A stretch of DNA of 64,000 nucleotides, taken from NCBI GenBank assembly GCA_039111635.1, contig JBCAQO010000004.1, forward strand, positions 868,001 through 932,000, given 5' to 3'. Below are positions 1 to 64,000 of this stretch, one piece after another. The notes under the pieces are model-generated. The model saw only the letters and a program-made list of their open reading frames with translations. It made no database searches and was not told where the DNA came from. The position numbers and the translations under genes are program-made. The stretch comes from Heterobasidion occidentale. Lineage: Eukaryota; Basidiomycota; Agaricomycetes; Russulales; Bondarzewiaceae. The first letter of the stretch is position 1; every line of letters starts with the position of its first letter.

Positions 1-233
1 TTTAGTATGTATAATACCGTCGCGAGCATCTGCGATCGTGAGCACACCATAAGCGCGAGTTGCGCCAAGTTGCACCAGAGCAGTCACATGACATGAAATA
101 ACAAAGTTTGTGACGGAAAACAAAAGGAGAACAAGAGAAACAGACCAGAATTAAGAAAGGTGGAACAAACCAGAAGATCTTCTTTGGTTTCCTGACTTTT
201 TGAGAACTTTCCTACCAGCCGTGGCGTAAATAC

Positions 234-1948
234 TCACGAACCTGATGATGGAGCGCTAGTGTCGCCCGTTCGCACCCTCTTCAACTCAGGCGAAGGAGTG
301 GGTGGAGAGTCGGGCACAGTACCGGTGTACATCTCTAGATGTTGTGACCTCCCATTCGGAGACGTCGAATCCCAGACCGGTGCTTGGTCCAAGCCCCATT
401 GGTGCCCTCGGCTATCCTTTGGGGGAGTCGCAGGAAGTCTCTGCTGCCCTGATGGCAGTGATTGTCTCTTTAAGCTCTTGTGAAGGTCGCGAACCCGGAG
501 TTGAATGAATTCGAGGTCGTCCTTCCTTCGCTGAATCTCCTTATTTTTCCTGTCCTCCATGCGCGCAACCTCGTCAGAGTCTAGATTTGAATGCAAGTTA
601 GGATTTGACTGTATCTTCCCGAGCTCGTCCTCGAGGGACGTGAGAATGCGGTCATGTAGGCTTCCTGCCACATAGTCGTTGTAGGTGATGTATCCAAAGC
701 GAAGGGTCTTCCACCATCTGGAGATAAGAGGCTTCAAAGAATCAAAGTACGGGTGTATGCACTTGAGGATGATTTCGTCGAGCTCATCAGGGTTGTTGAA
801 GAGCAGCCGTTTGTTGTTCCATAGAGTGTGATCGTCCTCGGAGTCGAATAGACAGTAAACAGCAGCATGTATCGGCTTGGTCTCTTCGGTCAAAGGTTCG
901 TTGATGGAGAGCTCATTTCGACGTCCTCCGCCAGGACCATCACGTGTGAGGCAGAGATAAAGAAGGACCCAGAAGAAAGACTCAAGATCGTGAATGGCGC
1001 TGTGGACAACCCGGCCCGCCGACCTCAGCGCCTCGGTACCTTCGTAGCGCACATTTGAAGGATGTATAATCTCGGCGCTCATGAAAGCCCTGGTGCCCTG
1101 GAGCACAATATCTGGCGTCAGACGAAAGTCAAGAGATAGACGAAGGTGTTTGCTCACCGTCCCATGCCTTGTATGCGCACGATGCTCATTCCAAGCTGGA
1201 GGGCAATCCTGATGGACAGCAGTTAGTAGAGACACCAGTCGGGTTTTCAGCATGAAAGCTCACCGAGGGTGTTTCCAAAAAGAGATCTTCTGTTGTCAGC
1301 TAAGTCATAGGGTCAGTTTCTGGAGTATGATCGAATAAACGACATCAATCACCTCTTTGTTAGCGGTTGTGAGGTCCGGATTCATGCTGAGAGCTACGTC
1401 TATATATCGCGAGAATCCATATGGGTAACGAGCGACAAGGATGCCGGCGGCCTCGTCGGTTATGGACACCTGCTGGCGGAGTCGAAGGTATTCAGCCGTG
1501 AGTTGGTCGGGAGGCCCTGGTGCTGGGTATTCTACGCGCGTGTCCGACTTTTTCGAATAATCAAGGTCGATGAGTTTACCACAAGTATCTTCGATATCGA
1601 CATCAGACCTGGGACAGATAAGCACGTTGCCGGTGCTGACGTCTCGATGAAGCATAAGACTAAACCAGTAATCGCGGTGTCCTGGAGAAATGCGGTCAAT
1701 ACGGTGTCAGCAGAATGCTCATAAGATTCGGACAGCTTGAAAGGATGCTCACCTTTCACAGCATCGATTAGGGTATTGACAAGCTGGAACGTCTTTGAAG
1801 AACTTGATGCCACCCGTACGTCCGCATCAAAGTGCGCGTCAAGACGTGATTTGTCGCCGATCGTCCGTCAGCAATGACAGAGAATTCCAAGACCTCGGGC
1901 TGGGACTCATCGAGCTCCAGCTTCTTGCGCTTGGTCGAGCCGTGATTC
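234..1948 (-). CDS. FunK1-type fungal protein kinase, 5' end lost in assembly gap
   Basis: Probable serine/threonine kinase of the FunK1 family, which is expanded in Agaricomycetes; substrates are unknown. The catalytic loop reads LHRDVSTGNVLI near 1620-1655, followed by LIDLDYSKK in the place of the DFG segment. The C-lobe shows GTRAFMSAEI and HDLESFFWVLLYLC. An intron is clear upstream of the catalytic loop: DAVK is followed by a GT donor at about 1754, and the message resumes as GHRDYWFSLM after an AG. The C-terminus (about 234-500) is a low-complexity charged and Pro/Ser-rich tail. The N-lobe runs into the N gap at 1949, so start and full length cannot be stated. Other intron boundaries between 1206 and 1330 are unresolved. 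Family assignment is by motif recognition. Confidence 0.75.
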
Positions 1949-2048
1949 NNNNNNNNNNNNNNNNNNNNNNNNNNNNNNNNNNNNNNNNNNNNNNNNNNNN
2001 NNNNNNNNNNNNNNNNNNNNNNNNNNNNNNNNNNNNNNNNNNNNNNNN
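1949..2048. other. assembly gap (100 N)
   Basis: Exactly 100 N, the usual placeholder for a gap of unknown size. It removes the 5' part of the FunK1 gene on one side and the 3' end of a membrane-protein gene on the other. The true distance between these genes is therefore unknown. Confidence 0.99.
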
Positions 2049-3223
2049 TCACCGCCGTTGGATAGATCCCCTGCTCAAGGTGGGTTGAGTTGTTTGCCAA
2101 TGAAGGAGAGATGTGGGACGCACAGATACTTGGACCGCGATGCCCGGAGGATCTCAAGTGCAATAAAGGTAGTGCTGTTGGAATTGCTGTAAACAGCACA
2201 CGGCGACAAGGAAGATGATCTGTCACATCACAGTGTGTCGTGTGAGAGGCCCACACGCCGTCGAGTACAACGCCGCTCACCCATATCACACAGTAAAGAG
2301 TCCCGGATTCGACAAGGAGAGCGAGAGCAGATCCGGCTTGGGATCTATATTCCGTATTGTTCAGGTGAGATTTGAGCAGCCGGCGGTGTTGCCTGTGAAT
2401 AGGTTATTTCGAGCGATAGGAATTGGTTTTATCAACACACTGACCACGCCTTCACCGTGATGAGCGTTGTAGCGATGATATTGGTAGCCAGTGTCGAGGC
2501 ATAGATGGCAGCCAAGCCAACCTTAATTTCTCGGAAGGATATGCATGCAATGACACCCCCACTAATATGAAGGTCATGTGTGAACGACGGTGAATCGAAT
2601 CGAGCCACTTACCGGTGGATCCTAGAGAAACTAGCACAGGGACTATCAAGACTCACGCTGCGTTCCCACATGATCCATACCCTCCAGAGTAATTCCATCG
2701 CTCATGGAGCGCTGCAAAATGATCAACGAGTGTCAAAAACGATCAGACCGAGAAACTCACATTGAGAATAGGTAGGTAAATATTTCCAATGTATGCGACG
2801 AATTCTGCAAAGTTATTGTTGGGGGCTGCGGGGTCATTGGATCCCGTGGATTGATGAGAGGCCAGATCCCAGAACTCAGACGGGATTTCCATGTCAAGTA
2901 CCCACTCCAGAACCAGATGACAGGTTGAGACCGTGAACATGATGAACGTTGTTATCCACATGACGAGGATTGCCCTTGTTTTGAAGCCTTTACAACTTTG
3001 AGGACATCAGATAATTGTTATCTGCCCTCTTCAAAGGAGCGACTCACGCGAGAATGTAGGTCGAAAATGCGAACGATAGTATGGAAAGCACTGTGGACCA
3101 AATTTGAATCACGGGCAACACGCAATCATGAGGGCACACACCGTAAAAGCCAGTCTCACAAGCAAGAGAGATGATGAGGGACCTGAGCTTCGCGGGTTCA
3201 TCTTGTGCATCATCGGAAGACAT
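2049..3223 (-). CDS. seven-helix membrane protein, copy 1 (3' end in gap)
   Basis: Multi-exon gene for a polytopic membrane protein of a large Agaricomycete family of unknown function. The start codon is at 3221-3223 and opens MSSDDAQDEPAKL, then a hydrophobic helix containing LACETGFYGVC. Later exons give a lumenal/loop segment with DPAAPNNNFAEF, then VPVLVSLGSTGKWLDS, and finally GIYPTAV, a motif typical of the last helix, just before the N gap. It is a paralogue of the gene at 4421-5648, with the same exon order and the same upstream sequence. Function cannot be inferred; membrane location follows from the hydrophobic segments. The exon around the W-G-R-S motif is less clearly open here than in copy 2. 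Confidence 0.55.
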
Positions 3224-3700
3224 GACTAGTCACGGAGAGGGGAGCCGTTAGTATATAGGAGGATTCTGCAGCAATGTATAAACGGCGTCCGACCAACCGA
3301 CATCGTGGCATGATGAGCACTTGACGTCCAAATGTTTGGAACTAAAAGAGACGCCGAAGAGGCCGCATCACTCCTTCAGCGAAGCGCAGGCGCACCAGCG
3401 GCTATGCATCCGGATGCTGGTCTAGACTAGCTCATTTCCGCAAAGACCTCGTCTGTATGCTGCCGCTCCAAGTGATCCCTTCCACTCACAAAGGATACGC
3501 ACGGTACAATGACGCTGTTATTTTCGTGGACATTGCACCGAAGTCAGTGACAGTCAGTGTTTTGTTCGATGGCTGATATAGTTACAGCGGTGATGGGAAC
3601 CACTAAGCTTGACAGATTGTAGGACGCTCCGCGCGTGAGAGGAAGATGGCTGATGAGAGTTGGATAGTCGGTGCACACAAATCGAGGATAGCATCGCGTC
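2049..3700. repeat. segmental tandem duplication, unit A
   Basis: Diverged copy of the segment at 4458-6160. Matching blocks occur in the same order: the GIYPTAV-encoding end, the exon block near 2460-2700, the exon near 2770-2940, the region around the start codon near 3223, a block with caccagcggctatgcatcc at about 3390, and a block with cttgacagattgtaggacg near 3610. Similarity therefore covers gene, promoter and upstream DNA. The 3' boundary of unit A is lost in the N gap. Confidence 0.7.
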
Positions 3701-4244
3701 TTTCGACGTGGACCACAGTTGGTTTTCCCATGTGCTTTCTTCAGTGCTTCGCTGCGGACTATATTAGCCGTATACACGTACATAGACGTCAAAACAGAGG
3801 TGCCAGGGTACGTACACCGAGATCTTTCTGATACAAGTCAGAGACGCATACAGCGTCACCCTGGATGCGCCCGTCTCGTCGAAATTGACGTCTTCCTAGT
3901 TCGCCTGTTCTCCTGCGCCTCGTTTTGCCAGAACCCACCCCCATCTGATTTTGTCAATGTCTTTCCGAACGTCTCGTCATCGCAAGTAACAGCATATCGT
4001 GTGCTTTAGCATCTAGCAACATCAGTGGATACACCGCTGTGTATTGTCCGTCTGACGGACATTGCTCACAGATTGTAAACTCGCGAAGCCTCACGCTCTT
4101 GAACGGTTGTGCGCGGTTTGAAAGATCATGAAAAGCGGACTGAAGTTACTCACAGTCCCTTGGTGCGCTTCTGGAGAAAGAGCAGCTGTTGTCGACCGAG
4201 AATCGAATATATATTCACCTTCGCGGTTACACTATCCAATAAGA
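3224..4244. other. spacer between the duplicated genes
   Basis: Part of this stretch (to about 3700) is duplicated upstream sequence. I see no convincing coding region in 3700-4240; the short open frames lack domain-like composition. Confidence 0.5.
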
Positions 4245-4420
4245 CTACACTTCTCCATCTATCGCCCCCAACTCAGATGCATGGGGATGGGATCCCTCGT
4301 CAACAGACGGTGTCGGATGATGGTGACCGGTCTGAGTTGTCGATGTGCCGGAACGAACAGTTCTTGTCACGAAGCGCATCTCGGTGTGAGACGCGTTCTG
4401 AGACATATCATTTCCAATGC

Positions 4421-5648
4421 TCATGTCCCAAGTGGTCTCCGGAGCGCTGCCAAGACGATAACCGCAGTTGGATAGATCCCCTGCTCAAAAGGGTTGAGTT
4501 GTTTGTCAATGAGGGAGAGAAGCACAACGCACAGATACTTGTACCGTGATCGCAAGAAGGGTTTCGCCAAGAGCAACGATAGCGTTATCGCTTGACATAT
4601 TAGACCGAACATAGCACGCGAGGAAGATTATCTGGCGCATCATGCGTGATGTGAGAGGTGCACACGCCGCTAATGCATTTATCAACGCTCACCCATATCA
4701 CACAGTAAAGAGTCCCGGATTCGACAAGGAGAGCGAGAATAGATAGAGCCGGAGATCTATACTTTGTGTATTGAGGTGAGATCTGAGCAGCCGACGGTGT
4801 TGCCTATGACGAGGTTAATTCGAGTAATGGGACTGCATTCGATGTACACGCTGACCACGCCTTCACCGCGATGAGTGTGGTAGCGATGATATTGGTAGCC
4901 AGTGTCGAGGCATAGATGGCATAGAAGGCAATAAGATTCCAGCCGAAGGGGATGGATATACTACCACCCACTGACATGAAGGTCACACTTGAAAGTCGGC
5001 GAAATGGAACAGGCCACTTACCAATGGATACTAGAGATACTAGCACAGGAAATATCAAGACTTTCACACTGCGTCCCCACATGATCCATACCCTCCAGAG
5101 CGCAATTCCATCGCTCATGGCGAACTGCAAAATGATCAACGAGTGTCAAGAACAATGAGACCGAGAGACTGACATTGATCATAGGTAGGTAAAAATTCCC
5201 CATGCTTGCGACGAATTCTGCATGGTCATTGTCGGGGGCTGCGGGTTCATTGGGTCCTGTGGATTGATCACCGGCCGAATGCCAGAGCTCATCCAGGATG
5301 AGGTCCATGTCGCCTAGCCACTGCAGAACCAGATGGCAGGTCGAGGCCGCAAACATGTTAAACGTTGTTATCCAAAGAATAAGGATGGCCCGTGTTTTGA
5401 AACCTTTACGACTGTGAGGACGTCAGATGGTCATTATGCTCCCTTTTAAAAGGAGTGACTCACGCGAGAACGTAGGTTGAAGTCGCGAACGATAGTATGG
5501 AAAGCACTGTGGACCAAATTGAAATCATGGGCAACACGTGATGATGAAGGCACACACCGTAAAAGCCAGTCTCACAAGCAAGAGAGATGATGAAGGACCT
5601 GATACATGCGTAGTCAAATTGTACAAAGAATGCAGCATCGGAAGACAT
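4421..5648 (-). CDS. seven-helix membrane protein, copy 2
   Basis: Paralogue of the gene at 2049-3223. The start at 5646-5648 opens MSSDAAFFVQF and is followed by a helix with LACETGFYGVC. Downstream exons contain MFAASTCHLVLQWL, a loop with NEPAAPDNDHAEF, then DGIALWRVWIMWGRS, a signature of this Agaricomycete family, VLIFPVLVSLVSIGKW, ATNIIATTLIAVKAW and GIYPTAVIVLAAL. The frame stops at 4421 right after the last helix. A Ser/Thr/His-rich tail is open in another frame down to 4245, so the C-terminus may be shortened by a one-base shift or joined by an unrecognised splice. Function is unknown; it is probably an integral membrane protein. Confidence 0.6.
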
Positions 5649-6160
5649 GACTAGTCACGGAGGGGAGAGCCGTTGGCATATAGGAGGGTTCTGCAGCAAT
5701 GTATGAACGGAGTCCGACCAACCGATATCGTGGCATGATGAGCACTTGGCCCTCGCAAAATCGGAGTTCTGTCGCTTCTTCAAAGCTCGAGTAGTACCTG
5801 GAGCACCTAAGGGAGACACGGCCTTATCATCCCTTTACTGCGGTTCAGACACGCCAGCGGCTACGTATCCTGATGCAGGTCTCCAAGGAGCTCAATCTAG
5901 CAGATGAATCAGACAAGGCAGAGCATTGGCTGCCTCACAGTGATCCTGCTCCACCCAGCAAGGAGATCCGCGATACAAGGACGCTGAGCATGCATCAAAG
6001 ACCACGACAATCCATATGGTGGATATGGTGGATATGGCGATAGCAGGATGTTTGGCTGTCCTTGGTGAGTGCCCCAGAGATTGACAGATTGCAGGATGCT
6101 CTGCGCGTGAGAGAATGATGGCCAATCCTAGTTGGATACTAGTGGGCTCTGGTATTTGCA
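4458..6160. repeat. segmental tandem duplication, unit B
   Basis: Second copy of the segment at 2049-3700. The homologous upstream block continues past the start codon: caccagcggctacgtatcc near 5855 and ttgacagattgcaggatgc near 6080 match unit A. Indels and substitutions throughout show that the duplication is not recent. Confidence 0.7.
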
Positions 6161-7084
6161 CGTAGATCGAGGACAGCCTCTATTTTGTGCATCACGAAGA
6201 ACGAGGCTATTGGAGTGCAGTCAATGCGCATATACAAGCAATGGTGCTTACACGAGCGGGTCGAAGAGTGTGTGAGCTTGGTGGACGCCTCAGTCGCATT
6301 GAAACTGCCGGTGTCGTGTTTCTCGACATGAAACCAGCTACCCCCCCGGCGGGCTTTTTTCAAAGTTCATATGTCGTAGATGTGTTTATCCCTCTGAAGT
6401 ATTTAGACTTTGAATCTGGGATCCCTGTTGCCGAGGACCGAGGACGAGGGTTACATCAGCGCTACAGCGCACTTCACGGAACGGAAGAGATCGTTGACAG
6501 GCGTATTGTACTGCTTAGTGCTTGTCATAAACGCTGAGCGACGAAAAGATAATCAGCATTGGGGAAACACGTCCTGAATCGCAGTCGGACGACGTCACGA
6601 CTCACCTTGGGTCCGCCCAAATCCTCGACATCTTTACCAAACGAATAGTTCATTCTACGTCCAAAATCGATTTAGATTCAGACGATATGGGGCTTTTTCG
6701 TCTCTCGACAACGAAAAGACAGTACAGAGGAAGATGAGGCAAAGCGATATGACCTGCAGTAATAGGTGTACCGTGCCGTGGGAATCAAGTTGCAGACTCG
6801 CCAAGCCAAATTGTCAGCCTCTCTTCCCATCGACCACTGCCGCGTTGCTCGTTACCCATTGCTCTTTCAAAAACAGACACACCAGCACAGCTGGAGATTG
6901 GAGGAGAATGTCATGATTTAATGAGCGTACTGCCAGGTCACGGTAGGCTGCTCTGCTCTGCCATGCTCAGACCCGCACGCCGCACGTCTCGTGCCGCCCT
7001 CTTCCAGGCTCCTCTTGGTTCTCGTTTTGCGCCGTGCGGAGTCTCACCGCGGCAAGATATCGTTCTCACAGCCGTGGCTCGCTC
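5649..7084. other. intergenic region
   Basis: The first 500 bases belong to duplication unit B. From 6160 to 7084 I see only short frames without domain-like composition and no RNA gene. Confidence 0.5.
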
Positions 7085-7286
7085 AGGGCCCTTATCAGAG
7101 CCCCCAGTGATACATCCATGCATCATGACCCTGCCAGACAATTAAATGGTGGGCGCAGACTCAGAGATAAGAGCTCAGGCTCGCATAAAAACCCTCACCT
7201 TGCGCTCTATTGTGCTCCAGCGCTCAGCTGCATCCCTTCACTGTAAGCACAAGCACACCCCGCTCAGCAACAGCAGCAACAGCATC
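7085..7286 (+). promoter_or_regulatory. formamidase upstream region with GATA-type sites and TATA-like box
   Basis: Two HGATAR sites, the consensus of fungal AreA/NIT2-class nitrogen regulators, lie upstream of the formamidase: TGATAA on the minus strand at 7092-7097 and AGATAA on the plus strand at 7165-7170. A TATA-like CATAAAAA occurs at 7184-7191, about 100 bases before the ATG. Nitrogen-repressible control would suit an enzyme that releases ammonia. The motifs are short and could be chance. Confidence 0.4.
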
Positions 7287-10262
7287 ATGTCGACGCGAGC
7301 CAACTCCGTCCCGCATCCCACTCTGGTCAAGGTACGTCCCCGAGAGCCCTCGAGCAAAATACGATCATCACGCTATCGGCTCGGGCCAGGTCGATCCATT
7401 CGTGTGCGTATCGATCGTGTATTAATTCTGCGAAACCGCATCCTGACCTCCCATGCCCGGCACCCTAGTCCAGCAGACCAGCAGAAGGTCGGTGTGTACT
7501 GTGCCGTCATCTGCGCTCCTTCTCATCCTTCTCGCTCGTAGGGCCTCCACAACCGCTGGCAGTGAGTGTGACTTCCCGTTCTCGCCACACAGATGCGCAC
7601 ATGGGTGATCGCATTCTAGCCCCGAGATCCCCGCAGTCGCGACCGTGAAGCCGGGGGAGGTGAGTCTGCCCACTTCCACGCCGTGCTCTACTCGGCTCTA
7701 CTCGACTCTATTCAGGTATTCAAGATCGAATGCGTCGGTACGCACTGGTGCCTCGCGGACATGCACGCCCGCTGACCATCAATCCGCCGCACAGACTGGA
7801 CCGGCGCCCAGATCGGCAACAACGACAGTCCGTGTCGCCCGCCTTGCAGCGCCTCGCCCACCTCTGACTTTTTATTTTTTTGTATTTGGTGGGGCCCGCA
7901 GACAGCGATGACATCAAGAACGTCGATCTAACGAAGATCCACAACCTCTCGGGCCCGATCGCCGTCGAGGGCGCGGAGCCCGGCGACTGTCTCGTCGTCG
8001 ACATCCTAGACGGTACGCACACGGTCGCGCACGCTCGATCGTCCGTGCTCATCCAACCGCATGCCCAGTCACGCCGTTTGAGCAGATGCCGTGGGGCTAT
8101 ACTGTGCGTGCCCAGAGCCCACCGCCGCAGATACAAAAACACTCACCCGCACCTCCACACAGGGCATCTTCGAGCTCGAGAACGGCGGCGGCCTCTTCGG
8201 TGTGTCGCTCCCCTCCTCATCCGCTCGCACCACTCACCGCCCGCAAGCCCGCGAGTTCCAGAGCCGCGCATGCAAGGCCATCTGGGACTTCAAGGGCATC
8301 TACGCGACCTCGCGGCACGTCCCGGGCGTGCGCTTCGCGGGCACCGCGCACCCCGGGCTGATCGGCACCGCGCCGTCCGCAGAGCTGCTCGCGACGTGGA
8401 ACGCGCGCGAGGGCGCGCTGCTCGCCGCGCACGCGGGCGCGGTCCCGCCCGTCGCGTTTCCGCCCGAGCCGCGCGGCGCGTACGTCGGCCAGGACCTGCC
8501 GGAGGACGCGCGCGCGCGCGTCGCGCGGGAGGGGGCGCGCACGGTGCCGGGGCGCGAGCACGGCGGGAACTGCGACGTGAGTGCGGGGCGTGCGTGTCTT
8601 GCGGAGCGGTGCTGACGCGGGGGCGCAATGCGGGGGGATCGGCAGATCAAGAACTTGTCGCGCGGGTCGAGGTGCTACTTCCCCGTGTTCGTGCCGGGCG
8701 CCAACCTGTCCGTCGGGGACCTGCACTTCTCCCAGGGCGACGTGCGCGCTTTCTCCCTCTTCGTTTCCCCTTTCGTTTCTCCCACCCCTCTTTCGTTCGC
8801 TTCCTTCTCTTGTTTTTCGGCTTCCTTCCTCCGCGCGCTCGTTTGTCTGGGCGCTGTGTCGGCGGCTTTGACTCTGGATTCTGATTCCGGCTCTGATCGC
8901 CGCGCGCGTCGCTGGCGCTGATGCTGATGCTGGCTTTGTGCGGGGACGGATCCCTGACGTATTGTACGTGACAGGGCGAGATGTCGTTCTGCGGCGCGAT
9001 CGAGATGGTGCGTGGCACGTCGCGCACGGGCGCTCGCAGTCCTTTCTGACGCCGAGTCCATTCCATTCCGTCCCATCCGAATCCATGCGACTCGACTCGA
9101 CGCACACGCGACGCGATGCGCCTCGGCAGGCCGGGATCATCACGTTCAGCACGAGCGTCATCAAGGGCGGCGTGGACAAGTTCGCGCTGAAGCAGCCGAT
9201 CTTCCTGGTGCGTGCGCGCCCGTCCTCGCACCGCGTCCCCCATCCACGCTCGCGCTCACACTCATTCGTCCGCTCGTGCTCGCCCGCGCGCGCAGCCGTC
9301 CCCGATCGACCCGCTGTACTCGTCGAAGCTCGTGTTCGAGGGCATCAGCGTGGACTACCGTGAGCCGCCCCGCCTGCCCCTCCGTGGCGTTTCATGCCGT
9401 CTCAAGCGCCCTCTTTCTTCTTCCCCCCCCCCCCCCTCTCCCTGTGCGTGTGTGTCCGTGTGCCCGACGGGACGCCCGCAGACGGAGACGGCACGCAGTA
9501 CAACATGGACGCGTGAGTGCCGCGCGTGTCGCATCGGGACGTCGTGGACGCAGCGAGCTGACGCGCTGGATGGCCTGGTGGTGCAGGACGGTCGCGTACA
9601 AGCAGGCGGCGCTGAACGCGATCGCGTATCTGCAGAAGGTGCGCGTCCCCGCTTTCGGTCTCGACGGGTTCGGTTCTGCTCAGGCGAGGGGAATGCGGGC
9701 GGTTGCTGACTTGCGTTTTCTCATGTGGTTCGGGTTGCGTGGTGTGTGTTGGGTGATTCGTGGGTCGTGTTCCGCTGTTGGTGCGTGTTCCGTGTTCCGC
9801 GTCGTCGCGTCGTCGCGTCGCCGTGGGACAGCTCGGCTTCAGTAGGTCATTCCGCGCCGTCCGTCCGTCGTCCGCCGTTCCGAGCGCTGACGACTGCCCA
9901 CCACCGCCGACGCGCGCCATGTAGCCCGCGAACAAGCCTGTACGTACCTACCTCCTTCCCCTCCCCTCCTCGATCCGCTCCTGATCCGAACACGCCCGCC
10001 CGCCCGCCGCGCCGCGCACAGACATCCTGCTCTCCGCCGCGCCCGTCGAGAGCCACGTCGGCGCAATCGTGGTGCGTCCCGCGCCTCTCCCCGCCCGCGC
10101 ACACTCCGTATCAACCGCACTGCTCTGTGTTTTTTTCTGCTTTTTTGCGGACATGCGCGCTACCGACAGGACTCGCCCAACGCATGCGTGACGCTCGCGC
10201 TCCCAGTCGGGATATTCGACTTCGTGCGCACTCTTTACTTTCGCGCGCCGTCTCAGTCTTAG
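7287..10262 (+). CDS. formamidase (FmdA/AmdA family), 19 exons
   Basis: Predicted formamidase (acetamidase/formamidase family), hydrolysing formamide to formate and ammonia, probably cytosolic. By-eye exons are 7287-7331, 7542-7561, 7620-7659, 7716-7737, 7795-7827, 7902-8012, 8069-8103, 8163-8199, 8248-8576, 8646-8741, 8975-9007, 9130-9207, 9296-9359, 9482-9512, 9587-9638, 9832-9841, 9925-9939, 10022-10071 and 10170-10262. They join in frame to 397 residues, a normal length. Family blocks in order: HNRWHPEIPA, DWTGAQIGNND, SGPIAVEGAEPGD, GIFELENGGGLF, ACKAIWDFKGIYATSRH, REHGGNCDIKNLSRGS, GANLSVGDLHFSQGDGE, LVFEGISVD, and the C-terminal ILLSAAPVE and DSPNACVTLALP. Exon 16 is only 10 bases and exon 17 only 15. 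The gene is GC-rich and looks intact. The weakest join is exon 5 to exon 6. Confidence 0.9.
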
Positions 10263-10961
10263 GGTGCTAACGGTATGTGTATGCTTCTGACGACCGCGGG
10301 CGATCGGTATTTGCTGGTGTTGGGGTGCGGTGGATGTGTTTGCGCCGCTGGGACCTGCGGGCAGGATATTCTGCCGCGGGACGAGGGCCTGGCGAGGCGG
10401 GATCTAGGGCAGTGCGCGATTCGCAGCGATGGGGTGACTGTGCTTGGGCATTCGATATTCGCCGGGACGGGCGCGCGAGGGTATGGCGAGGGTGGGTCGC
10501 GGAAGAGGTCCGTCCGGCACTGGCGAAGGCGAAGGCGAAGGCGGCGTTTGTTGTGTACGGGAGAACTGCGGGAAGCGCGCGGAGACGCGAAGTATTAGGG
10601 GAGGGTGTACGTTACGAGATGCGTGTATACTTGGAAATGCGGATGCAGAAGCCGACGCGTCAGATTCTGAGTTGCTAGGTGTTCCCAGGTGTTCTGACGG
10701 GCGGGCGGTGGCGAGCGGCGTGGGGTTTTGCGTGCTGCATGGTCGACTGTCCGGCCTGATCGCGCCCGGGGCCGTCCTTAAGGAGATGATGGGACGTGCG
10801 GGCGACGTCTGCGGCCGCGCTATGCCCGCTGGCTGCCGTCATTAGTAGCAGGGAGCGGCGCCCCGGGACGACGCGGTCATGTGTCCGCCCTGCGATCGAT
10901 CGAGGCCTCGACGCGTGACCCGGAACCACCTCGGGCGAACTCCTGCTGTCCTCCCCTCTGC
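10263..10961. other. intergenic region
   Basis: GC-rich spacer between two genes on the same strand. Long open frames here are explained by high GC. No domain-like sequence or structural RNA is seen. Confidence 0.5.
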
Positions 10962-10973
10962 TATTATATATTA
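10962..10973 (+). promoter_or_regulatory. TATA-like element of the beta-glucosidase gene
   Basis: The AT-only run tattatatatta stands out in GC-rich DNA about 92 bases before the ATG at 11065 and is followed by a pyrimidine-rich stretch. This is a common arrangement for fungal core promoters. Confidence 0.5.
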
Positions 10974-11064
10974 ACCCTCCCACCTCCCCTCCTCCTCCTC
11001 CCCGCTCTCTCCCTCGAGTCGAGCACCAGCACACTCCTTACCACCACATTCCAAGACGAACAAC

Positions 11065-14000
11065 ATGCTGCGCCTCGCCCTGCTCGCACTCGCGAGCAGC
11101 GCAGCCGCAGACGTCATCACCCGCATCCCAGACGCCGCACCGCCCGGCTTCGAGCAGTGGACGTCCCCCATCGTCGTCCCCGCGAAGCCCGTAGCCGGCG
11201 ACGCCGACTGGGCCCCCGCCGTCGCGCGCGCGCGCACCTTCGTGCAGGGGCTCTCGCTCGAGGAGAAGGTGAACCTCACGACCGGCGTCGGGACCGGCGG
11301 CCGCTGCGTCGGCAACACGGGCGAGGTCACGCGGATTGGGTTCAAGGGGATCTGTCTGCAGGACTCCCCGCTCGGCGTGCGCGACGCGGACTTTGCGAGC
11401 GCGTTGTGAGTGCCCGCCCTCGTCTTCCCCGCACGTTCCTGGCCTGTTTCTGTTTGACGCGCGCGCGCTGACCGCGGCGCGTGTGCGGCGCTCGCACCCC
11501 GCAGCCCGGCAGGCATCAACGCCGCCGCGACCTTCGACAAGTCGCTCATCTACCGCCGCGGCCGCGCGATGGGCGCCGAGCACCGCGGCAAGGGCGTCAA
11601 CGTCGCCCTCGGCCCGATGACCAACATGGGCCGCGTCGCCGCCGGCGGGCGCAACTGGGAGGGGTTCGGCGCGGACCCGTTCCTCAGCGGCGTCGCGTCC
11701 GCCGAGACCGTGCGCGGCGTGCAGGACGCGGGCGTGATCGCGTGCGTGAAGCATTTGTGAGTCCCGCGTGCGTGCGTGTGGGCGTGTGGGTGTGCGGGCT
11801 GACGAGAGGGTGTGGGTGCGTGGGTGGACGTAGTATTGGGAACGAGCAGGAGCATTTTAGGGGCGGCTCGGAGGCGCTGCAGGTACAGAGCTCGAATATC
11901 GACGATAAGACGATGCACGAGGTGCGTTGTCGTCGCCCGCCGCCCGCGCCTATCCTCCGTCGCCCCGCGCGCTGACGTGCCCACGCGCCGCCCCGCGCTA
12001 GGTCTACGCGTGGCCGTTCGCAGAGGCCGTCGCGGCCGGCGTCGGCTCCGTCATGTGCTCGTATAACAAGGTGAACCAGACGCAGGCGTGCCAGAACTCG
12101 AAGATCCTCAATGGGCTGCTCAAGGTGCGTGCGCGCGCGCGCCCGCGTTCACTCGCACACGCGCACTTGAACTCACACGCGCACACATTCCCGCGCGACT
12201 CGCGCACTCGCGCTCATACGCATGCACTCGGATCCGGACTCGGACGACTAATCGTCGTCGCGCGCGCGCGCCGCAGGAGGAGCTCGACTTCCAGGGCTTC
12301 GTCACGTCAGACTGGGCGGCCATGATCGACGGCGTGCAGCCCGCGCTCGCGGGCGCGGACATGAACATGCCTGGCTTCGTCTCGTACAGCATCCCCCCGA
12401 GCGAGCCGAACCCGGACAACACGACCAACTCGCGAGTGTTTCCCTTCCTCTCCTCTCTCCTTCCCCGCGTTCGTGCTGACGTTTGACGTTCGACTTTCAT
12501 GTTTTGATGTTTGACGTTGGACACGTTTGACGTTTGGCGTCTGGCGTGGACGATGGACGGCTGCGCGCGCGACAGGTGGTGGGGCTCCGCGCTCATCGAG
12601 GCCGTGCGCAACGGCTCCGTGCCCGAGGCGCGCGTCACGGACATGGTCGTGCGCACCATGGCCGCGTACTACAAGATGGGGCAGGACGCGCCGGACTTCC
12701 CCGCGGTCAACTTTGACTACAACACCGAGGACACGTACCTCGACGGCGAGCGCGTGAACGAGCACGTCAAGTGGGTGCTTTCTTTCTTTCGCCGGTGTAG
12801 GGTGGCGGGGCGTGCGAGGGCGTGGGCTGACGGGATGGCGTGGCGTGCGCAGCGTGCAGGGAGACCACTACAAGCTTATCCGCGAGATCGGCGCCGCGAG
12901 CATCGTCCTCCTCAAGAACACGGCCGGCGCGCTGCCCCTCAGTGCCGCCACCATCAAGCGTGCGTCCGCCGCGTGCTCTCCCTCGCCGCCGGGACGCCTC
13001 CTGTACTGATATCATCTTCGCGCAGGGCTCGCGATCGTGGGGTCGGACGCGGGGCCGAACCCGGATGGCCCGAACGGGTGCAGCGAGTGAGTCGTGCATC
13101 GTGTTGGTGTGGGTGCGTTTGCGGGGGAGGCTGACGGCGCGCGCGACGTAGCCGCGGATGTGACCAGGGCACGCTCGCGATGGGATGGGGCTCCGGCACC
13201 GCCAACGTACGCTCCCACCCTCGCATGTCCCGTCCCGCCCCGTCCTGACCTCGCCACCCGCAGTTCCCCTACCTCGTCGACCCGCTCTCCGCCATCCAGT
13301 CCTTCGTCCACCGCACGAACCCAGCCGCCGTCATCGAGGGCGTCCTCTCCGACTTCAACTACGCCCAGATCGCCGCCGTCGCCGCGCAAGCTGACACCTG
13401 CCTCGCGTTCGCCAACGCCGACTCGGGCGAGGGCTACATCACCGTCGACACGAACGCCGGCGACAGGAACAACCTCACGCTCTGGCACGCCGGCGACGCG
13501 CTCGTCGCCGCGACCGCCGCAGCGTGCGCGAACACGATCGTCGTGCTGCACGCCGTCGGGCCCGTGCTCGTCGAGCCGTGGATCGCGCACCCGAACGTGA
13601 GCGCCGTGCTGCTCGCGGGCCTCCCCGGCCAGGAGAGCGGGAACGCGCTCGTGGACGTGCTGTTTGGCGCCGTGAGCCCGAGCGGAAGGTTGCCGTACAC
13701 GATCGCGAAGGCGCGCGGGGATTACCCCGCCGACGTGCTGTACGAGAGCGACGCGGAGACGCCGCAGATCACGTATGCGGAGGGCGTCGATATCGACTAC
13801 CGGTGCGTGCGCCCCCGCTTCGCCCCGCCCCGCCCCGCCCGCCCCTCCCTGCCACTTTCGCTTCGTTTTGTCCGCTCGGCGCTGAACGCGGGCGTGCGCG
13901 CGCAGGCACTTCGACGCGGCGGGCATCGCGCCTCGCTTCGAGTTCGGCTTCGGGCTAAGTTACTCGAAATTCGCGTACAACGGGCTGAACATCGTCCCCG

Positions 14001-14849
14001 CCGGACCCGCGCAGCGGCGCGATCGCCGCGCCGAGGCGAGCACAACGCTTGGGGTTCCGACTGCAACCTTCGCGTCTGCGTCGTCGGCGGCGGCTTCGGT
14101 TTCGGTATCGATTTCGGCGTCGACGGGTAGCGTAAGGACCACCGCGCCGTCGAGCGTGGCGGCGGTGTCGACGACGGTTGTGTTGAGTGTGCCGGTGTCC
14201 TCTGTTACGGCGAGCGTCGTCACGTCCGCTGTGATCTCTGCGAACGCCACAGCCACGTCCTCCATCGCGCTGAACGCGACGGTGACTGCATCTGCGCTGC
14301 CCTCCAACGTCACGTCAGTCCTTGTTAGCGGCACCGCGACCGCGACCGCGAGCACCATCCTATCCAACAGCACCGCCTCGGCGACCGCGACCACGACGGG
14401 CTCCGCGCCGCCCGCGATCTCGTCGCCCGCGCAGACGTACCCGGGCGGGCCCGCGCGCCTGTTCGACGCGCTGTGGACGGTGCGCTTCGCGCTGACGAAC
14501 ACGGGCGCGGCGCGCGCGCACGAGGTCGCGCAGGTGTACCTCGCGTTCCCGCCCGCGGCGGCGCAGCCGCCGAAGGTGCTGCGCGGGTTCGAGCGCGTGT
14601 ATTTGGAGCGTGGGGAGACGAGCGTGGTGGAGGTCGGGCTGAGGCGGAAGGACGTGAGCGTGTGGTGCGTGTTTTTTTTTTGGTTTGTCTTGCGGATTGG
14701 GGATGATGACTGGTGTGGTGTGGTGTGTGTGCAGGGACGTGGTGAAGCAGGAGTGGGTCGTACCTGCGGGCGCGTTCACGGTGCTCGTCGGGAGCTCGTC
14801 GCGCAATATCCACCTGAGCGGCACGTTCGTGCCGGGCCGCGGTGCGTGA
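11065..14849 (+). CDS. secreted GH3 beta-glucosidase, 12 exons
   Basis: Extracellular beta-glucosidase of glycoside hydrolase family 3, expected to cleave cellobiose and short cello-oligosaccharides. By-eye exons are 11065-11405, 11505-11756, 11834-11921, 12002-12124, 12277-12431, 12576-12770, 12853-12959, 13026-13086, 13152-13206, 13264-13802, 13906-14664 and 14735-14849, giving 929 residues. The N-terminus [15 protein letters not shown] is a signal peptide. The nucleophile Asp is in GFVTSDW (about residue 280) and the acid/base Glu in DSGEGYI (about residue 515). Other family blocks are [52 protein letters not shown] and a C-terminal fibronectin-III-like part. A Ser/Thr/Ala/Val-rich insert of about 130 residues (around 685-815) separates the latter two. 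Intron 5 seems to use a GC donor. Probably intact. Confidence 0.93.
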
Positions 14850-15446
14850 TGGAACAAGGGGGGCACGGTCGTGGTCATTATACCCTCGAGGGAGGCAAGG
14901 ACTCCGCACGAACGGACAGAGAGAGAGACGTGTACAGAACGCACACAAAAAAAACGTGTTCATACTTGTGCATTGCGTCGTCGCCGGGCGGGCGAACCGA
15001 GGTGGACAAGCGTGTTTTATATACTCGCGGCTTTATACCACGTTGTTTTTCTTGGCTTTTCTTTGTCTTTGAAAGCATTGCGCTGAGCGATGGGTCGTGA
15101 TGAGAGCCGTATTCGCTTTGCGATTGTAGGCGATATCGCCACGCCGAGGTGCCGGCGAGTTTCGCATTCATTTCTCGCGCTTGCGTGGGCACACCACCCG
15201 CCAGTAGTAGTGAAGATACTTTATTCAACCGTGGCTAATTGACTCGAATATATATTTGAACGAGCAAAACGCCGCCAATGCCGATACCGAGGTACAAAAT
15301 GAAGCACAACCAAGTGGGTGGCGAGAACGAAGGGAAAATCATAGAGCTACAGCAGCTACGGATATCCGTATGGAATGCATGGGAATTACAGTGGACGAGG
15401 GGAGGGAGGGAAAGGATCGATGAATGGAAGGGAGGTGGGGGGAGCA
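14850..15446. other. convergent intergenic region
   Basis: Lies between the 3' ends of the beta-glucosidase (+) and the HMG-box gene (-) and probably holds both 3' UTRs. No gene seen. Confidence 0.6.
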
Positions 15447-16864
15447 TCAGTACCAAGCGCCGTTATCCCATTTACCGTTGGGCTGAGGCAGCTCGGTGAG
15501 CGCCAAGGCCCAAGACTCTACGATGTTCGCCGTCGCGACCGCCTGCGAGTCGTAGTGCTGGGATGGGGCATACAAGTGTTCCTGCACGTCAAATCGGGGC
15601 GAGTAAACCTGAACGGCCGGATCTTCGACCTCGAGCTCGGGGAAAGACGCCGCCGGAGTGAACAGATCGTAGATCTGCTGCTCGTCTGTGTACTGAGCGA
15701 GGAACGATGCATCTGCCTGAGGATGCTGCATAGTCGTCATGGTCGGGGGATACGAGGACGACAGCTCGGTCGAGGCATTGGAGTACTCAGGGTACTCAGG
15801 GTAAGCCGAGTCGGCGGTAGTCTAAAAATGCCAACATCGTATCAGAAAAATACACAGAAGGGTTGAATACAAGAGAGACATACCAAGGATATATCATATG
15901 GCCATGACATGGAAGCGAGAAAATCGGGAGGCAACATAGGATCGGTCAAGGTGGCAGGCTCAACGTCGACCGCAACGCCAATAGCAGGCAACTCTGCATT
16001 CTCCGGCGCCCATACGAGCGTGCTCGAAGCCGACGCTTCGATCTGCTGCTCAGCCACTGGCGCCTCCACCACCTGCTCCTTGCCTTCGTGCCGCTCGTCC
16101 CGCTGAGCCTGAGACAAGCTCGCGATGTAGCTTGCGTGCAAGGCCGCGGTGGCGAGGATATCCTCCTCCGGCCTGTCCTCGTTGATCATGCGTGCAAGCT
16201 CCTTAATCCTGTCATCCTCCGCCTTCCCGCCGCGCCTAGTCCTGCGCTTCTTGCGGTCGCGCATGACGGGCGTGAACTTGTAGTCAGGATGTTTCTTCTT
16301 GTGCAGGCGCTTCTCGGCGGCGGCGGCGGCGAACCATGGCTCGCGCTCCTCGATGGACTTCTCCCGCCACATGGACCCCACGAGCTTGCTGAGATTGCTG
16401 TGGTCCTTCTCGATCTTCTCGAGCATCGTCTTCCTCTGAGAGGTGACATGGCGGCGGAAAAGCATAAACGCGTTCAGGGAGCGCTTGACACGGTCAGGGT
16501 CATTACGGGGCAAGGCTTTGTGGGCAGCCTTCCTAGGCGTGCGTGTCGCCTTGGCAGTCTTACGCGGTGGGGAGGGTGAGGGTGAGGGGACATTGGACGT
16601 GGTGGACGAGGGCGAGGCGACAAGGGTGGAAGGCTTTGAAGTGGCAGGAGATGAGAGAGGGAAAGGGGGATTGAGGCCGTGGGAAAATAGCTCTGGGGAC
16701 GAGGAGACCTGGAGGCCTGTGAAGGCACAGGAGAGGTCGGGTGAGGCAGGAAAGGTGAAAGGATGATTGACGTCATAGGCAAAGGTCTCAATACCAGCGT
16801 ACTGAGCGTCGAAATCGACTTGGAATCCGAGTGGGAAGGAATCTGCGGGCGATGGGGAGGACAT
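15447..16864 (-). CDS. HMG-box transcription factor
   Basis: Nuclear DNA-binding protein of 451 residues with one HMG box at about 126-196. The box starts at DPDRVKRSLNAFMLFRRHV and contains SNLSKLVGSMWREKS and EREPWF, the pattern of the sequence-specific SOX/MATA class. A basic patch RDRKKRRTRRGGK follows. The N-terminal third is Ser/Pro-rich and the C-terminal third acidic and aromatic, as in activation regions. One intron is clear: exon 1 16864-15884, intron 15883-15822 (gtatgt to ttttag), exon 2 15821-15447. Relatives control mating, fruiting or stress programmes in basidiomycetes, but nothing here identifies which. No homeodomain or pheromone-receptor gene lies beside it, so a mating-type locus is not supported. 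Confidence 0.85.
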
Positions 16865-18227
16865 GGCGCACTTTGGTGAGGATAAAGCTCCATTTTGCGC
16901 ACCTTTTTATACGAGTGTCCCGTCGACGACCTGCACAGCGAGCAGAGGCCTTCGACGAAAGTTACCCTTCGCTATAAGAACAGCGTGACTTGGAGAAGGA
17001 TGGTGTGGACGGAAAAGGCAATTGAATTTCGCTTCCTTGTCCTCGCCCACAGCCAGTTTTCTGAGGATATCACTCGACCAGCACACACGAGGCATACGGA
17101 CCCGCTTGGCACGGCGTATTATGTGAGGACAATGGCAAGACGTGTGTGAAAGACGCACTTGGGTCTTGTGACCGCCATTGAGTCTAAAGAGTAAAACTCT
17201 GGTGAATCCGCTATTCTATGACGAGCTTACAAGCGCACTCAAGTGAGTATTTGGCCCTGAGTATGGCATACTAGACTAGGTATTTTGCATAGACGGCGAG
17301 ACTCTGGAACGAAACGAAAGAGACATGTGTGTGTTTTGGAGAAAGCAATACGCGAGAGAGGCTCAAAGCGAAGGGTTAAGTCAGCGCTATGACACAGGGA
17401 GGCGTGTGATGTGAAGAGAAGTCGGGGGGTTTCGCAAGAAGGAAATTCATTGGCAAACATAGTCTGAAAGTCAAGGATTGTCAGAGCTATGAGACTATAT
17501 TGCAGGACGGACATACATGCTTACATGCCATATTCTGAACAGGCTGGCTTGATGGTGTACGGGTGACAAAATAGGAAGAAACTTACATTGTCGCTTCGAT
17601 GTACAGCTGCCACGCGCAGCAGAAATTCCTTGCACCATTTCCCAAAAGACGCGTTGGCAGCGAAGTCGTCTTCAATGCCATGTAGCCATACGATACTCAT
17701 AGAGGCCTGAATATTCACAGAGAAAAAAGCATGACAAATAAGCTAGTGTTGTTTCCTCACGTAAAATTCTCGAGCGTCCGCAAGGCCTGACAAGAGTGGA
17801 GAGAGGAAAGGAGAGGATGGTCGGAAAACTTGGACCCACATGTCCCAAAGTGGCAAGTCGGAGAGGCGAGGCACGATCGGAGTTTGAACGGCGGTCGCCC
17901 GCTCTCGTCAAAGCCGCCGCAATGTTTCTTCATGAACGACACACGCGTCGCTTTGGCCTCAATGCGCGTTCACGAAGCTGCCACCATCATGATCCGCAGC
18001 CGAATCACACTTCGGCTTGGACCGTGGCACGAAGGTGGCAGGACAGCTAGGCCTCCCTTGAGTCTTATATATTCTGGTCTCGTAAGCCTTCTCCAACTTG
18101 ATCTCGTTTGTCTTCCTTCTAACGGGTCGTGCGATTATTCTCCAGTGGCACTCTTTTGAATCCCAGATTCTCTCGCTGTTTCTCCTTCAGACTTGTCACA
18201 GACCAGAAAGCTGAATACACCCGACAT
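16865..18227. other. intergenic region between divergent genes
   Basis: Contains the promoters of the HMG-box gene (-) and the FunK1 gene (+). A TATA-like tcttatatattctgg lies near 18062. A minus-strand frame at 17521-17718 encodes a somewhat protein-like segment (MSIVWLHGIEDDFAAN), but no partner exons were found. Otherwise nothing recognisable. Confidence 0.45.
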
Positions 18228-20379
18228 GGCACACCAATTTGTCGGACCCATGCCCATTGAGGATTTCCTCGCGGCCTTCATGCATTCAAGAGCTACGACA
18301 GTGCCAGATGCGGAAAAAACAAAGGCAGAGCCTTCATACACTGAGCCGAGTCTTCCTGAAAAATGGCAGGAAAGGTTCCGGGCCAAGGCAATCACCAAAC
18401 GCTATTTTGCGAGTGATTTTGTGCGCATCCCTCATTCTGCCGACTGGGTTTTACTCGGCTGACTCGCGTGCTTGTGCTGTAGATCTCAGCGGTCAAGAGA
18501 GCTAAGATATGCTCTAGTCTCTTCCTTGTCACCGCGACCAGCAAAAATGACTGTGAATCCGCGCACGCACCATATCTCATCGGTTACAGACGCCCATACC
18601 ATGGTTCGCCCACGACAGATTTCAAGGGCATGGAGCTTCTTATTGATTGTCAGAAGTCAAGCAATGATCCGTTCTCGGATCCAGGTGCCGACGAGGATCC
18701 CCTCGAGCACAGTTTTGAACGCCACGCCACTTATACTTCTGAAGACACTCGCAATCAAATTACATCCCACACGGCTGACCAATTCGCGTCGCAGTCTCGC
18801 TGCTTCGCTTTCTCTATTCTCCTCCTCGACCAGTACGTTCGGTTCATTCGGTGGGATCGCGCGGGAGCTATCGTGACGGAGCGCCTTGACTGGAAGAAGA
18901 ATCCGCAGCCGCTGGTGAAATTTCTGTGGCTATTCGACCACCTCTCCGATGCGGAACGTGGGTACGACACCTCCATCTCAGATCCTACCCCGGCGGAGAT
19001 CGAACTGACAAAGAAGAAACTTGACGAGCGTGCGAAGGCATTGGCGAGGGCAAAAGGAGAAAACGAACAACTCCCCGAGACACGGTATTCGACAGACCAT
19101 TCGTTTCGCAAGTTCTTTGTGGTGGACGATGACCCCGAGACGAAAGGGTGTGAAGCGAGGGCGCGATTCTTCATTGCTTCTGTGCCCCAATGGCAGAGCG
19201 GGAGCCCAGTTGGAAGGGGAACGAAAGGTTACGAGGCGCTAGATCTGGAGACGGGAGTTAGTTTATCTAAAGGATACCTGGCGATATGACGAAGATGGGA
19301 TAGAGAAAGAGGGTGATACATATCGGAAGCTCTCGGTGCACGGTGTTTCTCATATTCCCCGTCTTGCTTGCGCGGGTGACGTGGAGCAACACCGAACGCG
19401 TACACACGATTTTGCTGACGAGGACTGGTGCTGCGGAGAGCCGAAGCTGAGGCGACATAGACATTACCGACTGGTTTTGAAGGATCTGGGGCGCCCGTTG
19501 TCAGAGTTCAACTCGACCAAGGAACTTTGTCAAGTTCTTCTCGAGGCGATCATAGGTGCGTTGATTGCTATGGTATCTTTTAAATGCATGCTGACTTTTT
19601 GGGCGATGCCACAGCGCATATGGAGGCATACAAAGCTCATATCCTCCACCAGGACATTAGCGGAGGCAATATCTTGATCACGGATGATGGTCACGCCCTC
19701 CTGATTGACTGGGAGCTGTCGAAGACAGTAGATAAGGAGAAGTCGCCCGAACAGGATCGGCGGACGGTGAGTCTTTAGCTTTCGGTGCTGATAGTCTCGG
19801 GTCCTCAAAGTCGGCTCTTTTCAGGGTACATGGCAATTTATCTCTGTTGCCATCCTCAATGAACCCAGGAAGGTCCACGAACTTCGAGACGACCTAGAAT
19901 CTTTCCTCTATGTTCTTCTCTATTATAGTGTTTGTTATCAGCGCAACAACCTCAAATATTTTCCCCGCAATGCAACACAATTCTTCAACGATTCTTGTCG
20001 CGAAGCCAATGAGACGTTAGGCGGAATGTACAAGATAAGATGGTTCTATCACCATCTGTATCCAAGTGACTTCGCGACCGACGAGCTCCAGAAATTTCTC
20101 AGCAAGCCACACGCAGCCCTCATCGAACGGCTTCGATTGCTGTTCTTCCCGCTGTATGCTAGGAATATCACTTTGGAAGAGATGAATCCCAAACCCGATC
20201 CAGTTGCGGCAGCTCAAATACTGGAATCCTCTAACTGCTTCATCGACATATTCTGGGAGCAGTTGGAGAAAGATGGCTGGAAAGTTGGTGATAGGAGCTT
20301 TGACATGCTAGCTAATCCAGTACCATTCAACGCTATAGCTCGGAAATTTGCGTTTGTTTCAAAACATCATCGGTATTGA
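18228..20379 (+). pseudogene. FunK1-type protein kinase, frameshifted copy 1
   Basis: FunK1-family kinase closely related to the copy at 60850-63074. Exon 1 starts MAHQFVGPMPIEDFL; its N-terminus is about 38 residues shorter than the other copy. After an intron (about 18418-18480) the main exon carries RFIRWDRAGAIVTERLDW, FLWLFDHLSDAERGYDTS, and TRYSTDHSFRKFFVVDDDP. At about 19254 two bases present in the sister copy are missing after the codons for LETG, and the frame is lost. The other frame continues with LKDTWRYDEDG and LVLKDLGRPLS. Further exons give [20 protein letters not shown] (catalytic loop), [24 protein letters not shown] and an intact C-terminus. A lesion or a sequencing error fits; translation as written would truncate before the catalytic loop. 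Confidence 0.75.
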
Positions 20380-20920
20380 AACGTACTTCACAAGCGGCTG
20401 GCTTGGATAAGAGCTTTACGAAGTGCAAGCGACAAAAGGTGTAGCTGTCTCTATGTCCAAGAGCTTGCCTAGGGTAGAGCAAATGATATATACTTTCTCT
20501 CCGCTGTTGTATCACTTCTTCTCCGCTGTTGTGCCACTTTACTGTTTCTGTGCTTAACCTCTCTATCTGTCTTGTTTCACACCAAGATCACTGCCGCTTA
20601 CACCAGGCAATACTATTGTTTCGTGACTTTCGTCATGCCACTGTCAAAGTATCTTGCATGTCCTCGAAGATAGTTGCAATTTCCTCACGTAGATATGAAA
20701 TTCATTGGCGTGTCGTGATCTCTCAGTGGGCGATTCAAGGCCTTTGGTTTTGGGCAGAGCATCGGGAAAATTACTTGGTACTGATTTTCCCTGTCGGAGT
20801 TGGTCAAGTGGTGACATATAGTCACGGCTTGGAAAGCCTTTTTCTACCTTTGTATAGTCTGATCAAGTATTCACCAGAAATTTACAAAAAGAGAAGCAAG
20901 ATAAGACTGAAATAGATTCT
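20380..20920. other. intergenic region
   Basis: AT-richer spacer. A short direct duplication of tctccgctgttgt occurs near 20497 and 20521. No gene seen. Confidence 0.5.
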
Positions 20921-21190
20921 GCAATCCATGACCAGAAAGATGAATTATAGCCGAAATCTTACCAGGCATTGTCATATGTTCAAATAGCGATAACGACTGA
21001 GCGTGATCTTGAAATCCATGACCAGAAAGATGAATTATAGTCGAAATCTTACCAGGCATTGTCATATGTTCAAATAGCAATGACAACCGAGCATGATCTT
21101 GCAGTCCATGACCAGAAGCATGAATTATAGGTGAATTTTTACCAGGCATTGTCATATGTCAACGCATGATCAAGAAATAGTTAGTGTACA
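20921..21190 (-). repeat. 90-bp tandem repeat, three units
   Basis: Three units spaced exactly 90 bases start at about 20921, 21011 and 21101. Shared blocks include atccatgaccagaaagatga and ttaccaggcattgtcatatg. Because 90 is a multiple of three, the minus strand stays open and reads as a 30-residue peptide repeat with MTMPGK, IIHLSGHG and LLFEH-type blocks. Whether it is translated cannot be judged. Confidence 0.9.
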
Positions 21191-21265
21191 GCGCATGACC
21201 AAGAAGTAAATAGAGTACAACGACAATCAGATTGTAGGGACGACTTGGATGGGAAGACGTGACAT

Positions 21266-21742
21266 TTAGGCGTTCTTTTCAACGAAGACGATTGGCACCC
21301 AGAGACCACGATCGTTGGGGATATGCAAGGATGCCCATCGATCCTTTCCCCCTTTCCTGATGCGCAAACGCCGTCCGTCCTTCGCGTATACGCGCACCTG
21401 GACGTGTTCTACTTCATCGTCCGACGTATGCATAGTGGACCTAAGGAGAGAGCACTATGAAGAGAATCAAACAGCGAGTGAAATCCAAACTCACCGAATG
21501 CACACGGCTCCTACATCGCGTAGGGCTTCGGGCCCAGCGTGGCGGAGAAACTCTCGGACAAGTGACTCTACCCTTGACTTCTCCTCCGCGTTCGCGCTAT
21601 AGTGTTCCGAAAACGCCCACGAGACTGTCGGTTCCGATGCACGCTCTTTCCGCAGCGTCAGCACGCGCCTAGTACCAGCGGTTTCACTCCCATGGTCCAG
21701 TGAAAACGAGAGATGCTCACCTCGAGCGAGTGTTTCTAACAA
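21266..21742 (-). CDS. small hypothetical protein, two exons
   Basis: A two-exon model joins cleanly in frame: 21742-21495, intron 21494-21441 (gtgagt to ccttag), 21440-21266. The product is about 140 residues and I do not recognise it. The first part includes SRVESLVREFLRHAGPEALR. The second contains VQVRVYAKDGRRLRIRK, DRWASLHIPNDRGLWVPIVF and ends VEKNA. Alternating beta-like segments and a plausible intron argue for a real gene. The true start may lie in an exon further upstream. Confidence 0.45.
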
Positions 21743-22634
21743 GCGTGATCGTTAGCGACGCTAGCGCAGAACACAGCGTGCTGTGTGCTCACCTTGTCCC
21801 CCTCCTTCCCTTATGATAGCGTGTCATGTTGATTCTGTGATTGACCGTGTTCAGAGGGTGTAGTAGTTGAGGATGTTTGTTGATGGAAGCTCTTGACAGA
21901 GTGCAGGTTGCGTGCAAACGTTTGCACGTTCAGAGTTAACGGGGGAGTTCGTTTGTACGCGCTTCTTTGATTTTCTCGCGACAGACAATGCAATTAGGGA
22001 TATATCCCACACCGCTCGCGGTCTGCAAGACATCTATCAGAGTGATCAGTAAGTCACGACGCACGCTAATGGCTTATACTGTACAAATAAAAATCAGTAA
22101 CGGCAACGCTCTGTACAGAACGCACGATACACAGTGAAGACTCGTAACAATGTCCCATTTTGACAGATAAAGATTCTAATGTTGCCAGTGCATCCGTATC
22201 TGTGAAGAATTCCTGATGACCTAGCGATTAGAGGTTTTAGATGAATATTTCGTAAGCGTTATGTGTCGCGTGACCAGGAAACGCGTCGTAACGCACCTGT
22301 CACATCGCGGCCGTAGTCACGTCACTCGCATACGCTCGACACGCGCGCCCGTCCTCGCTGCGGCCACAGTCCGCACGTCATTCCTCGGCCGCCCTGCTCC
22401 CCGCTCCCTCGTCGAATCCCTCCGCAAGTCCCAGGAGCGCGGCTGACTCGCTCACACTCGGATGAGAGGCTCCTGCATCCGTCCTCAGGTCGTTCCTGGG
22501 CCTCTCTGCTCCCCGCTCCCTCGTCGGCCCCCATTCCAGTAGAATCATGCCAGGGGTGTGGGGTGTTACTTTCCCAGCCCTCCCTGATTAAGAGATGTAC
22601 GTAGATGTGATTATCGAAGAATCGTGCAATAGAA
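21743..22634. other. intergenic region
   Basis: Mostly unremarkable. An imperfect direct repeat around gctccccgctccctcgtcg occurs at about 22398 and 22508. No gene seen. Confidence 0.45.
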
Positions 22635-25600
22635 TTATGAAAACACCATGTCCTCGGCATCAAACATCGTTGTGTCCTCATCTACACTTTCCGGATCTTC
22701 CATGGATTCCTCTGAATCTGACACATCCTCCCATCCCTCTGCCTCACGATCTTCCAAGGCCAGCTCTGGGTCTTCTCTCTCCTCCATATCCGTATCCTGA
22801 AGATCGGGCACCCGTGTCGTGGGCTCTGGTTCCTCAAGAAATTCCAAGGGCCCTTGTCGTCCAGAAGGAATGACAGGTTGATCGTTCGTGGGCATGAATG
22901 TGCCCAATGCCCATACCCCAGTGATAACGCATCAGAATATCACGATCAGCAAACCTAGACGCGAGACCGTGAGTCGGGCTTTCATATGCCGAGTACGATG
23001 TTCACTCACCGATTCACATAGTAAGCCTTCCAGTCCTGTCCGTCCTTGGCACATCGGGAGAGACCCATCCCATCTGCATGCCGAGGACCTTTTGCGAACG
23101 CTGGGATAATGTGACATTCCCGGAGAACGTCTACTGGGTCTAAAAATCCAAAGGAATCCTCCCTGTTCAAAGGGGAAAGCGGAGACAATCTAATTCGCAA
23201 GTGTCCCAACCATCGTCCGTCGCAGGCATGGTCTCATACCATCTGACCCACAAGAAGTCCATACGACGAGGGCAGTAATCCAACATGCCGGAGCCAGTGT
23301 AGATAACATTTGCATGGTAAATTCCAAGGACTTGCGCATACCAAAAATGATGACTTGTTGCATCGGAATCCACGTTAGCCAACACCATGACATTGCTGCG
23401 AGAGTGACCTGGATGAATGTTGTCCTGTCCTCGTTGAACATCGTAAGTCGTGTAATTGAAACGCGCTAACTTGTGCAAATAGAGCTTGTCGTGCTTGAAG
23501 AAGATGAGATCGCAGTCGTCCCGCTTTGTAGGGTCCCGGACTGGAATTTCAGTCCTCAAATACTCAGGAAGCGTAGCGGCTTCGACCTGTAACACAGTTT
23601 GTATGCGCGGAAGAAGATGAGCCCTGAGCTTGGACAAGAATTCCTGAAGATCATAAGTGTCTGATAGTTTCACATGAGAAAATGATCAACGTACTTTGAT
23701 GGCGGGATCTCCTGAATTTCGCTGTAAAAAGAGAGGAAGAACCACAGGGCACTTTTCCGTTTCGCCAATATGATACCGCTGTTTCAAATCCTTCGAGACG
23801 GACTCTTGTTTGCCGTGTTTATAGGAAAGCTGGCGGATGCGAGTCTCACGTCGTTCGATCTGTGTGAGTTGCTTTGTATAATTTTTGCCGCTTGTACGCA
23901 AGAAACTACCTTTGGGTCTAAGATGTTCACGTTCACCCTGTGAATGTGTCAATATTCGCAGGAAGCAACACAGAAAAAAAAAGGCACGGACCGATTGAGA
24001 AGAATATGAATCTGTTGTCCCAAATGCTATAATAGATCGAACATAGTCACCAAGAGAGTGAATCTTGTAAGTTTCCAAATTGAATGACTTGGGCTTTCTG
24101 GCTGTATCCGCTGAACTGCTTGCGAGCACAGATGCAGGACGAGGAAGTTTGGCCATTTTATTTTGCTGGCGTCGTTGTCGAGCAGCGCTCTCTTTTGCGA
24201 GCTCCCGAGTATTGAAAGCAGAGCATGTGTTGTCGACAAATTCTCGAAGACGCTCTCCCAAAACAGCGGTCAGCGTAGCTAAAAGGGAAAGGGTGTGATC
24301 GGTGTGCATTCGAAGTTTTGCCAGTCCATGCCAGTGAGTCAGTACAAACAAGAGCTGCAAGATCTGGTGATTGTGCGGTTCAGGCAGGAGTCCTTCGAAG
24401 ACGGGGATTGAACACTGCAGCAGATCTCAGAACGAAAACACCAGTCAAGGAGAACTGATCCTACCTGTAGAAGGTCTTCATAGTCTCGGGCAGCCATCCT
24501 CTTCAATTCGGAAGCATTTCTAGATATACGTTTGATCGCATCTCTACCGAACGAAGGTACCTGTCGGTACCTGACAGAAGATTGAGCCACCTGGTCGTTG
24601 ACGACAAGACTCTGCATACCTTCGGTCTAAGATGTGCTTTAGCCCTTCGTCCTCGCAATCGAGGATGCGGAGAAGGTGTATAAACAATGACTTCCACACG
24701 CCAAGCTCAATTTCGTGCAAGAGATCGACAACAAACATGTCAAACATGTTGAAACCAAGCGGTGCCAGTCTTTCCGAGAATGCATTCTAGATGAATGTTT
24801 AGCTTACTTGGATGTTCACGCCATAGAGCGAGAAACTTACTGTTGTTGGGACCAAAGATTCTGGCTTCAACAGCTTTTCTACGGCAGAACTGTTTACTGC
24901 AAAATTTTTGTGATAGATTATTTCCCGAGCAAGCGACACAACAACCCGACGGTGTTGGTCATCCACGCGAGCCAGTGACACCCGTTGTGCCATATCCTGA
25001 GGCATACCGATGTTATGCACCCGGGATAGAGGAATCAGGCAACGTGGGCAAGGACAACCACCGAGATTTCGTATGCTGGCGAGAATGATCCTGGGACACA
25101 TGATTGAGTGATGGGGTACTCCGTGATATCAAAAAGGGGAAAAACAGACTTTTCAGGATAGTCAGCAGAGTAAGTGAATATTCGAGGATAGAACCGTCGT
25201 TTGACTCCATCACAACACTCAATGACAATGCCGTGCGCATAGGCATGCAGAAATTCGTCGTCAAGGAGTAGCCTCCATTGGGCCTGTAACATATCGCGCT
25301 GACAATGGGCCATGAAAGCGCTGTTGGGTCCCTTTCCTCCAATTCTTTCGGCAGCAAAATCCTTGAAAGCGTCCGGGAGCTATTTCGTTTCGTCAGTGTC
25401 GTTCGTCTGTAGAATGGAAGCGATTTACCTTTTCGAAGTAAGCTATATGAGTGAAGGAACGACAAGATGGTTTACACCGGCGATACTTCGATTCATTGCC
25501 AAGTGCAAGATAGGCAGGCCACAGTTTGGCATCGCCGAAGGTCGAAAGATGAGTGCCGTCTGATGCAAACATCAGCGCGGCGACAACTCTTTCAAGGCTA

Positions 25601-26841
25601 CACCCTGGTTCTCCTGGACTTTCCTGCAGAGCGTTGTGTGCATCCAAAAAAGCCTCTGATGTATAGGCTTCTCCGTGGACTTGTACTGCCTCTGGAGCAC
25701 TACCAGGTTGGCATAGCAGTTTATATGGCTCGAGATGTAAGTGGGGAAAGGTTGTCGGGTTGGTGATCTTTTCCTTAATCACAGACACTAACCGTCGATG
25801 ATGGAAACTTGTGACGACATAATCCTGCGCCCCTGGTTGAAGACATTTCTTGTGGAACGGGATAGATATCTTGACGGTGTCGTGTATCCACCCATCCTCC
25901 TCTTGTTTGTCCTCCCAATTATCCTCATCCTGACCAGCCAGCTTGCGATCAATACTGCTCCATGGCGTTTTTCTGACGTCCTCCGGGCGAAAATCGGTAC
26001 TGCCGACGATGTCGATGAGATTTTTGAAACTCGATTGAGATTTTCGTACTCCATCGTTCCAGTACCATTCACCGAGAAGAAATGACGAGCGATTGGGATA
26101 AGGATAGAATGACGGCGCAGAAGAAGACTCAGGGAGGGCATTCGAGTCATCCTGCGTTGACAAAGCAGGCTTTTCAGCGACTCGTTCGGGATCGTGTGCT
26201 GGAAAGTCAGTGGCATGATACTGACGAAACAACCCAAAAAAATTTCGGGGAGACTTCAAGATCTGTCGCAAAGACTTTTGAATCACCTGAGGTGGATCGG
26301 AAGAGAGGGCTACGGTGGGAGGCGACTGCATCGGAGTTATAGACGCGGAAGAAGATGGCTCTGATAGCGACTGCAACTGAACGGGTAAAGCTGCCGGGGG
26401 CTGAGGCAACATGTCACGATAACGTTTAGGAAGCCTGGTATTTGCTCTACGAGGCCTGCGTTCTGCCAGAGAAAGGTTTGGGTCATCTTGATTTGCGGAG
26501 GACGACTGTGGAATAGACTGAAAACCTTAAGATACAGATGAGGGCGAAACTTTGAGATGTAAACTCACCTGTTGTACAGCTGGTGTAGGGACCTCTGCGA
26601 TCGACAATGCTGGCTCCAAGACCTCCGCGACCAACGGTGCTGTCTCCAAAACTGCTCTGGATCCATCAGCATCCGTTCGACGACGTTTCTTCGCAGCCCA
26701 CACTTCTTTGGCTTTTGCTAGCGCCTCAGAAAACCTTTTCTTGGTTTTCTGACATGTGCGCCTGTGGTAAGTGAGCGCCGATGGCAGCGAGAATGACCTT
26801 CCGCAAACACAAGACTCGCTGAAAGCCGGCGGCAATTCCAT
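22635..26841 (-). CDS. Plavaka-type transposase of a DNA transposon
   Basis: Large multi-exon transposase of the Plavaka class common in Agaricomycetes. The start at 26841 opens MELPPAFSESCVCGRSF with a C2H2-like finger (C-x-C, then H-x3-C). Family blocks follow in order: SSFKNLIDIVGSTDFRPEDV, VVAALMFASDGTHLSTFGDA, LWPAYLALGNESKYRR, WRLLLDDEFLHAYAHGIVI, RIFTYSADYPEKS, NLGGCPCPRCL, MFVVDLLHEIELGVWKSL, YRQVPSFGRDAIKRIS, FNLETYKIHSLGDYVRSI and GTTDSYSS. After the REHLRPKGSF region, C-terminal exons include FGFLDPVDVLRECHIIPAF and an acidic tail ending at 22635. Exons are separated by short introns and I saw no certain lesion, so the gene may be functional. Terminal inverted repeats were not found by eye; a paired 15-nt motif lies about 330-385 bases upstream of the start. 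Confidence 0.8.
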
Positions 26842-27169
26842 GAAAATCGTGTGGCCAGAGGAGGTCGAATGATACAAGCGCGGGTGGGGACTTTCAGCGC
26901 AAGCGATGGTCTGTCAGCTTATATGTAGAAAGACATGACTCGCTCGCTCGCTAAGATGTGTTTTGCCGATCGGATCTCAAATCGTTATGCGCTGTAGTGA
27001 AGTAGAATAGCTTCTATGAGGAGAAGACTACTCAGAAACCCAAGACCAGAAAGTGCTCATCACATTTTTACGGTCAACCGTCTTGTACCACAAAACCCTC
27101 TAACATCCGAACCACCGATGAGTGCCTGGAGAGGCTCCAAACGCCGTTGAGACAGAGACAGTCTAACAC
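26842..27169. other. upstream region of the Plavaka gene
   Basis: Spacer between the transposase start and the paired motif at 27170. An in-frame alternative start exists at 26877. Nothing else recognisable. Confidence 0.4.
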
Positions 27170-27226
27170 CCTGCAATGAGCAAGGAGCCAGCTGCTGATG
27201 ACCAAACAATGCCTGCAATGAGCAAG
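27170..27226 (+). repeat. paired 15-nt motif CCTGCAATGAGCAAG, copy 1
   Basis: Two exact copies of CCTGCAATGAGCAAG at 27170-27184 and 27212-27226, 27 bases apart. The same paired arrangement occurs at 33171-33231 and, on the other strand, at 48885-48942. Relative to the neighbouring gene the orientation is the same in all three places. Confidence 0.95.
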
Positions 27227-27654
27227 CGCCGTTCGGAGATGACATGGAAGAGGTGCCATGGAAGAGGTGCCATCCTTGGGGAGTATACAGTTAAATGAAG
27301 CAAAGATGGGCCAGCGATGGGTGAAGAGTTGGAAAGGGGAGTTGTAGCCGTCACGTGTGACGGATTCTGCCGGCACGAGCTCCATCGGAGTTGCAACCGA
27401 TTTCTTTGTAGCGGCCAGGCTCATTTTAGTGTTTCTACCCACCAATTGTTGCACATACAGTACCTATCTTAGCTTCTTGGAATACAACCTGTCATTTTTT
27501 CGTATTTTTAAAATCAAGAGAAAGCGATGCTGAGGCACTGCTGAGTCTGTCTGAACACTGGCGATTGACCGAGATAGTCCAGGATAGTCCCTGATCAATC
27601 TTCCGCGTCTCTTCCGGATGCAATCGACGTATATATTAGTAAGTGAAGGTCAAT

Positions 27655-30005
27655 ATGGCGTCACCCCACATTCACTGCTACCTTTGCTTACTACGTCCTG
27701 TCTCCGAGCTTCAGTTCCCATTCCCCGCCTTTACTATCGTCGAAATCATGAACGCGTCCGAGTCCCTGGTCAACAAGATCAACAAGTTCAAAACCATCAC
27801 CACCTTGATCATGGTTATCCTTTATCTTCGAGGACAAAATAATTCGCTATCCCAGACGCAGACGGTCTACAAAGACAAGAGACAAGTCGTCGAAAGGCCC
27901 CAGTCACAGCACCGATTGCTCGATCAGCTTGCTACACTGCTTGTCAGAGACCGCGAAGTGGTGGCTGTGGCGGCAGGTATGCAGAGGGGCGCTAACGTCA
28001 GCCTCGTCGTCTCGGTCTCACATCAACGCGACATAGACGCTTCCATAGAATGCGCGGAAGACCAAGTAATGCATAACTGCATCATTACCACCAATCCGAC
28101 ACACCCCAATGAGGCGAGAGGGAAGACCGATCTCGCAGCAAAGACGAAGACGACGGGGACGGGCGCGGAGAAGGGAAAGAAAGTTCTGAAATCGGAGGTT
28201 CAAGCGAAAGTGGAGAAGAGAGTGAGATTGGAGACAGAGTCTCAAGTGAGGACGAGGACAACTGCTGCGACAGATGAGGCGATGACCACAAGGAGCATAA
28301 GCTCAGAGGCGAGGACGGGGGCGACAGAGCCGTCGAGAGGGAAGATGAATCGGTCAGTAGCAATGAAGGGTAAATCGGAGACGAATGAGGAGGATCGGGG
28401 ACAGGATGTCGTGCCATTTACAAAGGCCATGTTAAATGAACAAAAGAAGTGAGTGCGAACTTTCTATCGAATGATAACCTTTCTGACATAGTTCATAAAG
28501 CATGAAGTTTGATGAGCACGTCTCGGAGGTGATCGAGTTACTCAAGAAAGAGGACACCACACCTTACAGCCTGGGCGTTCACGTCGTTTCTCGTGGCTAC
28601 CGCAAGATGCGCTCTCGACTCAGGTGTACGATGTCTACCGCCTTCCTCAGCAAGATCTTGAATGCCGAACCTGACAGATTGCCTGAACTATTCAAGAAGA
28701 AGTCTACATTACGCAAAGAACGGGACCAAGTCCTTTCTGGAGAGCTCATAGCACGTTGGTGGGGCATCGACCTTTTCGGCGTGGAGCACGGAGGACTCGA
28801 GTTGAAAACCCGAGCGCAGAACAATGACGTTCTTTTTGTCAAGGAGACATGCGTGGCCTTCCATCATACCTTGTGCTTGGCTCTGAAAGGCTATCAGACC
28901 TGTTTGGACGAGATTTCCAAAGCCCAGCCAGACAATTTCGGCGCGATGATGAACAAGACCTGGCTTTATGTCACTCTTTTGGAAGCATTTGCATATTCCA
29001 ACGCTTTCGCAGACTACCTGACTCTCGCCATTCCCGATATATTCGACCATCCCTTCGCAGGTACAGAACCCAAGTATACCACACCATCTAGAGAGTCCCA
29101 GGGCCAGCCAAATACGTGGGAGGAACAAGCAGTGGTGGACGACGATGATACAGATATGTTCGTCACTGTGGGCTCGACACCGATTGACGCATACAAGCAG
29201 TGGCTGCGTCGACAGGTTGTGATACCATTCGCTGTTCACGGTCTCGTGGGTTCGGCACAGTATCTTCGGAACATCACTTACACTGTCATTTCTGCCGAAC
29301 ATCCTGGGACAGACATGGCACCCTGGGAAGAGGTGGTGAAGGAGGTATTGAGCGAGAACGACGAGACTGCTCGCACGAAGACAGTGATCGACGAACTCAA
29401 ATTATTGATGACGAGGGACGCCGAGAAGGCGGGGAGCTCAATTAGCCGCCACTGCAAGAATTTACTATCGCCGACTCCCATGTTCCAAGGGAGTATCCAT
29501 TGCGAGTGTCTCTTGGCTAGCGTCCTGGACGGGAAGAACCTGGACAATGGGAGCATGTTGCTTGCTGCACATGGTGTTAATCCGGAAAGTTTTCACCCCC
29601 TACACCTTCCAATGCCAATATTGACATGGAGATTTACAGAGCGACATAGACCCCTGCTACGTCGGCACGTCTAAACTCGCATGCCCTGTCTGCCATTTCG
29701 TGAATTCCGAATTAGGCGCGCGCAAGTGGCTGGCGAAACCGAATCACAATTTCATGTTCCCCTGCGCGCTGCCACGTGAGCTTCGTGAGGATATACACAC
29801 GAGGGCAGAGATCCATTTCAAGGCCATATTGCTGGACTTACTCGATGTATTACTCAAGCCGAAGCCGCGACATTCGCGGACCGATTCCGCTCAAACCGAA
29901 GGTTATCAGACGGACAGTGAACGCAAGAGCCTTGAGGTCTTGAAGGCGAAGCGAGAGATCGATCGTCACAACGTGTCTGTAGACCGTGCTCTATGGATAA
30001 ACTGA
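27655..30005 (+). CDS. hypothetical protein with cytidine-deaminase-like zinc motif
   Basis: Multi-exon gene without a certain name. The N-terminal part (27655-28450) has MNASESLVNKINKFKT and HRLLDQLATLLVRDREVVAV, then a highly charged low-complexity stretch whose correct frame is uncertain. The main exon from 28502 encodes DEHVSEVIELLKKEDTTPYS and LGVHVVSRGYRKMRSRL, a helical core, and IHCECLLASVLDG at about 29495-29533. After an intron (possible donor gttaat near 29579, acceptor at 29632) follows DPCYVGTSKLACPVCHFV. The HxE (His 29498, Glu 29504) plus CPVC (Cys 29682 and 29691) spacing matches the zinc site of deaminase-fold proteins such as the OTT_1508-like family. This is inference from motifs. 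N-terminal and main exons may be spliced (28449-28500) or separate genes. Confidence 0.55.
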
Positions 30006-30272
30006 AGACGGCCAGTTTTGAGTGTTGAAATGCAGAAGGTCAGGCTTCTGGGGTAGTCCGAGAGCGCTTGTAGGTTTCTTCCGCATTCTAATTAGCGCCG
30101 TTTAGTCACCATTCGTAGATCGAAAAGAACGGTTGAAAGGTACTTCGAATACGAGAGACGGCATTTTCACGATCCGAGACACGGCGTTGTTTGATACATG
30201 TATATCATTCTGAATGGCATCAGACTTGCGACATGAACCTATTGCGTGAGAGGGCAAAAAAAACATGCGAAA

Positions 30273-33084
30273 TCATGAATGTACGTGACGAGCGAGGGAT
30301 TTGGGCTGCGATAAAGGCATAATAGGGAGTCTCCCACAATGCTTGTGAAACGTGACAGTATAAAAGAGAAACACCGCATGCTCGAAGTCTGTGAAAGCTT
30401 TGAAATTAGAATCGTAATCCTTGTGCCACATAAGCTTACTTCCGCCGGGCCATCCACAGAGGACTTCAGCCATTACCTTCACAGCACCACGCCTGGCCTC
30501 CCAATCTTCAATCACAAGTCGGTCCACCCACCGACTCTCACGCTCCCAGTCTACGCTGAGACCCCCCGTGGCCCATATGTGGCAGATTTTTCCTTCGCGT
30601 TGGGCGGCATACCGTTTGTCCTCGTAACAGTAAACACCCATGACAACCTTCCTGTCCAATTGTAGGAGTTCAAGACGAAAATTAGCTACCGAAAGCTCCC
30701 ATACTACTTCAGCCCAGAGGTCCTTATCCTCATGAGCCATCTTGCTAGTGACGAAGGTTCTGCCCCATTGCGGAGATGTAGTGTCATCGTATGGTGCGAA
30801 TCCGGCGTGCACCAGGAATCGGACACCTATGTCGACCCGATCTGCAACACGTCTGTCCAAGGCCTTCTTACGTTTGCGCACCTCGACCGACGAAGCGCTG
30901 GTGACATTGGACGCGACTTGCGGTTCCAAGCGAGCCTTTTTAGTCTTGCGAGGCCATGGTGGTAAGCGAGCCATGTCGTGTGAAGAGGATTGAGGCTTCA
31001 CGGTACAATTGACCATGTTGTCTGGCAGGTAATATCTCCCCTCTAATGCAATCCTCCATTGGCTGGTCGTCATCAGGACCATACAGTGGTTAGAAGGGCA
31101 TAGAACCTCCAGCAGACACCACATGCGAATGCGTAGCCAGTTGTGAACTCTATGCCCAAAAACGGCTCCTTTGTCCGCAAAGAACAGATGAATGGGGGGA
31201 GAGGATACTGAAGGGCCATATTTGGATCATCGTCCAAATCCATGGTCTCTTCGAAGACGCTTATCCAACCCGGGGCGAGTGGGGAAGCCAAGTGGGGTGC
31301 ACAACCCGGAGACCTGTTTTAGGAGAAGGACCATGACATCGATGGCTGTTACTACGCTGCTTATGAGGCGCCAGTGTCTTCGGAGGACTCGAAATTTGCG
31401 AATGACTTGCGTTTGATTGGACATCTGGGACCTTGGGAGCATTCTTCACGTCGGGCGATGGTGGGCGATGTTCTGTGTGTGTTGCGTGACAATGAAACCA
31501 TAGAGGCGCAACGCAGGGAACTTACCACGCTTGTCAGATGAGCGAGACCTCGACAACAGACTTCTACGCCACTGATCATTAGATGAATAGGCCGACGCGA
31601 GCACAACAAAGTCGGATGTGGTGGTCTCAAACATGGTGCAAGCGGGGTCATCGATGAAACGAGGACCATCTCGTACAAGCTTAGCGGCTATTTAAACAAA
31701 TTGTGCATCAGTTACACAAGCCTGACCTAGTCAATCGAGTCTTACCATAAACATTACCAGTGAAAGCGCTGATCATCGCGGTCTGCCGCTCGTCGCTATT
31801 GACGTCACGCTCGGTCGGGATTTCATCGACTATGACATGCGAAATATCCGGCCCTGACATAGCATGATTCCGACACACAGGCGGATTTTGCCGCTCGATT
31901 TCCCCAACCGTTGCAGGAGAATAGATCTCCAGCGGTAGTAGAATTGGTCGACTGGTCAAGCTAAACTTTCGCAGCCTGTCTTGAATGGTGCCGCGTAACG
32001 GTTCACCGTGTGACGCCTCCACCCAGAGAGGGGCCTTGGTGCGATGGTTGGCATATTCAAAAATCTGTGATGAGCTGAAGGAGATGCCGGTTCTGATGAC
32101 TGTCTTGACGGAGATGATAAGTGTGCGGGTTGTAAGAGTGGTGCGCCTCCGGATGTACCAAACCGGGATCCCAATCCGGAACAACTCTCGAAGCATTGAC
32201 AAACTTGAGGTGATGACACCGCGAAGAGGAAGAACAGGTTGAGGGCAATCGAACGTAGGATCCTCCATACGAGGTTTCACTACCAGCATATAGATAATCC
32301 AGGCGCGTAATTCAAGCAGGATACGCTGAAACTCACGAAACCATAAGACGGTGTCGGAGAAAGGCATTGGAATCTGCGAGAGTGAACCGTAGGCACGATA
32401 AAGGGCCTCAGATCGATGTCTCTGGTACATGTAGCTGGACGTGTGTGCATTGACTACAGCAGCCGGAGTGCCTTCGGGAAACTCTTGAGCCCCAATTTCG
32501 TCTCCTATCCTACGCACTTCCAACATCGCTTTGCGCAGGCGGGAGAGCACTGTCTCATACAAGATTCCTACTGAAGCGCGCGGCAGCTCCTCGCAGATAC
32601 GAAAGTCCGTTCCTTTGAAGGAAAACCACGCAGCATCCGGATCTTCGAATTGAGGAAGGCCGCCTTCTTTGTCGTCCACTGGAAAGTCCGGTGCTCGTAA
32701 GCCATGATGATCGTCGACCTTCTGGAGTTCCTTCAGTCTCGGGTTCATGGGCGCAGCATAGGAATGGGGCTCCACTGGGTCGAAAGCTTGTGGCCACTTC
32801 AGATGTTCAAATGCACCAAGCATGCCGTCTCCGAAATATCTGAAGGGTGTGTCGTCGGGGTGCACAGGGACCTCCGGAACAAAGTCCATGTTTGGTGTGG
32901 AGATCCATAATTCATCGTGATTGCGGAATGGAGCAACGCAGAGACAATCTAGGGCGTCAACCTGCTCGCCGTGCAGTAGGGATCGACGAGAATCGAGAAT
33001 TTCGCGAAGGTTTTCAAGCGGCCGTGCTTGCCAACAAGTAACGGCGGCCATGGCTGCAACGTGCCCAATGAGACAGTAAACCAA
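30273..33084 (-). CDS. Agaricomycete hypothetical protein, multi-exon
   Basis: The long first exon (33084 to about 31743) encodes ENLREILDSRRSLLHGEQVD, CVAPFRNHDELWISTPNMDF, PFRYFGDGMLGAFEHLKWP and RAWIIYMLVVKPRM. A clean intron (gtaaga to aaatag, about 31742-31689) leads to LVRDGPRFIDDPACTMFETT. Further exons near 31290-31080 carry PLPPFICSLRTKEPF. The last exon (to 30273) ends with WPGGSKLMWHKDYDSNFKAF, FLFYTVTFHKHCGRLP and SLARHVHS. I treat these as one gene because all are on one strand with compatible splice sites, but two genes are possible. I recognise this as a lineage-type protein without known function; no catalytic motif is evident. Between 31240 and 31500 the frame is uncertain. 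Confidence 0.5.
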
Positions 33085-33170
33085 TGGAGGAACAAGAAAA
33101 ACACGGCGATGCGAACTGACCTAGTAGTATGAGCAATAATAACGTAGGACTCGACTTGATGTCCAACGAC

Positions 33171-33231
33171 CCTGCAATGAGCAAGGAAGGATGACGGTGC
33201 ACTCAAAATCCAGTCACCTGCAATGAGCAAG
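33171..33231 (+). repeat. paired 15-nt motif CCTGCAATGAGCAAG, copy 2
   Basis: Exact copies at 33171-33185 and 33217-33231, 31 bases apart, about 87 bases upstream of the start at 33084 of the minus-strand gene. The spacer is unrelated to those of the other two copies. Confidence 0.95.
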
Positions 33232-33507
33232 CGGACGGAGAGTGGTTATACTACTAGCAAATCTAGTGCAATCTTGAAAGGAGTTTGGGAATTCGGCAGA
33301 TGGAGATACGGGGATGATGAGGATGCTGGTAGCCTGAGGCTCGCCGAGTCACTAGTCACTGCAGTGGCTATGGCGGTCAAAGTGTCCCAGGTGTGTAATC
33401 GGAAATCTCCGACAATTTGGAATCCCAACAGAGGCAGCCACCTCGGATATATCCGAGCTCGGATGTGTCTGAGTGATTAGTAATGATTGCTAGCTGCTAC
33501 AAAATAC

Positions 33508-33582
33508 AGCAAAGACCGGGAATCGAACATCAAACCCCGTGGACACCTCGACATCACCTTGACTAGACCGTTCGCCCATACG
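33508..33582 (-). other. tRNA-like / SINE-like sequence
   Basis: On the minus strand a box-A-like CGGTCTAGTCAAGG (33570-33557) and a box-B-like GTTCGATTCCC (33528-33518) have tRNA-like spacing. The T-stem next to box B does not pair and no proper acceptor stem closes, so this is not a functional tRNA. A decayed tRNA or the head of a tRNA-derived SINE would fit. Confidence 0.35.
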
Positions 33583-33829
33583 ATCTATGCAATAACAGCC
33601 GCTAATTATTATAACTGCTCATAACAAGTACGCTACGCTGACGCGTCACAGCCCTCCCCGACGCCTTCTTCTTAACGTCGGCCCGGCCTCGCAAGCGCCC
33701 TCGCCTCGTCCTCGACGTCACCTCTCCCTTGACGACGACGGCACCTCCTGGACGCCTCCCCCACCGCGGCCTCCTCTTCCACCCCGTCCCAAACGAGGAT
33801 GACGGCTACGATGCCGCCCTCGTCTCTCA

Positions 33830-34480
33830 CGTCGCCCTCATCTCCCTCGACCACGCACCTGGCTCCCTCGACCCCGCCGCCTGCATGCCCCCGCCTGGAC
33901 GACGGCCTGGACGACACCGACTCGGCCGCGCCTCACCGACGGCTCCCTCGACGCCTCGTCATCCGGCTCTCGACGATGCGGCCGCCTCGCTGGACCCTGC
34001 CCGCTCCCTCGACCCCGCCGCCTGCACGCCCCGACCACGCCCCCACCTGGACGACGGCCTGGACGACGCCGCCTGGACGCCGCCGCCTGGCGGCTCCCTC
34101 GAAGACGCGGCCGCCTCGCTGAACGCTGCCCGCTCCCACCCCGCCGCCTGCACGCCCCCGCCTGGACGACGCCGACTCGGCCGCGCCTCACCGACGGCTC
34201 CCTCGACGCCTCGTCATCCGGCTCTCGACGATGCGGCCGCCTCGCTGAACGCTGCCCGCTCCCTCCACCCCGCCGCCTGCACGCCCCCGCCTGGACGACG
34301 CCGACTCGGCCGCGCCTCACCGACGGCTCCCTCGACGCCTCGTCGTCCGCCCTCGACGACGCGGCCGCCTCACTAGACCCTGTCGGCTCCTCGTCGACGA
34401 CGCCGCCTGGACGCCCGGCACCCTCTACGACGCGGCCGCCTCACTGGACCCTGCCCGCTCCCTCGACCCCGCCGCCTGCA
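33830..34480. repeat. GC-rich minisatellite with about 129-bp units
   Basis: Degenerate tandem repeat rich in cctggacgac, ccccgccgcctgcacgc and gcggccgcctcgct. The best units recur 129 bases apart (cctggacgac at 34161 and 34290), with diverged units at about 33900 and 34040. The 3n period keeps several frames open on both strands, giving long frames that I regard as artefacts. Confidence 0.8.
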
Positions 34481-34879
34481 CGCTCCGACCATGTCCCCGC
34501 CTGGACCACGGCCTGGACCACGGCGCCTGGACGATGCCGTCTGGACTACGCCGCCTGGACGACGCCGCTCCATCGACGGCGACTCATCTCTCCTCCTCCA
34601 CGACAACGCCCGCCTCCCTCGACGATGACGTCCGCCTCCCTCGACGTGCACGACTCTCCGTCGACGGCGCCGCTCCTCCACAGCAACTCCTGCCTCCTCG
34701 TTGGCGGCTCCCTCGACGCTGGCGGGTCTCGCTGTCGACTCCCTCGGCGCTGCCGCCCACTTCTCTCGTCATCGGCCCTCTCCCGCCGCTCTCGTATCCG
34801 TCGACACTGCCGCCGTTTTCGCGCCGCCCCGTGTACGCCTCCTCGTTGTCGCTGATCGATAGCCTCCTGTACATACATA
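34481..34879. other. GC-rich, partly repetitive spacer
   Basis: Continues the composition of the minisatellite (ctggac and ctccctcgac blocks) but without regular units. No gene seen. Confidence 0.45.
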
Positions 34880-35500
34880 CTTAGCAGTGGACCACTTGCA
34901 CGCAATGAATTGTTAGTTTCCCCAGTGACTGGCATGTGTGAACGGCATCCCAGTAATGATATGGCAGCCGCGCAGGGGCCAAGCGAGAACAAGAAATCAT
35001 CGTGCAACTTAACATCGATCGAGGTAACAAAGAGCCCGTCATTCACCAGGTTGCCATGTATCTGTGGTCGCTCGCTCGCGAACATGGACAAGTCCCAGGC
35101 GTAGACTTCACGTAGCGTACTCCCAATGCTATGCAATATTTTCAGCGTGATATCAAGGTGAAAAATGGTGGCGAATACTCACTGCTTCAGGTCGTGATGT
35201 TCCAGTTTCGGCCCATGCGGCTTTGACGTCCCGCCATCCACGATCAGAGTGAGATCACTCTCTCTCAAGGCCGTACTCACGCGGTGGAGATGACGTTTCC
35301 CCATCTCTGGGACGCCAAGACGACTCGCAAGCCCTCCCGTTCATCAATCACGATACCGAGACGCGTCATTGCCTACGCTCTCGTTAGGCCATGACGCGCG
35401 CACCCGGGCAAACGGCACTCACGTTGACGAAGTCGTGCCATCTGACAAAACCGCTCGTGTGCCTATCCAGAAGCTTCTCCAAAACCTCCCATTTGCGTCA
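34880..35500 (-). pseudogene. broken multi-exon gene of unknown function
   Basis: Coding-like pieces with plausible splice sites run on the minus strand. A piece ending at 35423 reads LEKLLDRHTSGFVRWHDFVN and has a gtgagt donor. From 35372 follows AMTRLGIVIDEREGLRVVLA and WGNVISTA. Then the frame shifts to RESDLTLIVDGGTSKPHGPK without room for an intron (about 21 bases). After a gtgagt-to-catag intron come LREVYAWDLSMFASERPQI, DGLFVTSIDVKLHDDFLFSL and GPCAAAISLLGCRSHMPV. The family is not recognised. The internal shift and open-ended C-terminus suggest a decaying gene. Confidence 0.35.
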
Positions 35501-35673
35501 GTCAACTACCACAGCAGTGAAGAGGAATCCTCTCACCACGAGCGATCGTCGATTCACTAGATTGTCGTCATGGGATCCAGTTACACAGACGAGGGGGTTG
35601 GTCTTCACGCAAGTTGAGGATTGGGCGCTCGTTCAGCGTTTGGTCTCGCTTATGTCGCACCTTCTCGGATCTA

Positions 35674-35773
35674 NNNNNNNNNNNNNNNNNNNNNNNNNNN
35701 NNNNNNNNNNNNNNNNNNNNNNNNNNNNNNNNNNNNNNNNNNNNNNNNNNNNNNNNNNNNNNNNNNNNNNNNN
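35674..35773. other. assembly gap (100 N)
   Basis: Exactly 100 N. It truncates the gypsy reverse transcriptase, whose 3' half, integrase and second LTR are missing from the window. Confidence 0.99.
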
Positions 35774-37222
35774 ATGTCATCCATATTACCGCAATTTTCC
35801 GGCCAAGATGAGTTCTTGAAAGATCATGTTCATCATGTCCTGGAAGTCCCTGGGGAATTGCACAGCCCAAAGAACATTACCGTGGGTTCAAATAGTCCTA
35901 GGGGCGTTACGAACGCTGCCTTGGACTCGTCCCCTTCCTTGATGCGCACGTTGTTATATCCCCACCGAACATCCAATTTCGAGAACACCGTTGCTCCTCG
36001 AATAATATCCAAGAGTTCCTGGATTAGAGGCAAGGGGTAATCTCGAATGGTGTTCATTAAGGTGGCGATAGTCTTGTACTGGGCGTAGTTTCCCATCCTT
36101 CTTGTTTATGAAGAAGAAGGAGGCTGCGCTACTGGCCGTTGACCGACGTATTGTCCCTCTAGAAAGGTGCTCCTTGACGAATTTTCCTAGCTCGTTGTGT
36201 TTGTCCGGGCTCAAGGCAAATATCCTTGGAGCCTGGGGTTTAAATGACGGTTTGAGATTTATCGCGTGGTCCCAGATAGTATGTTTGGGAAGTCGTTGCG
36301 ATCGCCTCTCGCTGAAAATATCGAGGTAGGAATGGTACTCTGTCGGCACGCGGTCCTTCAGATCGGTCGTGTCAATTTCCTCCTCTAGGTCTTCGTCAAA
36401 GCTAGCGAATCCCGAGGGTTCGGGAGCTACCTTCCTGATGACGGGTTCTTCTCCGCTATCCGTAGCGGAGGAGTCAAACAATATTTGCGCCTTCTCGGCG
36501 ACTTTCCTTGAGGCTTCGCCCTGAGCGTTCTTTTCCAAAGCTCGCCGGCGTTCCTTCTCTTCGGTTTTCAGTTCCTCGAGCCATTCCCGAGCCTTGCGTT
36601 GTCGGGTTTTATGTTCGAGCATTTCCAAAAACCGGGATTTCCATTCCTTCGCTGGAACTTGGCTCCATTGTTCTTTAGTCCAAGTCCACGAAGGTCCTAC
36701 CGGTCCAGAGACAAGGTGCGGTTTCGTCCGCTGAGGAACCTTGTCGCCGCGTAGTTTCGCTAGCCATGCCTTCTTGGTAGGCTCTTCCCTTGCCTTGGTA
36801 AAACCGTATGGTTGTTGGCAGTCTGCGGGGCATCGATCAAAGTGTACCTCACGGCGCCTCCACCCGATGGAGGGGTCGTGGTATTTCAACCAATCTGTTC
36901 CTAGGAGCATGTCGTCTTTCCCTAGATTGGTGATGAACATCTGGACGCGTTCAGTGTGGTATCTCCCCCGCCTGTCCTTGACGGTGAGATTCGCGTCTAA
37001 GCCTCGTCGAATGAGGCCTGCCTTGTTGACGGTGTCATCGACATTGCGAACGCGGATAAGGCGGTTTAACGGGTAGGTTGGAAGATCGTGCTTTCGTACC
37101 CACTTTTCGTTCACCAGAATCCCTTCACAAGCTGAGTCGATGGCGGCTCTGGCTCCAGCGCTTCTTCCTCGAGTTGTTAATCGCACGTCAAGTCGAATAG
37201 GGGTAATGATATGGCTGTTCAT
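35774..37222 (-). pseudogene. Ty3/gypsy pol: protease and partial reverse transcriptase, frameshifted
   Basis: Pol region of a decayed Ty3/gypsy retrotransposon. The retropepsin-like part reads AIDSACEGILVNEKWV, with DSA where an active protease has DSG or DTG, followed by DDMLLGTDWLKYHDP. Reverse transcriptase begins around PRIFALSPDKHNELGKFVKE and [19 protein letters not shown]. The frame shifts near 36050, after which [14 protein letters not shown] and [19 protein letters not shown] are read. It shifts again near 35845 after [10 protein letters not shown]. The catalytic Asp block, RNase H and integrase would lie in or beyond the N gap. The copy is not functional as written. Confidence 0.85.
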
Positions 37223-37299
37223 TGCTCCGATTCGAATACATGACGGGGAATCATACTCGGGTTTTCTTGACCCCCTCTCTTCGGCTGGTGAAGGAGAGG

Positions 37300-38500
37300 T
37301 CAGGAAAAATCCAGCGCTACGTCTGCCAGCATTTGTTTGGCCCTCACTTCCCCTACTTCTCTGAAGAACGCTCGGACGCCATTAATATCACAGACGGGTC
37401 CGTTGCTTCGTTGTCCGTTAGGCGGTACGTAGCGTTCTCCATTGCTCTGGCGTGGTCCTCCGCTCCCTGTGGGAGGGTCCTGACGTTCCACCGAATGACT
37501 AGGTTGTGATACCCAACCGTGGTGGCCATGAGGACTCCCCTCCTCCAATCCTCTATGTAATCCCGCATTGTCTCCCAGCGGGGATTCTTGATCGTCTTCA
37601 TCCTCCAAGCCTGTAACGCGAGTTCTTCTACCTCCTCCACGTATCGGTCTGCGCGTATTTCCTCGAGAAGGGGGAACGCCTCTGCGAGGGGAAGGACATT
37701 TATTCGCCCAGTGTCCCTCTTTTCCACAGTTAAAACAATGGGTGGAGGGCTTGCCGTCATGGGTGCGCTTCTGGCGAGCGGCATCTCTTTTTTGAGAGGC
37801 GTCAATGTCCATGTCAACCACTTGGTTGTTCATTCTGCGAGGTGCGGTGGTGGAGTTGTATCGGAGAGCGGGTTGGTGGTGAAAACGATTCAGGAAATCG
37901 CTTCGGAATGAGGTGGAGTTGGCGAGGATCGCCTTTTGAGCACTTCGGGCTCTCAGCCGTCCGTCTATTTCACAGGCGGTACTGATTCCACTGTGAAAAG
38001 GAGGAGGCAATTCACAATAAATTTCTGTGATCGTGTTCTGTCTCCGTCGAAATTATCGGGGAGTCTAAGCTTGCCCCTTCCAGATGATACTGTCGCAGGG
38101 GGAGCTGTAATGTCTGCCATATTGTTATTTCTTTCGATGGCTCGGGTATTGATCGGTGTTTGAATATCCGAGGATTCGGACTCGGATGTTCCTTCTTCTT
38201 CCTCCGAGGTGTCCGGGATTTCCGGTTCGGGGTTTCTATACTGGGGTGGCTCTACCCAGTCTTCTGCTGTTTCGTCCCAAGCCCACTCAGCTTCTGTTCC
38301 GTCTTCTCTTGTGAAGAAATATCGTCCTTCTCGGTATGAGCAGTTATCAAAGTTTGGAGGGGCTAATCGATTGGTGTCTGAGTAATACCAATGGTTTCCC
38401 CTTTGATGGATAGGACGATTATCTTGTCGGAGTTGGTTGTGGGTTCGTCTAGTGCCTGGTGGATATCCTAGGCCTAGGTCTTGCTCCAGGGGTGTGAAGT
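37300..38500 (-). CDS. Ty3/gypsy gag with zinc knuckle (degenerate)
   Basis: Gag of the same element, between the LTR at 38606-39272 and pol. The upstream part is Asn/Glu-rich with WYYSDTNRLAPPNFDNCSYR, YFFTREDGTEAEWAWDE and LRLPDNFDGDR, read from about 38490. The conserved nucleocapsid knuckle CFNCGKEGHWANKCP (C-x2-C-x4-H-x4-C) lies near 37715-37760. The frame ends at 37300, 78 bases before the first Met codon of pol. The N-terminal part and the knuckle part are in different frames, with stops between them near 38000, so gag is probably also damaged. Confidence 0.7.
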
Positions 38501-38605
38501 AACACTCTCCGGTGGGGGTCTATGCCACCGATGAGGGTTGTGAGAAAGAGTGTGGCAGCAAGCAAGGTGTGGTGCAAGGTAGGGGCAAAAGCGAGTCTAT
38601 TCTAG

Positions 38606-39272
38606 TGTTACGAACTGCTCGTTCGATAACCCAAGAGTAACAGGTTCTTCCCTAGGTCGCACGATGGACTGAGTGGTGGGGATGGTCTCAACTGTATCAG
38701 GCTGTGATACAGGAAGATTTAATGATTTATTCTACCGTAGGAAGACGGTAGGGAACGAAGTGTTCGTATAGGAAGATACGAACGGAACAAGGTTCCACTG
38801 TAGGAAGACAGTGGCAAACGAAGGTGTTCGTGTAGGAAGACACGAACGGAACAAGGAGAATAGACTGAAGATCCTCAGCCTATTCTATGGGCCTTATATA
38901 CTGTATAGGGTATAGGGTAAGAGTCTGTATGCTTCTCCGGGTATCCATCCCAGGAGAGCTGTGGTCGCCGTCTCTCTCAGCCAGCGCCTACTCTTGTACT
39001 TCTCCAGTCGCACCTATCCATCCTAGTGCGACGAGGTGCTTACCCATAAGCCCTAAGCCCATGGCATGTGAATGCCTGTCTTATCAATCCGCTGCATCAT
39101 TGACCCTTCCCATATATCCTATACCGATGTCTTGAGGAACCATCGGTTCAGTCGGACCGTAAGGACATCCGAATACCTTGATGTACGCTCCATGGTGGAG
39201 CCGCCTAGCATGTGATGCTTGAACCATCGGATAGACCAGCCCCGACGGGCTCCGATCGGTCAAGTCATAACA
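38606..39272 (-). repeat. gypsy LTR A (667 bp) with four constant-loop hairpins
   Basis: Begins TGTTACGAAC and ends GTCATAACA; the element on the minus strand uses it as its 5' LTR, next to gag. A near-identical copy in opposite orientation is at 41307-41971. A TATA-like tatataagg (minus strand, near 38892) fits an LTR promoter. Four hairpins with loop TAGGAAGA lie at 38732-38751 (stem CTACCG), 38762-38783 (GTTCGTA), 38795-38814 (CCACTG) and 38826-38847 (GTTCGTG). Confidence 0.85.
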
Positions 39273-41306
39273 GTCAAGGTCTGACAGGTGTCTTGGACGT
39301 CCCACTTTGGATCTCCAGTTTTACAGGGTCGTTTCCGCATTAGGGGACCCTATCTGCGATGCCGGTGATTTAGTGACCGCACTTCACTAAATAACCAAAT
39401 AGGACAAATACATCCGCAACAATGTAAAACTACGAAAGGCTTGGTCCGCAATGACTATAAACTACGGTCGTCCGGAACGACGTTAAAGCTACCATGGACC
39501 CTCGGAGCGTGGTTGTATTCTGGCAGATGGTGGAAGGGAGGGCCTCCACCATTGCAGAACCCTGCCGACTAGGTCAAGGCGCTTCCATATTCCATACGCC
39601 TTACAGTAAAAGAATATGGGGTCGACACGGTTCAATTCCGTGCGAGGGGTTTGGGGACATGGAGCGGGTTGTCAGCCATCCGACAGGACCACGACTACTC
39701 CATGGTGCGCCCATTCTACCCTTGAAGTCAGAAGCAAGGATTCCGCTTCAAGGGCCAGTCAAGAGGCAACTGGGATCGTGCCTCGGGTTTTGACGTCCTC
39801 CATGACGGTAAACTGGGATTGCCCTTTCCTTTACAGGGCCAACGTCCGCGAAGACGTTAAACTACCGCTCCTTTCAGCATAGGAGATGTCGATCGACATC
39901 GTTGTTGAAGCCACGATGTTGATCTAGTCCGCGATGACGATAAACTAGTGTCCCTCGGTTCTAGGGAAGTCATATTGGAGCTGGAATTACCGCGTCCAGC
40001 TGCAATAGTCCGAAATGACCTTAAACTACCCTCACCCCGGAGGATTAAATCTATCGAGGCTCGGGAGGTTCAAGCCAGGCGATAGCGGACGTCCGCAATG
40101 ACTATAAACTAGTTGCCGTCCTTCATGACGATAAACTGAGCAGCCCTTCATTCACAGGGCCATGTGAGTTGTGTCAAAATAGGCTCTCAAGTCTATCTCG
40201 CAACTCTATAAGTTATCCGGTTTGATATAGTATAAACCGTCACCATCCTTCCTCAGTAGGAACCCTGTCAAGACAGCTGTACTTGGTCTAGGGCTCTATG
40301 CGCATCACCGATGAATGTTCCGGCGCGCAGAAAAGGTCTTCTATCTTGTTTACAGGTACTCCTACGTCGGAAGATGGATAGGTCCGCAACGACCTTAGCA
40401 TAAACTAGCAGGGCAGTCCGCAACGACTTATGTATAAACTAGCCTCAGTCCGCAAAGACTTAAGGATAAACTAGAGGACGTCCGCAAAGACGCAAAACTA
40501 CGGACGTCCGGCATGACGTTAAACTACCAGGACATACCTTACGCTGACCCCAAATAATTACCGTCAAGGTGGATACCATGGTGTACTCAAGAAGCCATGG
40601 GGTTCCAAGTCTATTCTTCAAAATCCTTACCTCGTGTTCAATACGCGGAGCGCGGCTACATGCTCGCTCCCATGTGACAAACAAACTCTGGACGAACACC
40701 AATCTCTAACCAGGAGTTAGGGATCTTCAAAGGGGTCTTGCTGGACTCAAGACAAGTCAAGAGCTGTCTACTCTTGATAGGTTGGTGGGCCTAAGCCTTT
40801 GTAAAGCGATCAACCCACACACCTGGAGTCCCCCTCGATACCGGAGATCACGGAGATGAAGATCTATCCTGGAAACACTGAAGCATGGCCTTCGGCATTT
40901 TGGAAGAAGAACGACACACACCCATCCACAGACGAGTTTCTAACTCATCCATAAATCATTCGCATCAGCACTTTCTTTGACCATGAGCAGGGAGTCCTGC
41001 TTTCGAGGGATCGCCTTTTGACTCAAGGGATTGCCTCGCATCAAAACGTAACGGTGAAGGAAGAACACCGGGAAGAAACACGGTATTGTGGCGATACCGC
41101 AGGACTTCAAATCAAACAGCTCAACGGAGATGGAAAACTCCTAGGCGTTGTAAACGACGTAAGTCGGTCTTCGCCCCAGAAAACGAAGTCATACCAGAAG
41201 TCGCATCTGGTCTTATCGGGTCAAGAAACAAATTGCTGATGGAAAGATGATGAGGCTCGCGGAGGCGAGTAGTCCCCTCAGGAGTTGGGACCTAGAAAGG
41301 GGGTAA
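39273..41306. repeat. 2-kb non-coding interval rich in dispersed stem-loops
   Basis: Lies between two oppositely oriented LTRs. I found no protein domain. About 14 short stem-loops of core GTC-hexaloop-GAC followed by an AAACTA-type tail are scattered from 39411 to 40527. Copies start near 39411 (weak), 39444, 39469, 39793, 39841, 39927, 40008, 40090, 40115, 40382, 40415, 40447, 40478 and 40503. A tRNA-like fold occurs at 39564-39642. The purine tract AGAAAGGGGGTAA (41294-41306) abuts LTR B like a polypurine tract, so at least the right end is the 3' end of a plus-oriented retroelement. Confidence 0.75.
39564..39642 (+). other. tRNA-like fold of the long-arm type
   Basis: D-arm-like GCC...GGC (39564-39566 with 39578-39580), an 8-bp stem CCATATTC/GAATATGG (39585-39592 with 39612-39619), and a perfect T-arm CACGG-TTCAATT-CCGTG (39626-39642) appear in order. 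The flanking 7-mers do not form an acceptor stem. This is not a standard tRNA; it may be a decayed tRNA or a tRNA-mimicking part of the element. Confidence 0.35.
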
Positions 41307-41971
41307 TGTTATGACTTGACCGATCGGGGCCCGTCGGGGCTGGTCTATCCGATGGATCAAGCATCACATGCTAGGCGGCTCCATCAGGGAGCGTACATCA
41401 AGGTATTCGGATGTCCTTACGGTCCGACTGAACCGATGGTTCCTCAAGACATCGGTATAGGATATATGGGAAGGGTCAATGATGCAGCGGATTGATAAGA
41501 CAGGCATTCACATGCCATGGGCTTAGGGCTTATGGGTAAGCACCTCGTCGCACTAGGATGGATAGGTGCGACTGGAGAAGTACAAGAGTAGGCGTCGGCT
41601 GAGAGAGACGGCGACCACAGCTCTCCTGGGATGGATACCCGGAGAAGCATACGGACTCTTACCCTATACCCTATACAGTATATAAGGCCCATAGAATAGG
41701 CTGAGGATCTTCAGTCTATTCTCCTTGTTCCATAGCAGTCTTCCTACTGCTATCTTCGTTCACCACTGTCTTCCTACAGTGGAACCTCGTTCTTACACAG
41801 TCTTCCTACTGTGTACCTTCGTTCCCTACCGTCTTCCTACGGTAGAATAAATCATTAAACCTTCCTGTATCACAGCCTGATACAGTTGAGACCATCTCCA
41901 CCACTCAGTCCATCGTGCGACCTAGGGAAGAACCTGTTACTCTTGGGTTATCGAACGAGCAGTTCGTAACA
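41307..41971 (+). repeat. gypsy LTR B (665 bp), inverted relative to LTR A
   Basis: Reads TGTTATGACTTGACC to GTTCGTAACA on the plus strand and is nearly the reverse complement of LTR A. It is preceded by a polypurine-like tract, so it is a 3' LTR. Hairpins with loop TCTTCCTA (reverse complement of TAGGAAGA) lie at 41732-41753 (stem ATAGCAG), 41763-41782 (CCACTG), 41794-41815 (TACACAG) and 41826-41845 (CTACCG). Two of the stems differ completely from LTR A. Its outer end interrupts a coding exon at 41971/41972. Confidence 0.85.
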
Positions 41972-42675
41972 TCGTCTTCATTTCGGGACCCCAGGTTGGA
42001 TAGCCCTGTGTGACGATGGTGACTCCACGGATGCGAGCGCCCAAGATGAACTTATCCAGTTGGTCGAAAGCAAATGACAAAGAGGCCTGAGCCTTAGGAC
42101 GATCACGCCACTAGAAAGCAAGACATGAGATATGAGCAGAAACCTCAACCCTGTAAAGCACTCACTTTCGGCCCAAACCCCTGCTCAATCCTCCAGACAA
42201 GAAAGCTGATGAATCCAAAGCAGTCGAGAAAGGGACGACATAATCGCCAAAAGGTGATATGTGCATCCTCTTCAGTTTTCCAGGGATAGACAATCCCTTC
42301 CTGCAACACACTAACCTCGAGAGGCCGGTTGCCATCCCAGTCAAGAATGTCTCTCAACGCACTGGTACAACGGATGATAAAAGCTCTGATCTGGTTGTGT
42401 GCCTTGACCAATCCTGGGCGAATGGTCCGAGAAGGGAAGCAATAAAAGTCATGACTTGCTTCGGAGGCTGGAAAAATCCATTCCGAAGAGTCACCCCTGA
42501 TGGATCCAGGATCAACTGGGATGAAGGGCCTCCAGGGAAAACGCGAGTCATGAGGAGCTGGATCTACTGCCCAATCGTACGGTTTCAGGCGTCCGGCACG
42601 AGATGGATCAGCGTCGAAGGTCACGTCCGCTGGCGGGGTGAATGCGTTTCTGGAGATGTAAGATGTGGAACTCAT
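41972..42675 (-). pseudogene. hypothetical Agaricomycete gene cut by LTR insertion
   Basis: Exon 1 (42675-42166; a start at 42801 is also open) encodes MSSTSYISRNAFTPPADV, DSRFPWRPFIPVDPGSIRG, SEWIFPASEASHDFYCFPS and LCRPFLDCFGFISFLVWR. Intron 42165-42111 has gtgagt and ctag ends. Exon 2 encodes WRDRPKAQASLSFAFDQLDK and ends ...YPTWGPEMKT exactly where LTR B begins at 41971. Reading on into the LTR adds a few codons and a stop. The 3' remainder of the gene is not recognised elsewhere in the window. The family is lineage-typical with no assigned function. Confidence 0.65.
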
Positions 42676-42884
42676 GGTAGGGCAGGGGCGAAATGCGACA
42701 ACTACCCATGCCGACTGCTGCGACCTCGTGACTTCAACCCAGGGGTATTGGTCTCGGGAGACGGAGGCTTTCATTGTGATGAAAAGATCGAAGCGGAACA
42801 ATTGCTGGAGGAGAGTGTGTCGACGTGAAGGAGACGAAAAGTAGAGGTCTCAACAGATGTGGCACAAGAGCGGCACAAGACTAT

Positions 42885-43270
42885 TTCTGGAGGAAAAACG
42901 CTCTCAGAAACTGCCTAGACAGCCGCGGAAAACACGGTACCGCCCAGTGACGACCGCGGGATGACTGGAAGGAAAGGGAGACTTGAAGATGAAGGAATAA
43001 AGCTTTCAACCGATAAGGACGCCACAAGACAAATTCTGGAGGAAAAACGCTCTCAGAAACTGCCTAGACAGCCGCGGAAAACACGGTACCGCCCAGTGAC
43101 GACCGCGGGATGACTGGAAGGAAAGGGAGACTTGAAGACGAAGGAATAAAGCTTTCAACCGATAAGGACGCCACAAGACAAATTCTGGAGGAAAAACGCT
43201 CTCAGAAACTGCCTAGACAGCCGCAAAACACGATGCTGCCCAACGACGACCGCCTGAGGACTATGAGTGG
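42885..43270 (-). repeat. 149-bp tandem repeat, 2.6 units
   Basis: Units begin with ttctggaggaaaaacgctct at 42885, 43034 and 43183, exactly 149 bases apart. The first two are almost identical; the third diverges after about 50 bases. Each starts with the reverse complement of the stem-loop motif that is dispersed in the next kilobase. Confidence 0.95.
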
Positions 43271-43379
43271 GGCAACTTGAAGTCATGTGAGCTCCGCTCC
43301 CACGGTCAGCGATTTCGGTCCCACGGTCACTCTTTGGCCGAATGTCTGTACGGACGTCGTCATATTACCAGCTCTTAGC

Positions 43380-44335
43380 TCTATCGACAAATTTCTGAGA
43401 GTGACCCTCCTCCGGGAATGGGTTGCTCTCACTCCGCCACCGTCTATCCTCCTGTCGAGCAGCTTTCTGAGAGCGATTTTCCTCCAGAAGTGCGTTGTCA
43501 TTCCCCGACATCAAGCGGCCGTAGTCAGACGGCGTCGCGTGTTTAGCGGCTGTCGGGAGACATTTCTGAGAGCGACCTTCCTCCAGAAATGTGATGTTCC
43601 CAGGCCATCTTCGTATATCCTCTCGGCAATCAGCTTTCTGAGAGCGGCCTTCCTCCAGAAATGCGCTGCCCATAGGCCGTCGTTCTTTGCGTCCCACCCT
43701 GCCATCAAGCGGGTGTAGTCAGATGGCGTTGCGCGGCTGTTGAGACACATATCTTAGAGCGTCTTCCTCCATGAATGTGTTATCCCCATCTCTCCCCCAA
43801 CGAGCAGTTTTCTGAGAGCGACTTTCCTCCAGAAATGTGCTGTTTGCCGGCCACCTCTATCGTCCTGTCGAGCTTTTTGAGAGCGACCTTCCTCCAGAAA
43901 TGTGTTGTCCCCAGAGCCTTTCCATTTATCCTCCCGGCAACCAGCTTTCTGAGAGTGACCTTCCTCCAGATATGCGTTGCCCATAGGCCGAAGCTCTTTC
44001 CATCGCACCTTGCCATCGAGCTACCGCAATCAGACGGCGGCGCGCGGTTCGCGGCTGTCGAGAGACATTTCTGAGAGCGAGGTTCCTCCAGAAATGTGAT
44101 GTTCCCAGGCCATCTTCGTATATCCTCTCGGCAATCAGCTTTCTGAGAGCGAGGTTCCTCCAGAAATGCGTTGCTCGTAGGCCCTCGTCCTTTGCGTCCC
44201 ACCCTGCCATCAAGCGGCCGTAGCCCAATGGCGTCGCGCGGCTTCTGAGAGCGATGTTCCTCCAGAAATGTGTTGTCCCCATCTAACCTCCCAACGAGCA
44301 GCTTTCTGAGAGCGATTTTCCTCCAGAGATCCACT
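43380..44335 (+). repeat. mosaic satellite of a 28-nt stem-loop motif with mixed spacers
   Basis: Twelve copies of a motif TTTCTGAGAGCGA plus a variable dinucleotide plus TTCCTCCAGAAA occur near 43394, 43466, 43562, 43633, 43750 (damaged), 43809, 43868, 43944, 44068, 44139, 44244 and 44302. The ends TTTCTG and CAGAAA pair, and GAG with CTC inside. Spacers of about 30-95 bases belong to a few recurring classes, for example blocks with ccaggccatcttcgtatatc at about 43598 and 44106, or with catcaagcggccgtag. The strand is open in several frames but I see no protein. Confidence 0.85.
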
Positions 44336-45552
44336 ACTTCTAAGCCGTGGTTCTTTGCGACTCCATCAGGCAGCGTGCTGCTTCACCGCGTTGCACATAA
44401 TGATGGAAAATATTCACAACGAGACTGGACCTACGAATTGCGATGCTACTGAGATAATCCTCAGCAACAAGAGGAAGGACTGGGCATCGCGCTGGATCTC
44501 TCATCGTCGCTTCACATTTGCTGAGCGGTGAGCCGCCTTTGCCGCAGCAGAGGACATCTTCTCTGGTTTTTTGCCTCAATCTTCTGGTCGAAGAAGCGTG
44601 GCCTTATGCTTATACCTGGACTCACCTTCTCCAACAAACTCATCAGTCGCCTCGAGGGATTCTATACGACTTTAATAAGGTCCGCATACCGACCAGCTTT
44701 GGGCTACTGAGGCATATCATGCTCATTGGGGCGCAGAACACGGATCTCGCCACGCTCACAGAAGCCACCGCGTACGCTGTTGTCGAGTTTGGTGGATGGA
44801 AGAACGACGCGCTGCCTTGAAAGTGCACATCGATTGTTCGACGTGCGAGAACGTCGTTGGGGATATGTCGGGTACGTGACGTCCTCAACTACCATCCGTT
44901 TGCGCTTGCATTCATTCGCTCACCATACTCGCTCTCCATTCGCATTCGCCTTTCTCCTTAAACCCTTTCACACTTCGCGTTTCGTTTGTGCTCCTCGCAC
45001 CCTCACCACACATCACGACCTACTCTCAATCATGAACCCCAAATACGCTTGGTACCGTCTTAAAGTCTCGACCTCGTTCCACATCGACGCGCTGCGGGGC
45101 AAGATTCGATTTTTCTTCGGACGTCATCCGCCCGATTGTGGGTTCATTCAATCTGTTCGCGCAGAATTGTAGGTTTTTTGTTGTCTTTTCTGCCGCATCC
45201 CTGATCTACAACCACAGCCTTGATATTGATGCCGAGGGTTACATTGGCACTGTTGGAAGGAGGGAAGAGGTAGGGGAGAGAGGTGAAAGAGCAGTGAATT
45301 CGGAGACGTAGGTAGTGGGATGAAAAGACAGGACATTTCATACGGTTTGCAGGTCTGGGGTCAAAATTCACGCGGCAGAGAAGATGTCTCAGAGGGCCCT
45401 ACAGCGCGGTATGTTGTCTTCACTCTCATAAATTGTAAAGAAGCTAATGAGGAGGTAACTTAAACTGGGATGCTATTCTAGTTCATGCAAGTTGTCCAGC
45501 CAGTTTTCCCTGAAGCAATTTGCATTGCCTATCCTGTGAACTCTTCCCTCCA
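44336..45552. other. region without a supported gene
   Basis: A minus-strand frame at 44340-44579 includes VLPLVAEDYLSS, weakly like the C-terminal end of hAT transposases. A 46-residue frame starts at 45032. Neither is strong enough to call. Confidence 0.4.
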
Positions 45553-46884
45553 TCACTCCTCGTTGTTATCCTCGTTGTCGCCCTCGTTGTTGCCATCGCC
45601 CATCGCCTCGCCTGGCTCCCCCTCGTCTTCGCGCCCGTGTTCTTGCCCACGCACGCTCCTCGTCCTTGTTTTGAGTGACGTTGATGCCAGCCGTGCGGCG
45701 CGTGGTTTCGAACTGCTCGACTGCCTTGTCTTCTTCGGTAAGATACTACACGAAGAAATGGACTTTGTCACATTCCATCGGCCGCATACATACAGTTGAC
45801 GCGGGGATCTTCGATTTACACCCGCAAGCGTGACCACACGAAATGCGACAGCAAGGAAAGGAGAACGCACGTCGAGTCAGCAGTCCCGGAGCCCACCGGC
45901 CCAGACGTTCACAGCGAGCGAACAGTCGACGCTCAAGGAGTTCCGTGTACGTGCCCCTGTCCCTTCGATGCTGCCGTGACCACACCATACTCACAGCCGT
46001 AGCAGACACACCTCCCCGAGATATTTGCGAGCATGTACGACAAGCTGGATGCGAAGACAGCGCTCTATGGCGCAAATAAAGATCTGATCGTCATATCCAG
46101 CGACATACAGCGGTTCCTTCGGTGTGCTCCGCTGGTTTGGCTTCAACAGCTCGTGTTCCCACACACCGGCTGACACGTGCCCCCTTGCGCCGCAGGCGTA
46201 CGAGTTCTTCATGAATGATCCGGGCTCCCTGACGTAGATTTCCTGGCTCTTCAAGCCTTTGCTCTCCGCCAACACCCTCGCGAAGACAAAGGTCGCTGGG
46301 GCGGCGCACATGCGATCGGGGCAGAGCTGTGGCTGCTCATCATCAACGACAAGCTTCCAACGTGATACGGCGACACCGTGGCCGACACCCCATTCTGATC
46401 ATGTCCCCCCCTTTCCTCCAATTCCTTTGTGCCGCATTTGCACCTCTTAGAGGCGCCTTCAAAGCACTCCATCACCGCGCTCTCCCACTTTTCCTTCTTG
46501 ATCTGCGTCCACAAAGTGTCCCTCGTCCAGCATGCGGACTGCAGGCCCACCGCCATGCAAGGCAACGGCATGAACGTGAACGAGACACAGAGCGCGCGCT
46601 CCGCGTCCGGCAGGCGCGTCTGCAGTGCCGTAGCTAGAGGCGAGGGTCAGGGCGCCGCGCCGGGGTGGACCCGGCGATGCGGAGGGCTTGCGTTGTGCAG
46701 TACTTAGTGATTTTCCAGTAGCCGGTAGCGCGTCCTGTGGCAGGGACGGGGCGGAGTCGGGGCGGGCAGGAGGACAAACAAGATGAGTAACGATGAGGGT
46801 GTTGAGTTTATTGAGGGTGGCCTCGCCGCTGTCTTCGAGATCGGAGACGCCTTGCGCGACGAGCCATGGATGTGTCAGTGGCAC
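45553..46884 (-). CDS. hypothetical protein, multi-exon (model uncertain)
   Basis: Several coding-like segments share the minus strand: a possible start at 46884 (MPLTHPWLVAQGVSDLEDSG), then CWTRDTLWTQIKKEKWESAV and CFEGASKRCKCGTK near 46430-46530. Next come WKLVVDDEQPQLCPDRMCAA, IYVREPGSFMKNSYACGARG and EPLYVAGYDDQIFICAIE near 46050-46340, and near 45600-45740 DKAVEQFETTRRTAGINV with a charged tail. Exon joins were not resolved. The Cys pairs might bind zinc but no named domain is recognised. The region is more GC-rich than the repeat zone to its left. Confidence 0.35.
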
Positions 46885-47442
46885 AGCATAGTGAAGAGGC
46901 GCGCAGCTCTGTCCAGGACATATGTTAGCAAGAATAGAACGTTTGCGTAGAGACTAGAGTGATCCACATTCAACTTTTATTATTATCTTTTTGCGAAACA
47001 GTTTATGATACGCAACACTGGTCAGTCTCGTGTGCGCTTGACCGAGATGTAACATGTGTGTGCGGTTTTGTTTTTCGTGTGTGATGTCATTCTCGTGTGT
47101 TCGGGAGTTGTGCAGTCTCATGGGGAGCTTAGTTTTCGTGGGAACCTCCATTGTCGTGCGGAATGAATAAAACGACACTTTGACCGCCATACACAGCAAG
47201 GCTTCAACCACGCAGCATTATAGACGACAAATGTTCATCGACATCACTAATATGAACACCAAATAACCACGTTCTTTTGTACATCATGATACGAAACTTC
47301 TCAGTGGGGACTACTCATAAACATACAACACAAGACAAAGCACACGACTGCCAACTGACCACAATACGAAGCGCTCATACGATCAGAGATGGTGGAACTT
47401 GAAAAATCTGTCTTTTCGATCGAGTGGGATGACCTGTCCTAA
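46885..47442. other. intergenic region
   Basis: Spacer between two minus-strand genes, probably promoter of one and 3' region of the other. Nothing recognisable. Confidence 0.45.
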
Positions 47443-48403
47443 TCACAATGACTGCTCTCTATCCGCTTCAACATGGATCAAACTGGAGCCTTCGTCGTCG
47501 GATTGTACAAGATCAACTGTCGCCATGCCTTCTGGCCAGCTGACGTCCGTTCCAGATTCAGCTGACTTACCCTCCTCTGCTTCCTGTGTTCCGGATGCTA
47601 GATAGGCGAGGCGAGGCGGGATATCATCATCGAACAGAAATTGGTCCCCGCTGATGGAGTACTTGCGTTCGCGCTATGCGAACCACATCCTGACATTTTC
47701 TTCTCCAAACGAATCATACCCTTGGCTGATATGTCGCCACAAAAAGGATCGCCATTTCCTTCGTTTCATGTCTCTGTTGAGCAGCGCCGCCCAATCTAGG
47801 ACCAAGTACGATCAGCAAGCCACATTCTCAGATAAAACAAAACACTCAACTCATTTGGGCCACGTCCGGCACAGTGTAAGGAACCTGGCCCACAGCCTGC
47901 TCATCCTCACGGTAGAACATTCGCTGTGCGCGATCGTGACCGTAACCAGAGTACTCCCGATACAGGTACCCGTGGATCTTTGGCCATCGCCAGTTACTTC
48001 CCATCTGATCATTGCAACTGGCCGCGTAAATTGCCTTAAGAAACGCACGCCGCAGCCTCCAGATGTACGTGTATTCGCACATGTGTCTCGGCGACATCTC
48101 TAGATCCTTCTTGTGTGTAGGATAGACGATGGGTGAGCCGTCGGGGTGCCGCAGTGACTCGAAGAAAGCCATAGCCTTGTTCATGAGGGTGAGGGGGATA
48201 GAATGGCACCAAGGCATGACGCAGGGATGTTCTTCCGTCTGGTCATCGTCAAGCTGGTGAACAGTAGATAAGAGAACGCGGCACAGGGGACCATTGCCGT
48301 CGAGAAACACTCTGCAACGAGGCGCGTCGCTCCTGTCTGGCATGCTAGGCAACTCGGGGAATGCCAACCTGTTGTCATGATTGCAAGAGCGTTGTTCACT
48401 CAT
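47443..48403 (-). pseudogene. hypothetical protein gene with in-frame stop
   Basis: Starts at 48403 (MSEQRSCNHDNRLAFPELP); an upstream exon series from 48885 may also belong. The main exon has DAPRCRVFLDGNGPLCRVLL, CHSIPLTLMNKAMAFFESLR, YIWRLRRAFLKAIYAA and KIHGYLYREYSGYGHDRAQR. An intron (gttgag to cctag, about 47858-47802) leads to NWAALLNRDMKRRKW, HISQGYDSFGEENVRMWFA and then TAG at 47674-47676. The same frame stays open for about 76 more codons with RERKYSISGDQFLFDDDIP and an acidic tail, ending at 47443. A TGG-to-TAG change is the simplest explanation. The protein resembles a lineage-typical family without assigned function. Confidence 0.55.
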
Positions 48404-48884
48404 CTTCCTTTGATATGGCACTAGAGTGATGTGGTACGTTGCCAAAGGGCATATCAATATGTGGGAGAGGCAGATCGGATTAAATAGACACACGAGGCGC
48501 AATTTCACTCACTGCGAGCAGGACAAACCCCGTCGTGTCAGTCCGACGTACTAGGTCGCCGCAAGTCCATGATCGAATATGATGTGTCAACAACGTGCAA
48601 AGCCTTCCCCTCATCAGAGCATAATTGTCTAACGCAGTCTTCGTTCGAGAGCCTGCAACAAATGTAGTCATCGTAGGTCATGAAGGTGAATAAGGTCGTG
48701 TATAACCGGCCATACACACTCATACGCCTCACCCGGATATTTCCGGGACGTGGGAAATTTCCCTTGGCAAACTTTCGCTGCTTCGGGCATTGCCAGGCTG
48801 GCCATTTCCACAACGCACTCCGTGACGGACCTCCTCTTTCTGCGACTCTCTCGACATCCGTCTCCCCTTCCACGAAGGTATTCA

Positions 48885-48942
48885 CTTGCTCATTGCAGGT
48901 GGTATCGGGTGACCGACATCACTCAGTCTTGCTCATTGCAGG
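48885..48942 (-). repeat. paired 15-nt motif CCTGCAATGAGCAAG, copy 3
   Basis: On the minus strand, exact copies lie at 48885-48899 and 48928-48942, 28 bases apart. The pair ends 69 bases before the start at 49011 of the plus-strand Ulp1-type gene, so gene-relative orientation equals that of the other two pairs. Confidence 0.95.
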
Positions 48943-49010
48943 ACTGCTGTGCTCGACGAGTAAACTTCGAATGTCCATCGCTTCAGCCTTTCGACGTCCA
49001 GACAAATCAT

Positions 49011-50988
49011 GCTATTGAATCCTGAAGATGCGGAGCTAGCTCGCTCCATGAAGAAACCACCGCCGAAGGATCTTGTGGCGAGGATGCACGCTGTTATGGG
49101 GTTTGCGTCGGCGAGGTATGTTCACTCTGTCACGCACGATCTCAGCCTTTCTCACACAAGATTATGCTAGTGCGTCTCTGCCACCCAGCACCTTGCGAGT
49201 GCCATCGCCTCTTGCGCACACTAAGCGGGTGTTATCCAAGTCTGCTTTGTGCCCCATTGCGTAAGTCTGATATGCGTGCCTTCCAGACGCCGCCGATATA
49301 GATCATACCATAGGAAACATGCGGCACGATCCGAACGACCCTTGCAACAGAGTGCAGCATCTTCGCATCCTACATTTGCCGTACGCCGACAGAAGTCTTT
49401 CTATGAATCAAAAAATTCTTCAACTATAGCGGTAGCCTCGAACACAATCTCGCCACGATATATCTCAAAAACGAAGCCTCTTTTGTCTCTTGGCTCAAAG
49501 CCAATCAAAACATCTCGCACACAAGCATCATCTCTTGACACTGGTTTTCCACGATCTGGCACAGGAACCGTGCCGGCGCCCCCACCTCTCTTCAATTCCT
49601 CAAATACTCCAGCATCAGCTCTAGAGGATGCTTCGTTGCCAACGGTCTCAGAGGCATTACCTATTCCTCCATCCTCTCCACTCAGTTCTCTCACGTCTGA
49701 AGATGATGATGTTGAGGTAGAGCTGCCCACGAAAGTACCTTTGCCAAAGCAATCTGACTCATCTGCTTGATCGGACACTCGCGCGATGTATGTATCAATG
49801 AATACATACAAATTGTCACTTATTCTCGACTTTCTACAGTATTTTGACTTACCCCTTTGTTGGCCATGGCGCGATTGATATCGGACCACAGGATATGGAG
49901 CGACTAAAACCTCGCAGATTCTTAAATGATAATCTCATCAATCTTGGTTTAAAGTAAGTGTTCGATTTTATCCGAAACCCGAGTGCTCGCTCATATGAAC
50001 ACAAAGACTGTGGTATGCCAAGTCAAGGGTGAAGGATTCTGTTGCTATGGACCAGGTACACATATATAGCACGTTTTTCTATACGCGATTGTGAGTTACG
50101 TCTCATGGAGCGCTGTGAAGATCGCTTATTTTTTTTTCGTAGACGAGCTGGCTATGAAGCAGCCAAAAGTCATACAAACAGAGTCGATATCTTCAGCAAG
50201 AAGTTCTTGATCGTCCCTATACATGATGAGTGCGAGCAAGCTTCTTAGTTCCGTGACTACATTGCTGAGACATGACTGATAGGGCGGAACAGCATTGGTA
50301 CTTGGCAGTCATAAGCCATCCACAAGGCCTATTCGAGCGCCCGCCAGCTAAATACAATACTGTTTTTGCCGTTGATTCGGCGCACCGACTTGGATGGACT
50401 ATGTTGTCGGATAGCGAAGGCTCGACTACATCAAGTTGGGTCCACGCGTGAGCCATAACGATGATGATCGTTTCACTGTTACTCCTAATTGATCTTTGCC
50501 AGTACGCAAATCTTTATATTCGATTCTCTCAACCGAAAGCGTCGGAATACGGGCCGGCGCTTAGCTGAGTATCTATGTGAGGAGGTCAAGGCCCGAATCA
50601 ATATCACGCCTCTGTTCGAACCGCATGCAAAACAGTTTGAGGTGGGTCACATTTGTTGTGTATGATGTATGCCTCGAATGAATGTCCTCGTCAGGTGCCC
50701 ATGCAACCCAATCAGTATGATTGTGGCTTGTACCTTCTCCACTTCAACTATCTTTTCATGAAAAACCCGGATATGTTCATGAGACCGACATCGGTAAGTC
50801 TTCACGATGCTTGCTATCACGAATCCTGATCTATTGCCCTTGGGCCATCATGCAAGACATTGAAGAAGGGGCATGCATCAGGGGCAGAAATAGAATGGGA
50901 GGCGGGCGTCGTTCCCACCATGCGTGAGATGCTGAAGGCAGAACTCCTCAAACTTTCTGATGAATGGCAACAGCTCTCGGGAAGGTGA
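49011..50988 (+). CDS. Ulp1-type (C48) cysteine protease domain protein
   Basis: Predicted SUMO/NEDD8-protease-like enzyme. Exon 1 (MLLNPEDAELARSMKK to SAR) is spliced to TLRVPSPLAHTKRVL, then a Ser/Pro-rich linker with ALPIPPSSPLSSLTSEDDD. The catalytic domain begins YPFVGHGAIDIGPQDMERL and PRRFLNDNLINLGLK (substrate-binding helix), then DSVAMDQVHIYSTFFYTRL. The triad is visible: His in EHWYLAVISHPQ (near 50310), Asp in IFIFDSLNRKRRN (near 50520), Cys in PNQYDCGLYLLHF (near 50720), with the oxyanion Gln upstream. The C-terminus is LKLSDEWQQLSGR. No lesion is seen. Such proteases are often carried by or near mobile elements in fungi; DUF6698 and Plavaka genes in the window fit that setting but do not prove it. 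Confidence 0.75.
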
Positions 50989-51279
50989 GTACGTAGCGTA
51001 ATGTGCAGACTCAAAGTCATATGCTGCCGAGTCTGTAGAACATGGCCACTACTGTTCTGTCTCGCAGACTTGCTGACCATTGAGTCTTTGGTTCTTCCCT
51101 TAATACGCACTTTTACCATTCCCACAACTTGATCTTCATGCATATGAGCCGGTTCATATTGAAATGAGTGGCTACGTATCAATCCTATGGTGTTGAGTCT
51201 AATGGCTGTACATTAATTCTATGCTGACTGTAATGGCTGTATATGAATCCTATGGTGTCAACGCTTTGGTACTAATTTT

Positions 51280-52293
51280 CTAGAGTTCTGTAGCTTGCTC
51301 CTCATCGGTATCTCCCCCTTGATTATCTGAATCTGTGGTGAGATCAATTACTTCCAACGGGCATTCGTGGTGAGCGAAGGCCCGACGGGTCGTGATCAAT
51401 CGACAGGAGCACTTCACAAAGAATTTGGAAAAGGCCTCTTCGGAAACACCTGGATAAATGTTCGTGTCCATCTGTCGAAGGAGGTCATACAACGGGTTTG
51501 GTCGATATTGAGTAGAGACACGGCGCCTTTGCACAAGGCGGAGAAGTGGGTTTTCGTTCGAGGTTACATCTGAAATGGTGAGTGAGTTACACCTGAATGT
51601 CAAACAGGTACTGACACTCACCGATTTGTGCGTGAGTGCGTTTCAGAGGCATTGGAAAGGGGTTCAGGGGGACATATCCTGCTTCGCTAAAGTGTAGCAC
51701 TGGTCGTGGGCGCGCTTCGGTTGCCTCTGCGTGGGAGTCAATTCTAGACCTAGAGATTGATCTCGAGGTGCTCACCACGAGGCGCGTACATATGCACTGG
51801 ACAACCAATACGTTGGTAGGCATGCTCGAGGCGAACTTGTGAGATTGGTAAGTCGTGTGTATTCACGCTCATTGGATGGGGACTGACCTATATATCCACA
51901 CACTCCATGTGCGCATCGAGCAATGTATTGACCATGGAAAGGACCCGACGTTGCAAGATACATAGCTGCCTCCGTGAACACCGGTGGTCCGTTTCTCTCG
52001 AGCAAGGGGCACAAACAACACGGCCCGAGAAATCTATTCGTCAGGCGGTGTTTCCTCAGAGACGAAGGCACGACACGGTCCCCCTCCCTTAAGCTTACGG
52101 GCCTGCATTGTGCGTCAGACATTTCAAATTTTTGAGGTGACAAGACCCACCACTTCCATGGAATCATCTCCCCTGTTTGAATGTCGTACTGAAAAACCGC
52201 GTTGTCAGATCCCCGAACCTTGTCCAGGTATCGGCGATGACGAGAAGGGATGGAGATGACCAGTGATTCGCGAGTTAAAGGTTGGGACGACAT
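51280..52293 (-). CDS. hypothetical protein with Cys/His cluster
   Basis: Starts MSSQPLTRESLVISIPSRHR and continues AVFQYDIQTGEMIPWKWWV, then CCLCPLLERNGPPVF and HGQYIARCAHGVCGYI. The C-x2-C and C-x2-H-x2-C pattern may bind zinc. After an intron (donor gtcagt near 51887) the frame is uncertain among three open readings. One continues with Ser/Arg-rich RSISRSRIDSH and PVLHFSEAGYVPLNPFPMP. The last exon carries NPLYDLLRQMDTNIYPG, FFVKCSCRLITTRRAFAHHE and an acidic end. Convergent with the Ulp1-type gene. No name can be given. Confidence 0.5.
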
Positions 52294-52544
52294 GGCTAGG
52301 CAGTGCAGGATGAGATGGCCTTGAGCAGGTCAATGTCCTAAATACCCTTGAGGGTCGCTTCGAATTGGCTTGGATACCCGAAGCCCGACCTTCCTCCTCC
52401 TACCCGAGGTGACTCGCTCTGACTCCCACTGACTTTCTGACTCACCATAGTTTATGACTCGTTCGCTTGCTCGCTCGTTAAAAACTTTGGACGCGATACC
52501 AGGTCCCACGCCCGTTTTCTCATCGACGCACCGTTCTTACTTCC

Positions 52545-54002
52545 ATGCCTGAGGACCACTCTCTTGGTGATAAACGTCAGCCTAGTGCTCTTCAACTAGG
52601 CCCCAGGAAAAGGCCGTAAGCACTACTTTGCCTCGCCTGCCTGGGCGACCTCTGACCCTCCGCAAGGTGTCTCACAGATCCGCTTGTTCATCACGGTCGT
52701 CATTTTGGACGGACTGTACACGCTCTTTGCAACGTCCAGTCTATAATCACACGTGGTCTTCTTAGAATGGGAGAGCTGGCTGAGGAGCCTGAGTCCTTGA
52801 CATATGAGTGAGCCGTTCCTATCTAAGGCCAACTCGCTGAATCAATCATTCTTGTCATGCACTGCGTGTTTCATTGTTTGATAGGCAGAGGCGGGAGTAC
52901 AAGGTTTATGAAGAATTACTTCGGATGGTCCCCCATCTTGAAGAGCGCCTACAGGAAGGCTCTGACGAGGAGATCATGCACATAGGGGAACTAGTAAGTG
53001 TGACCGCATCACCTTGAGTGTGGCTATTTAACGGTAGGGCAGATTCAAAAAGGGGTGTCTAGCGCTAGATCGGACGATACAAAGAGTATGAAAGGCCCTA
53101 TCCTCGATTGGATCACTCCTCGAGGCCAATCCCTTATTCCGCCACTCTCCCGTAACATGAAATCAGATCGGGGCTTTCGCCATGAACAGACAGGAGCGCT
53201 GCTTTGCCCTGCAGGATTGGATTGGTCGAATCCTGAGTAAGATCAAATAATCTCATTTTTTCCCGTTCATCTCACTCGAACAGTATCAAACGGAAATTGC
53301 GAGACGGTGAAATGCTTATTCCAGGAGACCAGTGGCCCATTTTTCTATATGCTGGTTATCGGTACGATTCTGATGACCCATGGAAGGGGCTTTTCAAGAG
53401 CCAGCTGCTCGTCTCAGTATGTTTCTATCTGGTACTTTCGACGAACTCGCATGCTGATGTTCATAGGCCTATAAGCACGTGTTTACATCTCCAAGTTCAG
53501 TGGAAAAGGATGCGAGGGCCACAAGGTCTGGGAACGCGCGGATTCACGGTATGAAATGCGTCACACCGGCATCGATCGCTTACATTGCCACGCAGGTAGC
53601 TGTTAAGAGACCCCTTCGCATGTTGCTTCTGATTCCCCTTTCTAGGCTCGATTTTCCCTCTCGTCGTCAGCTGTATTTTCTCGAACAGATACTGTCACCG
53701 ACTCAGAGCGTTTCTTCAATAGTGTATTGGAATTGTTTGAGGATGTGGAGGAAAAGGAGGAAGTTGACGCGCTATTATTATGGTGGAACTGGTACGTATC
53801 TCAAAGTATCTTCGACCCTTTCTGACATTCTTTGAAGTCAGATTTTTCCCAGTTTTTCTTCAGCTCACCCGCAGCATCAACCAACAGTGCGCTGGCCAAG
53901 ATCAGAGAAAGAAGGGCTCAGAGAAAAGCGGCTGAGGCGAGGAAGGATCCTATCTCAAGGGAGCCTACCGTTGAGGAACGTACTAGACGTCGGGCAGTAT
54001 AA
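52545..54002 (+). CDS. DUF6698 domain protein
   Basis: Matches the Agaricomycete DUF6698 family, function unknown. Start MPEDHSLGDKRQPSALQ; the first intron is unresolved. Conserved blocks: HHGRHFGRTVHALCNVQSII, RMGELAEEPESLTYEQRREY (across an intron with gtgagc and gatag ends), VYEELLRMVPHLEERLQ, QKGVSSARSDDTKSMKGPIL, WITPRGQSLIPPLSRN, FRHEQTGALLCPAGLDWSN, GDQWPIFLYAGYRYDSDDPW, HVFTSPSSVEKDARATRSGN, VTPASIAYIATQ and VFSRTDTVTDSERFFNSVL. It ends with a Lys/Arg/Glu-rich helix and a stop at 54002. Several introns are needed and all have acceptable borders, so the gene may be intact. Confidence 0.75.
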
Positions 54003-54306
54003 TATGCTTTTCACGGTATCAATGCCTATCATCTGTCGCTTCATCTTGTGTGCAGAAGGGACTATATCTTTCCTTCCAATGATAGTAGCTTCTGCAATCA
54101 TCATAATTAGTTACAATAGTAGATATCCTCGCTAGACGTTGCTATTTCTTAATCATTTGAACAATTAATGTGTCAAGCCTGACCGGACTCCATCATATGT
54201 CCAGGTCTTGATAATCGCAGTCAATCGTGCGGCTTTCTTACTGCATTTCGCAATCATTTTGCTTCTGATTCATTTTTACTCACATTCAGACTCAGTATCG
54301 CGCTGA
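54003..54306. other. 3' flank of the DUF6698 gene
   Basis: AT-rich, no gene seen. Confidence 0.5.
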
Positions 54307-54724
54307 TGTTGCGCGATCAAGTCTGGACGAACATTGTCACTCTCGCATGTGTTGGCCGTGAACGTCAGTCTGGCAAGGATTGTCGGCACCGGCAACTCCA
54401 TTGTTAATTATAAAGGTAGGCTTTGTTGCTGACAATTCGGCTTTCTTATTGACCTTTGCGAAGCCCTTCTCCCTGATGTAGGTTGATCTTATGTAAAACT
54501 CTTGCATGTATTGGCTGTTGCGCGATCAAGTCTGGACAAACATCGTCACTCTCGCATGTGTTGGCCGTGAACGTCAGTCTGGCAAGGATTGTCGGCACCG
54601 GCAACTCCATCGTTAATTATAAAGGTAGGCTCTATTGCTGACAATTCGGCTTTCTTATTGACCTTTACGAAACCCTTCTCCCTGATGTAGGTTGATCTTA
54701 TCTAAAATTCTTGCATGTGTTGGC
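54307..54724. repeat. 209-bp tandem duplication
   Basis: Two nearly identical 209-base units begin with tgttgcgcgatcaagtctgg at 54307 and 54516. A few substitutions separate them. Non-coding. Confidence 0.95.
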
Positions 54725-55141
54725 CGAGAACATCAGTCTGACAAAGATAATAGCCTTCGCAAATCCCGCCGTCTATTACAATGATTGGTACTACTTTGAA
54801 TCACATAACATTCTTGTTGGCTGTCTCGAGGGCTGTCCCTCCGATGCATGTGCATCAACCTTGAACCATGGCTATATTTCCTCCATTTCTTGACATTTGC
54901 TGTCAACCTGTTGTTGATGGAGAGTTTCACCAACATCACCGGGCATTACTTGACTAGATACTTGTGCTGTGTACCCAGAAGTATGATTGATATGTCACTT
55001 CATTATCTTTAATCTTTTGCTTACCAGAGGTCATCGGTGTTGCATTCCTGCTCATCTTCACCTTCTAATCCCATATCTGATATTCTTTGTGAAGTTCGGG
55101 AAGCCTGAGGGATGTTGTGGTATCTACCAACCGTGCCGCCT
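54725..55141. other. spacer before the copia element
   Basis: Begins with a partial, diverged continuation of the 209-bp repeat (tgttggccgagaacatcagt). No gene. The last five bases, cgcct at 55137-55141, are the left target-site duplication of the copia element. Confidence 0.6.
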
Positions 55142-55490
55142 TATTGTGATGTGTGATCTGCGAGACAGGGAGATGAGCGGGAAACTCAGTCGGTCCGTCT
55201 ATGTGATGGAAAACGACTAAATTAGGCTGTACCTGCGAGACAGGGAGATGAGCGGGAAACTAGGTACAGAGTAAGTAGAGGCTCTAGGATATAAGTAAAT
55301 AGAATGCTCACCTCAGTCGGTCCGTCTATGTGATGGAAAACGACTGAGGTGCGCGAGTATCGTGAGCCGCTAAATATGTACCAGTCTCTGTCTCGTAGCC
55401 TAATTAGGAAGGTGTGGCAATGAAGAGAAATACGTGAGAAGTGTTAGTCATACGAGTAGCGTCGTAGGGTTGAGGAGGTCATGTTCAACA
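55142..55490 (-). repeat. copia 3' LTR
   Basis: 349 bp, matches 60097-60445. Contains two direct copies each of gcgagacagggagatgagcg and gtccgtctatgtgatggaaa; most copies are flanked by arms that pair with each other. Confidence 0.95.
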
Positions 55491-55496
55491 TTCCCC

Positions 55497-58400
55497 CTAG
55501 ATCTCGGAAATCCCCAAACGCACTACTAGGTCTTGATGGTGATCCCTCGGGATACCTTTTGTAAGGAGGTCAGCCAAATTATCGGCCGAGCGGACGTGCT
55601 CCACTTCCAGTTCCCCCCATTCTACCCGTTCTCGTACAAAATGGTAGCGAATATCGATGTGCTTCGCGCGGGAGTGGTTGATGTACTCCCGCGTCAGGAT
55701 GTTGGCACTCTGGTTATCGCCGAGGAGCAGCATGGGTCCTTGGATCGGGGCCTCCAGCTCCTTGAACAACATCCGGAGCCAGATCGCAGTCTGCGCTGCG
55801 CTGGCTGCCGCAACATACTCGGCTTCCGTCGTAGAGATCGCAACTGATTGTTGTTTCTTTGAGCTCCATGCGATCGGTGCACCGGCCAGTAAGAAAACCC
55901 ATCCCGTTGAGGATCGGCGACCGAGTTCGACACCATGGTTAGCATCAAAGTATCCAACCGGGAAGAGCTTGGCCCCCTTTCCCTTATAAGTGATGCCATG
56001 ATCAGCCGTCCCCTTGAGGTAGCGGCAAAGGTGCTTGAGCGCCTTCCAATGGCGTAGACCGGGGGCATGGGAGAAAGATCCCAGCGTCTGCACAGCATAG
56101 GAGATATCTGGACGTGTTGCCACAGCTAAGTAATTGATGGCACCGAGAATCTCGCGGAACGGCTCCCCGCGTCCTGCTTCACGTTCGGAATCGTCGATAG
56201 GTTCGAAGAGGAGGCGATAGGATTCCCCAGATGGGAGCGGGGTAGGCCCAGGACTGCAGTCAGCCATACCGGCACGCTCGAGCACGCGCAGAAGAAAGCC
56301 GCGTTGCGATATGCGGATCGTCCGGTTTGCTCGATCGCGCTCGACTTTGATCCCTAGGATAAACTCTGGCTCTCCATTTGCGCCCCCCATGTCTTTGATA
56401 CGGTACGCAGCACCCAGTTCCCCCTTAGCCCGTATGGATTCTGCAGGGGATGACGACAGGCCGAGCGTGTCATCAGTATGGGTCAAGGTAATAGTGCGTT
56501 CCCCTCCGGTGGTTTTCGAGCGTGCGCAGTAGTCAGAGAAGAAGCGGGTATAGCCCATACCTCGGTACGCATGGTCCAACTCGAGCCACCAGTTGTTTCC
56601 CCCTTGCTTTGTACCGTAGATAGCCTTATTCAGCCTGCACACCCAGGTCTCCTTGCCAGCTTCCTCGAAGCCTCGTGGTTGGCGCATGTAGATATCAGAG
56701 TCGATCGGCGCGTTTAGGAATGCACTTTCGAAGTCCACCTGCCAGAGTTCCAGGTCAAGGATTGCAGCAAGGGCGAGCGCCGTGCGCACGGTTTCGAGTC
56801 GTACAACGGCGGCAGATGTCCAGAGGAAATTGACACCAAATCGTTGGGAGTACCCTTTACCGACGAGGCGTGCCTTGCGACCAATAACGCGACCGTCGCC
56901 GTCGAACTTCTCCGCAAATACCCACCGATAGTCCATCAACTCAGCTCCTTTCGGCAAGGGGACGACATCCCAGACCTGGTACTCGCGCATTTTGGCGAGT
57001 TCCTTCTCGATGGGTTCCTGCCATAATTCTGCTCGGGACATGGCTTCTTCAAGGGATTTCGGGAGTGGGCCATTGAGGGACTCAGCGACGAGAGCAAAAG
57101 GCGTGTCGGGGAATTCAACATCCACAGGCATGTCACCTTCAGCGGCCAAGTGGGCGACGGTATTGTCGGTGGCCCAGTCATCTCCGCGATCCTGTGCCTG
57201 GGCCGCGCGGACCTGGTACTCGCGCGATTCAAGGACCTTCTGCGAGGGCTTCATGAAGCGGGAGGAGCGTCGCGGCGCGTCAAGAGGGGGTAGTGCTAGA
57301 GTTGGCTGTGGAGGTGTTTGCGGTGTGTCCGGTAAGTCCCGTTTTGGCGGTGTGGGTCCAGGGTTCGGCATTATGGGCGCCTCTTCTGGTTGACTTTCCC
57401 CCGCTGGCGCCTCGTCGTTTTTCTCATCCTCCGCATGCTCGATAGGCTCTCCCGCTCCGCCCTCGTTGTCCAGTGCACCCCGGGACCAGTGGCCATGGCC
57501 TTCATCAAAGGCAACGTCGCGCGAGAGGAAGACTCGGCCTGAGGCGGGCTCGTAAAGCCGGTAAGACGTGCGTCCATGGTACCCAACCAGGATGCATTTA
57601 ATCGTCTTCCCCTGCAGTTTTGACCTTCTCTCGTCAGGTATTTTGGCGTAGGCTATCGATCCGTATGCACGTAGGTGTTCCACGTGTGGGCGGCGTCCGA
57701 AGATCACCTCCCAAGCCGAGGATTTTGGGTGTCGAGAGCTAGGCATGAGGTTGGCGAGATAGGCGGATGTAGCAAACGCTTCCGCCCAAAGCTGTGTGGG
57801 CACCGCACCATCGTACATCATGCATCGCGCATGCTCCGTCCAAGTCCGATTTCCACGTTCCGCCACGCCGTTCTGTGCAGGTGAGTATGGTGTGCTGGTT
57901 TCATGTATGATTCCTTCCCCCTCACACCATTCTTTCCAGATCTCGTTTACAAACTCCGTGCCATTATCGGTGCGGATACGGCGGACGCGCTTCCCGGTCT
58001 GGTTGAAGATCCACGCGGTGAACTGCTTAGCCGCCGCAAGCGTTTCCTCCGCAGTCTTGGAGGCCAGAAAGGAGATATCCCCCCATCCGGAGTATCCGTC
58101 GCGAAGGCCAAACGCGTAGCGTTTGCCGCCAAGTGATGCTACAGCCATGGGTCCCATGAGGTCACCGTGGACTCGTTCGCCGATAGCGGTTTCATGGTCG
58201 ACTACTTCATCGAACGGGCGGCGTGTCTGTCGTCCAGCAAGGCAATCTTCGCAGATGCCGGCAGGAGTCCCAGGCTTGATCTCCATGCCATCGACAACTT
58301 GCGCGAGGCGCTTCGTGGCCTGTAGGCCAACATGGCCAAGTTGTCGGTGCCACATCGGCAGGTCCACGGCTTTGTTCTGTGAGGCCGAGAGCGCAATCAC

Positions 58401-59942
58401 TTCATCGACGGCGCGTGCTGCTGACAGACGGGCCCAAACGATAGATTCGGGAGAGGGCCGATACAGGGTAATGGCATACAGCCCGGAGTTGGAACGGTTA
58501 CTCTCGAAAAGGCGGCGGCCAGTTGAGTCAGTGATGACTGTCCTACCCCCTTCAGTGAGTACTCGGCCCCCTTCGCGATCGAACTGTCGGGCCGAGAGTA
58601 AATTTTGGCCCATATCTGGGGCATGCAGGGCAAGGATGGAGTGGGTAACACGGCGTCCTTCAACGATGGTATCCTTCACCACAATGCCCTTCCCGACAAC
58701 TGTAAAACCCCCAGTCACACTTGCGGCGCGGCCATCTTCAGGCTTCGGTAGCGCCTCGTAGATGACAAAGTCGCGACGATCCGCGAAGTAGTGATTTGTG
58801 GCTCCAGAGTCACTGTATGTCATAAGCTCGCCAGTAGGCTCTCCAGGGGTGTGGGCCAGAAGGGCTATATTCGGCCCAATGGCAAGTACAGCATCGTGTT
58901 TTCCCCCTTTGTCGCTTCCGTTCCCTCGGCCCCGGCGCCGATTCCACCATTCGGGTCGCTCACTCTCGGCAGGACCGCCGTCGGCCCAACACTTCTCGGT
59001 CGCATGGCCGAGCTTTCCGCAATGGGAGCAGCGGGGCTTTTGGGTAGCTATAAGGGCTGTACCCCCTGCGGAGGCTGATGGCGATGCCGAGGCAATCGTT
59101 GCACGACGGAGTGCGCTAGCGCGGATGCGTGCTTCCTGCGAGCATAAGACGGACTCTGCTACCATGGAGTCTTGACAGGTGAGTAGTGTCATGACCACTG
59201 TTCCGAGCACCCCATCGACTGGGAAGGTCATCAGGGCGGTTTGGCAGAACTCCCCTTCAGTGATGCTAGCTCCAGCCCGGTTGGCGGCGTCGCGCAGCAT
59301 ACGAAGGGACTTGAAGTGTTCCGCCACCGAGGTCCCGTCCAGGTACCAGGTCGACGCCAGTCGGAGGCGCATATCTTGCACTACGATAGGGTCACGCAGC
59401 TCAAAGCGATTGCGGAGGGATCTCCATGCGTCGGCGGCTGTCCCAGCTATGTTGAGGCCAGATCCGGGGATGTCAGCTACATTCAGGATGATGTGTGCAC
59501 GCGCCAGGTTGTCGCGCTCGCGCCACTCGCCGTCTGTTGCTGCATATTGGATCGCCCCCGTAGCTGCAGTTGGGAGGTAGATAGGGAAGAATGCGGAGAG
59601 AGCCGTCATCGTCGACTGCAAGGCGTAAGGTGGGGATTGTGTTACCGGTGGCAGACTTGCCGGCGTCGGTATGACCATTGGCGGGGGTGTTTCCTCTTCG
59701 TCAGGCGCTGCCGCCACAGTCGGCGCTGGCGTCACCGTCACTGTTGGAATCGTGGTAATGGGTGACGCCGTCGAGGGGTTAGAGGACGCAGGTAGTATTG
59801 TCCCGAGCAAGTATGGCTCGAGTCCTCTGACCTGGCAGACCGTGTATATCCGCGGCATCCAGTCGGCCCAATTGGCCATAGTAAGGCGTTCCGCTTCGGG
59901 GAGAATATATACCCCGAGTGATGTGGAAGGTGATGCCGACAT
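55497..59942 (-). CDS. copia gag-pol polyprotein, 1481 aa, intact
   Basis: Single uninterrupted frame encoding all proteins for retrotransposition. Approximate residues: gag core 60-290; zinc knuckle CSHCGKLGHATEKC at 302-316; protease with DSGATNHYF near 377; GAG-pre-integrase WHRQLGHVGL near 529 with CEDCLAGRQ; integrase with HGDLMGP (594), RTDNGTEF (659) and NGVAERGNR (694); reverse transcriptase from DYRWVFAEK (1004) through WQVDFESAFLNAP (1069) to HTDDTLGLS (1155), where most copia enzymes have YVDD; RNase H with YFDANHG (1332), STTEAEYV (1369) and GDNQSAN (1405). The fusion of gag and pol in one frame is usual for copia. Length and motif integrity suggest an active or recently active copy. 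Confidence 0.95.
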   Translation of the reverse strand: MSASPSTSLGVYILPEAERLTMANWADWMPRIYTVCQVRGLEPYLLGTILPASSNPSTASPITTIPTVTVTPAPTVAAAPDEEETPPPMVIPTPASLPPVTQSPPYALQSTMTALSAFFPIYLPTAATGAIQYAATDGEWRERDNLARAHIILNVADIPGSGLNIAGTAADAWRSLRNRFELRDPIVVQDMRLRLASTWYLDGTSVAEHFKSLRMLRDAANRAGASITEGEFCQTALMTFPVDGVLGTVVMTLLTCQDSMVAESVLCSQEARIRASALRRATIASASPSASAGGTALIATQKPRCSHCGKLGHATEKCWADGGPAESERPEWWNRRRGRGNGSDKGGKHDAVLAIGPNIALLAHTPGEPTGELMTYSDSGATNHYFADRRDFVIYEALPKPEDGRAASVTGGFTVVGKGIVVKDTIVEGRRVTHSILALHAPDMGQNLLSARQFDREGGRVLTEGGRTVITDSTGRRLFESNRSNSGLYAITLYRPSPESIVWARLSAARAVDEVIALSASQNKAVDLPMWHRQLGHVGLQATKRLAQVVDGMEIKPGTPAGICEDCLAGRQTRRPFDEVVDHETAIGERVHGDLMGPMAVASLGGKRYAFGLRDGYSGWGDISFLASKTAEETLAAAKQFTAWIFNQTGKRVRRIRTDNGTEFVNEIWKEWCEGEGIIHETSTPYSPAQNGVAERGNRTWTEHARCMMYDGAVPTQLWAEAFATSAYLANLMPSSRHPKSSAWEVIFGRRPHVEHLRAYGSIAYAKIPDERRSKLQGKTIKCILVGYHGRTSYRLYEPASGRVFLSRDVAFDEGHGHWSRGALDNEGGAGEPIEHAEDEKNDEAPAGESQPEEAPIMPNPGPTPPKRDLPDTPQTPPQPTLALPPLDAPRRSSRFMKPSQKVLESREYQVRAAQAQDRGDDWATDNTVAHLAAEGDMPVDVEFPDTPFALVAESLNGPLPKSLEEAMSRAELWQEPIEKELAKMREYQVWDVVPLPKGAELMDYRWVFAEKFDGDGRVIGRKARLVGKGYSQRFGVNFLWTSAAVVRLETVRTALALAAILDLELWQVDFESAFLNAPIDSDIYMRQPRGFEEAGKETWVCRLNKAIYGTKQGGNNWWLELDHAYRGMGYTRFFSDYCARSKTTGGERTITLTHTDDTLGLSSSPAESIRAKGELGAAYRIKDMGGANGEPEFILGIKVERDRANRTIRISQRGFLLRVLERAGMADCSPGPTPLPSGESYRLLFEPIDDSEREAGRGEPFREILGAINYLAVATRPDISYAVQTLGSFSHAPGLRHWKALKHLCRYLKGTADHGITYKGKGAKLFPVGYFDANHGVELGRRSSTGWVFLLAGAPIAWSSKKQQSVAISTTEAEYVAAASAAQTAIWLRMLFKELEAPIQGPMLLLGDNQSANILTREYINHSRAKHIDIRYHFVRERVEWGELEVEHVRSADNLADLLTKGIPRDHHQDLVVRLGISEI

Positions 59943-60081
59943 TTGGGACAGGGATGAGGTCGGTACGACGGTGAAAATTTTTCTGGTGTAGTTTCGAGTG
60001 AGTCTGCTCGGTCTTGGTTTTCAGGCGGACGAGTTTCTTTATTTCCGGAGTTGTTAAATCTTGTCTCTTTAGATAGCACAA

Positions 60082-60096
60082 GCAGGGCCCATAACC
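60082..60096 (-). other. primer-binding site for half initiator-tRNA-Met
   Basis: On the element strand GGTTATGGGCCCTGC follows the 5' LTR directly. It pairs with GCAGGGCUCAUAACC, the anticodon-arm part of eukaryotic initiator tRNA-Met as I remember it, with one G-U wobble. This is the copia-type use of an internally cleaved initiator tRNA. Confidence 0.75.
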
Positions 60097-60445
60097 TATT
60101 GTGATGTGTGATCTGCGAGACAGGGAGATGAGCGGGAAACTCAGTCGGTCCGTCTATGTGATGGAAAACGACTAAATTAGGCTGTACCTGCGAGACAGGG
60201 AGATGAGCGGGAAACTAGGTACAGAGTAAGTAGAGGCTCTAGGATATAAGTAAATAGAATGCTCACCTCAGTCGGTCCGTCTATGTGATGGAAAACGACT
60301 GAGGTGCGCGAGTATCGTGAGCCGCTAAATATGTACCAGTCTCTGTCTCGTAGCCTAATTAGGAAGGTGTGGCAATGAAGAGAAATACGTGAGAAGTGTT
60401 AGTCATACGAGTAGCGTCGTAGGGTTGAGGAGGTCATGTTCAACA
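60097..60445 (-). repeat. copia 5' LTR
   Basis: 349 bp, same sequence as 55142-55490 as far as I could compare by eye. Expected to carry the element promoter. Confidence 0.95.
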
Positions 60446-60849
60446 CGCCTCATGTATGGCTTGCCCGTACGATGTAAAAGTATTGGATATATTATGGTTA
60501 TTACATAGCTTATATTACTTTATATAAGAATGTCATTTCGCTGCCAATTTCCCGATGAGGAAGAAACAGGAGCAGGCCTAAGTTGACGTCCAACAGTCCA
60601 CAAGCTTGATGCGATCACGTGATGAGAGCGAATCGCGGAGCTGGAAATGTTGGTGAACCACGAACGCGCTTGGCCTGCGACCACCAAGCCACTATCAGCC
60701 ACCATCAACTTCAGCTTGGATCGTGGCAGAGAATTGACACAAGAGAAACGGCACAGCAAAGGCCACATTTGAACGCAGTACTTAAAGTTTCTGAGGCTCG
60801 TAAGTTTTACTTCTCTGACATCTCTCCATCTCAATTTCCTAACCAAAAT
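60446..60849. other. upstream region of FunK1 copy 2
   Basis: Begins with the right target-site duplication cgcct. No other element recognised. The copia insertion therefore lies about 400 bases upstream of the kinase start and may separate it from distal promoter sequence. Confidence 0.5.
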
Positions 60850-63074
60850 ATGGTATCCTTACCATTCCCCAGTGGCACCCCCCTAAAGCCCAAGTTTCCT
60901 GAACGCTTCGCATCTAAGTTTGTTGTAGAACACGAATCCGAATACGATAGACTCGTGAAAGATATGGCGCACGAATTTGTTGGACCTATGCCCGTTGAGG
61001 ACTTTTTTAAGGCGTTCATGCGTCTAGGTCGACCGCACACGGAGCCAAATCTTCCTAAACAATGGAGAGGGAAATTTCGGGCCAAACTTATCAAAAAAGG
61101 TGGCTTCGAGAATAGTTTTGTGCGCATTTTCCTTCTCTATCACCTTGGATATCTCCTGACATACATGTTCGTGCTGTAGATCAACGCAGTCAACAGAGCC
61201 GAAATCTGCCCCGATCTTGTCTTGGTCAACACAACCACTGAAAGAGACGATCAATTTTGGCGTAAACCAGACATCACTATCTACAAATGCCCGTACAATG
61301 GCCCGCCCACTACGGACTTTGAGCGCATGGAACTTCACATCGAACGCAAAACGGCAAGCGAAGATCCGTTTTCGGATCCAAAGTCAAGACAATCTCTCCA
61401 GAAACACAATTTCGAGCACAATTCCAAGGCCGCAATGAAAAATCGAGGCCAAATTATCTCCTACACGGCCTGTCAATTCGCTTCGCAGCATCGCAGCTTC
61501 ACCTTCTCCATCCTCTTTCTTGATGACTATGTTCGATTCATACGTTGGGATCGTGCAGGATCTATCGTGACGAAGCGCTTCAATTGGAGGGATGACCCGA
61601 AGCCACTTGCGAGGTTCCTGTGGCTGTTCAACCACCTCTCCGATGCGGACCGGGGGTATGACACCTCCATATCGAAGCCTACGCCCCAAGAGATCAAGCT
61701 GACGAAGAAAAACTTGACGAACGTAAAAAGACGTTGGCGAAGGCGAAGGGAGATAACCCACGTCTCGCTGAGACACGGTATTCGACAGACGACTCGTTTC
61801 GCAAGTTCTGTGTGGTGGATGATGACCCCGATTTAAAAAAGGGTGAAGCAAGAGAACGATTTTTTGTTGCTTCTGTGCCCCAATGGCAGAGTGGGAGCCC
61901 GGTCGGAAGGGGCACAAGAGGTTATGAGGCGCTAGATCTGGAGACGGGGGAGTTGGTTTATCTAAAGGATACCTGGCGATATGAAGCGGATAGGATGGAG
62001 AAAGAGGGTGACACATATCGGAAGATCGCGGCGAACGGTGTCTCTCATATCCCCCGTCTTGCTTGTGCGGGTGATGTGGAAGGACAACGAACGCGTACGC
62101 ATGATTACACTGACGAGGACTGGTGCTGCGGAGAACCAGCGGTGAGGCAGCATAGACATTACAGGCTGGTATTGAAGGATCTGGGGCGCCCGTTGTCAAA
62201 GTTTAATTCGACCAGGGAACTATGTCAAGTTCTTTTAGAGGCAATAATGGGTGCGCTGATCTCTGTGATCGTCTTCAAGTATGTGCTGACTTTCGATGCG
62301 GTGCCTCAGCGCATATGGAGGCGTTCAAAGCCGATGTTCTCCATCAGGACATTAGTGGAGGCAACATCTTGATCACGGATGATGGTCACGCCCTCTTGAT
62401 TGATTGGGAGCTCGCAAAGAGAGTCAGCGAGGAGAAATCACCGAGGCAAGATTGGCGAACGGTGGGTTCTCACCCCACTTGTTACGACATTCGGCATCTA
62501 AGTCGGATATTTTCAGGGTACATGGCAATTCATTTCAACCGCCATCCTCGAAAACCCTAGGAAGGTCCATGAACTTCGAGACGACCTGGAATCTTTCCTC
62601 CATGTTCTCCTCTACCATAGCGTCCGTTACCAACAAAACAACATCGGAGACCTTCCCGAACTTGTGGCAGATTTCTTCGATAAATCATACCATAAAGTCA
62701 ACGGCGAAACCGTGGGCGGAAAGACAAAACGTAAATGGTTCTCTCACCATTCGTACCCAGACGATTTCTCCAAAGCAGACCTCCGGAAATTCCTCAGCAA
62801 GCCGCACGCGGACCTCATCGAGAGGCTTCGGGTGCTGTTCTTCCCGCTCTATGCTAGAGAGGAGACTCTTCAAGAGATGAATCCCCAACCTGATCCATTC
62901 GCGGCGGCTCAAATCTTAGGATCGTCTCAAAGATTTATTGAGATATTTAGGGAGCAATTGAATGAAGACGGATGGAAGATCGGTGATAGGAGCTTCGACG
63001 GGCTAGCCAGCTTGATACCGACTAAAACTGAAGCCCGGGACTCGCTCCTGTGTCAACGACACAGATGGCAATGA
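60850..63074 (+). pseudogene. FunK1-type protein kinase, frameshifted copy 2
   Basis: Starts MVSLPFPSGTPLKPKFPERF and continues VEHESEYDRLVKDMAHEFVG and PMPVEDFFKAFM. An intron (about 61115-61180, ending gtgctgtag) leads to the main exon with RFIRWDRAGSIVTKRFNW and FLWLFNHLSDADRGYDTS. Near 61708 one base present in copy 1 is missing within gaagaaaaactt, so the frame is lost. The correct frame resumes with ETRYSTDDSFRKFCVVDDD, GELVYLKDTWRYEADRM, DEDWCCGEPAVRQHRHYR and LVLKDLGRPLS. Later exons carry [47 protein letters not shown] and an intact C-terminus to 63074. Introns near 62250-62308 and 62464-62518 match copy 1. Apart from the one-base shift it is complete. Confidence 0.75.
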
Positions 63075-64000
63075 AACGGACTTCAGAGAAGGCGGGCCTG
63101 ACTGAGAGTGCGACGGGTAAGCGGCGGAAGACGATATTGCCTCCAAGATCAAAGGTTGAGCGTGTGATGGAGTGAAAGGATTGTATTCTCAAGATTCGAT
63201 TTTTTTTTTGCTGTATCATTGACCGTTTCTGTGGTTACTTAGAAATCTCTCTTATCGTGTTTTACCCACTCACCACTTCACTGTATCGCTAGCTCTCATC
63301 ACGTACTTACTATACCCGATCTCGATTCCATCACGTACTATACCCGCTCTCGATTTCATTAGGCCAGAATACGTCGCTCTCGAATAACACCAGTATTTCT
63401 GTGCCATCATCAGTACATACAGCGGCATCGAAAGTGAGTTCTCCGTATCAGGGCACACGCCTTCTGGAGGAAGTCATTTGGTACGACCTTTTTGTCCAAA
63501 CGGACGCCAATTTGCATGCTACATTGGACATGCGATCGACAGATCGACCGTAGCTATAACTAAATCAGGGTCATGCACCTTGACAAAAGACCGACCGTTC
63601 GTTCTAAGCTTCTGCCTGGAAAGGATCAAAAGGAAGAAGCACGACCGAAGCATCGTCATGATGGAACGCCTACATGCATGATCGAATTTTGGAAATTTGG
63701 ATTGGGCTTGAAGCTCGAAGGCGGAGCGCAAAGTCAAGCACGAACCCTCGCTACATCTTGCTTTTAGCCTTACCACCAAAGAAGAGTCGGTCTTGATTGC
63801 ATGTCGTTTATTTTTTTTCGTTTCTATGTTCGAAATAGGCCGACTTTTATGGGAACAATGATTTATTCGATATATCTTTACACTCAGCTGCCAGATTATC
63901 AGACGGAAAACCATCACCTTCCGCATCTCCTGTTTTCATCGACATGAGAAGGGTACTCACACCGGACGATGATATGCAGACAAGAAAACGTACTTCGTTC
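63075..64000. other. 3' flank and intergenic sequence
   Basis: Contains a short imperfect repeat around atcacgtac and ctatacccg near 63298-63358. No gene seen. Confidence 0.5.

Follow-up and report, generated by a model that had tools for sequence, protein, structure and literature searches.

An array of one to five short hairpins sits in R, between the self-primer and U5, in a large family of LTR retrotransposons of Heterobasidion occidentale (682 genome matches to the U3/R junction). Our results make it probable that this array is an RNA feature of self-priming, Tf1/sushi-like chromodomain Ty3/gypsy elements, with a fold that is selected and units that are re-dealt by reverse transcription.

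Two LTRs of the family, LTR A and LTR B, lie as an inverted repeat of 97-99% identity in the window, that is, the whole stretch of 64,000 nucleotides that was analyzed (Table 1). They are parts of two separate elements and not the two ends of one. Both show the same order of features, in which the TATA box is followed 34 nt downstream by AGTCTATTCT, then by the array and AATAAA. The protease/reverse transcriptase fragment of the LTR A element matches reverse-transcriptase proteins in the protein search, its nearest named relative being a Heterobasidion irregulare protein (50% over 97%), and gives a weak match, under the cut-off, to Pfam gag-asp_proteas. Over two protein searches, H. irregulare was the nearest named relative at roughly 50-55% identity, the 55% match itself being to an unnamed entry. 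Five nearby open reading frames contained no Pfam family at E ≤ 0.001, the 3' non-coding part of the LTR B element (39273..41306) holds no long open reading frame, and Rfam gave no match at E ≤ 1 in window positions 36000-44000.

Table 1. Features of the two LTRs and of their elements; hairpins are written as arm(loop)arm.
Feature	Position	Strand	Details
LTR A, 667 bp	38606..39272	-	5' LTR of leftward element; termini TGTTATGACTTGACC...GCAGTTCGTAACA; PBS follows
TATA box TATATAAGG, LTR A	38892..38900	-	34 nt upstream of AGTCTATTCT
AGTCTATTCT, predicted RNA 5' end / self-primer, LTR A	38857..38866	-	complementary to PBS core
Hairpin class G, LTR A	38826..38847	-	GTTCGTGT(CTTCCT)ACACGAAC
Hairpin class C, LTR A	38795..38814	-	CCACTGT(CTTCCT)ACAGTGG
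Hairpin class A, LTR A	38762..38783	-	GTTCGTAT(CTTCCT)ATACGAAC
Hairpin class F, LTR A	38732..38751	-	CTACCGT(CTTCCT)ACGGTAG
AATAAA, LTR A	38726..38731	-	immediately 3' of hairpin array
PBS CTAGAATAGACTCG, LTR A element	38592..38605	-	its AGAATAGACT predicted to pair with self-primer
Gag fragment with CCHC zinc knuckle, LTR A element	37300..38010	-	PF00098, E 2.2e-6
Protease and start of reverse transcriptase, LTR A element	35954..37222	-	protein search and Pfam
3' non-coding part, LTR B element	39273..41306	+	ended by polypurine tract GAAAGGGGG at 41295
LTR B, 665 bp	41307..41971	+	3' LTR of rightward element; element's 5' part not in place
TATA box TATATAAGG, LTR B	41679..41687	+	
AGTCTATTCT, predicted R start, LTR B	41713..41722	+	
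Hairpin class E, LTR B	41732..41753	+	ATAGCAGT(CTTCCT)ACTGCTAT
Hairpin class C, LTR B	41763..41782	+	CCACTGT(CTTCCT)ACAGTGG
Hairpin class T, LTR B	41794..41815	+	TACACAGT(CTTCCT)ACTGTGTA
Hairpin class F, LTR B	41826..41845	+	CTACCGT(CTTCCT)ACGGTAG
AATAAA, LTR B	41846..41851	+	immediately 3' of hairpin array
Separate post-array hairpin, LTR B	41865..41885	+	CTGTATCA(CAGCC)TGATACAG; equivalent LTR A stretch predicted to fold likewise

All eight hairpins described in an earlier note on this DNA, four per LTR, are present where it placed them and with the stems it gave, and we confirm that between LTRs A and B stems 1 and 3 are unchanged and stems 2 and 4 are replaced on both arms. A strict hairpin scan of the window returns the same eight sites against 0.04 expected in base-shuffled windows, and a covariance model of the family hairpins, which includes these sequences, finds exactly these eight across the window at E ≤ 1. 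Of the 11 copies of the loop motif TAGGAAGA in the window, where 1.39 would be expected, eight lie inside the hairpins. The 8-nt loop reported earlier is indeed there, but in antisense reading: since the LTR sense strand is opposite to the one first read, the RNA loop is UCUUCCUA, and since its two outer letters are able to pair, a CUUCCU hexaloop with a near-invariant closing U-A pair describes it better. Of the 96 distinct units, 93 have T-A as the closing pair, two T-G and one C-G, as counted with a unit finder that had required this pair to be standard. The invariance claimed for the loop does not extend to the family, where CTTCCT dominates together with CTTCAC, CTTCGA, CTTCGC, CTACAC, CCCCAC and others.

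As judged from sequence, the family would consist of chromodomain Ty3/gypsy elements that, like the self-priming Tf1/sushi group, have a PBS that is the complement of their predicted RNA 5' end. In this regard, AGTCTATTCT is exact at the R start of 56 of the 57 non-redundant LTRs, and the PBS core AGAATAGACT follows 34 of the 57 (29 exact); the spacing from the TATA box and the match to the PBS both point to AGTCTATTCT as the putative RNA start. Pairing between primer and PBS is predicted at 0.93 or more in 34/34 leaders, whatever the array. The predicted fold of the LTR A leader pairs the self-primer with the PBS, enclosing the four hairpins, and adds a 4-bp neighbour helix; the third duplex of the 'pretzel' was not seen in this one leader. 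A chromodomain (PF00385) in the correct orientation was matched within 11 of 19 LTR pairs, some 3-4 kb upstream of the 3' LTR, among the best 150 of 515 candidates, and no integrase (PF00665) lies clearly inside undisturbed 10-kb LTR pairs among the best 150 of 563 candidates. Neither IMG/VR nor the prokaryote genome set yielded a confirmed relative for the protease-reverse transcriptase query. A 16-mer from the U3/R junction matched 22 IMG/VR stretches, which were rejected as chance matches because none gave a hairpin-model hit at E ≤ 0.1. Separately, U5 carries GGGAAGA, complementary to UCUUCC, in 51/57 LTRs, and the idea of a loop-U5 kissing contact was considered and set aside, as K-type loops mismatch GGGAAGA though their U5 matches it.

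The proposal that pairing is kept despite the change of stem letters is borne out both by covariation across the family and by a count of loop motifs picked without requiring pairing. Among 184 such motifs in 77 LTRs, all six neighbouring pairs form in 164 (G:U counted) and five in 14, and none falls below three; likewise, 32 distinct arm pairs picked without requiring pairing are 89% paired against 56% after shuffling (maximum 71%). In the 96 distinct units, 90.5% of the cells are paired, compared to 59.1% in shuffled and at most 50.5% in slid arms, and cells changed on both sides number 274, compared to 98.5 and at most 53, respectively. G:U cells exceed A:C cells, in the direction expected for RNA pairing, but only modestly: 27 vs 13 over distinct units (p 0.04) and 21 vs 12 over distinct arm pairs (p 0.16). 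The letters are also biased on the loop side, pair 2 being G-C or A-T in 90 and pair 4 being C-G or G-C in 84 of the 96 units. Folding of R gives z values of -7.2 for LTR B and -7.9 for LTR A. Predicted pairing is uneven across units, however: the mean probability is above 0.9 in 65 of 91 hairpins, but rival folds bring several F/f hairpins, and those of class A that carry the loop CTTCGA, down to 0.01-0.5. Copies with broken pairing, which the earlier note had named as evidence against its own reading, do exist and are one-armed changes made after insertion, but pairing is kept across the family.

The argument that point mutation could not easily exchange whole stems fails at the level of the family, since 13 of its 14 fully paired stem classes link into two networks of single base-pair steps that change both arms. 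The stems that differ between LTRs A and B are common members of this repertoire, present in other copies, and the apparent exchange is mainly a shuffling of existing classes. The arrays compared comprise 68 from an anchor search and those of 57 out of 152 listed rows, after dropping rows already represented as loci and identical partners; one of the two sets of rows covers 100 of 110, and some degenerate units in the used rows lie outside the parse.

In 19 LTR pairs of the same element, matched by their 5-bp target duplication, the arrays are identical in 16, differ by 1-2 nt in two, and differ by two units in one (L055/L057). Among 33 pairs of different elements with less than 3% U3 divergence, a single pair has the same array (2 of 34 including same-flank duplicates). 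The array is therefore kept within an element yet changed between close elements, which places the shuffling within the process of retrotransposition, with template switching in R as its probable mechanism. This mechanism, already proposed in the earlier note, is likely involved in view of the within- and between-element comparison and of mosaic and junction arrays: in L002 an A-like array breaks off at its middle and continues as the latter half of a B-like one, and in L117-L119 half a hairpin runs into a second start of R, both reading ATCTTC at the junction. In addition, one complete hairpin is inverted in L057. Also on the side of template switching, U5 distances track U3 (rho 0.28-0.39) less than U3 pieces track the remainder (0.42-0.68). 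Finding the half-hairpin array three times indicates that elements with broken arrays have transposed and, consequently, that not every hairpin is needed each time. The coupling expected of the first hairpin with U3 and of the last with U5 is weak: with codes shortened in a few LTRs, nearest-neighbour agreement out of 49 is 14 (U3) vs 12 (U5) for the first hairpin and 29 vs 31 for the last.

These findings allow us to propose a model in which the 10-nt self-primer would stand first in the genomic RNA, with one to five locally folded hairpins of common loop behind it and U5 and the PBS further on. The hairpins would be maintained by selection on the folded RNA, as suggested by the persistence of loop and fold while the stem letters vary. 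The loop would be read by a factor, most likely the element's own Gag, in which a CCHC knuckle is found in the nucleocapsid, and Gag would thereby collect the RNA or help to assemble the complex for priming. Units would be gained, lost and swapped through jumps of the reverse transcriptase between templates inside R, particularly during minus-strand strong-stop transfer, a notion that follows from the loop and spacer letters shared by adjacent units. A more tentative extension is that R works as a combinatorial array, in which interchangeable hairpins would all present one common UCUUC-type loop, to be bound by Gag or another partner, and would be re-dealt in nearly every round of retrotransposition, keeping a working multi-copy signal while its letters outpace the rest of the LTR.

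A simpler account dispenses with the reader altogether: the hairpins would fold locally, keep R off the self-primer and the PBS and shorten the path, so that any self-complementary unit would suffice. The variable number of units, the free exchange of stems and a primer-PBS pairing predicted regardless of the array all fit such structural insulation, which we nevertheless regard as rather unlikely, given that it has no need of the bias in the loop and in the loop-adjacent pairs and that leaders with a single hairpin also have good predicted primer-PBS pairing. Still less probable is a mutational bias without selection, in which imperfect palindromes have one arm rewritten on the template of the other by reverse transcriptase or during replication. 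The inverted hairpin of L057 and the loop-to-R-start junction of L117-L119 do show copying jumps at these palindromes, but the fixed six-nt loop, its bias and the confinement to R are left unexplained. Moreover, the stem differences in the 19 same-element LTR pairs are one-armed, so that no chromosomal arm correction is at work; arm correction may occur during reverse transcription.

Two further readings place the function or the mobility in the DNA. Repeated U3 motifs act on transcription in other LTR elements, and the array lies directly 3' of the TATA box and predicted start, as would suit palindromes serving as transcription-factor sites or cruciforms just downstream of the promoter; yet the half-sites vary freely and the spacer-like loop is kept, the opposite of a dyad binding site, and G:U cells exceed A:C cells, if weakly, all of which renders this reading very improbable. 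The least credible one to us is that of self-mobile cassettes akin to mitochondrial double-hairpin elements. Short hairpins do appear and disappear between copies, but R of this family houses all 39 exact class T hairpins (36 in known arrays, three checked) and none was found in IMG/VR. Strict matches in 94 loci (263 kb), a sample chosen around LTRs and hence biased as to where hairpins lie, fall in R in 238 of 240 cases; of the other two, one is a hairpin in reversed orientation within an R array and one a lone match elsewhere. The mobile hairpin cassettes suggested in the earlier note are thus unsupported in this genome.

An RNA array selected for its fold and re-dealt by reverse transcription would provide a natural record of template-switch sites in a self-priming element and a clear-cut example of covariation in a functional LTR RNA. 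Natural variants would make it possible to test a candidate signal for packaging or priming in Tf1/sushi-type elements, and the fast-changing array could also serve to trace the history of elements. Among known systems, the TAR and poly(A) hairpins of HIV likewise lie in R, at both ends of the RNA; unlike the array, they are not known to be modular or shuffled or to form a series with a shared loop. The dispersed packaging signals of RNA viruses and HBV work in a comparable way through a shared loop on variable stems (PMC6281560, PMC7612645, PMC7793301), and a common loop motif across several stem-loops is what the array displays. Those signals have a known protein partner and are spread genome-wide, whereas the Heterobasidion sites are in tandem in R, are reshuffled between copies and have a putative reader. 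The double-hairpin elements of fungal mitochondria are also short fungal hairpins of variable presence (PMC10085805, PMC7218506), but they are two adjacent hairpins at varied insertion sites; those described here are nuclear, single in tandem (one to five units), borne by a retrotransposon and found at one LTR position. In the titles, abstract starts and passages of the open-licence literature, no paper was recognised as describing such an array. Another close system is that of the self-priming chromoviruses of the Tf1/sushi group, with Tf1, Tf2, Tj1, Tosmo and Tcry (PMC10085805, PMC7175516, PMC4600332). Both appear to share the Ty3/gypsy organization with a chromodomain, a PBS that can pair with the predicted start of the RNA and a polypurine tract; the three-duplex 'pretzel' of the Tf1/sushi group was not clearly found in the Heterobasidion family, for which one leader was folded. 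What sets the Heterobasidion family apart from Tf1/sushi elements, as these are described there, is its one to five modular, common-loop hairpins between self-primer and U5.

The two window LTRs, members of one family of chromodomain Ty3/gypsy elements, lie in opposite orientation and are both bounded by TGTTATGACTTGACC...GCAGTTCGTAACA. LTR A is assigned as a 5' LTR because CTAGAATAGACTCG and then a Gag fragment that contains a CCHC knuckle come after it on its own strand, and LTR B as the 3' LTR of a different element because the polypurine tract GAAAGGGGGTAA directly precedes it. Read in LTR sense, TATATAAGG is followed after 34 nt by AGTCTATTCT, then by the hairpin array, AATAAA, another hairpin and the LTR end; this order would place the array in R provided that the RNA starts near AGTCTATTCT, its predicted 5' end. 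In the genome searched (45 Mb, 159 contigs), the U3/R junction motif has 682 matches with up to two mismatches, as against none for the reversed control. The main scans used a sample of 94 loci; 19 same-element LTR pairs were recognised through a 5-bp target duplication, at least 11 of them enclosing a chromodomain. Among named proteins, one from Heterobasidion irregulare is closest to the protease-RT fragment (50% identity over 97%).

Features of the two LTRs and of the surrounding sequence
Feature	Position	Strand	Description
LTR A	38606-39272	-	5' LTR
LTR B	41307-41971	+	3' LTR of another element than that of LTR A
U3/R junction	41693-41722	+	AGAATAGGCT in U3, immediately upstream of R
Additional self-primer copy	40608	+	AGTCTATTCT within the 3' non-coding region
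Short repeats	39444-40525	+	13 copies of GTC-six nt-GAC, then TAAACTA or similar; stems of just 3-6 pairs; within the non-coding 3' portion of the element that LTR B ends
Ty1/copia element	55497-59942	-	1481-codon open frame; RVT_2 and integrase matches
Tandem repeat block	33844-34729		units of about 40-120 nt
Tandem repeat block	42866-44359		units of about 76-237 nt

Among the 77 LTRs with a recognisable U3, arrays of one, two, three, four and five hairpin units occur in 7, 26, 23, 20 and 1 LTRs, respectively, and the units share a hexaloop, in most cases CTTCCT, closed by a T-A pair. An earlier note had described hairpins with a common loop and exchanged stems; this observation is confirmed and its interpretation supported in part. 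In particular, a fold maintained in LTR RNA, one form of its proposal of selection for the fold in RNA or DNA, is supported, as pairing persists though the stem letters change. When all 184 occurrences of TCTTCNNA in the 77 arrays were taken irrespective of pairing, their neighbouring positions formed six of six pairs (G:U included) in 164, five in 14, four in 4 and three in 2. The covariation count over 96 distinct units is also well above both controls, the percentage paired in this set being inflated by a unit finder that itself required pairing; changes on both sides of the stem and the pairing-blind count are the safer evidence. Folding predictions are unevenly favourable, since 26 of 91 hairpins do not surpass a predicted mean pairing probability of 0.9.

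Fourteen fully paired stem classes (six core pairs) were observed, three of them once each. All except TAGCAG fall into two networks, of eight and five classes, linked by steps that change a single base pair on both sides (14 steps observed versus 0.4 expected for random hexamers), and G:U intermediates are present, such as CTACTG/CGGTAG between CTACCG and CTACTG. Stems can therefore originate by compensated change. The difference between LTR A (G-C-A-F, class letters from U3 to U5) and LTR B (E-C-T-F), in turn, is an exchange of already existing classes; one further locus reads G-C-T-F, with spacers like LTR A on the left and like LTR B on the right.

Reverse transcription makes both LTRs of one element identical. 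In this regard, arrays are identical in 16 of the 19 same-element pairs. Of the other three, two show a single-base difference or a deletion of two bases, whilst L055 and L057, which have the same target duplication, differ by two units, hF versus h-A(inverted)-T-F. Different elements with U3 divergence below 3% have a common array in 1 of 33 pairs (2 of 34 before removal of same-flank duplicates), and 44 different arrays were found among 56 elements; the nominal Fisher value of 5e-11 (18/19 versus 2/34) treats non-independent pairs as independent. Since same-element LTRs match and elements with near-identical U3 mostly differ, array change belongs to the replicating phase, with little occurring in the chromosome. 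Moreover, stem differences within same-element pairs hit one arm only, a pattern that argues against correction of the arms within the chromosome.

As to the means of exchange, free mobile hairpin cassettes, one proposal of the earlier note, are disfavoured by the confinement of the units to R in the sequence scanned. The exact 20-nt class-T hairpin, the one class searched genome-wide, occurs 39 times, 36 in arrays already known and three at sites that likewise have a TATA box, R start and U5, so that all 39 copies are in R. A strict hairpin scan of the 94 loci (263,258 bases), which had been chosen around LTRs, gave 240 matches, of which 238 lie in R; the remaining two are an inverted unit within the R region of L057 and an isolated match in L027. 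Template switching, also proposed, gains support from three copies of one arrangement (L117-L119), in which U3, AGTCTATTCT, a spacer and a half hairpin ending in TATCTTC are followed by a second AGTCTATTCT. Because the U3/R junction (GATCTTC-AGTCTATTCT) and the half hairpin both read ATCTTC, the jump is placed at this common sequence; such a junction is what would remain if a strong-stop cDNA had landed in the loop of a hairpin. The inverted hairpin of L057 points the same way, as do U5 distances correlating with U3 distances at rho 0.28-0.39, compared with 0.42-0.68 for U3 pieces against the rest of U3. However, the first hairpin tracks U3 hardly better than U5 (14 versus 12 of 49), and the last tracks U5 hardly better than U3 (31 versus 29 of 49).

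R begins with an exact AGTCTATTCT in 56 of 57 non-redundant LTRs. A PBS with a complementary core follows 34 of the 57, and in 29 it is exactly CTAGAATAGACTCG. In the predicted fold of the LTR A leader (z -5.8), pairing of this self-primer with the PBS encloses the array, and its predicted mean probability is at least 0.93 in 34 of 34 leaders. Because AGAATAGGCT in U3 nearly equals the PBS core, the U3/R junction is an imperfect inverted repeat that could mask the 3' copy of the self-primer.

Pairing kept while letters change suggests that the fold matters, and the bias of the loop and its adjoining pairs suggests that the loop is read. In our view Gag is the most likely reader, given its CCHC knuckle and, by analogy, the role of shared-loop hairpins in other systems (PMC6281560 and PMC7612645). 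The main rival holds that the hairpins insulate the primer-PBS pairing. In 51 of 57 LTRs, U5 contains GGGAAGA, which is complementary to the loop sequence UCUUCC (in LTR B near 41925).

The predicted self-primer-PBS pairing agrees with Tf1 self-priming as presented in PMC7175516 and PMC10085805. We regard the family as a self-priming chromovirus carrying a modular R array.
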